DNA from: a virus
Virus record (IMG/VR): IMGVR_UViG_3300021381_000132
Location: 1 to 37,570 of that record
Reading direction: 5' to 3' (one strand)
DNA length: 37,570 nucleotides
How positions within the stretch are numbered: position 1 is the stretch's first letter; every line of letters starts with the position of its first letter. The translations under genes and the position numbers were made by a program. Positions 1 to 37,570 of this stretch are shown here, piece by piece. The notes beneath the pieces are model-generated. The model saw only the letters and a program-made list of their open reading frames with translations, was not told where the DNA came from and made no database searches.

Positions 1-867
1 GTTGCGTCGAACGGCAGGCAGACGGGCATGATGCGCGCCGAAGACGATATGAAGGCAACCACTGGCATCTATGACGCTGCCCTTGGTGGTCGATCAAATG
101 AACAATCTGGCATTGCTATCCGCCAGAGACAGCTTGAAAGCGATATCTCAACCTCGATCTATACGGACAACCTCGCCAAATCCATTGAACACGCAGGCCG
201 CATCATGGTTGATATGATTCCGCGCGTTTACGATACTGACCGCATGATGCTCATCATGGGCGACGACGATGACCAGAAAATGGTGCGGGTGAATGGTCAG
301 GAAGTTACCATCGGGCCAGACGGGATGCCACAGGCAACGCCGGTCAATAACTTATCAAGCGGCAAGCATACTGTACGCGTTTCTGTTGGCCCGAATTATA
401 CCACGCGCCGTCAAGAGACTGCCGAAAGCATGATGCAGTTTGTTCAGGCATTCCCTGCTGCTGGTCAAGTCGCTGGTGATCTTATTGCCAAGTCTATGGA
501 TTGGCCGGACGCTGACAAGCTGGCAGAGCGCCTCAAGAAGATATTGCCACCCGGCATGATATCCCCAGAAGATTTGCCGCCGGAAGAGCAGCAGGCCATG
601 CAGAAACAGCAGCAACAAGCTATGGCGTCTGAGCAAGAGCAAGAACAAATACAGCGCGCCATGATTAGCGCAGAGATTCGCAGCAAAACAGCTAAGGCCA
701 CAGAGGATGAAGCCGACGCGGCGAAATCTCAGGCTGAGGCACAGCAAACACAAGTCGAGACGGCGATAATGTCCGGCGAATTGAATGACGCGATTGCACA
801 AATTGTGCAGCAGCAAGTCATGCTTGCGCTACGAGGCGCGGTACAACAGGGCTTTGGCCCACTCTAA
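1..867 (+). CDS. Portal protein, C-terminal part (left-end copy, 5' truncated)
   Basis: This is the C-terminal 288 residues of a P22-type portal protein; reading is open from base 1, so the gene enters from outside the window. The same protein is complete at 35223-37205, and the two align without gaps from here to the stop. The visible part ends in a Gln/Glu/Ala-rich helical tail (about residues 190-270), like the helical barrel region of P22 gp1. Portal forms the dodecameric DNA channel at one capsid vertex and docks terminase and the tail. Differences from the full copy cluster in the Gln-rich tail. The first 20 bases match the other copy poorly, then about 200 bases are identical. Confidence 0.93.
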   Translation, partial: VASNGRQTGMMRAEDDMKATTGIYDAALGGRSNEQSGIAIRQRQLESDISTSIYTDNLAKSIEHAGRIMVDMIPRVYDTDRMMLIMGDDDDQKMVRVNGQEVTIGPDGMPQATPVNNLSSGKHTVRVSVGPNYTTRRQETAESMMQFVQAFPAAGQVAGDLIAKSMDWPDADKLAERLKKILPPGMISPEDLPPEEQQAMQKQQQQAMASEQEQEQIQRAMISAEIRSKTAKATEDEADAAKSQAEAQQTQVETAIMSGELNDAIAQIVQQQVMLALRGAVQQGFGPL

Positions 868-1232
868 GGAAAACCATAAATGACCGATAATCTTGAAGCT
901 GCCCCCGTGGTGGTCGAAGAAATCGTGCAACCTGAGACCGAAGAGGTCGAAGCGCCGGAAGCGGCGGAAAGCACAGAAGGCGAACCCGTTGAGGTTGCCG
1001 CCGATGATGACGCAGACGGCGAAAAGCCCGGTGTCGAATCTGAGGAAAAAGCTAAATCTCGAAGTGAACGTCGCCGCGAAGCTAAGGAACGGATGCAGGA
1101 AGAACTGCGCGCCACCGAAGCCGCAAGGCGTGATCTTGAGGCCAAGCTAGAGCAGCACAAACTTGCTGCGAAGTCCCTGCCAAAACCAAGGCAGGAAGAT
1201 TACGACGACTATGAAGAATTCCAAGCCGCCAA
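1..1232 (+). repeat. Terminal repeat, left copy (pairs with 36339-37570)
   Basis: Each base p in 1-1232 corresponds to p+36338 with no insertions or deletions: the portal stop (867/37205) and scaffold start (880/37218) keep register. Identity is complete from about 21 to 225, then many substitutions appear, mostly in third codon positions. The overlap shows a unit length of about 36338 bp. The substitutions show that the two ends come from different alleles rather than one molecule read twice. Confidence 0.95.
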
Positions 1233-1728
1233 TAGCGCCTATTATTCAGTTCAGGCGCTGGACGGCAGGGAAGCGCAAAGGTTGGAGAGCGAAGCCGCAG
1301 ACCGGTTCAAGCAATCCCAGCACATCCAGCAACAGCAGGCCGCAGAGGATGCCCAAAACTGGGCGGACCAAGTGGCAGAAGCTAAGGGCCGATACGCAGA
1401 TTTTGAGCAAGTTGCGATGAGCGACAATGTTCGGATTTCGCAGGAAATGGCTCGCCAAATCGTACAATCCGATGTTGCGGCAGAGCTTGCTTACCACATC
1501 GGGAAAAACCCTGCGGTAGGCGATGCAATGGCAGCAATGCAACCGATTGACGTTGCTCGCGCGCTCGGACGGCTGGAAGCAACACTTAGCGCCCCGAAAC
1601 CAAAGACAGTCACAACAGCCCCAGATCCCATCACACCCGTTAGAGGCAAATCATCATCGGCAAAAGACCCCGGTGATATGAGTCCCTCAGAATATCGGGC
1701 GTGGGTGGATAAGGGCGGAACTTTTTAA
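880..1728 (+). CDS. Scaffolding protein (P22 gp8-like position and composition)
   Basis: This 282-residue protein lies between portal and coat, the place of P22 scaffold. Its first 50 residues are strongly acidic (Glu/Asp/Ala-rich), followed by a charged predicted coiled coil (about 55-90) and further Gln/Glu-rich helix. No catalytic motif is seen, as expected for an assembly chaperone that directs coat polymerisation and then leaves the procapsid. The start at 880 has AAGGA 9 bases upstream. P22 scaffold is about 303 residues, so the length fits. Assignment rests on synteny and composition; sequence similarity to gp8 cannot be judged by eye. Confidence 0.75.
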   Translation: MTDNLEAAPVVVEEIVQPETEEVEAPEAAESTEGEPVEVAADDDADGEKPGVESEEKAKSRSERRREAKERMQEELRATEAARRDLEAKLEQHKLAAKSLPKPRQEDYDDYEEFQAANSAYYSVQALDGREAQRLESEAADRFKQSQHIQQQQAAEDAQNWADQVAEAKGRYADFEQVAMSDNVRISQEMARQIVQSDVAAELAYHIGKNPAVGDAMAAMQPIDVARALGRLEATLSAPKPKTVTTAPDPITPVRGKSSSAKDPGDMSPSEYRAWVDKGGTF

Positions 1729-1740
1729 GGAGCCAATCAG

Positions 1741-2973
1741 ATGGCCAACACGTTTCTAACCCCATCAGTTTTCGCAAACGAAGGTCTGCGCCAACTTGAA
1801 AACGAGCTTGTTCTGGGTAACAAGGTTCACACCGACTATTCCAAAGAATTTGCGATGAACGGCGACACGATCAGCATTCGCCGCCCGACGCAGTATTTGG
1901 GTCAAGATGACAACCTGGATGTGTCTTCGTATTCCGAAGATATCACACAGGGCAAAACCACCATCAGCATGAACAAGACCGTTTCTATCAAGGTCGATGT
2001 CGGCGCGCTGGATGCAACCCTGTCTTTTGAGCGCGTACAAGAAGACGTGATTAAGCCAGTCGTGATCAAGATGCGTGACCGGATCGAAACAGAGCTTGCG
2101 GGCCTCTACAAGGATTTGTACTGGCATACCGGCACCCCCGGCACTGTCCCGAGCACGTTCTTGGCTCTTGGTGAAGGTGGCGCGATTATGACCGACGCTG
2201 CGATCCCTAACTCGGATCGCTTCGCGGTTCACGGCACCAACGCATCCCTGCAACTCGCTGATGGCCTCAAAGGCGTCTATGTCCAAGGCAAAGCGAAGAC
2301 CGCATTTGAAGAGGCCGAAATCGGGCGCTATGCCGGGTTCAACAACTATGAATCTGTCCATGCTCCTACGCACACGGTCGGTGTTGCAACTGGTACGCCG
2401 CTTGTGAATGGCGCTGCTCAAGGCGTGACCTATGCGGCGTCTAAAGACACATGGACGCAATCGCTGGTAACGGATGGCTGGACCAACAGCACGGCGGGCA
2501 TTCTGCTTCAAGGCGACGTGTTCACGATTGCTGGCGTGTTTTCCGTCAATCCCGTTTCGAAGGAAAGCACGGGGCGCTTGCAAACGTTCGTTGTCACCGC
2601 CGACGCTGCGTCTGGTGCCTCAACCGGACCATCTACTCTGACCGTATCGCCACCAATGATCACGTCCGGCGCTTATCAGACGGTCACAGCAGCGCCTGCC
2701 GACAATGCAGCCATTGTGGTCAAGTCAGGCACTGGCGGCACTGGTTACAAGCAGTCTTTGCTTTTGCATCCCAAAGCGTTCACGCTGGTTACGCGGCCTC
2801 TCAAGATTGCATCTGGCGCTGGTCTCAAGACTTCCACCAAATCCGGCAACAAGGTCACTATCTCTTGCTCCGAATGGGTGGACGGCAACACGCTTCAGCA
2901 TAACATGCGCTTTGACATGCTGTTCGGCGTGAAGTGCCTCGATCCTCGCTTGGGTCTGCGCCTTACCAACTAA
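1741..2973 (+). CDS. Major capsid (coat) protein, P22 gp5 family
   Basis: The 410-residue product opens with MANTFLTPSVFANEGL and continues with a segment naming tethered N-terminal helices and the 'GDTISIRRP' strand, both typical of the P22 coat protein family. P22 coat is 430 residues. A Ser/Thr/Gly-rich stretch at about 215-320 fits the inserted I-domain region of this HK97-fold family, and a conserved-looking core follows to the C-terminus. It should form the T=7-type shell with the scaffold gene just upstream. The start has AAGGAG 8 bases upstream. A hairpin terminator follows the stop, which could raise coat dosage relative to downstream genes. Confidence 0.93.
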   Translation: MANTFLTPSVFANEGLRQLENELVLGNKVHTDYSKEFAMNGDTISIRRPTQYLGQDDNLDVSSYSEDITQGKTTISMNKTVSIKVDVGALDATLSFERVQEDVIKPVVIKMRDRIETELAGLYKDLYWHTGTPGTVPSTFLALGEGGAIMTDAAIPNSDRFAVHGTNASLQLADGLKGVYVQGKAKTAFEEAEIGRYAGFNNYESVHAPTHTVGVATGTPLVNGAAQGVTYAASKDTWTQSLVTDGWTNSTAGILLQGDVFTIAGVFSVNPVSKESTGRLQTFVVTADAASGASTGPSTLTVSPPMITSGAYQTVTAAPADNAAIVVKSGTGGTGYKQSLLLHPKAFTLVTRPLKIASGAGLKTSTKSGNKVTISCSEWVDGNTLQHNMRFDMLFGVKCLDPRLGLRLTN

Positions 2974-2981
2974 AACCATGG

Positions 2982-3011
2982 CGGGGCTGTAATGGCCCCG
3001 TCTCTTTCTTT
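2982..3011 (+). terminator. Hairpin with T-rich tail after coat gene
   Basis: CGGGGC (2982-2987) and GCCCCG (2995-3000) form a perfect 6-bp stem with a 7-base loop, followed by a T/C run (TCTCTTTCTTT, 3001-3011). It sits just after the coat stop and before the next gene's ribosome site, so partial termination or 3'-end protection of coat mRNA is the likely role. Confidence 0.6.
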
Positions 3012-3026
3012 GCAAGGGGCGTTTAT

Positions 3027-3413
3027 ATGGCAACTGTTCTTGATATCGTCCAGCGGGCTCTGCGTAAGGCAAAGGTCTTGGGGCATGGCGCTGATGCTAC
3101 ATCTGAGGACGCGGCACCCGCGCTAGAAGATTTGAATATGATGCTTGCTGCTTGGACGCTTGCCGCCGTTGATATCACGCATGCGGCGCTCACTCTAACC
3201 GACACATTCCCTCTGGCTGATGAGTTTGAGGAAGGCGCTGTTTACATGCTGGCGTCACGTATTGTGGTAGACTTTGCATTTCCTGCGCAATTCGATGCAG
3301 ACGATTTTTTCCGCAGGATACAGGCGGCGTATGCCGTTGTTCCTGACACGACTATCCCCGCCGCTCTTACCTGCACAGTTTCGCAGGGCGGCACGACGAG
3401 GCGGTTTATCTAA
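3027..3413 (+). CDS. Head-tail adaptor, P22 gp4-like tail accessory factor
   Basis: The 128-residue protein begins MATVLDIVQRALRKAKVLG and has the 'EDAAPALEDLNMMLAAW' helix typical of the P22 gp4 tail accessory family. In P22, gp4 binds the bottom of the portal after packaging and starts neck assembly, to which gp10 and gp26 then add. The open frame extends upstream to 2934 inside the coat gene, but the ATG at 3027 is preceded by AAGGGGC and starts the conserved sequence, so it is chosen. The gp10 homologue two genes downstream supports the call. P22 gp4 is longer (about 166 residues). Confidence 0.8.
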   Translation: MATVLDIVQRALRKAKVLGHGADATSEDAAPALEDLNMMLAAWTLAAVDITHAALTLTDTFPLADEFEEGAVYMLASRIVVDFAFPAQFDADDFFRRIQAAYAVVPDTTIPAALTCTVSQGGTTRRFI

Positions 3414-3754
3414 TGAACGCGCTAGCAGGATACGGCAAGTCTACAAAGAACGCATTGTCAGGATTGGGCATTCGCCCGTTTGATCCGGCCAAAGACGTGC
3501 CGCAGGATATGGGCCTTGGCGGTCTGTCAACAGAATACACGGTAACAAATGAAGCCCCAGACGGCGGGTTCTGGAATATCCCCAGCATTTGGTGGACGCC
3601 TGACGGTAGGCCGTCGCGTGTTGATCCAGACGCTGCGCAGGCGTTTGCGATGGAATACGAGCAACGCACTGGCAAAAAGTTTCGCCGCTACCCAGACCCC
3701 GGCAGAGCGTCCTTTTTCGCCATGAGCAGAAGCGCAAACGGAGGCGGAAGCTAA
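3413..3754 (+). CDS. Hypothetical protein in the head-tail joining module
   Basis: This 113-residue protein lies between gp4-like and gp10-like tail factors, overlapping the preceding stop and the following ATG by one base each, so it is translated with the structural genes. It has a Pro/Gly-rich middle (WWTPDGRPSRVDPDAAQAFA, about residues 61-80) and a basic C-terminal third (KKFRRYPDP). No transmembrane segment or catalytic motif is visible. A minor virion or assembly protein is likely from position only. I do not recognise the family. Confidence 0.75.
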   Translation: MNALAGYGKSTKNALSGLGIRPFDPAKDVPQDMGLGGLSTEYTVTNEAPDGGFWNIPSIWWTPDGRPSRVDPDAAQAFAMEYEQRTGKKFRRYPDPGRASFFAMSRSANGGGS

Positions 3755-5094
3755 TGCCCCTTGTCCCATTCGCCACCAAATCAAGCGGCAATCGTGGCTA
3801 CAGCGGCGAGCGGCTTGTAAACTTATTTGCTAGACCTGCGGACGGTGTGACCGAGGTGCCATTGATCGGGCGCGGTGGGGCGATAGAAACTGCTGATGTA
3901 TCTGGTTCTGTGCGGGGCGTTTATGAGTTCAACGCTGCTTTGTATGCGGTGGCTAATGGCAACCTCGTCAAAGTGGTCGGCGCGACTGTTACTGTAATCG
4001 GCGCGGTCGGCACGAGTGAAAACGTATGCTTTGCATCAAATGCCACACAAATGGCGATCCTTATTGGGTCAGCTTACTATGTGAGTGATGGCGTCACTGT
4101 GACGAGCTACAGCACGGGCGCAATAACAACGCCGGTTTGGGTCACGTCACTTGACGGTTATATCATCGTGGGCGGATCTGGCCAGGGTCGTGACGACTTG
4201 ATCACGGTTTCAGGGCTTGATGACGCAACCACATTCTCAGGGCTGGACTTCGCGGCGGCAGAGGCGTCTTCGGATGCTATCGTGTCGGTGCTGGCAGACC
4301 ACAGTGAATTGTGGGTGTTCGGTGAAAAGACAATTCAGGTATTCTACAACAGCGGTGACGCAGATTTCCCATTCTCCCCAAATGCGGGCGCTATGGTTGA
4401 ACGCGGGCTGCACAAGGCAACAACGGTTGCCAAAGAAGACAACGCCGTCTTTTTCGTTGGTGACGATCTGGTGTCGTATCGGGCGACTGGTGTCGCGCCG
4501 GTGGTCATTAGCACACGTGAGATTGAAGAAAAGCTTCGGGCCAATACGGTTCACTCTGCCATCACGTTTGAAGAGCGCGGGCATAAGTTTTACGCAATCC
4601 GCATGATTGATGCGCCAACGCTTGTTTTCGATATGACGACAAGCCTATGGCATGAACGCACAAGCGGGACAGAGGAACAGCCTTGGTTTATCGTTTGCGG
4701 CGGGCGGATTGGCTCAACGCAGTATTTTGGAACAGACACGGGCAAGATTGTCACGATCGACAAGAACACATATGACGATGATGGGCAGACCATTGTTGCC
4801 GAGGCGGTATCATCGCCGGAATACAGGTCAGACCATTTTAGCGTTTCTCGCATCCATTTGAACGTTGAGGGCGGCATTGGTGGCATTGGTCGGACCCCGC
4901 GCATTGCCTTGGAAACGTCAAGAGATGGGCGCAATTGGTCGCAAGAGCGGTGGCGTGATCTTGGCGGGCTTGGCGATTTTAGCCATGTTGTTGAATGGCA
5001 CGGGCTTGGCGCTTTCAGGCGCTTTCAGGTTCGCATCAGGATTACAGACCGGGTAGGGCGTGACTTGTACGGGGTGAAATATGACGTCGCGTAA
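3754..5094 (+). CDS. Packaged DNA stabilisation protein, P22 gp10-like tail factor
   Basis: The 446-residue protein matches the P22 gp10 (phage stabilisation) family in its start (MPLVPFATKSSGNRGYSGERLVNLFARP) and in the run of beta-strand repeats typical of its propeller-like body. P22 gp10 is 472 residues. Gp10 forms the hexameric second ring of the neck below gp4 and keeps packaged DNA in the head. The gene starts at the stop of the upstream unknown and overlaps the collar gene by 14 bases. No gp26 needle homologue was recognised nearby; the collar/fibre protein next in line may serve in part. Confidence 0.88.
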   Translation: MPLVPFATKSSGNRGYSGERLVNLFARPADGVTEVPLIGRGGAIETADVSGSVRGVYEFNAALYAVANGNLVKVVGATVTVIGAVGTSENVCFASNATQMAILIGSAYYVSDGVTVTSYSTGAITTPVWVTSLDGYIIVGGSGQGRDDLITVSGLDDATTFSGLDFAAAEASSDAIVSVLADHSELWVFGEKTIQVFYNSGDADFPFSPNAGAMVERGLHKATTVAKEDNAVFFVGDDLVSYRATGVAPVVISTREIEEKLRANTVHSAITFEERGHKFYAIRMIDAPTLVFDMTTSLWHERTSGTEEQPWFIVCGGRIGSTQYFGTDTGKIVTIDKNTYDDDGQTIVAEAVSSPEYRSDHFSVSRIHLNVEGGIGGIGRTPRIALETSRDGRNWSQERWRDLGGLGDFSHVVEWHGLGAFRRFQVRIRITDRVGRDLYGVKYDVA

Positions 5095-5800
5095 TATCCC
5101 CAGCTTTGCCCCGCGCGGTGATACGGAAATAGGTTTTGTTGAGGGCAAAAAGGTTAAAATTACACCGCAGTTTATGCGATGGCTGGATAGTTTCCGCATT
5201 CGAGTACAGTCACAGGCAACGGAAGCCGGTGTGGTTCTGGACTATGCCGGAAGCGTTGCGCCGGATGGATATCTGATTTGCGACGGGTCGCAGGTATCTA
5301 AAAGCACATATGCAAACCTCTATGCCGTGGTTGGTGACACTTTCGGGACCGGGACTAGCACAACATTTGCGCTTCCCCAGCAAGCTAACCGTTTCCGCAT
5401 TGGCGCGGGTAGCATTGCGGCATTGGGTCAGACAGCGGGATCAGAAACTATCACGTTGACAGAGTCGCAGATGCCTGCGCACAGCCACACGGTAACTGAC
5501 CCCGGCCACGAACATGCAGTAACGGACCCAGAACACAGTCACGGCGTAACAGACCCCGGCCACACTCATACAGCAGCCGCCCCATCCGGCGCAGCAGATA
5601 GCGCAACTGGGGCTGTCACTACAAGCGCAACATCTGGCAACACAGGCAGCGCCACAACGGGCGTTAGTGTAGATAACGCTGCAACAGGCGTAACGGTGGA
5701 CAGTGCGGAGACGGGCGTAACGGTGGACGACACAGGCGGCGGCGATGCGGTCAATATCACGCCACCCGCCATGGGCTTTAATTGGATCATCAAAACGTGA
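5081..5800 (+). CDS. Tail collar domain protein with HxH metal-binding repeats
   Basis: A phage tail collar domain (PF07484 type) occupies about residues 53-110, with the typical 'GSVAPDGYLICDGS' start and 'TFALPQQANRFRIGAG' end. After it come four His-x-His motifs at residues 134-136, 143-145, 152-154 and 161-163, exactly nine residues apart, within repeats of VTDPxHxH. Three more nine-residue repeats (TGVxVDxA) follow, then a conserved short C-terminal tip ending MGFNWIIKT. In T4-type fibre tips, HxH motifs from three chains bind iron along the fibre axis; the same is expected here. A trimeric needle or short fibre is the likely product. Confidence 0.85.
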   Translation: MTSRNIPSFAPRGDTEIGFVEGKKVKITPQFMRWLDSFRIRVQSQATEAGVVLDYAGSVAPDGYLICDGSQVSKSTYANLYAVVGDTFGTGTSTTFALPQQANRFRIGAGSIAALGQTAGSETITLTESQMPAHSHTVTDPGHEHAVTDPEHSHGVTDPGHTHTAAAPSGAADSATGAVTTSATSGNTGSATTGVSVDNAATGVTVDSAETGVTVDDTGGGDAVNITPPAMGFNWIIKT

Positions 5801-6207
5801 TACGCGCCGGCATCATTGAGGATATACCGCGCATTGTCGAAATGGGGCGAAAGTTTCACAAGGCGGGCGGGGTGAAGGCACCATACTCAGAGGCAGCAAC
5901 ATCTAAGACCGTTCAGCACCTCATAGAAAGCCCTGACGGTGTTTTGCTTGTTTCTGGTCAAGGCATGATCGGCGGGGCTACTATGCTCGCCTACTGTGCG
6001 GACAACTGGAAAATTGCGGTTGAATTGTTCTGGTGGTGTGAGGATCGGCAAGGGTTGAATCTATTGCGCGGGTTTGAGCAGTGGGCTGTATCCGCTGGGG
6101 CTAATGAAATTAGAATGACAACGATTCACAGCCTAGACGGTGCTGATCGTATTTTATCCCGGCGCGGGTATGCGCCCTCCGAAATCAGTCACGGAAAGGT
6201 GATTTAA
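5797..6207 (+). CDS. GNAT-family N-acetyltransferase in the tail module
   Basis: The 136-residue product starts MIRAGIIEDIPRIVEMGRKF, the usual beta1-alpha1 opening of GNAT acyltransferases, and continues with the beta4 region (VELFWWCED), a Q/G-containing acyl-CoA loop (about 85-91) and a final strand near SRRGYAPSE. The GTG at 5797 overlaps the collar stop as GTGA and starts the conserved part; a TTG at 5782 is an alternative. GNAT genes inside phage tail modules are known but their substrates are unsettled. Acetylation of a virion protein or of a host factor is possible. Confidence 0.8.
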   Translation: MIRAGIIEDIPRIVEMGRKFHKAGGVKAPYSEAATSKTVQHLIESPDGVLLVSGQGMIGGATMLAYCADNWKIAVELFWWCEDRQGLNLLRGFEQWAVSAGANEIRMTTIHSLDGADRILSRRGYAPSEISHGKVI

Positions 6208-7227
6208 ATGGCACTTGGAACACTTGGCATTCTTGGTCTGGCTACGGCGGCTGGTGGCGTTGCGCAGGGCATGGCGGCGAAATCAGCGGCGGATTCGCAG
6301 GCCGAAGCGGCGAACAACGCGAATGATACTGAGCGTTACATTTATGACCAAAACGTTGCGCTAACAGAGCCCGCGCGCGAGATCGGCAACAATGCCCTAG
6401 CCGCGCTGGCATTCGAAAGCGGGCTTGGCGCTGCTCCGACATTCGGCGGAACGTCTCCATATCAGATTCAGGAAACTTACACGCCAGGGGCCGCGTCGGA
6501 ATCAGCGTATAATCCATATGCGGGGCCACAGGGCGGCGGCGTATATGCTGGCGACGGTTTGAACCTTGGCGAAAGCAGGGCGGCTGGCACGTCAGGGCAA
6601 GGCGTGACAAGCTACGGCGTCAACGGTCAAACATTCGGAACACGTGCCGATGCGCAGTCATATCTTGACGGATTGCCGCAACAAGGTGGAACGCAATATC
6701 AAGGCGTCAATCTGCCGGATCCGAATCTTGATCTATCAACGGAATCCTTCGAGGCATCGCCCGGTTATCAGTTTCGACTGAATGAGGGCAACAAGGCACT
6801 TGAGCGGATGGCATCTGCGCGCGGTATGCGGTTCTCAGGCACTGCGGCAAAAGACGCCATGCGGTTTGCCCAAGGTATCGGGTCTGAGGAATACGGCAAT
6901 TTCGTAAACCGTGAGACTGATCAATTCAACAGAAGCTACGGCGTTGGGCAGGATAAGCTAAACGCTCTGCGCGGCCTTTCAGGTGTTGGCCAGACAGCCA
7001 CACAAGCGCAAATCAGCGCGGGCAATAATTACAGCAGCGCATATGGCCAGAACTCGCTTGCGGCCGGCAATGCTGCGGCCCAAGGCTCAATAGGTGTTGG
7101 CAATGCCATAACAGGCGGGATTAACAGCCTGTCGGGACTATACGGGCAGGCGCAATCCGGTTATCTTGGGCAAAACCCCGGCTTTGGCATCACGCCTTCA
7201 TTTAATCCATTCGCGGGAGTGTCCTAA
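6208..7227 (+). CDS. Virion internal / DNA ejection protein (first of three)
   Basis: This 339-residue, Gly/Ala/Ser/Gln-rich protein begins with a hydrophobic Gly/Ala stretch (residues 3-25) and then a helical Asn/Ala segment. A recognisable core at about 170-250 (PGYQFRLNEGNKALERMASARG, then NRSYGVGQDKLNALRGL) is shared by many podovirus ejection proteins related in position to P22 gp7. It is followed immediately by two more ejection-type genes with one-base overlaps. In P22, gp7, gp20 and gp16 leave the head with the DNA and form the cell-envelope conduit. Exact equivalence to gp7 is inferred from order and composition. Confidence 0.72.
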   Translation: MALGTLGILGLATAAGGVAQGMAAKSAADSQAEAANNANDTERYIYDQNVALTEPAREIGNNALAALAFESGLGAAPTFGGTSPYQIQETYTPGAASESAYNPYAGPQGGGVYAGDGLNLGESRAAGTSGQGVTSYGVNGQTFGTRADAQSYLDGLPQQGGTQYQGVNLPDPNLDLSTESFEASPGYQFRLNEGNKALERMASARGMRFSGTAAKDAMRFAQGIGSEEYGNFVNRETDQFNRSYGVGQDKLNALRGLSGVGQTATQAQISAGNNYSSAYGQNSLAAGNAAAQGSIGVGNAITGGINSLSGLYGQAQSGYLGQNPGFGITPSFNPFAGVS

Positions 7228-8387
7228 TGCAGCAAATTCAATCAAACCCAGGCGGCAACTTCCTTGCAGGTTTGACGGGTGGGATGCAGGCAGGCCAGAA
7301 TATTCGCCAAGCCAATGATCAGAACGCCCTGCGCAACATCTTTGCCACGCAGAACATTAACGACCCGGCTGTTCAGCAGAAGATTATGGGGCTTGATCCG
7401 CAAGCGGGCATGGCGTTGCAAGACCGAGCATATCAGCGCGAACAGGACACCTATCAGCGCGGACGGCAGGAAGTTGCTGATTCGCGGGCTGAACAGACTT
7501 TCCAAATGAACATCAGGCAAGCCGCTGCGCAAATGTCTGACGCAGAGCGGCAACAGGAAGCGGCCAAGATAGAGCGCGGCATGATGCCCGCTATTCAGTT
7601 TTTCGAGCAAGGCAATCTTCCGGGGTTCAATTCTGTGTTGGAAGCGGCGGGTGAACAGCCTATTGCGTCACTTGATCAGGCTCCGGCTGTTCTGCGTAAG
7701 TACAAGTCGGTATTCGACGCCTTGGTTGATGTTAAGGAGTTCAATGCGGGGCCGGATGCACAGTCACCAGAGGGTAAGCGCGCGGCGGATGCTAAAGCTG
7801 GCCTGCTTGATTTGAATGTCCCGCAGGTTGATTTCGAGACAGAACAGAAGTTTCGTAAGGAATTCTTGGGCATTCCGGCTGTTAAGGCGTTTTCTGAGCA
7901 AGCGCAGGCTTATGATCGGATTATCAATTCCGCGACTGACCCAAGCCCTGCTGGCGATCTGGCATTGATCTTCAACTTCATGAAGGTTCTTGATCCTGGT
8001 TCGGTTGTTCGTGAGAGCGAATTTGAAACGGCGGCGCAGGCAACGGCATGGCTTCAGCAAAGCGAAGAACTTGGCATTAACGTTCCACAGCCTGTTGCGG
8101 GCGCTATTCGCAAGATGGCGTCGGGTCAGAGGCTTGCACCCGCGCAACGTGATGACTTTGTGGGCCGTGCTGGAAATCTTTATGACGGTGCCGAGCGCGG
8201 GTTTATGAACATCAAGTCGCAGTATGAGCAAAAGGCGGAAGACTACAATCTTGACCCTCAACGCAGCTTGATGGACTTCAGACGCCCAAGCGACGCGCCG
8301 CAACCTGCGGCCCCGGTCCAACGCGGTGACGTGCCTGCAAGCCAGCTTTCAGATGAAGACCTCTTGCGCTTATATGGTGTTGAATAA
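7227..8387 (+). CDS. Virion internal / DNA ejection protein (second of three, gp20-like place)
   Basis: The 386-residue protein is Gln/Ala/Asp-rich and largely predicted helical, with dense QxxxR and coiled-coil-like stretches at about 60-125 (LQDRAYQREQDTYQRGRQ). It has no transmembrane segment or catalytic motif. A region near 215-300 (IPAVKAFSEQAQAYDRII, then FIFNFMKVLDPGSVVRE-like) resembles a motif common to T7- and P22-type internal proteins. Its ATG overlaps the previous stop and its stop overlaps the next ATG, so the three genes form a tight ejection cassette. Confidence 0.72.
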   Translation: MQQIQSNPGGNFLAGLTGGMQAGQNIRQANDQNALRNIFATQNINDPAVQQKIMGLDPQAGMALQDRAYQREQDTYQRGRQEVADSRAEQTFQMNIRQAAAQMSDAERQQEAAKIERGMMPAIQFFEQGNLPGFNSVLEAAGEQPIASLDQAPAVLRKYKSVFDALVDVKEFNAGPDAQSPEGKRAADAKAGLLDLNVPQVDFETEQKFRKEFLGIPAVKAFSEQAQAYDRIINSATDPSPAGDLALIFNFMKVLDPGSVVRESEFETAAQATAWLQQSEELGINVPQPVAGAIRKMASGQRLAPAQRDDFVGRAGNLYDGAERGFMNIKSQYEQKAEDYNLDPQRSLMDFRRPSDAPQPAAPVQRGDVPASQLSDEDLLRLYGVE

Positions 8388-10015
8388 TGGCAGATTACAA
8401 TCAGATCATGGACGCGGCCCGAAAGGCCCATAGTGCTGGCGATGCCGAAGGCGCAAAGCGTCTTGTGCAGATGGCCAAGGCGCTGGGCAGTGGCTCGGAT
8501 CAAAAGCAGGCAATGCTTGATCGTGTGGCGTCTGCAAAGGCCGGCACATTGGTAGCGTCACCAGAAAGCCTTGCACGGGCGAACGCCGCTGACCAAATCG
8601 CTTCCCCCGGTATGCCACAGCCAGACACCGCCATGATTCAGTCCCAGATTGACGCCAGCAAAGAGCGCGGCGCAACTGCGGCTGCTTTGATGAATAAGGC
8701 GGGCGAAAGCATGACGCTTGGCCTTGTGGGCGATGAGGCGGCAGCAAAAGCTGACCAGCTTATCGGACGCGGCGGCGGGTATGATGAGCGGCTGAACTTT
8801 TACCGCGATCAGGAGAAGCAACTCGAAACGGATCATCCGCTTATGTCTATGGGGGCCGAAATAGCCCCGGCGTTCCTTCCCGGCGCGGGCGCGGCGGGCG
8901 CTGTTTCCAAACTTAGCACGATTGCGGGCAAAACAGCGGCGGGCGCACTCACGGGCGCGACAGCAGGTGGCATCTATGGGTTTATGGAAGGCGAGGGTGA
9001 CGACAGGCTGCGCAACTCGGCAACTACAGCCATTCTAGGCGGCGTATTGGGGGCGGTTGCGCCAAAGGTCACAGATTTCGCGGCGTCAGTACCGTCACGG
9101 GTTCGCAGCATGTTTATCAAGTCAGCCAAGCGGCCAACAATCGGCGCTCTAAAGGCAACAAAGAATGCGGCATACCGCGCAGTCGATGAGTCCGGCGAGG
9201 TGTTTGACGGTGACACAATGAGCCAGCTTGCAACGCATGTGCGTGGCGTCTTTGACGACGGGAACTATGTTGAAGAAACAGACAACGCGCTAAAGGCAAC
9301 TTTGACGCTTTTGGATCGCAGAGCGGGCAAGCCCACAACTATCACGCAGCTAGACGGCATTCGAAAGAACCTCTGGAAGCGTTATGCCACGGCGAAAGAC
9401 CAGCCACAGATTCTAGACGCAATCGCTTCGATTGATCACGTTATTGACAAGCGCGGCGCAACAAGTGAGCTGATGGATGTGGCCCGCGCGGCTAACTCTC
9501 GTTTTGCCAAGTCTCAACTTCTTGACGACGCATTTACAAAGGCAACAGACCAGACAGCGGCTACTGGATCCGGTGGCAATATCCTGAATAAATACCGTCA
9601 GGCTGTAACCTCGATCATAAACAACGAGCGCAAGGCTAAGTTCTTTTCATCCGGCGAGATTGAAATGATGCGTGAATTTGTCAGGGGAAGCACAAGCGAA
9701 AATATGAAGCGTCTCGTTGGCAAGCTGTCGCCATCTGGTAACGGACTGATGATGGCACTGCACGTAATCGGCGGTGTTGCCTCAAATGGCGCTTCGTTGC
9801 CGCTTATGGCTGTAGGCGCTCTTTCAAAGGGATCCGCTGACAAGTCGGCGATGCGCGGCGCTGAAGCTATACAAGACTTTGTGGCTGGCGTCCCTAAGTT
9901 GGTTCGCCCATCATCTACCGGCGCGGCTCTTGCGACAGGCGCGGTCCCCGCTGTAGAGCAATTGCAAGGCGGCGCGCGAAATATGCTATCCCAAATCCAA
10001 TTAAACCGCCAATGA
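8387..10015 (+). CDS. Virion internal / DNA ejection protein with hydrophobic belt (third, gp16-like place)
   Basis: The 542-residue protein has an amphipathic N-terminal helix region, then a long Gly/Ala-rich hydrophobic belt at about residues 148-220 able to enter membranes, and a helical C-terminal half with a further hydrophobic Gly/Ala patch near 450-475. P22 gp16 is a 609-residue ejected protein that acts at the cytoplasmic membrane, so size, order and the membrane-active belt fit. The 3' end is overlapped by the opposite-strand membrane gene at 9915-10235. No lytic motif is visible; the lysozyme-like activity is on the separate gene at 10297. Confidence 0.7.
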   Translation: MADYNQIMDAARKAHSAGDAEGAKRLVQMAKALGSGSDQKQAMLDRVASAKAGTLVASPESLARANAADQIASPGMPQPDTAMIQSQIDASKERGATAAALMNKAGESMTLGLVGDEAAAKADQLIGRGGGYDERLNFYRDQEKQLETDHPLMSMGAEIAPAFLPGAGAAGAVSKLSTIAGKTAAGALTGATAGGIYGFMEGEGDDRLRNSATTAILGGVLGAVAPKVTDFAASVPSRVRSMFIKSAKRPTIGALKATKNAAYRAVDESGEVFDGDTMSQLATHVRGVFDDGNYVEETDNALKATLTLLDRRAGKPTTITQLDGIRKNLWKRYATAKDQPQILDAIASIDHVIDKRGATSELMDVARAANSRFAKSQLLDDAFTKATDQTAATGSGGNILNKYRQAVTSIINNERKAKFFSSGEIEMMREFVRGSTSENMKRLVGKLSPSGNGLMMALHVIGGVASNGASLPLMAVGALSKGSADKSAMRGAEAIQDFVAGVPKLVRPSSTGAALATGAVPAVEQLQGGARNMLSQIQLNRQ

Positions 10016-10235
10016 GGTCGTATTTAATGCTTGCAATGAATGGGGAATATATCGCCTCAGAGGCCAGCAGCATAAGCCCGATGCCGCAAAGCGTTAGGGT
10101 GAAATAGGTGGCACCTTTTGGCTCTATCCCGGTTATGGTTTCTTGGCGGGAAAGCCTTGCCCCCCATACGGCAAGAAAGAAGATTATCCAGCTTGATACG
10201 ATCGCGGCGGGGAATGCTATTGCGTCCAAATTCAT
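9915..10235 (-). CDS. Three-helix membrane protein at the P22 sieA position (candidate superinfection exclusion)
   Basis: The ATG at 10235 gives a 106-residue protein with three clear transmembrane segments (about residues 5-26, 44-67 and 74-96) and a basic C-terminus (RGPRLSQEPRR). It is the only opposite-strand gene in the late structural module, lies directly after the gp16-like gene and overlaps its last 101 bases. The 281-bp gap on the + strand has no other good gene. In P22 the inner-membrane exclusion protein SieA is encoded leftward at this same place, between gene 16 and the tailspike. Similarity is in position, orientation and topology, not recognised sequence. The longer frame to 10319 lacks a better ribosome site. 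Confidence 0.6.
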   Translation of the reverse strand: MNLDAIAFPAAIVSSWIIFFLAVWGARLSRQETITGIEPKGATYFTLTLCGIGLMLLASEAIYSPFIASIKYDLIGGLIGFGIAYFARRLAIALQRGPRLSQEPRR

Positions 10236-10296
10236 GCTCCAAAATAGACTTCTACAATGGCATTTTTCTGCTAAATTCGCAACCTTGTGAGGCCAC

Positions 10297-10929
10297 ATGA
10301 GACAAACACAAATCGACACGGCAGGCGCTTACATGCAGCCTTTCAATGCTCTTGCTCAGATGCAGCGGCAAAGACAGGCACAGCCGACAATGGAAGCCCG
10401 CAATAACGCCCTAGCAGCGCATGGCGGGCCAACGGTGGCGGCGTCTAACGCGCTGGCAGCACAACCCTCTCAGCAATCATACGATGCAGACCCTGGCAGC
10501 TTGGCTGGCGGGATCCTCGAAACCGCGCAAGAGTTGGGTATGGACCCTGTAGATTTGGCAACAATTATCTCTTACGAAACGGCCGGCACGTTTGATCCGA
10601 CCAAAGCAGGGCCAACAACTCAGCACGGGCAACATCGCGGGCTTATCCAATTCGGAGAGCCGCAGGCGAAGCAATACGGCGTTGATTGGCAAAACCCAGT
10701 CGGAAGCCAGCTAGGGCGCGATGGGGCTGTAGTGCGATATTTCAAAGACGCAGGGTTCCGCCCCGGAATGGGACTGCTGGATGCCTATTCAGCAGTGAAC
10801 GCGGGGCAGGTTGGTAGATACAATGCCAGCGATGCAAACAACGGCGGAGCGCCGGGAACGGTACGCGACAAGGTTAATGATCAAATGAGCGGCCATCGCG
10901 CCAAAGCAATCGCCCTTCTTGGCGGGTAA
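10297..10929 (+). CDS. Virion-associated lysozyme/lytic transglycosylase-like protein
   Basis: The 210-residue protein has a disordered Gln/Ala-rich N-terminus (1-65) and a lysozyme-fold domain from about 68 to the end. Glu94 in the ISYETAGTF motif is the likely catalytic acid, and RGLIQFGEPQAKQYG (114-128) corresponds to the usual G-L-x-Q-x-x loop of transglycosylases. A DAYSAVNAG segment near 162-170 is the typical later helix. It lies between ejection proteins and tailspike, so local opening of peptidoglycan during DNA entry is more likely than final lysis, which the M15 enzyme at 14833 can serve. Confidence 0.82.
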   Translation: MRQTQIDTAGAYMQPFNALAQMQRQRQAQPTMEARNNALAAHGGPTVAASNALAAQPSQQSYDADPGSLAGGILETAQELGMDPVDLATIISYETAGTFDPTKAGPTTQHGQHRGLIQFGEPQAKQYGVDWQNPVGSQLGRDGAVVRYFKDAGFRPGMGLLDAYSAVNAGQVGRYNASDANNGGAPGTVRDKVNDQMSGHRAKAIALLGG

Positions 10930-10957
10930 ATTTAACTCAAACTGAAAAGGGGGCCGC

Positions 10958-13210
10958 ATGGCTACTCTCCTAAACCCGTTCATCCGTGGCCTTGACGCGA
11001 ACGCTGATGCTGTTAGCGGGGCGCTGCTCTATATCTTCGAAGCAGGCACGACAACGCCGGTCACGACGTACAGCGACAGCAGCCTAACCACAGCGCAGGC
11101 GCATCCCCTTGTTGCTAACGCGGCAGGCGAATTTGAGCAGTCGTTTCTTGAAAGCGGCACCTATAAAATTAGGGTGGCAGATAGCGGTGCTGTTGTGCTG
11201 TACGAAAACGATGATGTGCGCATGGCTGACCGACCAGAGGGGCCAATTCCATTCGACGACATTGAAGCTGTTTTAGCCGTTTCAGAGGTTTACCCGACAG
11301 GAACTTATTTAGAGGCGGTTGAGGACAATATAGCCTATGAAGTCGCCGCGACGGGCGCAACAGATCAAGACTACACCAGCCCCAGCGGGGTGAAGCTATA
11401 TGTCCACAGCAAGCAATCCGGGGCTAACGTCAGAGCCTTTGGTGCCGTGGGTGACGGGTCCACAGATGATACGACAGCTTTTGTTGCGGCGGTAGGTAGC
11501 TTCGACGGCGCGCGTGGGAAGTTGTTCATACCGGATGGAAATTACTCCATAGCCACATCCAGAATTGACTTCAAGCGTGTGGCGTTCGTCGGCAACGCAT
11601 CGACGCCCAATTCAGGCGGCGGCGGCGTGGAGCTTTTGATCGGAAGTGCTGGGGGGCTTTATACAACCGTAGAGGACAATGCCGGGCCAAGGCATGAAAA
11701 TATCCGGATCACGTCAACATCTGAGAAATTAGAGAATGGTCAAGTTTGCCTTGATCTAACCGGTATCAACTATCCGAGACTCAACAACATCACAACTTAT
11801 GGCGGTGAGTCTGGCATTAAGATTAGTGGCGGATCAACGATTGAAAGCCACTACTCTACATTGACTAATGTTAATGTCTCCCGTGCTTATTACGGGTACC
11901 ACATCGAAGGCGGTTCGGTGTCGCAAACTCATAATTTCTTTGGTGGGCGAGCGTGGGATTGTGTTCATGGATACCGAAACGGCGGCACCGGGGCGTCAGA
12001 TATCAATTTTTTCGGGACCGCGTTTGAAAGCGACAGCGCCATTTTGCATGATGCAACGGCGTCGGCGGCACAGACCAAGTGGTTCGGTTGCCGGAACGAG
12101 TCTACAGCAACCGGCACGGTAGAGGTGGGGCAGTTCACGCAATTTGGTACGTACTGGTCTGGAGACAGGCGAGCAGATGGTGCGGAAGCGGTTTCAGGTG
12201 AAATAGTCGAGCATGACGCACAATTGCGTACAATTGGCGTGAATAATTCCGTCGAAATGATTGGCGCTAATGTCTTGCCAAATCCGCTTTTTGATTTTGA
12301 TCCATCGCAAGCGATAACGTCTAGCACTCTCATACCTGGATGGAGTTCGTTTGGCGCGACAAACTACAGCGGCGGCAAAGCGATGGAGGGAAATTACTGG
12401 CGTTTAGAAAGACAAGCGGCATCTGGAACAGTGGGGTTGTTTTCTCGCAAATTCAAGCTTTTGAAGGGGCGCTATGCAGTCTCGTTGGGGTATATCAAGG
12501 AAAACTACGGCACAAGCGGCACAGTTAGCTTGAATTTCTACCAAGGCGGGGCTAGTTTTGGCGCGGCTGGCACCTATGCCGATGTGACTTTTCCGCTCAC
12601 CTATCCGTCTTCTGAGTTGGTGACTTATGTGGAAATCTTGCAGGATATTGATGACTTTCAGTTCCTATTCCAGATATCAGCCTCCACCACGGGGCGGTTA
12701 TTTCATGTGTTTAACCCGCAAATGGTCGCAGGCTTGAGGTCTTATATTTCGGCACCGTCGCGGCCAAGTGCGGTGCGCGAAATGTATGGCACAGCCGCGC
12801 CCACAAGCGGTACATTCGTTGCCGGTGACAAGGTAACAAATGTAAATACAGGGCTTGGGGCCCCGGTGGGCTGGACGTGCGTCACTGATGGATCTCCAGG
12901 TACATGGGTCGCAAGCGATATAATCCGATCAGTAAGCGCAACTGGCGGCAACGGGAATTACACAATCACGGCGGGGACTAGCGACACAACGCAGCGCGTC
13001 ACGCAGGCATTGACCGATGATCGCACCATAACCTTAGACACGGCGAGCGCGTGGGAAGGGGCGAAATTTCGCGTTTCAAGAACGGCGGCGTCCACAGGGG
13101 CATTCGTTATGAGTGTCGGAGGTTTGGTTGACTTAGCTACAAGCGAATGGTGTGACGTTGAATATGACGGTTCGGCTTGGCTAATGACTGCTAAAGGGGC
13201 GCTGACATAG
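10958..13210 (+). CDS. Tailspike with pectate-lyase-type beta-helix (candidate depolymerase)
   Basis: The 750-residue protein has an N-terminal particle-binding domain of the P22-tailspike/K1F type (MATLLNPFIRGLDANADAVSG to about residue 90: glycine-rich strands ending YENDDVRM). A linker follows, then the typical entry to a right-handed beta-helix (VRAFGAVGDGSTDDTTAF, about 157-174; pectate lyase superfamily, PF12708) to about 400. The C-terminal parts look like carbohydrate-binding/trimerisation beta-sandwiches, with a final ~90-residue module seen in many fibre tips. It should bind and probably cleave a host surface polysaccharide. AAAGGGGG lies 6 bases before the ATG. It is the last structural gene before the lysis region. 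Confidence 0.88.
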   Translation: MATLLNPFIRGLDANADAVSGALLYIFEAGTTTPVTTYSDSSLTTAQAHPLVANAAGEFEQSFLESGTYKIRVADSGAVVLYENDDVRMADRPEGPIPFDDIEAVLAVSEVYPTGTYLEAVEDNIAYEVAATGATDQDYTSPSGVKLYVHSKQSGANVRAFGAVGDGSTDDTTAFVAAVGSFDGARGKLFIPDGNYSIATSRIDFKRVAFVGNASTPNSGGGGVELLIGSAGGLYTTVEDNAGPRHENIRITSTSEKLENGQVCLDLTGINYPRLNNITTYGGESGIKISGGSTIESHYSTLTNVNVSRAYYGYHIEGGSVSQTHNFFGGRAWDCVHGYRNGGTGASDINFFGTAFESDSAILHDATASAAQTKWFGCRNESTATGTVEVGQFTQFGTYWSGDRRADGAEAVSGEIVEHDAQLRTIGVNNSVEMIGANVLPNPLFDFDPSQAITSSTLIPGWSSFGATNYSGGKAMEGNYWRLERQAASGTVGLFSRKFKLLKGRYAVSLGYIKENYGTSGTVSLNFYQGGASFGAAGTYADVTFPLTYPSSELVTYVEILQDIDDFQFLFQISASTTGRLFHVFNPQMVAGLRSYISAPSRPSAVREMYGTAAPTSGTFVAGDKVTNVNTGLGAPVGWTCVTDGSPGTWVASDIIRSVSATGGNGNYTITAGTSDTTQRVTQALTDDRTITLDTASAWEGAKFRVSRTAASTGAFVMSVGGLVDLATSEWCDVEYDGSAWLMTAKGALT

Positions 13211-13282
13211 GCGGAAGGCGAAAGCTTAACAGACACCAAGGTTTGTGATATCACGGGCCATAATCAAACAAAGGATACCACC

Positions 13283-13513
13283 ATGACACCAGACGACATT
13301 CAAGCAATGCTAGACAAAGATACGGATCGTATCGCCGGAATGATCAAGCGATATGGCCATCTTGCGGACCAGCTTTGCGAAGCTAACAAGTTTCAAGAAT
13401 CCGCGTTGGTCCGCGAGGGTGTCGGCTATCTCAACCTCGCCATGGCTATCGGGCGTAAGGCGCAGTTTGATTTTGGCGGCGATGTAATCCAGCCGAAGGG
13501 CGGCGGCAAGTAA
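13283..13513 (+). CDS. Small soluble protein opening the lysis region
   Basis: This 76-residue protein has an acidic helical start (TPDDIQAMLDKDTDRIAGMI) and a Gly-rich C-terminus (QPKGGGK). It starts after a 72-bp gap that contains the palindrome GTGATATCAC (13246-13255), and AAAGGA lies 6 bases before the ATG. Its stop overlaps the next ATG by one base. No function recognised; it is the first gene of a run of membrane proteins leading to endolysin and spanins. Confidence 0.75.
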   Translation: MTPDDIQAMLDKDTDRIAGMIKRYGHLADQLCEANKFQESALVREGVGYLNLAMAIGRKAQFDFGGDVIQPKGGGK

Positions 13514-14055
13514 TGTGGTGGCTGGTGTGGCTCACCCTTGCGGGCGTTTTTGCCGCTCTGAATGATGGGCCGCGCCGTCACGCTTTGCTAATAATCTGCA
13601 CTGCCTTAATAGTGGGGCAGGTTTTGAAATTCATTCCAATTGGCGAAATGATTTGGCTCTGCTACGCCGCAGTATGGGTGACGGTTGGCGGATTGATCCT
13701 GAGATCCTCGCACATAAACTCAACCATAGCGATAAGTTCAACCCTAGCGATAATTTCCGGCCTATGCTATCTTGTCGGCAGAGTAGGCGGGTATGATTTC
13801 GCAGCCGGTGCAAACCATATGTGGGAAAGCCCCCTGTTTTGGGCGGATATGGCTCTTTTAGCCTCGATCTGCACCATTGGAGGACAAGGCGCATGGGCTA
13901 CTATCAGCCGATCATTCAAGTCATTATCTGCATACTTGAAACAGCCCTCTGGTGCGCCATCATATTTCAAGGGACGTTCTGGATTGCCCTCGCAGTCGAT
14001 TGCATCAAGCGAAGGATTTGCAACCGCAAAAAATGACGGTGGCCACAATGACTAA
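13513..14055 (+). CDS. Polytopic membrane protein of the lysis region
   Basis: The 180-residue product has about four to five hydrophobic helices between residues 1 and 125 and then a polar Ser/Gly/Lys tail (about 128-180) with little structure. The tail is exactly the part under which a second reading frame (13893-14036) encodes a small membrane protein. A direct repeat of 16 bases with one mismatch (13720-13735 and 13738-13753) encodes a repeated ST(I/L)AI in one helix. Position just before endolysin and spanins suggests a holin-related role, but no holin family is recognised. Confidence 0.7.
   Translation: MWWLVWLTLAGVFAALNDGPRRHALLIICTALIVGQVLKFIPIGEMIWLCYAAVWVTVGGLILRSSHINSTIAISSTLAIISGLCYLVGRVGGYDFAAGANHMWESPLFWADMALLASICTIGGQGAWATISRSFKSLSAYLKQPSGAPSYFKGRSGLPSQSIASSEGFATAKNDGGHND
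13893..14036 (+). CDS. Nested out-of-frame small membrane protein
   Basis: An ATG at 13893 opens a 47-codon frame wholly inside the 3' end of the 180-residue membrane gene, in another frame. It has a very good ribosome site, GGAGG at 13879-13883 with 9 bases of spacing. The product starts MGYYQPIIQVIICILE, carries one or two hydrophobic helices (residues 6-36) and ends in a positively charged tail (CIKRRICNRKK). Topology (one hairpin and a basic end) is like small phage holins or antiholins. Coding by chance is possible, but the ribosome site, hydrophobicity and lysis context argue for a real gene. Confidence 0.5.
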   Translation: MGYYQPIIQVIICILETALWCAIIFQGTFWIALAVDCIKRRICNRKK

Positions 14056-14530
14056 CTCATTCGCATATGAAGAAACCGGATCAGTCAGTATAACAAAAAT
14101 AGATTACATCGCTTCAACATATTTCACGGGCTTTGGCCTTTGGATATTAGCGTGGGGTAACGGTGGCGCGATATCTGCCCCGGCATTCGCTCAAGTAAGG
14201 GCAAACGTGCAGGATATGGGGATTGGTGAGCCGTATGCCGTTCTTGGGCTCGCCTGCATGTTTCTTGGCTTAATCTACACTATTGCAATCAAGATCAATG
14301 GGCACGGCATGTATTGGACGCCACTCGCGCGCGGCGGTGCTTGCGTGACTATTTCCATTTTTATGCTGCATTTCTCTGCATCCATCGCCGCAACGCAAGT
14401 AGCTAGCACTGGGGTATTTTCATATTTCGCGGCTGGCGTGGCTTACTTTTCCATTTTCATCGCTCACTTGCCCCGCATATCCCGAGCCTTGATCTTGATA
14501 TGGGAGCGGTTCAGTGGAGTGGGTGCCTGA
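14048..14530 (+). CDS. Four-helix membrane protein, candidate holin
   Basis: With the ATG at 14048 the product is 160 residues with four hydrophobic helices (about 23-45, 57-79, 90-112 and 118-140) separated by short loops. The frame is open back to 13952, but that part lies over the nested gene and has no ribosome site. It overlaps the upstream 180-residue gene by 8 bases and the downstream gene by 17. Four helices are unusual for a holin (usually one to three), so membrane support of lysis is only inferred from the neighbours. Confidence 0.72.
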   Translation: MTNSFAYEETGSVSITKIDYIASTYFTGFGLWILAWGNGGAISAPAFAQVRANVQDMGIGEPYAVLGLACMFLGLIYTIAIKINGHGMYWTPLARGGACVTISIFMLHFSASIAATQVASTGVFSYFAAGVAYFSIFIAHLPRISRALILIWERFSGVGA

Positions 14531-14822
14531 TGCGATAACCGCAGCCGGTATTGCTTACGAGAAGATCGGGTTTGCAGGGCTTTTGGTTTTGCTATCGTTT
14601 TTCATGATTGGGTTTTCAGTATGGCGGCAGGTAAGGTCTGAGGACGGGCCTAAGATAATCGACCCGCCAAGCCTGACGTGTGGCGCAAATGAATTTGTAG
14701 ACGCGATCAACGATTTGAGCCGGTCCAACCATGAGGCGGTCAAAAATCAGATTGAGATTGTGGCGACAATTCGGGACATTCGGGAAGATATCATCATTCT
14801 AAAAGACAGAATCCAAAGGTAG
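14514..14822 (+). CDS. Single-pass membrane protein with cytoplasm/periplasm coiled coil
   Basis: The GTG at 14514 (GGGAG upstream) gives 102 residues: a short N-terminus, one transmembrane helix at about 19-38 (GFAGLLVLLSFFMIGFSVW), a Pro-rich linker and a C-terminal charged helix (about 62-102, heptad-like I/V/L spacing). A GTG at 14523 is an alternative start. It precedes the endolysin by 10 bases. Topology fits a holin partner or lysis regulator; no family recognised. Confidence 0.72.
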   Translation: MEWVPDAITAAGIAYEKIGFAGLLVLLSFFMIGFSVWRQVRSEDGPKIIDPPSLTCGANEFVDAINDLSRSNHEAVKNQIEIVATIRDIREDIIILKDRIQR

Positions 14823-14832
14823 GAGACAGCAG

Positions 14833-15477
14833 ATGGCAAAGATTTACAGCAATTGGAAAGATTACCCGACAGAGCATTGGCGCTGGCCTGATTTCAGCCC
14901 GCAGGAAATGGCTTGTCGCGGCACGGGGCGTCTGATGATTGTCCCTGCTGCCATGGATAAGCTACAGGCGCTCAGGGACGAGTTAGGGCGGCCTATGATC
15001 GTCAACAGCGCGTATCGATCCCCAGAACACAATGCAGCCGTTGGCGGGGCTAAAAACAGCCAGCACATGAAAGGCACTGCCTTCGACGTGAAGATGGATA
15101 ACCACGACCCGGCGCACTATATCAAGACTGCTAAGTCGGTTGGGTTTCAGGCTATCGGGACTTACCCGCGCCAGAACTTTGTCCATGTGGATGATCGAGG
15201 CTCTGCGGCAAGCTGGGGCAAGCCGTTTCCAAAACGTGCGGCGACACCAGAATTTGCGACAGAGGAAGAACGGCCAGCGACCAATCCCTTCAAGGATCCA
15301 CAGGTTCAGGGTATCGTTGCAGGTATCACGGGCGCAGCGACGGCATCACCGGCAATTCTGAAAGGCGTGTCTGGCCTCGATCCGATTGCTCAATACATCG
15401 CCATTGGCGGCATCATGGTTGTTGTGGTGGTTCTGCTTTGGCTCATGGTTCGCCGCATCGGATGGCTTGCCCAATAA
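14833..15477 (+). CDS. Endolysin, M15-type D-Ala peptidase domain with C-terminal membrane segment
   Basis: The 214-residue enzyme has a peptidase M15_3-type domain (about 15-122). Zinc-binding and active-site residues are visible: His78 in KNSQHMKG, Asp85 in GTAFDV, and His118 with Asp120 in FVHVD. The SAYRSPEHN motif (59-67) is typical. It should cut peptide cross-links of peptidoglycan. Unusually, after a polar linker (133-155) the C-terminus has an Ala/Gly helix and a strong transmembrane helix (about 190-208, with VVVVVLLWLMV) ending in basic residues. A membrane-held endolysin could be inactive until holin or depolarisation frees it. AGGAGA lies 9 bases before the ATG. Confidence 0.87.
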   Translation: MAKIYSNWKDYPTEHWRWPDFSPQEMACRGTGRLMIVPAAMDKLQALRDELGRPMIVNSAYRSPEHNAAVGGAKNSQHMKGTAFDVKMDNHDPAHYIKTAKSVGFQAIGTYPRQNFVHVDDRGSAASWGKPFPKRAATPEFATEEERPATNPFKDPQVQGIVAGITGAATASPAILKGVSGLDPIAQYIAIGGIMVVVVVLLWLMVRRIGWLAQ

Positions 15478-15629
15478 TGGGCTTTGTTTACCTCGCGATA
15501 TTTTTCGGGATCGTCGGCGTTGGGGCCGGTTTTCTCGCGGGATGGCTTACGCCAGCCGATTCAATGCCTGAGATTTTGGGCGTGGCTGGCGTGGGCTTTG
15601 GCCTATGGCTTGGGAGAAACTGGAAATGA
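15477..15629 (+). CDS. Small two-helix membrane protein between endolysin and spanins
   Basis: The ATG at 15477 overlaps the endolysin stop as TAATG and gives 50 residues: two hydrophobic helices (about 3-21 and 29-45) joined by TPADS, ending in GRNWK. Its stop overlaps the next start as ATGA. Two helices with a short turn and a charged C-terminus are the topology of class II holins, so it is a holin candidate competing with 13893, 14048 and 14514. Confidence 0.7.
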   Translation: MGFVYLAIFFGIVGVGAGFLAGWLTPADSMPEILGVAGVGFGLWLGRNWK

Positions 15630-15823
15630 ATTCCTACTTAATGACAATCGCGGCCTCTGTAATCGTCGGACTATTGGCGTTGCTGGGGCTGCAAACATAC
15701 CGGTTGGATCAATGCCAACTGAAAGCGAAACAATTGGACACTTGCCAAGAGGTCCGAGAATTTGAAGGGGAGGCGCGCGATGCAACGGATGATGATCTTG
15801 TTGGCGATATTAGCCAGCCTTAG
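15626..15823 (+). CDS. i-spanin (Rz-like)
   Basis: The 65-residue product starts with one transmembrane helix (about 5-27, MTIAASVIVGLLALLGL) and continues with a charged, Gln/Glu-rich helical periplasmic part. Its 3' third is overlapped in another frame by a lipoprotein gene (15780-15983), the classic Rz/Rz1 arrangement. The inner-membrane spanin would join the outer-membrane lipoprotein to fuse the two membranes at the last step of lysis. Start overlaps the preceding stop as ATGA. Confidence 0.8.
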   Translation: MNSYLMTIAASVIVGLLALLGLQTYRLDQCQLKAKQLDTCQEVREFEGEARDATDDDLVGDISQP

Positions 15824-15983
15824 CGCATGTACAACACCGGGCGATTTCTGCGACGTGGTGACAGGGCGGCTTGTGTTTGATCCCGCCACGGCCCGCGTTA
15901 TGGTTGCCACGGACAGGCCGGACGTTGAGAAAATCAAAGTTCAGAATGATTACGGATCATCACATTGCGAGTGGTCCAAGTGA
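15780..15983 (+). CDS. o-spanin (Rz1-like lipoprotein)
   Basis: The ATG at 15780 has GGGGAGG 5 bases upstream and gives 67 residues. It starts with a lipoprotein signal peptide (MQRMMILLAILASLSAC) with lipobox LSAC, cysteine 17 being the lipidation site. The mature part has two more cysteines (C24 and C64). It overlaps the i-spanin frame by 44 bases. Outer-membrane anchoring and pairing with the upstream Rz-like protein are expected. Mature length, about 50 residues, is within the range of Rz1-type proteins, though it is less Pro-rich than usual. Confidence 0.85.
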   Translation: MQRMMILLAILASLSACTTPGDFCDVVTGRLVFDPATARVMVATDRPDVEKIKVQNDYGSSHCEWSK

Positions 15984-16022
15984 CGCAATCTTTATCAGCG
16001 GGATTCCGAAGTAGGTCGGCGC

Positions 16023-16217
16023 TTACTGAGCTTGCTTTGGCGGTGTGACCTTACACCAGAAGAAAGGCTCACAACTTAGGCCATCAGCATCGCTGTAGAA
16101 GCGTCCATTTGGCGCAATCCAACCTGAAAAATCCACATTTGTATCGTGAGCGGTGTGACCCCAGAACAAAACGCGTCCTTGATCTGGGGTTATCTCTTCT
16201 ATCGGCTTCCAATTCAT
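16023..16217 (-). CDS. Small DUF551-like protein
   Basis: From the ATG at 16217 (GAGGAAG about 8 bases upstream) the 64-residue product starts MNWKPIEEITPDQGRVLFWG, the pattern of DUF551 phage proteins (usually MxWxPIExAPxDGxxVLxW), and has FYSDADG and a later FFWCKVTPP strand. An in-frame ATG at 16244 would add nine polar residues. Function of this widespread phage family is unknown. It is the last gene of the minus block and converges on the o-spanin gene 40 bases away. Confidence 0.72.
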   Translation of the reverse strand: MNWKPIEEITPDQGRVLFWGHTAHDTNVDFSGWIAPNGRFYSDADGLSCEPFFWCKVTPPKQAQ

Positions 16218-16352
16218 TTGGGCTTCCTCATTCTTGGGTTTCATTTGTTATCTCGGAAAAGGCCAGCGTTGAAGTTTGGCGCTTCGGTGTCTGGGAGGCT
16301 ACGACCAACCGACACCCCACCAACGCGCGCTCCCTTTGATGTTATGGCGTGT

Positions 16353-16859
16353 TTAGGGCCGGCCACCTTTGGCGATGCGATCAAACTGCGGTGCCGTCGA
16401 TCGACCATTCATGCGCTGATCAACAATCGCGGCTCCTGCGATCATTCCCCCAACAATTGCGAACGGTCCACCGCCTGCGAAGATTAGCGCGTTGTTAACC
16501 ATTCCCGTCATGCCTGCCGATTTCGACACTGTGGCGATATCGCGTGAGCTTGCGCCGTTGGATTTCATCACCTGACAAATACCGAGCTTGACAAGCAATG
16601 ACACTGCGGGGGCCGCTGCGTTGCCTGCCGCGCCGATGACAGGGTTTGCCTCAACGCCAACGCCGGAAGCGATTGCCGCCGCTGTTGATGCGGCATCGCC
16701 TGCCCCATGCCACCCAATGCAACGCTCTGCCTTTGGCGTGACGCCAGACCCCGGCACCATTTCAATCATAATTTCTTGCGCCATACAGGCGACGGTTGTT
16801 GCGACGGCGAAAGCCGATGCAAGCCCGAGGGCGTATGCTGTTGATGTTTTGAAGTTCAT
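16353..16859 (-). CDS. Secreted or envelope protein with Ala/Gly-rich hydrophobic body (long paralogue)
   Basis: The 168-residue product has a signal peptide (MNFKTSTAYALGLASAFAV, likely cut after MA before QE at about residue 28). A conserved mature start follows (EMVPGSGVTPKAERCIGWHG), then an Ala/Gly-rich region with weak hydrophobic stretches and a C-terminal hydrophobic hairpin-like segment (about 120-145). Its first 55 residues and leader are duplicated in the gene at 17146-17394 with one residue changed. AAAAGGACC lies before the ATG. Export to the periplasm is likely; function unknown. Confidence 0.75.
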   Translation of the reverse strand: MNFKTSTAYALGLASAFAVATTVACMAQEIMIEMVPGSGVTPKAERCIGWHGAGDAASTAAAIASGVGVEANPVIGAAGNAAAPAVSLLVKLGICQVMKSNGASSRDIATVSKSAGMTGMVNNALIFAGGGPFAIVGGMIAGAAIVDQRMNGRSTAPQFDRIAKGGRP

Positions 16860-16872
16860 TGTGTTGGTCCTT
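16694..16872 (-). repeat. Duplicated leader/signal-peptide module, copy A
   Basis: This 179-bp stretch, offset by 535 bases from 17229-17407, covers the ribosome site, ATG and first 55 codons of the 168-residue gene. The copies differ at only a handful of bases, mostly third positions. The repeat starts at the edge of a neighbouring gene's stop and ends inside codon 55, after which the two genes are unrelated. Confidence 0.92.
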
Positions 16873-17133
16873 TTATGCTTCGTTGTATTCAGCGGGAATT
16901 GGTATCAACCCCTGATCTGCTTCTGATGGTTCCCACCCATCCGGTGGATACCATCCTGTATTATTGTCTGCGTCCGACAATTTATCGTCGTATGGCCCCG
17001 CTTCGATAGCACCGCATTCGCACTGGTAGGGGCCGACTTGCTGCACTCCAACGCCTATATCAACAAACGGGGCGCTGCATGTTTCGCCGCAATACGGGCA
17101 ATCCTCGTCGGGTTCTTCATACGATCCTCGCAT
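16873..17133 (-). CDS. Small Cys-rich protein, probable zinc ribbon
   Basis: The 86-residue acidic product has CPYCGETC (12-19) and CECGA (38-42), giving two knuckle-type cysteine pairs that could bind one zinc ion, followed by a Trp/Pro/Asp-rich tail. AAAGGACG precedes the ATG at 17133. It lies between the two copies of the duplicated signal-peptide module. No further function can be read. Confidence 0.75.
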   Translation of the reverse strand: MRGSYEEPDEDCPYCGETCSAPFVDIGVGVQQVGPYQCECGAIEAGPYDDKLSDADNNTGWYPPDGWEPSEADQGLIPIPAEYNEA

Positions 17134-17145
17134 ATCAGGCGTCCT

Positions 17146-17394
17146 TTAATGTTGGTCGAAGAGCGCAGCGCATGTGCCGTGCTGTTCCACCAGTTGTTCA
17201 TCAGGGTTCACGAGCCGCCATTCACCATCATCGCCTGCCCCGTGCCACCCAATGCAACGCTCTGCCTTTGGCGTGACGCCAGACCCCGGCACCATCTCGA
17301 TCATGATTTCTTGCGCCATACAGGCGACAGTTGTTGCAACGGCGAAAACCGATGCAAGCCCGAGGGCGTATGCTGTTGATGTTTTGAAGTTCAT
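17146..17394 (-). CDS. Secreted protein, short paralogue with swapped C-terminus
   Basis: From the ATG at 17394 the product is 82 residues. Residues 1-55 equal those of the 168-residue protein except Ala16 to Val, including the signal peptide and the AERCIGWHG motif. The remaining 27 residues are different: acidic and polar, ending EQHGTCAALFDQH, with a second cysteine. The frame stays open upstream to 17466, but the ATG at 17394 has the duplicated AAAGGACC ribosome site and matches the paralogue start. It may be a decoy, a chimera formed by duplication, or a second effector using the same export signal. Confidence 0.75.
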   Translation of the reverse strand: MNFKTSTAYALGLASVFAVATTVACMAQEIMIEMVPGSGVTPKAERCIGWHGAGDDGEWRLVNPDEQLVEQHGTCAALFDQH

Positions 17395-17407
17395 TTTGTT
17401 GGTCCTT
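17229..17407 (-). repeat. Duplicated leader/signal-peptide module, copy B
   Basis: This is the partner of 16694-16872 (179 bp). Synonymous differences (for example in the Ile-Met-Ile-Glu codons) show that the two copies have been kept under coding selection since duplication rather than being a very recent assembly artefact. Confidence 0.92.
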
Positions 17408-17629
17408 TCAGTGGTCTTTAAATCGGGCGCGGAAATCGGCCTCTGCGTAGGCGTCAAATTCGCCATATTCGTCTATGATGCAGACGGTGCGGATTTCGGT
17501 ATCCGCGTCAGTGCGAAGCCTGCAATCGTCCAGTAATTTCAAAACCCAATGCGTTGTCGTATCCATCGGCTTTTTCCGAACAGGCACTTTGCCTTGCCGT
17601 GTGATCAGGACGAAGTTTTGTTCCTGCAT
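17408..17629 (-). CDS. Hypothetical small acidic protein
   Basis: The 73-residue product starts MQEQNFVLITRQGKVPVRKKP, has a Thr/Asp-rich middle and an acidic end (EYGEFDAYAEADFRARFKDH). AAAGGACC sits 6 bases before the ATG, the same ribosome-site pattern as its minus-strand neighbours. No known family is recognised. Confidence 0.72.
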   Translation of the reverse strand: MQEQNFVLITRQGKVPVRKKPMDTTTHWVLKLLDDCRLRTDADTEIRTVCIIDEYGEFDAYAEADFRARFKDH

Positions 17630-17647
17630 CTGACGGTCCTTTGCTGC

Positions 17648-17827
17648 TTAGGAATATTCAATCAGAAAGCCATTGGCCTTTGCTGCTTCAAATTCCTGCG
17701 TTGAGTTGTCTTTAATCCACATGACGCCCGTTGCCTCAAAATCACCGATGTGGATTGGGATATCACCTCGCCCCGCATCAACGACTTTGTTCAATTCATC
17801 GCGCATCTGTTTTGCTGTAATGCTCAT
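17648..17827 (-). CDS. Hypothetical 59-residue protein, first gene of the minus block
   Basis: The ATG at 17827 gives 59 codons to TAA at 17650-17648. The product starts MSITAKQMRDELNKVVDAG and ends NGFLIEYS; it looks like a compact alpha/beta fold with GDIPIHIGDFEATGVMW. TAGGACGCC lies before the start, like the AGGAC sites of the next four genes. It is the promoter-proximal gene of the 17827-16023 block. Confidence 0.68.
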   Translation of the reverse strand: MSITAKQMRDELNKVVDAGRGDIPIHIGDFEATGVMWIKDNSTQEFEAAKANGFLIEYS

Positions 17828-17962
17828 TGGCTGGCGTCCTATCTGCTAATTTCGTTGATCTACACTTAGGCTATGCAATCTCCACAGTCAACGCCAATTT
17901 TAATTTTAGCGCCATTTAGTCACCATCTTGACGTTATACTTGGTGGCCTGTATGACGCTAGT
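17828..17962. promoter_or_regulatory. Divergent promoter region between minus block and RHH operon
   Basis: Rightward, TTGACG (17928-17933) and TATGAC (17951-17956) are 17 bases apart, which would start transcription at about the ATG of the RHH gene (17963) and give a nearly leaderless message. TATACT (17935-17940) overlaps it. Leftward, TTGACT (complement of 17886-17891) could serve the minus block. The RHH protein made next to it may bind here. TTGACG followed by (T/C)TA recurs in the 23.1-kb control region. Confidence 0.5.
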
Positions 17963-18100
17963 ATGAAAAATAAACGTGTGCCAATATCGCTGACAGAAGA
18001 TCAGCACAAAGCCTTAGAGCAAGCGGCTGCTGCTATGGGGCTTACGATTTCATCTTACATTCGGCTTGCTGCGCTGGAGAGGGTCAAGAGGGATGCATAG
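17963..18100 (+). CDS. Ribbon-helix-helix (CopG/Arc-type) DNA-binding protein
   Basis: From the ATG at 17963 the 45-residue product has the complete RHH pattern: a basic beta strand (KRVPISLT), helix A (EDQHKALEQAAAAMG), a turn, and helix B (SSYIRLAALERVKR). The frame extends upstream to 17873 but only the 45-residue part looks like protein. Such proteins dimerise and repress neighbouring promoters. It overlaps the GIY-YIG gene by 8 bases. Possible roles are autoregulator of this operon or, as with P22 Arc/Mnt, a regulator of an accessory region. Confidence 0.82.
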   Translation: MKNKRVPISLTEDQHKALEQAAAAMGLTISSYIRLAALERVKRDA

Positions 18101-18662
18101 TATTTACCGTTTCTACGCCGCTGACGACACGCTCCTGTACGTGGGACGGTCTAAAAACCCGTTCCAAAGATTGAGCGGGCATTTTTGCGATAAGCAGATG
18201 GACTTGGTTCGGCATATAGAGCTGGAATGGTTCAGCACTCATGACGACGCTGTCCGTGCGGAATCTCTGGCGATATATAGAGAAAAGCCACTGTGGAATA
18301 TCGCCAGCCCAATAAAGCAACGTAAGGCGCGCGTGACGCGGCTTGCCAACGTTAAACGCCCAACGCCGCCCCTCCCGCGCCCTGTGCGATCAGCACCGAA
18401 ATGTTATACCGACATGGGGCCACGTCTCCCACCAATGCATGGACCGCCGCTTCCGTGTAAGCAATATGCGGTTGATGTTGAGGTTGATAGCATCGGCGTT
18501 GATGTTGATTTTGTTTTTATTGGCGGTGCTGACGCGATCAGGCGGGCATTCAAGGTGGCGCGGCGCGGTGATGTTGTCCATCTGAAACGCGGAGCGATAT
18601 CAATGTTCCGTGTAAATTGCGCCGGAGCTACAAGCGAGGTGCCTTATGTCCAGTTTCACTAA
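18093..18662 (+). CDS. GIY-YIG-type nuclease domain protein
   Basis: The ATG at 18093 starts 189 residues. Residues 3-35 carry a GIY-YIG core: SIYRFY, then LLYVGRS, Arg near PFQRL and His in SGHF; a Glu at AESLAIYREKPLWN (about 66) fits the metal-binding Glu position. After about residue 85 comes a Pro/Arg-rich linker and a second part with VDVEVDSIGVDVDFVFIGG, of unknown fold. GAGGG precedes the start. Its coupling with an RHH gene resembles small phage homing or control cassettes. Activity on DNA is inferred from motifs only. Confidence 0.75.
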   Translation: MHSIYRFYAADDTLLYVGRSKNPFQRLSGHFCDKQMDLVRHIELEWFSTHDDAVRAESLAIYREKPLWNIASPIKQRKARVTRLANVKRPTPPLPRPVRSAPKCYTDMGPRLPPMHGPPLPCKQYAVDVEVDSIGVDVDFVFIGGADAIRRAFKVARRGDVVHLKRGAISMFRVNCAGATSEVPYVQFH

Positions 18663-18786
18663 TCAATACACATGGTGGGCGGCTAGGGCCGTACTTCACG
18701 CGGCTGGTCACACGTGGGTAAAGCGACACAACATCAATGACAATCTAGGGCCGCGCGGCGGTAGCACCAAGGAGACTTCGGAATGA
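18646..18786 (+). CDS. Small hypothetical protein, 46 residues
   Basis: The ATG at 18646 lies inside the end of the GIY-YIG gene with GAGG six bases upstream. The product (MSSFTNQYTWWAARAVLHAAG, basic middle, Gly/Ser/Thr end) stops at TGA 18784-18786, which overlaps the next ATG (18783) as ATGA. Stop/start coupling on both sides supports translation. Function unknown. Confidence 0.6.
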   Translation: MSSFTNQYTWWAARAVLHAAGHTWVKRHNINDNLGPRGGSTKETSE

Positions 18787-18970
18787 AGCCGTTTTTTTCA
18801 TACTATGGGGCCAAATACACAGCGGCAAAGCACCTTGGGTCTCCGCGCCGGAGTTTTGCCATGAGTGCGCGTCTGAGCATAGGCGTCAAGAGCGTATGCA
18901 TAATGAGATGCAAGATGAGTGGATAAAGCTCATGGTAGCTCCTATTGAATTAAAGGATCCGTCCGAATGA
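18783..18970 (+). pseudogene. Remnant of an adenine methyltransferase gene joined to the 3' end of a Cys-motif gene
   Basis: The ATG at 18783 encodes MKPFFSYYGAKYTAAKHLG, the usual N-terminus of Dam-like N6-adenine methyltransferases (PFFSYYGGK is the start of their AdoMet-binding motif I region). After about 22 codons the similarity ends and the frame closes at 18926. From about 18840 another frame looks coding instead: SAPEFCHECASEHRRQER and on to LKDPSE with stop at 18968-18970, whose TGA overlaps the next ATG. A deletion that fused the methyltransferase start to the end of a following gene explains both. AdoMet-binding FAG and catalytic DPPY motifs are absent, so no activity is expected. 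Confidence 0.6.
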
Positions 18971-19068
18971 TTACAGAACGCAGTTTTCGCAACACATGGG
19001 TTCCGACGTGTTACATTTTCGCGGTTCCTGCAACAAAAGATAGGGAGAACACCAATTGGCCAATATGA
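18967..19068 (+). CDS. Tiny hypothetical protein, 33 residues
   Basis: The ATG at 18967 overlaps the preceding stop as ATGA and the frame ends at TGA 19066-19068, which again overlaps an ATG at 19065. The product begins MITERSFRNTWVPTCYIFAVPA, is basic and Trp/Asn-containing. Real coding is supported only by the double stop/start coupling. Confidence 0.4.
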   Translation: MITERSFRNTWVPTCYIFAVPATKDRENTNWPI

Positions 19069-19238
19069 AGAACCCGTTTGAAGAGGACGCGCGCATGGCA
19101 ATTCAGACAGCCTACCTTTTGGGCGTTCAACACGCAACGAGAGGCGAGACGGTGGTGGGATTAGGCCACATCGTCCCTGCAGTCGCCGCTAAGCTGCGCG
19201 AAATAAAAATTGCAGTCACTAAAAAGGATCAAGAGTGA
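19056..19238 (+). CDS. Hypothetical small helical protein
   Basis: The product is helical and Ala/Val/Lys-rich (PFEEDARMAIQTAYLLGVQHA, then VAAKLREIKIAVTKKDQE). Two starts are possible: TTG at 19056, with GGGAG 8 bases upstream (60 residues), or ATG at 19065, which overlaps the previous stop as ATGA (57 residues). The stop overlaps the next ATG at 19235. No family recognised. Confidence 0.65.
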   Translation: MANMKNPFEEDARMAIQTAYLLGVQHATRGETVVGLGHIVPAVAAKLREIKIAVTKKDQE

Positions 19239-19480
19239 TGAGGCAAGCAATCGCATGCTTTCTCGGCAGGTTGTCATGCTGGTTGGATGGGTCAGGGTGG
19301 CATTATGACGAGTTTGGTCATGGATACCGCGAAGGCATGAAGGCGGGCCAAGGCTACGAAAACCGTGAGTATATTCGCGCTGATTTGGTAGACGACAAAA
19401 TTGATCATATGAAGATGCAAAATGCGCAGGCTTTTTCGGCGGGCTGGGACGCGGCTCTGGCAGACAAGGAGCCTGACTAA
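19235..19480 (+). CDS. Hypothetical protein sharing a C-terminal module with the 23377 gene
   Basis: The 81-residue product starts MMRQAIACFLGRLSCWLDG and has a second half (about residues 38-74: GQGYE, REYIRADLV, then MKMQNAQAFSAGWDAA) that is almost the same as part of the protein at 23377-23823. The DNA of that part, 110 bp, is also recognisably duplicated. It is the last gene of its operon: its stop overlaps, tail to tail, the stop of the minus-strand gene at 19477. Confidence 0.72.
   Translation: MMRQAIACFLGRLSCWLDGSGWHYDEFGHGYREGMKAGQGYENREYIRADLVDDKIDHMKMQNAQAFSAGWDAALADKEPD
19346..19455 (+). repeat. Duplicated coding module, copy 1 (pairs with 23467-23576)
   Basis: A 110-bp in-frame coding segment shared without gaps with 23467-23576. 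Many third-position differences but nearly constant protein (GQGYE to GWDAA) show selection on the peptide in both genes. Confidence 0.85.
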
Positions 19481-19737
19481 CCGTCCGCTCTCCACTTAGC
19501 GACAGCGGGGCAGTCTGACTTGATTGCCCCGTCTGGGCATCCGCACTTTGGCCAGTCGCACAGCTTGAAATCAGGGCCGCTCTCGATTTCAAGCTCCAAC
19601 GCTTTACCGTATGTCTCCAATATCTCGGCAAGATCAATCGCGCTATCCGGTTCAAGCGTGATCTGTGACCGCATTCCTGCCGCCGCGCCCGCTCTGAGCG
19701 TTGACGCCATGCCGTCGAATGTTTTGAAATCAGCCAT
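19477..19737 (-). CDS. Hypothetical protein with C-terminal Cys motif, last gene of recombination operon
   Basis: The 86-residue product has a helical N-terminus (MADFKTFDGMASTLRAGAAAG) and ends with CDWPKCGCPDGAIKSDC, four cysteines that could bind a metal. Its start overlaps the stop of the Ref-like nuclease gene, and its stop overlaps the opposite-strand stop at 19480. No known family. Confidence 0.72.
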   Translation of the reverse strand: MADFKTFDGMASTLRAGAAAGMRSQITLEPDSAIDLAEILETYGKALELEIESGPDFKLCDWPKCGCPDGAIKSDCPAVAKWRADG

Positions 19738-20156
19738 TAGTAATCCCCTCCCAACATATTTATCATTGAATTTGTGTCTTCAAGGTAATCGAAATCAGGG
19801 CCATATGCGGCTTCCCATGTTTCTTGTCCTTGGTGGTACGCGATCTTGCTTTTGTCCCGGTCAAACCGGAGCCCCTGGTGGTGGCACATGCAAAGCGGGA
19901 TCGTGTTTGTGTCGTCTTCGCGCGCCGAAGAAAACCGGCCGCTTTTGCAGTGGTGGGCTTCGGTCTTACTGGTCTGCACCATTCCGAACTTGACGCAGAT
20001 GCAGCACGGCAACCGGCGAACCTTTCCCATGTGGGCTAGATCCGCCTGCCCCGCGTCTGACTTGCGATAATCGGCGAGCTTCTTTGATATCTGCCGCATT
20101 CGCTTTCGTTGCTTCTTTTCTGGCTTCGGTTGCTTTTGTCCGAGTGGGCCGCGCAT
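19737..20156 (-). CDS. Ref-like HNH-type nuclease (RecA-associated recombination nuclease family)
   Basis: From the ATG at 20156 (AGGGGG upstream, TGATG overlap with the previous stop) the product is 139 residues. A basic N-terminus (KQPKPEKKQRKRMRQ) precedes a His/Cys domain: CCICVKFG (about 52-59), EAHHCKSGRF, TIPLCMCHHQG and IAYHQGQETWEAAYG. This order fits P1 Ref-type nucleases, which cut DNA in RecA-made D-loops. The longer frame to 20225 would overlap the upstream gene. Company of Erf and NinB supports a role in recombination. Confidence 0.75.
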   Translation of the reverse strand: MRGPLGQKQPKPEKKQRKRMRQISKKLADYRKSDAGQADLAHMGKVRRLPCCICVKFGMVQTSKTEAHHCKSGRFSSAREDDTNTIPLCMCHHQGLRFDRDKSKIAYHQGQETWEAAYGPDFDYLEDTNSMINMLGGDY

Positions 20157-20542
20157 CACGTATCCCCCTCTGCGTTTGATAGGGCGGATAGGGCCGCGCT
20201 GATGATATCCTTTGTTGTGTTCCACTCGATTGTCACGTCCCTGTGTTGCTCCTCCCCGTCTTCGTCGATTTCGGTAATTGTTTCCTTGAACTCGCCAAGC
20301 AAGTGATATTTCAGATTGTCAAATATCGGATTTGGGCAAGCCGCCAGCAATACCTTCGCCGCATCCTTCACGCTCACCTCTTGCTGCGGTATAGCGGATA
20401 GGGCTGCGCGGGCTTGGTTTATTGCTGTATTTCGGACCACGTTTGATAGAGATTCAAACCACCCATCCTCCAAAATGACCGCTGGTGAAAAATGGGAGGA
20501 TGCAATAGCCTTTGCCACCCGCTCTATCGTTTCATCAGTCAT
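20156..20542 (-). CDS. Hypothetical acidic helical protein
   Basis: The 128-residue product starts MTDETIERVAKAIASSHF, a start common in phage proteins of unknown role (helical segment ...ARAALSAIPQQ), followed by an acidic strand-rich part (ITEIDEDGEEQHRDVTIEW). Overlaps with both neighbours (ATGA at 20539-20542 and TGATG at 20156-20158) show operon membership. No catalytic motif seen. Confidence 0.75.
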   Translation of the reverse strand: MTDETIERVAKAIASSHFSPAVILEDGWFESLSNVVRNTAINQARAALSAIPQQEVSVKDAAKVLLAACPNPIFDNLKYHLLGEFKETITEIDEDGEEQHRDVTIEWNTTKDIISAALSALSNAEGDT

Positions 20543-20874
20543 GTTGTTCCCTTTGCTAAAGTTGATATTGCCGCTTTTAACGTTTCAGAAAGAGGCTCAA
20601 TTTCTCTTTCTGGGCAGCACGAAACTCCTCCAGCCATTTTGATTATTTTCAAATCTCTTTCAGGGTTTCCGCATAAATGGCCGCAGCCGACGCAGTGGTG
20701 CCCTAGTTCATCCGCAACAGTTAGCACCTGTGCAAGTGCAGCCTCTAGATCTGCAATGCGGGCCGCTTGGGCTTCGATCTTATCCGCAGCGCGAAACGCT
20801 GGGCCTCTCAAAACGCCATCATTTGTCTCAGACGCAAACTTTCGTAGCAACTTCACTTCGATATCAGTCATCAT
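20539..20874 (-). CDS. Hypothetical coiled-coil protein with Cys/His cluster
   Basis: The 111-residue product has a central coiled coil (about 25-50: FRAADKIEAQAARIADLEAA) and a possible zinc site HHCVGCGHLCGNP (about 59-71), with a later CC pair. It overlaps both neighbours by four bases. It resembles the many small coiled-coil phage proteins of early operons; function unknown. Confidence 0.72.
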   Translation of the reverse strand: MMTDIEVKLLRKFASETNDGVLRGPAFRAADKIEAQAARIADLEAALAQVLTVADELGHHCVGCGHLCGNPERDLKIIKMAGGVSCCPEREIEPLSETLKAAISTLAKGTT

Positions 20875-21320
20875 TCATTCCCTTCATATTTCTGCAAACT
20901 CGGGTCTATAAGCCGAACGCCAGCTTCCGCAAAATGTTGCATCATGGCGTCCATGTATTCCCCGAGCTGCTTTGTGTTCATCTTCGACGTTATCGCCGGG
21001 TCCAGAACCTCGAACATCTTGCGCTTCGTTTCGTATGGCAGCGGCTTGAACGTGGCGTCATAGTCCGCTTTGAATGCGGGATCGTCTCGGCGCAGGATTG
21101 GAACGCCAAAGATCAGCTTGCATTCGGCCCGCACCTCAACTTCGGTGGTGTCGCCGAGCTCTGCCGCTATCTGAGCATAATGCATATGGATCGTCTTGTT
21201 CTGCGGGTTTGTCCGCTTTGCCCCTCTGACATAGGACACCGTGAGCGGGAACGGTTGAGACTGCAAAGCCCTTTCCCATCCCCGCAGGTCTTCCGGTGTT
21301 TTGATCACACGGCTAGGCAC
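20871..21320 (-). CDS. NinB-type recombination mediator
   Basis: The 149-residue product carries the NinB (lambda Orf) hallmark RTNPQNKTIHMHYAQIAAEL (about 36-55), followed by VRAECKLIFG and a C-terminal helix pair with MNTKQLGEYMDAMMQHFAEAG. Lambda NinB is 146 residues and binds single-stranded DNA, SSB and RecA-family filaments, helping load the annealing protein. The gene lies next to the Erf-type gene in the same direction, the expected partner in P22-like recombination. Confidence 0.85.
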   Translation of the reverse strand: MPSRVIKTPEDLRGWERALQSQPFPLTVSYVRGAKRTNPQNKTIHMHYAQIAAELGDTTEVEVRAECKLIFGVPILRRDDPAFKADYDATFKPLPYETKRKMFEVLDPAITSKMNTKQLGEYMDAMMQHFAEAGVRLIDPSLQKYEGNE

Positions 21321-22142
21321 TTAGTCGACGCCCATGATCTGCTGGCGGCGGATTTCGTAAGCATCGCAAACCGTTTCGTGCAGGTCAGGGTGCTTACCTT
21401 CTAAGCCTCTGTCGCCTTCGATCAGATGCGCGCGTCGGTCCCATTCGTTGTTGATCTGCCGCTCGCCTTTCATGCGATTGAATTGAGCGCAAAGAGCCTG
21501 AGAAACAGCCATAGCCTTATCGCGGTCAGTTGCGTTGTCTGGCAACTCTGACAAGATAGTATGCGTCCACGGGTCGCGCGGTGCGGCGGGCTTGGCTGGA
21601 TTGCCTGCGCCGCGTCCATCATCTTCGGTGTCTTCCCCAAGCGATAGGCCAAGGATGGCTTGTGCGGTGTAACGTTGGCCGTATGTCTGAGACGATCCAA
21701 CCGACTGCACAGCATTTTTGCTTCCGCTGCCGTCCTTTGGCAGGTCAATGCTAGTTGTCTCCGTATGGCCCGCCTTGTGCATCAGCTTCGCGGTTACGAT
21801 CACATTCGCGCCGCTTGTGTCTACGCCAAACGTAAGGGCCAATCCGCTTTCAGACAGCACCGGGCGCGTGTAGCTGATAATGTCTTTTAGCGTTGCATAT
21901 GGCATGTTGTTATGCCCCTTCCCATTTTTTGGGATATCTGGAAAGCTGGCAGAAGCCTGCGCGAATGCGGATGCAAACGCAGCTCGCGCGCTACTGGCGT
22001 CGTGCCGTTCCTTCAACTCGATCATGCGCTCAAGCTTTGTCAGGTCGGAATTTGGGTCCATAGCAACGCGCTCGATCATGCTAATCATCGGATCAGCCGG
22101 AAGCAGCGTTTCTTGCGGGGTTGCCTTCTCTAAAGCGTTCAT
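21321..22142 (-). CDS. Erf-family single-strand annealing protein
   Basis: The 273-residue product matches the ERF superfamily: an N-terminal helix with DPNSDLTKLERMIELKERH, the core AFASAFAQASASFPDIPKNG, then GKGHNNMPYATLKDI, and VQSVGSSQTYGQRYTAQAILGL near 140-170 and DTEDDGR. In P22, Erf circularises the terminally redundant genome by annealing homologous ends, which this genome, with overlapping ends and circular permutation, would need. The C-terminal 80 residues are variable and probably bind partners. Its stop immediately precedes the NinB start. Confidence 0.93.
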   Translation of the reverse strand: MNALEKATPQETLLPADPMISMIERVAMDPNSDLTKLERMIELKERHDASSARAAFASAFAQASASFPDIPKNGKGHNNMPYATLKDIISYTRPVLSESGLALTFGVDTSGANVIVTAKLMHKAGHTETTSIDLPKDGSGSKNAVQSVGSSQTYGQRYTAQAILGLSLGEDTEDDGRGAGNPAKPAAPRDPWTHTILSELPDNATDRDKAMAVSQALCAQFNRMKGERQINNEWDRRAHLIEGDRGLEGKHPDLHETVCDAYEIRRQQIMGVD

Positions 22143-22345
22143 CTGTTTATTCCCTCATAGTTTGCATTGAAGTGGGCCGCGTTTGATATGACCTTACCAA
22201 GGAACGGCAGGCCAGCACCGAGACCGGCGACTACGCACAGGGCCGCAATGGTCATCTGGACGGGCCGCAGCGGTTCTTTGGTGTGTGTGCCATAGGCTGC
22301 GTCTTGAGCTCGCACGGCGGCGCTTGGGTGTGATCTGGTTGTCAT
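22139..22345 (-). CDS. Single-pass membrane protein upstream of erf
   Basis: The ATG at 22345 (AAAGG eight bases upstream) gives 68 residues with a basic/His N-terminus and one hydrophobic helix (about 30-52, MTIAALCVVAGLGAGLPFLG). The frame is open to 22405 but that part overlaps the neighbouring gene. It overlaps Erf as ATGA. The place next to erf is where P22 keeps small host-takeover genes (abc, kil), but no sequence link is visible. Confidence 0.68.
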   Translation of the reverse strand: MTTRSHPSAAVRAQDAAYGTHTKEPLRPVQMTIAALCVVAGLGAGLPFLGKVISNAAHFNANYEGINR

Positions 22346-22587
22346 GTGGTGGCCTTTCTGTGCTGTTGGGTTTTTCCGGTCAAAGCAGGGTGCCACTCGC
22401 CGCAATAGTCAGAGCCAACAACATTCGGCCAGACGGCGCGTACATCGCTTGGGTCTGTGCGATATGTTTCTGGAGCGTTTTTGTGACACGCGCCCCCGCT
22501 TTCATTCGCCGCGTCACCATAAATATCAGTGACGGCACCGACGGGCGTGTGTTCCCGGTAATATCGGCAAGAAATGCAATGCGTCAC
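22342..22587 (-). CDS. Small Cys-rich protein, probable zinc-binding
   Basis: The 81-residue product begins MTHCISCRYYREH and contains GGACHKNAPETYRTDP and VVGSDYCGEWHP, a four-cysteine pattern (C4, C7, C34, C62) common in short phage proteins that likely bind one zinc ion. Both ends overlap neighbours by four bases. Function unknown. Confidence 0.75.
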   Translation of the reverse strand: MTHCISCRYYREHTPVGAVTDIYGDAANESGGACHKNAPETYRTDPSDVRAVWPNVVGSDYCGEWHPALTGKTQQHRKATT

Positions 22588-23060
22588 CCGTTCATCCTCT
22601 CTGAATACACCGCTTCAAGGCGGCTTGCTGTTTCAATGCCGAGCAAGCGCACCGCGCCTTCGGGGCCGTAACAAACCGGAACACCTGCCTCAGTGATCTC
22701 AAGGCCAACGATTGCAGGATTGTACTGACCAAAATCGTGGTTGTGATCAAAGTAGAGCTTGGCGGTCTGGTCTTCATCGCCGGATTCCTCAATCCACGCC
22801 TCGGTGATATCCCAAGGATCGCAGGTGTGATCGGTGTGGGGAAAGTGGTTAATCACGCCATAAGTCGGAATGTGTTTATTCTTTGACGCAGCGACAGATG
22901 GAAGTCGCAGCTTCAACACCTCGGCGGGCTGCAATATCGTGAGCACCTTCCACGCGGCTGCAAGCGCGCCGGAGTTGCTATTCTCGCAACCGTCCAGCAG
23001 TTCGCGGATAAACTTGATTGCAGCTTCGATTTCCGCTTCTGCCTTTGGGTAATCTACCAT
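22584..23060 (-). CDS. Hypothetical protein, first gene of the recombination operon
   Basis: The ATG at 23060 has GAGG 8 bases upstream and gives 158 residues; a TTG at 23093 would add 11. The N-terminus is helical (YPKAEAEIEAAIKFIRELLDG), the middle has His/Asp/Trp-rich FPHTDHTCDPWDITEAWIEESG, and the C-terminus has strands and VRLLGIETASRLEAVY. As the promoter-proximal gene it should be made early. No family recognised. Confidence 0.72.
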   Translation of the reverse strand: MVDYPKAEAEIEAAIKFIRELLDGCENSNSGALAAAWKVLTILQPAEVLKLRLPSVAASKNKHIPTYGVINHFPHTDHTCDPWDITEAWIEESGDEDQTAKLYFDHNHDFGQYNPAIVGLEITEAGVPVCYGPEGAVRLLGIETASRLEAVYSERMNG

Positions 23061-23202
23061 TGATCCTGCCTCGTTTTCAATTTCGTTAGCCAATACCTAT
23101 TTTATGCGGCAACATTAGTCAACCACAAAATAGTTGACGTTAATTTGCGGGGTAAACCACAACGGGGTTGACGCTATATGTGGTATCGCGTAACGTGCAA
23201 GC
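23061..23202. promoter_or_regulatory. Divergent early control region with tandem operator-like repeats
   Basis: Two direct copies of AACCACAA-N5-TTGACG lie at 23121-23139 and 23155-23173, 34 bp apart (about three helical turns). The first is also half of an inverted repeat, GTCAAC (23118-23123) and GTTGAC (23133-23138). The second TTGACG (23168) with TAACGT (23191) at 17 bases is a rightward promoter for the ATG at 23203. On the other strand TTGACT with TAGGTA at 17 bases could start the recombination operon. Overlap of operators with both -35 boxes suggests a switch or joint repression. Confidence 0.65.
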
Positions 23203-23376
23203 ATGAGCAATGAAAGCAACACACCCGCCGAATGGCGATCTAAGATGACCGAAAGCGAGCGGGAAGAATTGGCCCTCTCCGAAATGGCGCGCAATGCCGT
23301 TGGGTCTCAGCATCGCATCCTTACAAAGCGAATGAAGGACCGCTGTATAAAGCGACTTCGCAGGGAGGCCGAGTAA
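23203..23376 (+). CDS. Small basic protein, first rightward early gene
   Basis: The ATG at 23203 opens a 57-residue product, MSNESNTPAEWRSKMTESERE at the start and KRMKDRCIKRLRREAE at the end. It is helical with a strongly basic C-terminus, so nucleic-acid binding is possible. Its stop is directly followed by the next ATG. Being first after the operator region, it is a candidate for the regulator that binds there; no known DNA-binding family is clear. Confidence 0.65.
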   Translation: MSNESNTPAEWRSKMTESEREELALSEMARNAVGSQHRILTKRMKDRCIKRLRREAE

Positions 23377-23823
23377 ATGGATGATTGGCCGGAACGATTG
23401 AGAATTAGAGACACAAAGATGTATGACGATTTGGGCGGAGCGGGCCAGAGGATATTCACCACGGCAGGCCAAGGCTACGAAAAGCGCGAGTATGTTCGTG
23501 CTGATTTGGTGGAATCTGAGATTGACCAAATGAAGATGCAGAATGCGCAGGCGTTCTCTGCCGGTTGGGATGCCGCAACCAAAGATAATGAATCTAGCAA
23601 CGATCAGCAACAGAACACCGTCAGTACCATCCGCTCACCTTCTGAACCCCTCCCTGATGCGGGTGAGCGGACCTTACAACACCACACCGAAACGCGGGTC
23701 GCCAATATCGGCAAGATCCGGTGCCATGCGGAACTGGACGGCTATGTGGCGCAAGCGAAATTGCGCGGGATCAGGCCGGATGAACTGCGGGCTATTGAAC
23801 GCAAAAGGAATGCTTTGAAATGA
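23377..23823 (+). CDS. Hypothetical protein with module shared with 19235 gene
   Basis: The 148-residue product has an N-terminal part (MDDWPERLRIRDTKMYDD), the duplicated GQGYE to GWDAA module (about 31-67), a polar linker and a C-terminal helical, basic domain (IRCHAELDGYVAQAKLRGI, RPDELRAIERKRNALK). The two-part build suggests a tether module plus a specific domain. Stop overlaps the next ATG at 23820. Confidence 0.72.
   Translation: MDDWPERLRIRDTKMYDDLGGAGQRIFTTAGQGYEKREYVRADLVESEIDQMKMQNAQAFSAGWDAATKDNESSNDQQQNTVSTIRSPSEPLPDAGERTLQHHTETRVANIGKIRCHAELDGYVAQAKLRGIRPDELRAIERKRNALK
23467..23576 (+). repeat. Duplicated coding module, copy 2 (pairs with 19346-19455)
   Basis: In-frame, gap-free partner of 19346-19455. 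The two genes lie in different operons flanking the recombination operon, so the module was copied and reused. Confidence 0.85.
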
Positions 23824-24008
23824 GTGCATATATCTGGTGTGAATTTGTTTGCGATGGATGCTCTAGCACGACATCTGGAACGCACACAAAGGGCGCTATA
23901 CCGCGCCGCGAAATGACTGCGGAGGCCAAGATGATCGGCTGGCGTTTTTCTAAGAACGGGGACACGTATTGCAAGAAATGTGCAGAAATATATGAGGAAA
24001 CACCATGA
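23820..24008 (+). CDS. Small zinc-finger-type protein
   Basis: The 62-residue product has two cysteine pairs, CDGC (about 11-14) and CKKC (about 51-54), spaced like a single zinc ribbon, with a basic middle (KGAIPRREMTAEAKMIGWRF). Four-base overlaps link it to both neighbours. Probable nucleic-acid or protein binding; no family recognised. Confidence 0.75.
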   Translation: MSAYIWCEFVCDGCSSTTSGTHTKGAIPRREMTAEAKMIGWRFSKNGDTYCKKCAEIYEETP

Positions 24009-24298
24009 ACGCCATGACACAACCTAAAGTGTATCCAAATAAAATTCAAACCGCTACTACCCCTATAGGTGTAGAGGCAAACCAGCTTCGGGCGTTTGTT
24101 GAGCGGATCGAGCGACTGCGCGCCGAAAAGGCGGACCTTGCGGCGGCTGAGAAAGAGGTGTTTGCCGAGGCGAAGTCTCAAGGCTACATGACCAAGCCCT
24201 TGCGCATGGTGATCGGTATCCGGGCACGCGCAAAGGATGATGTTGACGAAGAAGCGGCGTGGCTGGACATGTACAAAAGCGCCCTAGGTATGACATGA
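24005..24298 (+). CDS. gapR: GapR (DUF2312) family nucleoid-associated protein
   Basis: The 97-residue product matches GapR along its length: VEANQLRAFVERIERLRAEK (23-42), LAAAEKEVFAEAKSQGY, the basic PLRMVIGIRARAKDD and the acidic end EEAAWLDMYKSALGM. Chromosomal GapR of alphaproteobacteria is about 89 residues, a dimeric/tetrameric coiled coil that encircles overtwisted DNA and helps topoisomerases. The phage copy has a 20-residue extra N-terminus. It may coat phage DNA, guide replication, or compete with the host protein. It is the best host-range marker in the window. Confidence 0.88.
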   Translation: MNAMTQPKVYPNKIQTATTPIGVEANQLRAFVERIERLRAEKADLAAAEKEVFAEAKSQGYMTKPLRMVIGIRARAKDDVDEEAAWLDMYKSALGMT

Positions 24299-24450
24299 CT
24301 GATCACCCACAAGAGCGCATAGACAGCCTGCAAGCCCGCGCCGACGCGCTAAAGGGCAAGCCGGGGTATCTGGTAAAGCTGGACCGGCTAAAGAACGCCA
24401 AGCTGGCGGCGCTGATGTATGGACGCAAATCGAAGGTGGCAAGCGAATGA
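24295..24450 (+). CDS. Small basic helical protein
   Basis: From the ATG at 24295 (ATGA overlap with gapR) the product has 51 residues: MTDHPQERIDSLQARADALKG, then KLDRLKNAKLAALMYGRKSK. It is helical and basic. It could assist the GapR-like protein, as suggested only by coupling. No family recognised. Confidence 0.65.
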   Translation: MTDHPQERIDSLQARADALKGKPGYLVKLDRLKNAKLAALMYGRKSKVASE

Positions 24451-24554
24451 AGGGGGTGAGCAATCATCGTCGGGCGCATGACGGGGGGCTGGCCACCCCT
24501 GCGAGAGGCAAACACGCCTCTGGTGCCGAGCGGGCGCAGGCTGGCCCGCACTAA
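24447..24554 (+). CDS. Tiny basic protein, 35 residues
   Basis: The ATG at 24447 overlaps the previous stop as ATGA, followed by 35 codons (MKGVSNHRRAHDGGLATPARG and on) ending in TAA 24552-24554. Composition is Gly/Ala/Arg/His-rich and could be read-through of a GC-rich spacer, so coding is supported only by the overlap. Confidence 0.35.
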   Translation: MKGVSNHRRAHDGGLATPARGKHASGAERAQAGPH

Positions 24555-24569
24555 TTCAAAGGAGACCCC

Positions 24570-24629
24570 ATGACCCCCCTAACAGGCAAGACGCAATCAT
24601 TCGGAGGCTTGGCTAATGGCGTTGGCTAA
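24570..24629 (+). CDS. Possible 19-residue leader peptide before nuclease gene
   Basis: An ATG at 24570 with GGAG 5 bases upstream opens MTPLTGKTQSFGGLANGVG, ending at TAA 24627-24629 inside the start of the next gene (24616). A short ORF overlapping the downstream start could couple translation. Evidence is thin. Confidence 0.3.
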   Translation: MTPLTGKTQSFGGLANGVG

Positions 24630-24939
24630 ATATGGCAACAAAAGAGACCAAAACGAGCCGGAGATATTCGACGCGCTGCGAAACCACGGGTTCACGGTCT
24701 GCCCTTTAGACACGCCTTGCGATGCTATCGTAGGGTATGGTGGTCGATCATACCTGGTCGAGGTGAAGATGCCAAAGGGAAAGCTTACCGGGCCGCAAGA
24801 GCAGTTTCTCGAAACGTGGCGCGGTGATTTCACGATTCTGCGCAGTGTTGACGAAGCGATTGCGTTTGCCGTCAAGATCAGATCCGAAGCGGTTCCCATA
24901 GTCGGCACGGCTTATCCTGATAGGGTGGTCTGGAAGTGA
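24616..24939 (+). CDS. VRR-NUC-like PD-(D/E)xK nuclease
   Basis: The 107-residue product has the compact nuclease pattern: early Glu (QNEPEIFDALRNHGF), then CDAIVGYGGRSYLVEVKMP with catalytic Asp37 and Glu52-x-Lys54, followed by the GPQEQFLETWRGD helix. This matches the small VRR-NUC/Holliday-junction-resolvase-like proteins of phages (usually 90-130 residues). GGAGG lies 9 bases before the ATG. It could resolve branched DNA made by Erf/NinB recombination before packaging. Confidence 0.8.
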   Translation: MALAKYGNKRDQNEPEIFDALRNHGFTVCPLDTPCDAIVGYGGRSYLVEVKMPKGKLTGPQEQFLETWRGDFTILRSVDEAIAFAVKIRSEAVPIVGTAYPDRVVWK

Positions 24940-24985
24940 CCCTATAGAAAAAGCCCGCAGCGATTAAACTGTTGCTGTGGGTGGC

Positions 24986-25022
24986 TGTGCACTGATGCAC
25001 ATAGACCTGTGCAAATATGCAC
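24986..25022. promoter_or_regulatory. Tandem palindromic operator-like sites
   Basis: TGTGCA-CTGA-TGCACA at 24986-25001 and GTGCA-AATA-TGCAC at 25009-25022 are two near-identical dyads with centres 22 bp apart, so both face the same side of the helix. This is the usual build for cooperative binding of a dimeric repressor or of a replication initiator (iteron). Confidence 0.55.
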
Positions 25023-25060
25023 GGTTGATATGCTGAGAATGATAAACTACAAATAAAAGC

Positions 25061-25091
25061 GGCGGCGAGGTGAATCAACACCAGCGCCGCC
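25061..25091 (-). terminator. Nested GC hairpin, terminator-like on the minus strand
   Basis: GGCGGCG (25061-25067) pairs with CGCCGCC (25085-25091), and GGTG (25069-25072) with CACC (25079-25082) inside. Read leftward it is followed by GC then TTTTATTT, like a terminator; read rightward it lacks a T run. It may insulate the early genes to its left, or act as an RNA structure in rightward transcripts. Confidence 0.45.
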
Positions 25092-25575
25092 TTGGAAGCA
25101 CAGACCTTTGGACGGGTCTTCTGCGCTTCGACAGCAAATATACCGCTAAAGCGGGCGCATTGCAAGATAGACCCCTCCTAGTTTTGACCCTTTCTAAGCA
25201 AAGGGATGTAGCTTTGCCCTATGCGCTCGAAGCAATGGGATACTGAACGGGCCTCTTTGCCGCTATGCGACCTTCGGGGCGATGAAAGCGGATTTCCGGG
25301 CCGGATTGCTTCGCGTCTGTGCGGGCTTTCCAGATCCAAGACTAGTATACGGTGCTATGCGCTCACGGCATTATGTGGGACCGAACAGAGCGGCCTTCTG
25401 GTGAAACAGGCATACTTGGGGATACGGGACGTTGAAAGCAGACTGGTTAGGCCGCTTCGGTTACTGTCTACGGATAGTACCGGCCATAGCGGAAAGCGGA
25501 ACTATGTCTAACGCAGATTATTGTTACAGAAAGAGTTGATTGGACGCGTAGGAAAAGGCTCAATAAGCTATTAGA

Positions 25576-25626
25576 GCGCGGCCTAGGTTAGCTTCCGAAA
25601 ACTGGTACTCCCCCAGTTGGCCGCGC
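25576..25626 (+). promoter_or_regulatory. Structured leader hairpin before the IbrB-like gene
   Basis: GCGCGGCC (25576-25583) and GGCCGCGC (25619-25626) form a perfect 8-bp outer stem. Inside, ACTGG (25601-25605) and CCAGT (25613-25617) form a second stem. The ribosome site AAGGAG (25643-25648) follows 16 bases later. This looks like a folded 5' leader that could attenuate or gate expression of the downstream cassette. It is not in a coding frame, so conservation would be meaningful. Confidence 0.5.
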
Positions 25627-25654
25627 ATCATAGGGAGACGCCAAGGAGAGCGAT

Positions 25655-26338
25655 ATGTGTTTGCAAGACAGAATAAGAGATATTCTATCCGATATGGAGG
25701 CAATGCCTCTAGACGTTAAGGTCGATTACCTGAATGAGATCAGGGAGGCCCTTCATTCGGCAAGCCCCTTTTCATCTGAGCCAGTAGACTTTGTTCGGTG
25801 GGTTAAAAACGACACCGTTGGCGCTAATGACTACAACCCGAACAGCGTAGCCCCTCCAGAAATGGAACTCCTTAGACTATCCATTGCTTCGGATGGATAT
25901 ACCCAGCCAATAGTTGGGAGCATTGAGAACGGGCGCGTTGAGGTTGTTGACGGGTTCCACCGTCACCGTGTTGGCAAGGAGTGCGTGGACATAACCGAGC
26001 GCGTTCAGGGGTACTTGCCTGTTGTGCAGATCCGGCATGACCGCGAGGGGCGCAACGATAGAATGGCTTCAACCATTCGGCACAACAGGGCTAGAGGAAA
26101 ACACAGTGTTGATGCGATGTCAGATATCGTTGTTGAGCTTAAGCGCCGCAACTGGTCGGACAAGAAAATTGGTAAAGAGCTTGGAATGGACGAAGACGAG
26201 GTTTTGCGTCTTTGCCAGATTACAGGGTTGGCAGAGATGTTTGCTGACAGGGAATTTTCAGAAGCCTGGGAGGCTGGCGGTGTTGATATTGCAGACGTTG
26301 ATGGGCAGGAGTTCGATGATGTCGAGAACCTTGATTGA
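25655..26338 (+). CDS. ParB/Srx-fold protein, IbrB-like
   Basis: The 227-residue product has an N-terminal helical part, then a ParB-N/sulfiredoxin-fold domain (about 58-148). Visible are the SIASDGYTQPIVG strand-helix (76-88), VVDGFHRHRVG (97-107, corresponding to the G-x-x-R nucleotide-binding box of ParB and close to the DGQHR motif of DndB-type proteins) and IRHNRARGKH (141-150). A helix-turn-helix-like part follows (WSDKKIGKELGMDEDEVLRL, 167-186). IbrB proteins have this layout and occur with IbrA, as here. CTPase or nuclease activity is possible; neither is shown. AAGGAG precedes the ATG by 6 bases. Confidence 0.8.
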   Translation: MCLQDRIRDILSDMEAMPLDVKVDYLNEIREALHSASPFSSEPVDFVRWVKNDTVGANDYNPNSVAPPEMELLRLSIASDGYTQPIVGSIENGRVEVVDGFHRHRVGKECVDITERVQGYLPVVQIRHDREGRNDRMASTIRHNRARGKHSVDAMSDIVVELKRRNWSDKKIGKELGMDEDEVLRLCQITGLAEMFADREFSEAWEAGGVDIADVDGQEFDDVENLD

Positions 26339-26726
26339 TCGTTATCACTGCCACTATGAGCAGCTAGAAGAATATAATAACGGGTTATGGCGCAGACGTT
26401 CAGGTGCCGCCCGCCGCGCGGCAATATCCGAGGCAAGACGGTTTATGATGGAAACTGGACGGTTTTCAGAAGCGATGGGAAGGGTTTGTGCCGAGTGGGA
26501 AAATAGCTGTAAGGTAAATTTCACAACGCCTTCAGTAAATCCTATCGCATGGCTAGGGCAGGCAGCGGTTTGCATTGAAACCTCTGTTCCAGAGGAGTGT
26601 ACACGGGCAGCATGGGCAGATCTGCCATTCGAAGCCCAGCAGATGGCAAACTCACATGCAAGACGTCACCTCAATGAATGGCGTCGTGAATTTATAAATC
26701 AGGGGGATTTGTTCAGTGGCGCTTAA
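26316..26726 (+). CDS. Unknown middle gene of the IbrB-IbrA cassette
   Basis: The ATG at 26316 (or 26319; CAGGAG just upstream) gives 136 residues, overlapping the IbrB-like gene by 23 bases and the IbrA-like gene by 11. It is Arg/Ala/Trp-rich and helical, with RRRSGAARRAAISEARRFMM (about 26-45), several cysteines and a conserved-looking end NEWRREFINQGDLFSGA. Tight overlap on both sides argues that it works with them, perhaps as a linker or nucleic-acid-binding subunit. No family recognised. Confidence 0.72.
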   Translation: MMSRTLIDRYHCHYEQLEEYNNGLWRRRSGAARRAAISEARRFMMETGRFSEAMGRVCAEWENSCKVNFTTPSVNPIAWLGQAAVCIETSVPEECTRAAWADLPFEAQQMANSHARRHLNEWRREFINQGDLFSGA

Positions 26727-27960
26727 GGATTATATCGGAATAAACGTATTGGACGCCGCTAACCAGCGCACGCAATGGACGCTAGATAACTTTGAGCGCG
26801 TTTATTGCTCATTCTCTGCGGGGAAGGACAGCACAATCATGCTTCACATCTTGGCTGATGTTGCGCGCAAGGCTGGGCGGAGGGTCGGAGTGCTTCTTGT
26901 GGATCTTGAGGGCCAGTTCGAAATGACAATAGATCACGCGCTTGAGTGCCTTGAAATGTACAAGGATGTTTTCGACGTGTATTGGGTGGCCCTGCCCCTT
27001 CACCTTCGAAACGCCGTTAGCGTATATCAGCCATTTTGGAAGTGCTGGGATCCAGAAGCAGAGGGGGCTTGGATTAGAACGCCACCGGAATTTGCGATCA
27101 CAGATCACAGCCACTTCCCATTTTTTCACGATGGAATGGAGTTTGAAGAATTTGTTCCTCTGTTCGGAGAGTGGTACGCAGAGGGCAAGTCTTGCGCTTG
27201 TATGGTTGGAATTCGCACCGATGAAAGCCTAAACCGCTTCAGAACGATTGTGCAGTCTGAAAAGGTTACAAAAGATGGACATCGCTGGACAACAAAGGTT
27301 ACAGACAGTGTGTTTAACGTTTATCCAATCTATGACTGGAAAACGGCAGACATATGGACTTATCACGCTAAGAATAGAGACAAGCCAGCAAACCCGCTTT
27401 ATGATTACATGAAGAAGGCAGGGGTTCCTTTGGGCCATATGCGTATTTGTCAGCCATACGGCGACGATCAGCGCCGCGGCCTTTGGTTGTTCCATCTGAT
27501 CGAACCCAAAACGTGGTCTCGGGTTGTTGCAAGGGTTAATGGGGCAAACGGTGGCGCGTTGTACGTTCAGGAATGGGGGAATATTAACGGATACCAAAAG
27601 ATAACCAAGCCAGACGGTCACACATGGCAGAGCTTTGCTGAATTGCTTTTGAGGTCTATGCCTCCAGCGTCTCAGACGCACTATGAGAATAAGATACTTC
27701 TTTTCCAAAAATGGCACGTAGAACGTGGATACCATGAAGGCATACCAGATGCGGCTGATTACGATATGGAGCAAGCGCGTCGCGCTCCTTCATGGCGCAG
27801 GATTTGCAAGACGCTCTTGCGTAATGACTACTGGTGCAAGGGGCTTGGTTATACTCAGCATAAGTCGAGGGCATATCAAAAGTATTTGGATCTGATGAAG
27901 CGCCGCAAGGAGGCGTGGGGCATTGGGCAGGGTCAATTGGAGTTCCATTCCGATGCTTGA
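26716..27960 (+). CDS. PP-loop ATPase of the PAPS-reductase-like family, IbrA-like (DUF3440 type)
   Basis: The GTG at 26716 (AGGGGG 9 bases upstream) starts 414 residues. A PP-loop, SAGKDST (34-40), and LLVDLEGQF (60-68) identify an ATP pyrophosphatase of the adenine-nucleotide hydrolase superfamily; VGIRTDESLNRFRTI (about 159-173) is typical of the PAPS-reductase-like branch. The C-terminal reductase motif ECGLH is absent, so sulfonucleotide reduction is unlikely. Instead the C-terminal half (QPYGDDQRRGLWLFH and the end region) is that of IbrA/DUF3440 proteins. Family members adenylate a substrate; which one is unknown. The related DndC acts in DNA phosphorothioation. Confidence 0.85.
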   Translation: MALKDYIGINVLDAANQRTQWTLDNFERVYCSFSAGKDSTIMLHILADVARKAGRRVGVLLVDLEGQFEMTIDHALECLEMYKDVFDVYWVALPLHLRNAVSVYQPFWKCWDPEAEGAWIRTPPEFAITDHSHFPFFHDGMEFEEFVPLFGEWYAEGKSCACMVGIRTDESLNRFRTIVQSEKVTKDGHRWTTKVTDSVFNVYPIYDWKTADIWTYHAKNRDKPANPLYDYMKKAGVPLGHMRICQPYGDDQRRGLWLFHLIEPKTWSRVVARVNGANGGALYVQEWGNINGYQKITKPDGHTWQSFAELLLRSMPPASQTHYENKILLFQKWHVERGYHEGIPDAADYDMEQARRAPSWRRICKTLLRNDYWCKGLGYTQHKSRAYQKYLDLMKRRKEAWGIGQGQLEFHSDA

Positions 27961-28291
27961 GACCCCATCGCAGATATTGGAGCATGATGCGTCGATTGAC
28001 GCGGTGCGTGGCTTCATAGCATGGCGCAAGGCAACGAAAAAGCCTCTAACAGATCGGGCCGCTATCCGAATCGCAAAGACATTGCGAGACATAACGGGAA
28101 GCGGCGGCGATGCCGACGAGGCGCTTGACTTGGCGCAGGAACATGGATGGCAAACAATCAAGCTTGATTGGTATTGGAGAATTAAGAATGGGAACGGAAA
28201 TCAGCGGCCAGCGTTGGGCAACGGACGGCAAGACCGGGTTGACCCTGCCATTGAGCAAGCATTTAGGCTCGCAGGAGTTAGCCAAGCATAA
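27953..28291 (+). CDS. Hypothetical protein, possible replication partner
   Basis: From the ATG at 27953, overlapping the IbrA-like stop by 8 bases, the product has 112 residues. The middle (FIAWRKATKKPLTDRAAIRIAK, then DADEALDLAQEHGWQTIKLDWYWRIKN) resembles the C-terminal region of phage replication-initiation proteins, where a similar 'HGW' segment ends the domain. No helicase or primase motif. The link to replication is a weak inference also supported by SSB downstream. Confidence 0.6.
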   Translation: MLETPSQILEHDASIDAVRGFIAWRKATKKPLTDRAAIRIAKTLRDITGSGGDADEALDLAQEHGWQTIKLDWYWRIKNGNGNQRPALGNGRQDRVDPAIEQAFRLAGVSQA

Positions 28292-28679
28292 GGCTTCGCT
28301 GTCTCTTGAGCTTGAAGTGTTGGCAAAGAAGTTTGACCGGTTCGGATGGGATCGCGACCGGGGCTCATACGCTCAAGAACGCCAGCTTATCGACTGGATG
28401 GACGCATTGCAGGACTATCCGCTTCAAGAGGTCCGCAGGGCTTGCGCTCAGGCCGTTCTAAGCAATCCTAACAAGATGCCGAATGAAGGCCATGTACGGG
28501 CCGCAATCCTATCAGCGCGGGCGCAATCAGTCGCAGCGCAGCGCAAGCATGATGATGCCGAGCGGGAAGTGCCGATCATTCCCACATCTGAGCAAAAGCG
28601 GCGCATCGACGAATACGTGAAACAAGCGGGCTACAACGTGGCCAGCGCAAACAGAACCACAGCAGGAGAGACGGAATGA
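28188..28679 (+). CDS. Conserved helical protein of the replication region
   Basis: With the ATG at 28188 (GGAG eight bases upstream) the product is 163 residues and overlaps the previous gene by 104 bases, which is long; a TTG near 28250 would shorten the overlap. The core WMDALQDYPLQEVRRACAQAV followed by NPNKMPNEGHVRAAILSARAQ is a pattern I associate with helicase-loader-type or replisome-organiser phage proteins, but the match is not firm. The C-terminus is helical and polar. It ends in an ATGA overlap with the next gene. Confidence 0.65.
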   Translation: MGTEISGQRWATDGKTGLTLPLSKHLGSQELAKHKASLSLELEVLAKKFDRFGWDRDRGSYAQERQLIDWMDALQDYPLQEVRRACAQAVLSNPNKMPNEGHVRAAILSARAQSVAAQRKHDDAEREVPIIPTSEQKRRIDEYVKQAGYNVASANRTTAGETE

Positions 28680-28939
28680 AATACGATTGGGAAAACGAAA
28701 TCCAAAAACGGGTTGAGGCGATGCAGTGCCTTTTGCCTGATCACCTTGAGCTTATCGCAGTGGCGGTCCACAACACTGAACAAGGCGAGGGTGCGCTTGT
28801 GGATCTGCTTGAAGGATATGACAGCTACGATGTGACTGACGCGGATATTCGGAAGGATATTCTTGCGGACGCGGATCGGCAGTATGAGGCCGTGAAGGCG
28901 GCGGCGTTTGGTGGGTTCAAGCCACGGCGGGCGAACTAA
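28676..28939 (+). CDS. Hypothetical acidic protein
   Basis: The 87-residue product begins MKYDWENEIQKRVEAMQCLLP, is rich in Asp and Glu in the middle (GYDSYDVTDADIRKDILADAD) and ends basic (GFKPRRAN). Four-base overlap with the gene before and a one-base overlap with the gene after. Function unknown. Confidence 0.72.
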   Translation: MKYDWENEIQKRVEAMQCLLPDHLELIAVAVHNTEQGEGALVDLLEGYDSYDVTDADIRKDILADADRQYEAVKAAAFGGFKPRRAN

Positions 28940-29118
28940 TGGCGGACAGTTTGAAATCAGCAAGAAACGTGGACAACGGCAAATCGGCGCGGGGGCAGTT
29001 GTTCCGGCCCGGGCCATACGGCAGTAAAATCATTCGGACATTCATCAGGGATGGTCGGGAATTTCAACTACACGCCACAAAAGGCTGGCGTAGTTACAGA
29101 GCAGGAGAAACGGAATGA
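28939..29118 (+). CDS. Small basic protein before ssb, 59 residues
   Basis: An ATG at 28939, inside the TAATG overlap with the previous stop, opens 59 codons: MADSLKSARNVDNGKSARGQ, then FRPGPYGSKIIRTFIRDG and a basic end RSYRAGETE. The TGA (29116-29118) overlaps the ssb ATG. Position and coupling support a real gene; charge suggests nucleic-acid binding. Confidence 0.65.
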   Translation: MADSLKSARNVDNGKSARGQLFRPGPYGSKIIRTFIRDGREFQLHATKGWRSYRAGETE

Positions 29119-29498
29119 AGAATATCGTAATTGCAGGGAACTGCACAAAAGACGCGGAAACCCGCACGACGCAAAGCGGCAGCAAGGTCACTGGGGTATC
29201 CATCGCTGTAAACGGGTTTTCCAACGGCGAGAAGACGGTTGATTTCTTCGACGTTTCGATGTGGGGCAAGCGCGGCGAGGCTATGGTGCAGTTTGCGCAG
29301 AAGGGATCTAAGCTATGTGTCTCAGGCGAGCTCGGCACCCGTGAGCATAACGGCAAGACGTATCTGACGGTTAACGCGTCCGACTTCACGCCAATGGGCG
29401 GTGGCCAGAGCCAGGGCGGCGGGTATGACGGCGGATCGGGCGGGAACTATGACGCACCGCCGAACCGTGATCTAGACCAAGATATCCCTTTTGATTGA
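29115..29498 (+). CDS. ssb: Single-stranded DNA-binding protein
   Basis: The 127-residue protein has an OB-fold SSB domain (1-95: IVIAGNCTKDAETRTTQSG, FFDVSMWGKRGEA, KGSKLCVSGELGTREHNGKTYLTVNA), a Gly/Gln-rich disordered linker and the acidic tip DQDIPFD, which binds partner proteins in bacterial SSBs. It is shorter than host SSB (about 170), as common in phages. It would protect phage single strands and work with Erf/NinB. The start is ATGA-coupled to the small gene upstream. Confidence 0.93.
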   Translation: MKNIVIAGNCTKDAETRTTQSGSKVTGVSIAVNGFSNGEKTVDFFDVSMWGKRGEAMVQFAQKGSKLCVSGELGTREHNGKTYLTVNASDFTPMGGGQSQGGGYDGGSGGNYDAPPNRDLDQDIPFD

Positions 29499-29554
29499 TA
29501 CCCATTTTAATTCATGTTAAGGTGTCCGGGTAACAAAACATAGGACGCAAACAC

Positions 29555-30022
29555 ATGAAGAGTTGTTTTAAGTGCGGGGCTGAAAAGCCCCTCACGGATT
29601 TCTACAAACATTCTCGTATGAAAGACGGACGCGTAAACAAGTGCAAGGAATGCAACAAAAAAGACGTTCGTAACAACCGGGCAGCTAATATTGAATACTA
29701 CAGGGATTACGACGCGAGGCGATTTCAGGAAGACCCAAGAGTTAAGGCGCGGCATAAAAGATACCAAGCCACAGAGGCCGGGAGCGCGTCTGTTAGGAAG
29801 TCTCAGGCTAAGTGGTTAGCCAATAATCAGGAAAAGCGCGCCGCTCATGTGATCCTTGGGAATAGGGTGCGAGACGGCAAGGTTATAAAGCCGGGCGCTT
29901 GCTCAGATTGTGGTGTGTCTGGAGTCAGAATACATGGCCATCATGATGATTATTCTAAGCCTCTTGACGTGGTGTGGCTGTGCTCGAAGTGTCACCACAA
30001 AGTACACGCGAACGCAGAATAA
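29555..30022 (+). CDS. HNH endonuclease with Cys-pair zinc site
   Basis: The 155-residue product starts MKSCFKCGAEKPLTDFYKH with CxxC pairs (C4/C7 and C30/C33, CKEC), has a helical basic middle (RRFQEDPRVKARHKRY), and ends with an HNH-type unit: CSDCG (about 116-120), RIHGHHDDYSKPLDVVWLC and SKCHHKVH. This is the form of small free-standing HNH enzymes of phages, often homing endonucleases. The gap and AT-richer flank before it (29499-29554) suggest insertion between ssb and the DnaA-like gene. Confidence 0.82.
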   Translation: MKSCFKCGAEKPLTDFYKHSRMKDGRVNKCKECNKKDVRNNRAANIEYYRDYDARRFQEDPRVKARHKRYQATEAGSASVRKSQAKWLANNQEKRAAHVILGNRVRDGKVIKPGACSDCGVSGVRIHGHHDDYSKPLDVVWLCSKCHHKVHANAE

Positions 30023-30036
30023 CCATCATTTTCTAG

Positions 30037-30064
30037 TTGCTAAATGCAGCACTTGGGATAAGAT
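30037..30064 (+). promoter_or_regulatory. Candidate promoter before the DnaA-like gene
   Basis: TTGCTA (30037-30042) and TAAGAT (30059-30064) with 16 bases between form a reasonable sigma70-type promoter in the gap after the HNH gene. The expected start of RNA falls at the foot of the hairpin 30067-30102. Confidence 0.4.
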
Positions 30065-30066
30065 GT

Positions 30067-30102
30067 GGTGGACGAGGCGAGGCAGGAGTTGCCCCGTCCA
30101 CC
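30067..30102 (+). promoter_or_regulatory. Hairpin in the leader of the DnaA-like gene
   Basis: GGTGGACG (30067-30074) pairs with CGTCCACC (30095-30102), an 8-bp perfect stem, with a smaller GGC/GCC stem inside the loop. No T run follows, so a leader structure or protein-binding site is more likely than a terminator. Confidence 0.45.
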
Positions 30103-30131
30103 TGACACAAACAGCCGTTGGAGGGCCGCAC

Positions 30132-30191
30132 ATGTCACAACAGAAACTAACCGAAAAACAAGCGAACCCGCAAGGCATTTCGCATGATTGA
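30132..30191 (+). CDS. Possible 19-residue leader peptide
   Basis: ATG at 30132 with GGAGG 7 bases before it, reading MSQQKLTEKQANPQGISHD, and a TGA that overlaps the start region of the DnaA-like gene (30184). The good ribosome site and the 8-base overlap suggest translational coupling. Too short for any other evidence. Confidence 0.4.
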   Translation: MSQQKLTEKQANPQGISHD

Positions 30192-30510
30192 GCCAGTCAC
30201 AACCGCGCAGATGCAGTGCGACTATCTCATTGCCCTTTACAACATGGGCCAAGTAATCCTCAAAGACCCACCAAAGAGGACGCCGCGCGAAATGGCGATT
30301 GATTACGCGGCGGTGCATCGGATCAGATTGTCTGATTTCCTTGGAGAGACGCGGGAACGTGCTATCGCATGGCCCCGTCAGGATTGCATGGCGATGATCA
30401 AGCGGAGTGATAAAACGTTGTCATTGTCCGCAATCGGCCGCGCCTTTAATCGGGACCACTCAACGGTTCATCATGCTATCGAGGCATCCAACAAGAGGGC
30501 GGGGGAATGA
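30184..30510 (+). CDS. Stand-alone DnaA domain IV-like DNA-binding protein
   Basis: The 108-residue product corresponds to the C-terminal DNA-binding domain of DnaA (PF08299) without the ATPase part. Visible are VHRIRLSDFLGETRERAIAW (44-63), PRQDCMAMIKR, the LSLSAIGRAFNRDHSTVHHA stretch (79-98) with the DnaA signature RDHSTV, and the final basic helix. Phages use such proteins as origin binders, competitors for host DnaA boxes, or transcription factors. It follows SSB and the possible replication genes. AAGG precedes the ATG. Confidence 0.85.
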   Translation: MIEPVTTAQMQCDYLIALYNMGQVILKDPPKRTPREMAIDYAAVHRIRLSDFLGETRERAIAWPRQDCMAMIKRSDKTLSLSAIGRAFNRDHSTVHHAIEASNKRAGE

Positions 30511-30761
30511 GCGACAATATTGTTGGTTTTGAGGCGCGTGAAGATGGAGAAAACCGCGTCCTATCCGAAGTCGTGGCGCGATGCTTGCGCGAATTGCTTG
30601 TAATGGCTGAGAATGACAATCTTGTCGGCGTTACCATAGCCGCAGAGCTTGCGGATGGGTCGCCGCATATGGCGATTGCCGGAAGCGCTTATACTTTCCA
30701 AACGATTGGGGTTTGCGAGTTTATCAAGGCGGAGATTTTGGAGAGGCTGGCAAGGCAATGA
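30507..30761 (+). CDS. Hypothetical protein
   Basis: The 84-residue product starts MSDNIVGFEAREDGENRVLSE, with alternating helix and strands (LLVMAEND, VGVTIAAELADG, MAIAGSAYTFQTIGVCEF). It resembles small phage proteins with an alpha/beta fold but no family is certain. Four-base overlaps with both neighbours show co-translation. Confidence 0.72.
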   Translation: MSDNIVGFEAREDGENRVLSEVVARCLRELLVMAENDNLVGVTIAAELADGSPHMAIAGSAYTFQTIGVCEFIKAEILERLARQ

Positions 30762-30997
30762 TCCACGCAACAAAGAGAGCAATGGAGCGCGTCCCTGGCG
30801 TTTGCCCCAGCGTTTTAATACGTGGGTGTCTTTGGGCCATCAAGAACAACAGGCATGATATATTGGAGTTTGTCGAGTGGCGGGGAAAGGATAAGGGCGT
30901 TTGGCGCGGTAGGGCAGCAAACGGGCTAAAGTTCCGTATCGTGGCAAACCCAATAAAGCTATTCCCGATTACCATCATGGATGGGTGGGGTAAATGA
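30758..30997 (+). CDS. Hypothetical basic protein
   Basis: From the ATG at 30758 (ATGA overlap) the product has 79 residues, starting MIHATKRAMERVPGVCPSVL and ending with strands FRIVANPIKLFPITIMDGWGK. It is basic and could be a small RNase- or DNA-binding-type fold, but no motif is conclusive. Confidence 0.68.
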   Translation: MIHATKRAMERVPGVCPSVLIRGCLWAIKNNRHDILEFVEWRGKDKGVWRGRAANGLKFRIVANPIKLFPITIMDGWGK

Positions 30998-31134
30998 CCC
31001 GCGCGCAGGAATACCAGATCACAGTTTGCTTTCGTGAGCTTCGCAACGGTGCCACGGCTGCGCAACTGATTGCAGAGGGATACGCAGCAAAGGCTGTAGA
31101 GTTGGCCGCAGAGAGGGCGAAGGCTTATGCTTGA
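30994..31134 (+). CDS. Small helical protein, 46 residues
   Basis: The ATG at 30994 overlaps the previous stop as ATGA. The product, MTRAQEYQITVCFRELRNGA then ALA-rich helices to AERAKAYA, ends at TGA 31132-31134. It has the look of a real small protein (alternating charge, helix-forming end). Function unknown. Confidence 0.6.
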   Translation: MTRAQEYQITVCFRELRNGATAAQLIAEGYAAKAVELAAERAKAYA

Positions 31135-31137
31135 TCA

Positions 31138-31278
31138 ATGGGCGGGCTAACAATCCACATACGCTGGAAGCGCACCGCCACAACCGGCGATTTCAGCGAA
31201 GTCTTGCGGGTCTGCCGAAGAAACGGCTGGCGAGTTGTGACAATGAGGGGCCGGTGGATGATCTTCACAAGGCCGTAA
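31138..31278 (+). CDS. Small basic protein, 46 residues
   Basis: The ATG at 31138 is three bases after the previous stop. The product MGGLTIHIRWKRTATTGDFSE has a central part FSEVLRVCRRNGWRVVTMRG and ends in FTRP; strand-helix-strand with many Arg/Trp suggests a tiny nucleic-acid-binding fold. The next gene starts 10 bases after its stop. Confidence 0.58.
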   Translation: MGGLTIHIRWKRTATTGDFSEVLRVCRRNGWRVVTMRGRWMIFTRP

Positions 31279-31288
31279 GGAGGCAGGA

Positions 31289-31480
31289 ATGAGTGAAACG
31301 CTCGACGAAAAGATTGATCGAATCAATTCAGCAGTAAAATCTGGACACAATCAGGCGATGCACCACTGCAAGTCTCCCGTTTGTCCTACTGAGAAGTCTT
31401 TCAAGTCGGTGATTTATCACCTTGATTGCGCGGGGTGGGACGTAGTGAAGCGCGACAATCAAAAGAAGGCAGAAAAATGA
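31289..31480 (+). CDS. Hypothetical small protein with Cys/His pairs
   Basis: The 63-residue product has a textbook ribosome site (TAAGGAGG 5 bases upstream) and reads MSETLDEKIDRINSAVKSGH, then MHHCKSPVCPTEKSF and YHLDCAGWDVVKRDN. Cysteines at about 27, 32 and 47 with histidines may hold zinc. Stop overlaps the next ATG. Function unknown. Confidence 0.7.
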   Translation: MSETLDEKIDRINSAVKSGHNQAMHHCKSPVCPTEKSFKSVIYHLDCAGWDVVKRDNQKKAEK

Positions 31481-31863
31481 CTTGCATAACACACAGAACA
31501 GAGAAGCGCATGAAGTGGGCCGCAACCCGGGCCGCGCATGTTGAGCCCGCAGCATCAAAGGCACCGCCCGAGGATGAAAACACCCTGGCCGCGCAAATGC
31601 TGGCATTCGAGCGCGCCGGGCCGAACAAGTCGAAGCTACCATCTTCGCTGATAATCTGCCATAATGTCGGTCTGAACGAAATGGTATACGACGCGCTAAC
31701 CGAGCCCATGACTTCGCGGCAAATCGCGGCCAAGATCGGCAAGAAGGTCAACAGCGTTTCATCGGCTGTCTCAGCACTTGCAGCACAGGGTAAGACGCAA
31801 CGCCTCGAAAAGACGGGCCACACCTACAAATGGGGCCGGGTGCCAGAGGTGGTAGAAACATGA
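31477..31863 (+). CDS. Predicted winged-helix/HTH DNA-binding protein
   Basis: From the ATG at 31477 the 128-residue product has a basic N-terminus, a Pro/Glu-rich linker and a C-terminal HTH-like unit: MVYDALTEPMTSRQIAAKIGKKVNSVSSAVSALAAQGKTQRLEKTG (about 69-114), i.e. helix, MTSRQIAAKIG turn, recognition helix NSVSSAVSALAAQG and a wing ending YKWGRV. It could regulate the late switch. Overlaps both neighbours by four bases. Confidence 0.68.
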   Translation: MTCITHRTEKRMKWAATRAAHVEPAASKAPPEDENTLAAQMLAFERAGPNKSKLPSSLIICHNVGLNEMVYDALTEPMTSRQIAAKIGKKVNSVSSAVSALAAQGKTQRLEKTGHTYKWGRVPEVVET

Positions 31864-32111
31864 ATGGGCCTGATGAATGCACCGGCCGTGTTGTTTTCGC
31901 CATTTTGGCTACAGCTATGGCTGTCGGTATACCTTTTTTGATGTGGAACCATATAAAGCAATTGGATAGGCTTGAGCAAAGGTGTGAAGTGGCTGGAGGC
32001 TTTCCGATTATTGGCCATAAGGGCAGCTTCATAGCTTGCGTTGATAGTTCGTCTATAATCGAGTTGGGCCGGGTACCAGAGGACGAACAGAAGGCCATGG
32101 GGGTGAAGTGA
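31860..32111 (+). CDS. Single-pass membrane protein
   Basis: From the ATG at 31860 the product has 83 residues: a short N-terminus, one transmembrane helix (about 11-30, VVFAILATAMAVGIPFLMW) and a C-terminal domain with two cysteines (C42 and C60) and an acidic end. Its cysteine pair could form a disulfide in the periplasm. No family recognised. Confidence 0.7.
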   Translation: MNGPDECTGRVVFAILATAMAVGIPFLMWNHIKQLDRLEQRCEVAGGFPIIGHKGSFIACVDSSSIIELGRVPEDEQKAMGVK

Positions 32112-32275
32112 TGGGGGATGTCCAGACTAAGGCATTTGAGGATTTCACTGCATGGCAGAAGGCAAGGCATCCTGATAGAGACGATTACTATGACCTTGCC
32201 AAAGAATACGCACAAGATTGCGAGTGTGGTTCATGGCAGTCTGGGCCGGATACATCGAAGACAAGTAACCGATAG
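32111..32275 (+). CDS. Small acidic protein, 54 residues
   Basis: The ATG at 32111 sits in a TGATG overlap with the previous stop. The product begins MGDVQTKAFEDFTAWQKARH and continues DRDDYYDLAKEYAQDCECGSW, ending with Ser/Thr-rich residues at TAG 32273-32275. Composition and coupling support coding. Function unknown. Confidence 0.6.
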   Translation: MGDVQTKAFEDFTAWQKARHPDRDDYYDLAKEYAQDCECGSWQSGPDTSKTSNR

Positions 32276-32285
32276 GGGAAGGCAG

Positions 32286-32801
32286 ATGGCAAGCAAGAGG
32301 CAGCGCATGAAGGCAAAGAGGCAGTTCAAGGCAGAGCCTATCGAGACAGACATTGCCGTAATGCCAGTGCCAAGGGAAAGCAGAACCGCGCGACCAACGC
32401 CGGAACGCTTAGCCCAAGGCACATGGGCAACACCGCAGGGGGTAGGGAAGCACATGCAGCCCATGGTGGATCTGGCAAGCGATATGATCGGCGTCCTATA
32501 CCAGACAAAGCAGATCAACACGTCACAGGAGCAGGCAGCGCGGCTATTCCAAGAACTGCGCGCAGCTTATCTAAGCGAACTAGGGACAAAGGGATACGGG
32601 TCTTGCCTCGCCGACAACCAAACCGGATATGACGGGGGCGATGGCAATCCAGAGGTCATAGCGGCCTATCGCAAGCTTGAGGACAGGATAGGGCGCATAA
32701 ACACGGCTTGCCTGATCCTTGAGTGCGACAGGGGGCCAACAGACAGGCCGATCAGTATGCGGGCAATCAAGGCCGCGCTTAACGCTGTGGGAGAGTGTTG
32801 A
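32286..32801 (+). CDS. Last gene of the early run, possible late regulator
   Basis: From the ATG at 32286 (GGGGAAGG 3 bases before) the 171-residue product has a very basic N-terminus (MASKRQRMKAKRQFK), a Pro-rich stretch, and a helical C-terminal domain with LFQELRAAYLSELGTKGYGS and YRKLEDRIGRINTACLILEC. It holds the place of an antiterminator/late activator (gene Q position) before the late promoter region, but no sequence similarity to Q is visible. The open frame to 32118 overlies the small gene upstream. Confidence 0.65.
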   Translation: MASKRQRMKAKRQFKAEPIETDIAVMPVPRESRTARPTPERLAQGTWATPQGVGKHMQPMVDLASDMIGVLYQTKQINTSQEQAARLFQELRAAYLSELGTKGYGSCLADNQTGYDGGDGNPEVIAAYRKLEDRIGRINTACLILECDRGPTDRPISMRAIKAALNAVGEC

Positions 32802-32828
32802 CGATCATTCTAAAATAGCTGCTTCCAA

Positions 32829-32857
32829 TTGCATTATGTCCGCAGTCTTGATATAAA
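32829..32857 (+). promoter_or_regulatory. Strong candidate promoter before the HNH-AP2 gene and late genes
   Basis: TTGCAT (32829-32834) and TATAAA (32852-32857) with 17 bases between are the best sigma70-type pair in the window. It lies in the 122-bp gap before the HNH-AP2 gene, 0.8 kb upstream of terS. RNA would start right at the hairpin 32862-32893. Confidence 0.6.
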
Positions 32858-32861
32858 AACA

Positions 32862-32893
32862 GGCCGATAAGGTGTCTCACCACCAAATCGGCC
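32862..32893 (+). promoter_or_regulatory. Hairpin at the expected RNA start of the 32.8-kb promoter
   Basis: GGCCGAT (32862-32868) pairs with ATCGGCC (32887-32893), and GGTG (32871-32874) with CACC (32878-32881) inside. The nested GGTG/CACC build repeats that of the hairpin at 25061-25091. A 5'-end hairpin could protect the message or be the target of an antitermination factor. Confidence 0.5.
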
Positions 32894-32923
32894 CTAACCT
32901 AACCGACCTTACAGGAGGCCAGC

Positions 32924-33505
32924 ATGGCTAATAAAAAATTGCTACCGAAAATAGAGTACATTCGCAAGAGGCTGGAGTATTTCCCGAAAACGGGCCGGAT
33001 AGTCTGGCGTTCACTTGAAGCCTCGGACTTTCCGGGCGGCTATACGTCGCCTGCGATGCAGGCGGTAGACCACAATCGCAGCAGGGCAGGCCGTGACGCA
33101 GAAACCCTAGACCGACGCGGCAAAGGAATAGTCATCAGCGTTGCCGGAATGGTGCTTGAGCCTGCAAGGGTGGCGTGGGCGCTGCATTATGGCGAATGGC
33201 CCGATAACATCGTCGATCATATTGATAGTGATCACAGCAACAACAAGCTGGACAATTTAAGGCTGGCTACCGTTGCCGAGAATAACCGCAACAGGACCAG
33301 CGTAGATGGCACGTCCTCAAAGTATTTGGGTGTGACGAAGGTCGATAAAAAATGGCAGGCGCAGATCAAGCACAACGGAGGTGTAACGTACTTGGGCCGG
33401 TTTGACAGCGAAGAGAGCGCGGCCATTGCTTATGACTGCGCCGCAATCGTGATGCACCGCGAATTTGCAAACCCGAATATTGTCAGGAACCCGTTCTTGA
33501 CGTGA
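32924..33505 (+). CDS. HNH endonuclease with AP2 DNA-binding domain
   Basis: The 193-residue protein has a central HNH motif (DHIDSDHSNNKLDNLRLAT, about 98-116, followed by AENNRN) and a C-terminal AP2/ERF-type domain (YLGVTKVDKKWQAQIKHNGG to ESAAIAYDCAAIVMHREFAN, about 133-183). An N-terminal unit with EYIRKRLEYFPKTGRIVWR (11-29) is also typical. This is a known phage homing-endonuclease build. It lies just before the terminase genes, a usual niche for HNH enzymes that assist packaging in some phages. AGGAGG precedes the ATG. Confidence 0.9.
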   Translation: MANKKLLPKIEYIRKRLEYFPKTGRIVWRSLEASDFPGGYTSPAMQAVDHNRSRAGRDAETLDRRGKGIVISVAGMVLEPARVAWALHYGEWPDNIVDHIDSDHSNNKLDNLRLATVAENNRNRTSVDGTSSKYLGVTKVDKKWQAQIKHNGGVTYLGRFDSEESAAIAYDCAAIVMHREFANPNIVRNPFLT

Positions 33506-33540
33506 CTTTCTTTTTATGGCTTAAGGGTTGTTGAAGAATT

Positions 33541-33571
33541 GCGCCTATGGGAAACCGTATGGCGCTTTTTT
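33541..33571 (+). terminator. Rho-independent terminator before the late genes
   Basis: GCGCC (33541-33545) pairs with GGCGC (33561-33565) and TATGG with CCGTA (one bulged base), loop GAAA, followed by six T (33566-33571). It would stop early transcripts, so expression of terS onward needs antitermination or a new promoter between 33572 and 33623. Confidence 0.85.
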
Positions 33572-33623
33572 ATTACAGACAACAAACAGCAAGAGGACGC
33601 GCCCATGACGGCGTGAAATTGCT

Positions 33624-33935
33624 ATGGCAGCAAGAGGTAGAAAACCTGGCTTCGTTATGTCAGACGCACACCGGGTTAAAATCCAAAACAGCAACATACT
33701 CAACGCTTTGCTAGAACACGTTGATGGAGAGCGAGAAATGTCTAGCACCCAAGTGACCGCAGGCATTGCGTTAATGAAAAAGGTGTTGCCAGACTTGCAG
33801 GCCGTTACTGTATCGGGTGACCCGGAAAACCCAATCAAAACAGAGGAAGTTGGCGCAGGTGCAACCAAACTCTCAGCATTCATCGAAGCCCTTGCAGAGC
33901 GTAGCGGAACAACTGGCCAATCTGACGGCGAATGA
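33624..33935 (+). CDS. terS: Terminase small subunit
   Basis: The 103-residue product precedes the large terminase and overlaps it. It starts MAARGRKPGFVMSDAHRVKI, with an N-terminal DNA-binding helix region and STQVTAGIALMKKVLPDLQAVTVSGD typical of short small-subunit homologues in alphaproteobacterial phages. The small subunit recognises the pac site for headful packaging; pac often lies in or near this gene. It is shorter than P22 gp3 (162 residues). No strong ribosome site; weak GTGAAA upstream. Confidence 0.78.
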   Translation: MAARGRKPGFVMSDAHRVKIQNSNILNALLEHVDGEREMSSTQVTAGIALMKKVLPDLQAVTVSGDPENPIKTEEVGAGATKLSAFIEALAERSGTTGQSDGE

Positions 33936-35226
33936 GCGTCAGGCCGCGCTATCGGAGCTTACCGATGCGGAGGCGCAGGCCCTACTTTACAATTGGCGCG
34001 GATTCCTTGCGAGAAAGGATCAGATCGCACCGGATGGCGATTGGGACGTGTGGTTGGCTCTTGCTGGTCGCGGGTGGGGTAAGACAGAGACGGGCGCGCG
34101 CTGGGTAAAGGAGCAGGTAGAGGCTGGCGTTAAGTCAATCGCGCTTGTTGCCGAGACACAGAAAGACCTTGAAGAGGTTATGGTTGCGCGGCTATTGGCA
34201 ATCTATCCACCGGGCGAAGGGCCAAAGGTCAGGTATAAGCCGGTTCGTGTCACATGGCCGAACGGTGCAACGGCGCTGGGATACAACGGAACAGAACCGC
34301 AACAGCTACGCGGTCCAGAGTTCGAAGCCGCTTGGGTCGATGAGCTGGCGAAATACAGATACGCCCGTGAAACTTGGGACATGCTGCAATTCTGTATGAG
34401 GGCGGGCGACGATCCGAGGCAGCTTGTCACGACCACGCCGCGCGCTACTGAGCTGATCAAGGCAATCGTAAGCGGGCAGGAGGGTAAGGTCCACGTCACG
34501 CGGGGCCGAACACAGGACAACAAGTCAAACCTAGCGCCACGCTTCTTGGAAAAGATCGTTGCGCGGTACGAAGGCACACGCCTTGGCCGTCAGGAATTGA
34601 ACGCTGAAATCCTCGGTGATCTTCCCGGCGCATTGTGGGCGCAGGCAACGCTAGATACTTACCGCGTATCTGAGTCCCCCGAAATAGGCCGCACGGTGGT
34701 CAGTATCGACCCTGCGGTGACGAACACAGAGAATAGCGACAAGCACGGGCTTATCGTTGCTGGCATGGGGCCAGATCAGACAGGATACTTACTAGAGGAC
34801 GCTTCCCTATCCGGCTCTCCATTGGATTGGGCGCGGGCGGCAATAACTCTTGCGAAGCAATACGACGCAGACGGCGTTGTGGTCGAAGTGAACCAAGGCG
34901 GCGATATGGTAGCTCACACGCTGCGCAGTATCGCGCCAAACTTAAACATTATCGAAGTGCGAGCAACCAAGGGCAAGCACGTCAGAGCAGAGCCTATCGC
35001 GGCTTTGTACGAGCAAGGCAGAATCCGCCACGTTGGCCAGTTCCCCGCAATTGAGAACCAAATGACGCAAATGACGACAGAAGGCTATCAGGGCGACAAT
35101 TCGCCGGATGAACTTGACGCGGTTGTTTGGGCGTTCACTGAATTATTCCCCGACATGACCGAGGTTGTGCCGGATGCGTCAAAATACATGAACAGCTACA
35201 GTGGTGGCGGATGGATGGGCAGATGA
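33817..35226 (+). CDS. terL: Terminase large subunit (headful-type)
   Basis: The ATPase part has Walker A AGRGWGKT (83-90) and Walker B AAWVDE (171-176), and a coupling TTTPR motif (about 205). The nuclease part has VSIDPAVT (first Asp), VVVEVNQGG and SPDELDAVVWA (last Asp pair). Together these mark the motor/nuclease that packages DNA into procapsids and cuts it. The given GTG start overlaps terS by 119 bases; homologous-looking sequence begins about residue 26 and a TTG at 33892 is the better-placed alternative (444 residues). Circular permutation of the ends fits headful cutting. Confidence 0.93.
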   Translation: MTRKTQSKQRKLAQVQPNSQHSSKPLQSVAEQLANLTANERQAALSELTDAEAQALLYNWRGFLARKDQIAPDGDWDVWLALAGRGWGKTETGARWVKEQVEAGVKSIALVAETQKDLEEVMVARLLAIYPPGEGPKVRYKPVRVTWPNGATALGYNGTEPQQLRGPEFEAAWVDELAKYRYARETWDMLQFCMRAGDDPRQLVTTTPRATELIKAIVSGQEGKVHVTRGRTQDNKSNLAPRFLEKIVARYEGTRLGRQELNAEILGDLPGALWAQATLDTYRVSESPEIGRTVVSIDPAVTNTENSDKHGLIVAGMGPDQTGYLLEDASLSGSPLDWARAAITLAKQYDADGVVVEVNQGGDMVAHTLRSIAPNLNIIEVRATKGKHVRAEPIAALYEQGRIRHVGQFPAIENQMTQMTTEGYQGDNSPDELDAVVWAFTELFPDMTEVVPDASKYMNSYSGGGWMGR

Positions 35227-37205
35227 ACAACGAAGATATCATCAAGACGGCCAGAATCCGCATGTCGGAATCCGTGACCGCTGATCTAAAGAACCGCGAA
35301 GACGGGTTAAATGATCTTGAGTTCGCTGCGGGCCTGCAATGGCCACCGACTGAAAAGGAAGCGCGCGAAACCGCAGGCCGTCCATGCCTTACAATGAACC
35401 GGATGCCACGATTTGTGCGGCAGGTCACGGGCGACATTCGCAAGCTGAACCCATCGGTTAAGGTTCTGGCCGCTGATCAAGAGGCAAACGAGCAAACGTC
35501 AGAACTGAACGAAGGCATTATCCGAAATGTTGAGTACATCAGCGACGCTTCGTCAGTTTATGAGGGCGCGGCGGAAAGTGCAGCGCAGTGCGGAATCGGA
35601 AACTTTCGCATTCTGACTGATTATGAAAATGACACATCATTCAATCAGGAAATCAAGGTAGAGCGAATTCACAATCCGTTTGCGGTTTATTGGGACCCGG
35701 ACGCCCGCTCGCCGACCCGTTCCGATGCTGGCTATTGCTTTATCACGGACAAAATGAGCGCGGATGATTTCAAGAAGGCTTATCCTGGTAAAGACGGCGT
35801 TGACGCAGAGCATGATGGCAATACGGATGGCCTCGAAAATTGGTCTGAATCTGGTGATGTTATTGTCGCGGAATATTACTGGAAAGAGCCGCGCAAGATT
35901 AAGCTCGGTCTAATGGCTGACGGCACTACCATCGAAAACCCAACGGCTGCACATAATGTTGTCAAAGTCAGGACTGTAAACACGCATACGGTCAAATGGG
36001 CCAAGCTTAGTGGACAGGATGTATTAGAGGGGCCAAAGGACGTGCCTTCTATGCACATTCCAGTTGTTGCCGTTGTCGGTGAAGAAATCCACGTTGGGGA
36101 CCGGATTGTTCGCACATCGGTAATCAGGTTCGCCAAAGACCCACAGCAGCTTTACAATTATTACGCCAGTGCTGACGCCGAAGTTGTCGCATTGCAGCCT
36201 AAAGCGCCGTATCTTGTCACGATCAAGCAGGTCGCGGGCATGGAAGCGATTTGGGCGGCCGCAAACGATGGCAACAAGGCTTATCTGCCATACACGCCAG
36301 ATGAGAAGGCACCGCCACCACAGCGCATCCCGCCGCCTGTTTCGTCTAACGCCATGCAGACGGGCATGATGCGCGCCGAAGACGATATGAAGGCAACCAC
36401 TGGCATCTATGACGCTGCCCTTGGTGGTCGATCAAATGAACAATCTGGCATTGCTATCCGCCAGAGACAGCTTGAAAGCGATATCTCAACCTCGATCTAT
36501 ACGGACAACCTCGCCAAATCCATTGAACACGCAGGCCGCATCATGGTTGATATGATTCCGCGTGTTTACGATACTGATCGTATGATGCTCATTGTGGGCG
36601 ACGATGACGATCAGAAAATGGTGCGGGTGAATGGTCAGGAAGTGACTATTGGGCCGGACGGGATGCCACAGGCAACGCCGGTCAATAACTTATCAAGCGG
36701 CAAGCATACTGTTCGCGTATCTGTTGGCCCTAATTACACCACGCGCCGTCAAGAGACTGCCGAAAGTATGATGCAGTTTGTTCAGGCATTTCCTGCGGCG
36801 GGCCAAGTGGCGGGTGATCTGATTGCCAAGTCTATGGATTGGCCGGACGCTGACAAGCTGGCCGAGCGCCTCAAGAAGATATTGCCACCCGGCATGATAT
36901 CGCCCGAAGATTTGCCGCCCGAAGAGCAGCAGGCCATGCGGCAACAGCAGCAGCAGGCGCAGGCGGGCGAACAAGAGCAGAAGCAGATACAGCAGGCCAT
37001 GATTAGCGCCGAGATACGCAGTAAAACAGCCAAGGCGTATGAAGATGAAGCCGACGCGGCTAAGGCAGGCGCAGAGGCGCAGAAAACACAAGTCGAGACA
37101 GCGATTATGTCCGGCGAATTGAATGACGCGATTGCGCAGATTGTGCAACAGCAAGTCATGCTCGCGCTACGAGGCGCGGGGCAACAGGGCTTCGGCCCAC
37201 TCTAA
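35223..37205 (+). CDS. Portal protein, P22 gp1 family (complete copy)
   Basis: The ATG at 35223 overlaps the terL stop as ATGA and gives 660 residues (P22 gp1: 725). The N-terminal clip/stem region has FAAGLQWPPTEKEARE and RPCLTMNRMPRFVRQVTGDIRKLNPSVKV, both typical of P22-family portals; the middle has the WDPDARSPTRSDAGYCF stretch. The last 100 residues are a Gln/Glu/Ala-rich barrel helix. It assembles as a dodecamer at the unique vertex with terL upstream and scaffold/coat downstream. A second partial copy begins the window. Confidence 0.95.
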   Translation: MNNEDIIKTARIRMSESVTADLKNREDGLNDLEFAAGLQWPPTEKEARETAGRPCLTMNRMPRFVRQVTGDIRKLNPSVKVLAADQEANEQTSELNEGIIRNVEYISDASSVYEGAAESAAQCGIGNFRILTDYENDTSFNQEIKVERIHNPFAVYWDPDARSPTRSDAGYCFITDKMSADDFKKAYPGKDGVDAEHDGNTDGLENWSESGDVIVAEYYWKEPRKIKLGLMADGTTIENPTAAHNVVKVRTVNTHTVKWAKLSGQDVLEGPKDVPSMHIPVVAVVGEEIHVGDRIVRTSVIRFAKDPQQLYNYYASADAEVVALQPKAPYLVTIKQVAGMEAIWAAANDGNKAYLPYTPDEKAPPPQRIPPPVSSNAMQTGMMRAEDDMKATTGIYDAALGGRSNEQSGIAIRQRQLESDISTSIYTDNLAKSIEHAGRIMVDMIPRVYDTDRMMLIVGDDDDQKMVRVNGQEVTIGPDGMPQATPVNNLSSGKHTVRVSVGPNYTTRRQETAESMMQFVQAFPAAGQVAGDLIAKSMDWPDADKLAERLKKILPPGMISPEDLPPEEQQAMRQQQQQAQAGEQEQKQIQQAMISAEIRSKTAKAYEDEADAAKAGAEAQKTQVETAIMSGELNDAIAQIVQQQVMLALRGAGQQGFGPL

Positions 37206-37570
37206 GGAAAACCATAAATGACCGATAATCTTGAAGCTGCCCCTGTGGCGGTCGAAGAAATCGTGCAAACTGAGGCCGAGCAGGTCGAAGCGCCGGAAGC
37301 GGCGGATAGCACAGAAGGCGAACCCGTTGAGGTTGCCGCCGATGATGACGCAGACGGCGAAAAGCCAGATGTCGAATCTGAGGAAAAAGCCAAATCTCGG
37401 AGCGAACGCCGCCGCGAAGCTAAGGAACGGATGCAGGAAGAACTGCGCACCACCGAAGCTGCAAGGCGTGATCTTGAGGCCAAGCTAGAACAGCACAAAT
37501 AGGCCGCTAAATCCCTGCCAAAACCAAAGCAGGAAGATTATGCGGATTACGAAGAATTTCAAGCCGCCAA
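36339..37570 (+). repeat. Terminal repeat, right copy (pairs with 1-1232)
   Basis: This is the gap-free counterpart of the left end at offset 36338. It differs by scattered, mostly synonymous substitutions after about 36563, plus Gln-rich tail changes in portal and an amber codon in scaffold. Such a pattern fits a circular or permuted genome sampled from a mixed population. Confidence 0.95.
37218..37570 (+). pseudogene. Scaffold protein, right-end copy with in-frame amber codon (also truncated by window end)
   Basis: Residues 1-94 match the intact copy at 880 (acidic N-terminus and the RSERRREAKERMQEEL coiled coil), then TAG at 37500-37502 replaces a Leu codon (CTT in the left copy). After the stop the same frame continues to encode matching sequence (SLPKPKQEDYADYEEFQ) to the end of the window. 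So this allele has one nonsense change, not a frameshift. Either the gene is dead in that variant, the host suppresses amber codons, or the base is an assembly or read error. Confidence 0.6.

Follow-up and report, generated by a model that had tools for sequence, protein, structure and literature searches.

A helical protein of an undescribed family as candidate fixed partner of the phage IbrA/IbrB pair, with alternative third components among sampled loci

The middle gene of a three-gene phage cassette appears, on strong evidence from homologous loci, to represent an undescribed protein family, here named MID, which is a fixed partner of the IbrA and IbrB proteins in hundreds of phages. Among the loci sampled, the third component of IbrA/IbrB systems appears to be interchangeable and nearly exclusive, MID being one of several alternatives, a situation not foreseen in the original prediction on this DNA. 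The best explanation of the whole, to which we give a probability of about 0.45, is that IbrA, IbrB and MID form an ATP-dependent enzyme complex that modifies nucleic acid, DNA in the first place.

The cassette was studied in a virus record from IMG/VR (37,570 bases), hereafter the window, i.e. the whole stretch of DNA that was analysed. From its matched structural families (scaffold, major head protein, head closure Hc3, DNA ejection protein, portal and terminase) and the Erf-like annealing protein that it also encodes, the window is by our own reading probably that of a P22-like podophage. Three tightly overlapping genes had been predicted between positions 25655 and 27960, and all three were found as intact ORFs overlapping in series, by 23 nt (ibrB and MID) and 11 nt (MID and ibrA), each with a plausible ribosome-binding site (RBS):

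25655..26338, + strand: ibrB, 227 aa; RBS AAGGAG at 25643
26316..26726, + strand: MID, 136 aa; ATG at 26316; AGGAG at 26307, 4 nt ahead of the ATG
26716..27960, + strand: ibrA, short type, 414 aa; GTG start; AGGGGG at 26701
27660..27920 (approximate), + strand: C-terminal stretch of IbrA resembling the smC protein described below; contains GIPD and APSWRRICKTLLRNDYWCKG

The cassette sits among the early genes of the window. Profile searches placed a resolvase/endonuclease-like ORF upstream of it and an O-like replication protein, an SSB and an HNH-type endonuclease downstream, and neither a methyltransferase nor a cysteine desulfurase nor a base-modifying enzyme was seen adjoining it. The named neighbours of MID cassettes in general are mostly replication and recombination genes, which fits an early action on phage DNA.

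The assignment of the outer genes to the IbrA/IbrB pair was borne out by profile searches. IbrA exceeded the curated cut-offs of both DUF3440 (PF11922, 108.7 bits, cut-off 25) and PAPS_reduct (PF01507, 51.4 bits, cut-off 22.5), and IbrB matched the phage ParB-like family phrog_2159 (E 2e-69). The motifs reported for the two proteins, SAGKDST in the PP-loop of IbrA and VVDGFHRHRVG in IbrB, were both found. The AF2 model of IbrA (pLDDT 86.5) adopts the PAPS-reductase type of the alpha-hydrolase fold, with CysH (6vpu) as best Foldseek match (E 2e-7). The highest VIA-align Z scores were obtained with the PAPS domain of FAD synthase (15.4), APS/PAPS reductases (14-15) and CysD (14.3), in alignments that span residues up to ~263 and thus barely cover the DUF3440 part. 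Among 110 homologues, residues S34, G36-S39, R167, E170, S171, R174, N370 and D371 are invariant, a G-x-R-x-x-E-S-x-x-R motif being conserved alongside the PP-loop. None of these 110 sequences has an invariant cysteine, the most conserved being C245 and C374 (87% each), and the CG[LIV]H motif of the reductases, already reported missing from the window protein, is present in 0/264 non-redundant IbrA homologues. IbrA is therefore not a sulfate reductase, as had been anticipated, and an auxiliary gene of sulfate assimilation was ruled out as the identity of ibrA. The lack of an invariant cysteine also disfavours a thiolation of the DndC type, and all PP-loop thiolases known to us rely on a cysteine or an Fe-S cluster. 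Thiolation by IbrA appears disfavoured as judged from its sequence, though a host protein may deliver the sulfide. CysD and FAD synthase carry out adenylyl transfer without a catalytic cysteine and, by analogy with what is established for these families, would be better models for the chemistry of IbrA.

IbrB remained below the threshold of Pfam ParB_N (16.1 bits, cut-off 26.3), and its profile matched ParB (4umk) and, weakly, SbnI (5uje). Residues D99-G100-x-H102-R103 and R142-H143-N144-R145, within the motifs DGFHR and IRHNRARG, are invariant in 53 homologues. The invariant DGxHR aligns with GERR of ParB/Noc and DGVHR of SbnI, so that the GERR-type motif of canonical ParB partition CTPases is absent and DGxHR is found instead. 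No ParA was named among the genes covered by the searches. The C-terminal part (residues 146-193) gave weak matches to helix-turn-helix (HTH) profiles. E. coli YbdM was recovered as well (5e-85) by an IbrB profile built from the sampled loci.

Searches of Pfam, PHROGs, NCBIfam and PADLOC gave no family match for the window MID, and 121 MID homologues gave only scattered profile matches, the best (5e-5) in 2 members. The AF2 model of MID is all-helical (pLDDT 94.5). Against the PDB, no Foldseek match below E 2.8 and no VIA Z above 4.1 were obtained; no PDB fold relative was thus convincing, which is no proof of a new fold. One structural match was found in BFVD (A0A649V0K8, E 4.5e-6, 30% identity). 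A chance or spurious ORF was ruled out by the homologues and by a median pairwise dN/dS of 0.11 (42 pairs), indicative of purifying selection. MID relatives occurred on more than 570 IMG/VR stretches as against 7 GTDB genome contigs, and no match was found in plasmids. Residue W60 is invariant and E17, N74, G80 and W99 are nearly so; as these residues form no obvious catalytic set, the sequences suggest an adaptor rather than an enzyme. No description of MID or of a third IbrAB component was found in the open-access literature searched.

A failure of the middle gene to accompany ibrA and ibrB elsewhere had been put forward as a refutation, but the outcome was the opposite, the two core genes being found beside it with great regularity. 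Both were present in 80/80 of the best IMG/VR loci found by MID and in 7/7 GTDB genome loci (87/87 for this first set). When the scan was repeated with a seed from the other IbrA clade, 75 further MID loci came up, 72 of which have both genes, the remaining 3 ending at a contig edge; every examined MID locus with a complete cassette on its contig thus has ibrA and ibrB. As each scan took at most the best 80 loci by similarity, these proportions describe the sampled neighbourhood rather than all phages. The gene order varies (ibrB-MID-ibrA, MID-ibrA-ibrB, ibrA-ibrB-MID and ibrA-MID-ibrB), and the linkage of MID to ibrA and ibrB therefore outlasts rearrangement. At 25 loci, 17 of them distinct at about 90% (for instance L091 4239-5396), IbrB and MID form a single uninterrupted polypeptide. 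The proposal that the middle gene encodes a fixed and undescribed partner agrees with these natural fusions and with the lack of a family match, and MID is very probably a true subunit of the IbrA/IbrB system.

Among 264 non-redundant IbrA loci (non-redundancy being defined by shared 4-mers), MID was present in 185, of which 110 have the short type of IbrA, as in the window, and 75 the long type; the MID profiles were built from sampled loci, and very divergent MIDs could escape in the loci scored as having none. Another small protein of ~110-130 aa, named ALT, overlaps the start of ibrA and was present in 43/264 loci. It takes the place of MID in most short-type cassettes that lack the latter, and no locus holds both MID and ALT. 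Searching with ALT recovered 53 loci, each with ibrA adjoining and none with MID; ibrB is present in 52/53, the remaining one ending inside ibrA. ALT represents a second undescribed small family (e.g. L149 3693-4019, L161 3606-4013 and L262-L314), with distant matches to PF07410 (Phage_Gp111) and phrog_26647. No relationship between ALT and MID was found (hhalign probability 0.1%).

A third kind of neighbour is a protein of ~400 aa that we call helicase-like, a label resting on the motifs GTGKT and DES recognised by eye. It occurs in 25/29 long-type loci lacking MID versus 1/75 long-type loci with MID, and in 1/110 short-type MID loci and 2/50 other short-type loci. The label 'DNA helicase' also stands beside IbrA in Streptococcus phage records. 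Homologous proteins are encoded at L006 2758-3996, L318 2276-3511, L316 2342-3511 and L317 1702-2901, genes annotated as 'hypothetical' beside IbrAB in records of Streptococcus, Lactobacillus and Flavobacterium phages. The phages of these three groups share the IbrA/IbrB pair and differ from the window in having the helicase-like protein instead of MID as third gene; several of the Streptococcus and Lactobacillus genes carry the labels IbrA/IbrB or co-activator of prophage gene expression. On a FastTree tree of IbrA, the third-component labels largely follow the clades, with about 14 changes, and the mutual exclusion is thus partly a matter of phylogeny. MID, ALT and the helicase-like protein may nevertheless fill one and the same slot.

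Sister versions of the cassette appear, from their gene content, to be further elaborated, which was likewise unforeseen. Cassettes with a long IbrA and MID add smC, a detached protein of ~75 aa matching the C-terminus of IbrA (the DUF3440 C-domain); the free smC ORFs align to positions ~322-398 of the IbrA profile, and the short IbrA contains smC-like sequence internally. smC was found in 73/75 long-type MID loci, the other two stopping at the contig edge, and was absent from all others of the 264 loci, i.e. from every short-type and every MID-less one. L195 and L196, whose IbrA proteins are closely related, differ in that MID and smC are, as one unit, both present at one locus and both absent from the other. 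The long-type MID cassettes usually also hold a cupin of the ectoine synthase family (PF06339, E 1e-32 to 4e-43), which the window cassette does not have. Further natural fusions are cupin-IbrB (28), MID-smC (2) and smC-IbrB (1). The cupin, seen at L004 3973-4362, L001 3607-3993, L198 3023-3508 and many other long-IbrA loci, lies between or is fused to the phage IbrA and IbrB genes, an odd site for a family of osmolyte enzymes.

A similar arrangement is known from Mycobacterium phage Gaia, where gp103 (PAPS-reductase-like), gp104 (ParB-type) and gp106, a MID homologue with 42% identity over 77 residues, are neighbours. Gaia differs from the window by its long IbrA, by an IbrB with an N-terminal ectoine-synthase cupin, by an extra gene (gp105) and by the detached DUF3440 C-domain (gp107). 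The product of gp105 (L001 4496-4870), a small gene between IbrB and MID, matches no family. Two other neighbours were seen near ibrA at other loci: another PP-loop protein, distinct from IbrA, whose C-terminal stretch (YCSLYDEGFKRLGCIGCPI) contains cysteine, near the IbrA/MID cassette of L008 (about 8000-8600), and a GNAT acetyltransferase gene in the MID-less locus L200 (5220-5642), which overlaps the end of ibrA and lies between ibrA and ibrB.

According to the reading that we prefer, adenylyl transfer with release of pyrophosphate is the probable means by which the PP-loop alpha-hydrolase IbrA activates its substrate. IbrB is in this view a putative NTP-binding protein of the ParB/sulfiredoxin fold, and its helix-turn-helix probably guides the complex to DNA. 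As an obligate subunit of helical structure, MID would lie against IbrB, probably also close to the DUF3440 domain at the C-terminus of IbrA, and would couple or target the reaction from the slot filled elsewhere by ALT or the helicase-like protein. The likeliest product would be a covalent modification of nucleic acid, of phage DNA first, made early in infection. We infer complex formation in the window phage, the adenylyl chemistry, the DNA target and a protective purpose, and DNA modification as the chemistry of the complex has in our estimate a little less than an even chance. The ectoine-synthase cupin of the sister cassettes hints at small-molecule chemistry. A relevant parallel is DpdB, a ParB-like ATPase that serves DpdA in 7-deazaguanine DNA modification (PMC12839542) and is thus likewise paired with a DNA-modifying enzyme, although that enzyme is a TGT and not a PP-loop protein, and no DpdA or DpdC was seen here.

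A broader and rather doubtful extension is that IbrAB-type cassettes constitute a class of phage DNA-modification systems that is modular, widespread and hitherto unrecognised. A PP-loop adenylating enzyme and a ParB/Srx NTPase would then form the constant catalytic core and MID, ALT or the helicase-like protein the swappable targeting subunits, and in some cassettes the cupin would make or bind the added group. Such a chemistry would be cysteine-free and AMP-driven, unlike phosphorothioation, deazaguanine insertion or methylation.

It is unlikely that IbrA, IbrB and MID serve instead to regulate the expression of phage or prophage genes, in which case IbrB would bind DNA via its HTH, IbrA would sense a nucleotide or a sulfated metabolite and MID would adapt the pair to the transcription machinery. 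As PMC7649339 cites Sandt 2002, IbrAB raises the expression of prophage eib genes in E. coli, possibly directly; ybdNM in K-12 is under the control of CitR (PMC9068703), and the weak HTH matches of IbrB would suit a regulator. However, the invariance of the PP-loop and adenylate-binding residues of IbrA suggests catalysis, the cupin and helicase-like partners suit an enzyme system better, and the activation of eib could be a secondary effect of modification. The K-12 proteins YbdN and YbdM represent the same core pair (DUF3440 PP-loop and ParB-like) encoded by adjacent overlapping genes, and differ in having no MID, ALT, smC or cupin nearby, which indicates that the IbrA/IbrB pair can exist alone. 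IbrA and IbrB of the ECOR-9 prophages, compared here without sequence, are the same two core proteins, and a regulatory phenotype is the only published one known to us for them.

Two further targets, each less probable than regulation, have to be weighed against DNA. The complex might modify RNA such as tRNA, counteracting host tRNA cleavage or shifting translation, in the manner of the PP-loop enzymes TilS and TtcA. IbrA shares its fold with TilS/MesJ and the tRNA thiolases, but the Z scores (1ni5, 11.8; 6scy, 11.3) are lower than those of CysD, FAD synthase and the APS/PAPS reductases; moreover, IbrA has no invariant cysteine such as tRNA thiolases need, IbrB is of the ParB type with an HTH-like region, and the window encodes no tRNA. 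Alternatively, and with no better prospects, the substrate might be a free nucleotide or small molecule, the complex inactivating a host immune signal nucleotide or building a modified nucleotide pool. The closest adenylyltransferase folds, those of CysD and FAD synthase, belong to enzymes that use small molecules, the cupin partner comes from the ectoine synthase family, and members of the ParB superfamily have been proposed to degrade nucleotides (PMC10853773); the HTH-like region of IbrB and the helicase-like partner of sister systems nevertheless point to DNA, and the window version is devoid of the cupin.

Phosphorothioation of DNA by a DndC/DndB-like pair, the parallel drawn in the original prediction, is highly improbable. 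The DndC and SspD systems likewise have a PP-loop protein of the PAPS-reductase type, paired for DndC with a ParB-superfamily protein, and IbrA gives a weak partial DndC match (PADLOC, E 5e-5, residues 162-242). Against this, IbrA scores 16.5 bits with the DndC equivalog TIGR03183 (cut-off 290.4) and has no invariant cysteine, whereas DndC carries a cysteine-bound 4Fe-4S centre and a cysteine dyad (PMC10853773), and no Dnd or Ssp partner turned up among the 9 flanking window genes searched against PADLOC. The identity of IbrA with DndC was consequently rejected on the cysteines and the model score.

To our knowledge, IbrA and IbrB have carried the label of prophage co-activators for two decades, with no mechanism attached to it. 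As the core of a system of several parts, with a fixed subunit, fusions that show its wiring and swap-in alternatives, they would offer defined complexes to purify, and Gaia on M. smegmatis would be a tractable phage in which to seek a new nucleic-acid modification. Many phage genes labelled PAPS reductase and deemed auxiliary genes of sulfur metabolism may be misannotated, and both MID and ALT, as undescribed families, merit names and models.

Two additional features of the window were recorded. The Rfam int-alpA RNA (RF02996) matches positions 25576-25638 on the + strand with 36.2 bits (gathering threshold 35.8), and the match stops 16 nt 5' of the ibrB start codon. A role for this RNA as part of the cassette was unsupported, since none of 13 related loci gave a match and, among the fetched loci, a rough pattern for its sequence recovered the window's own copy only. 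Finally, an ORF at positions 32924-33505 shows a partial match to a homing endonuclease (PADLOC HEase, E 9e-6).
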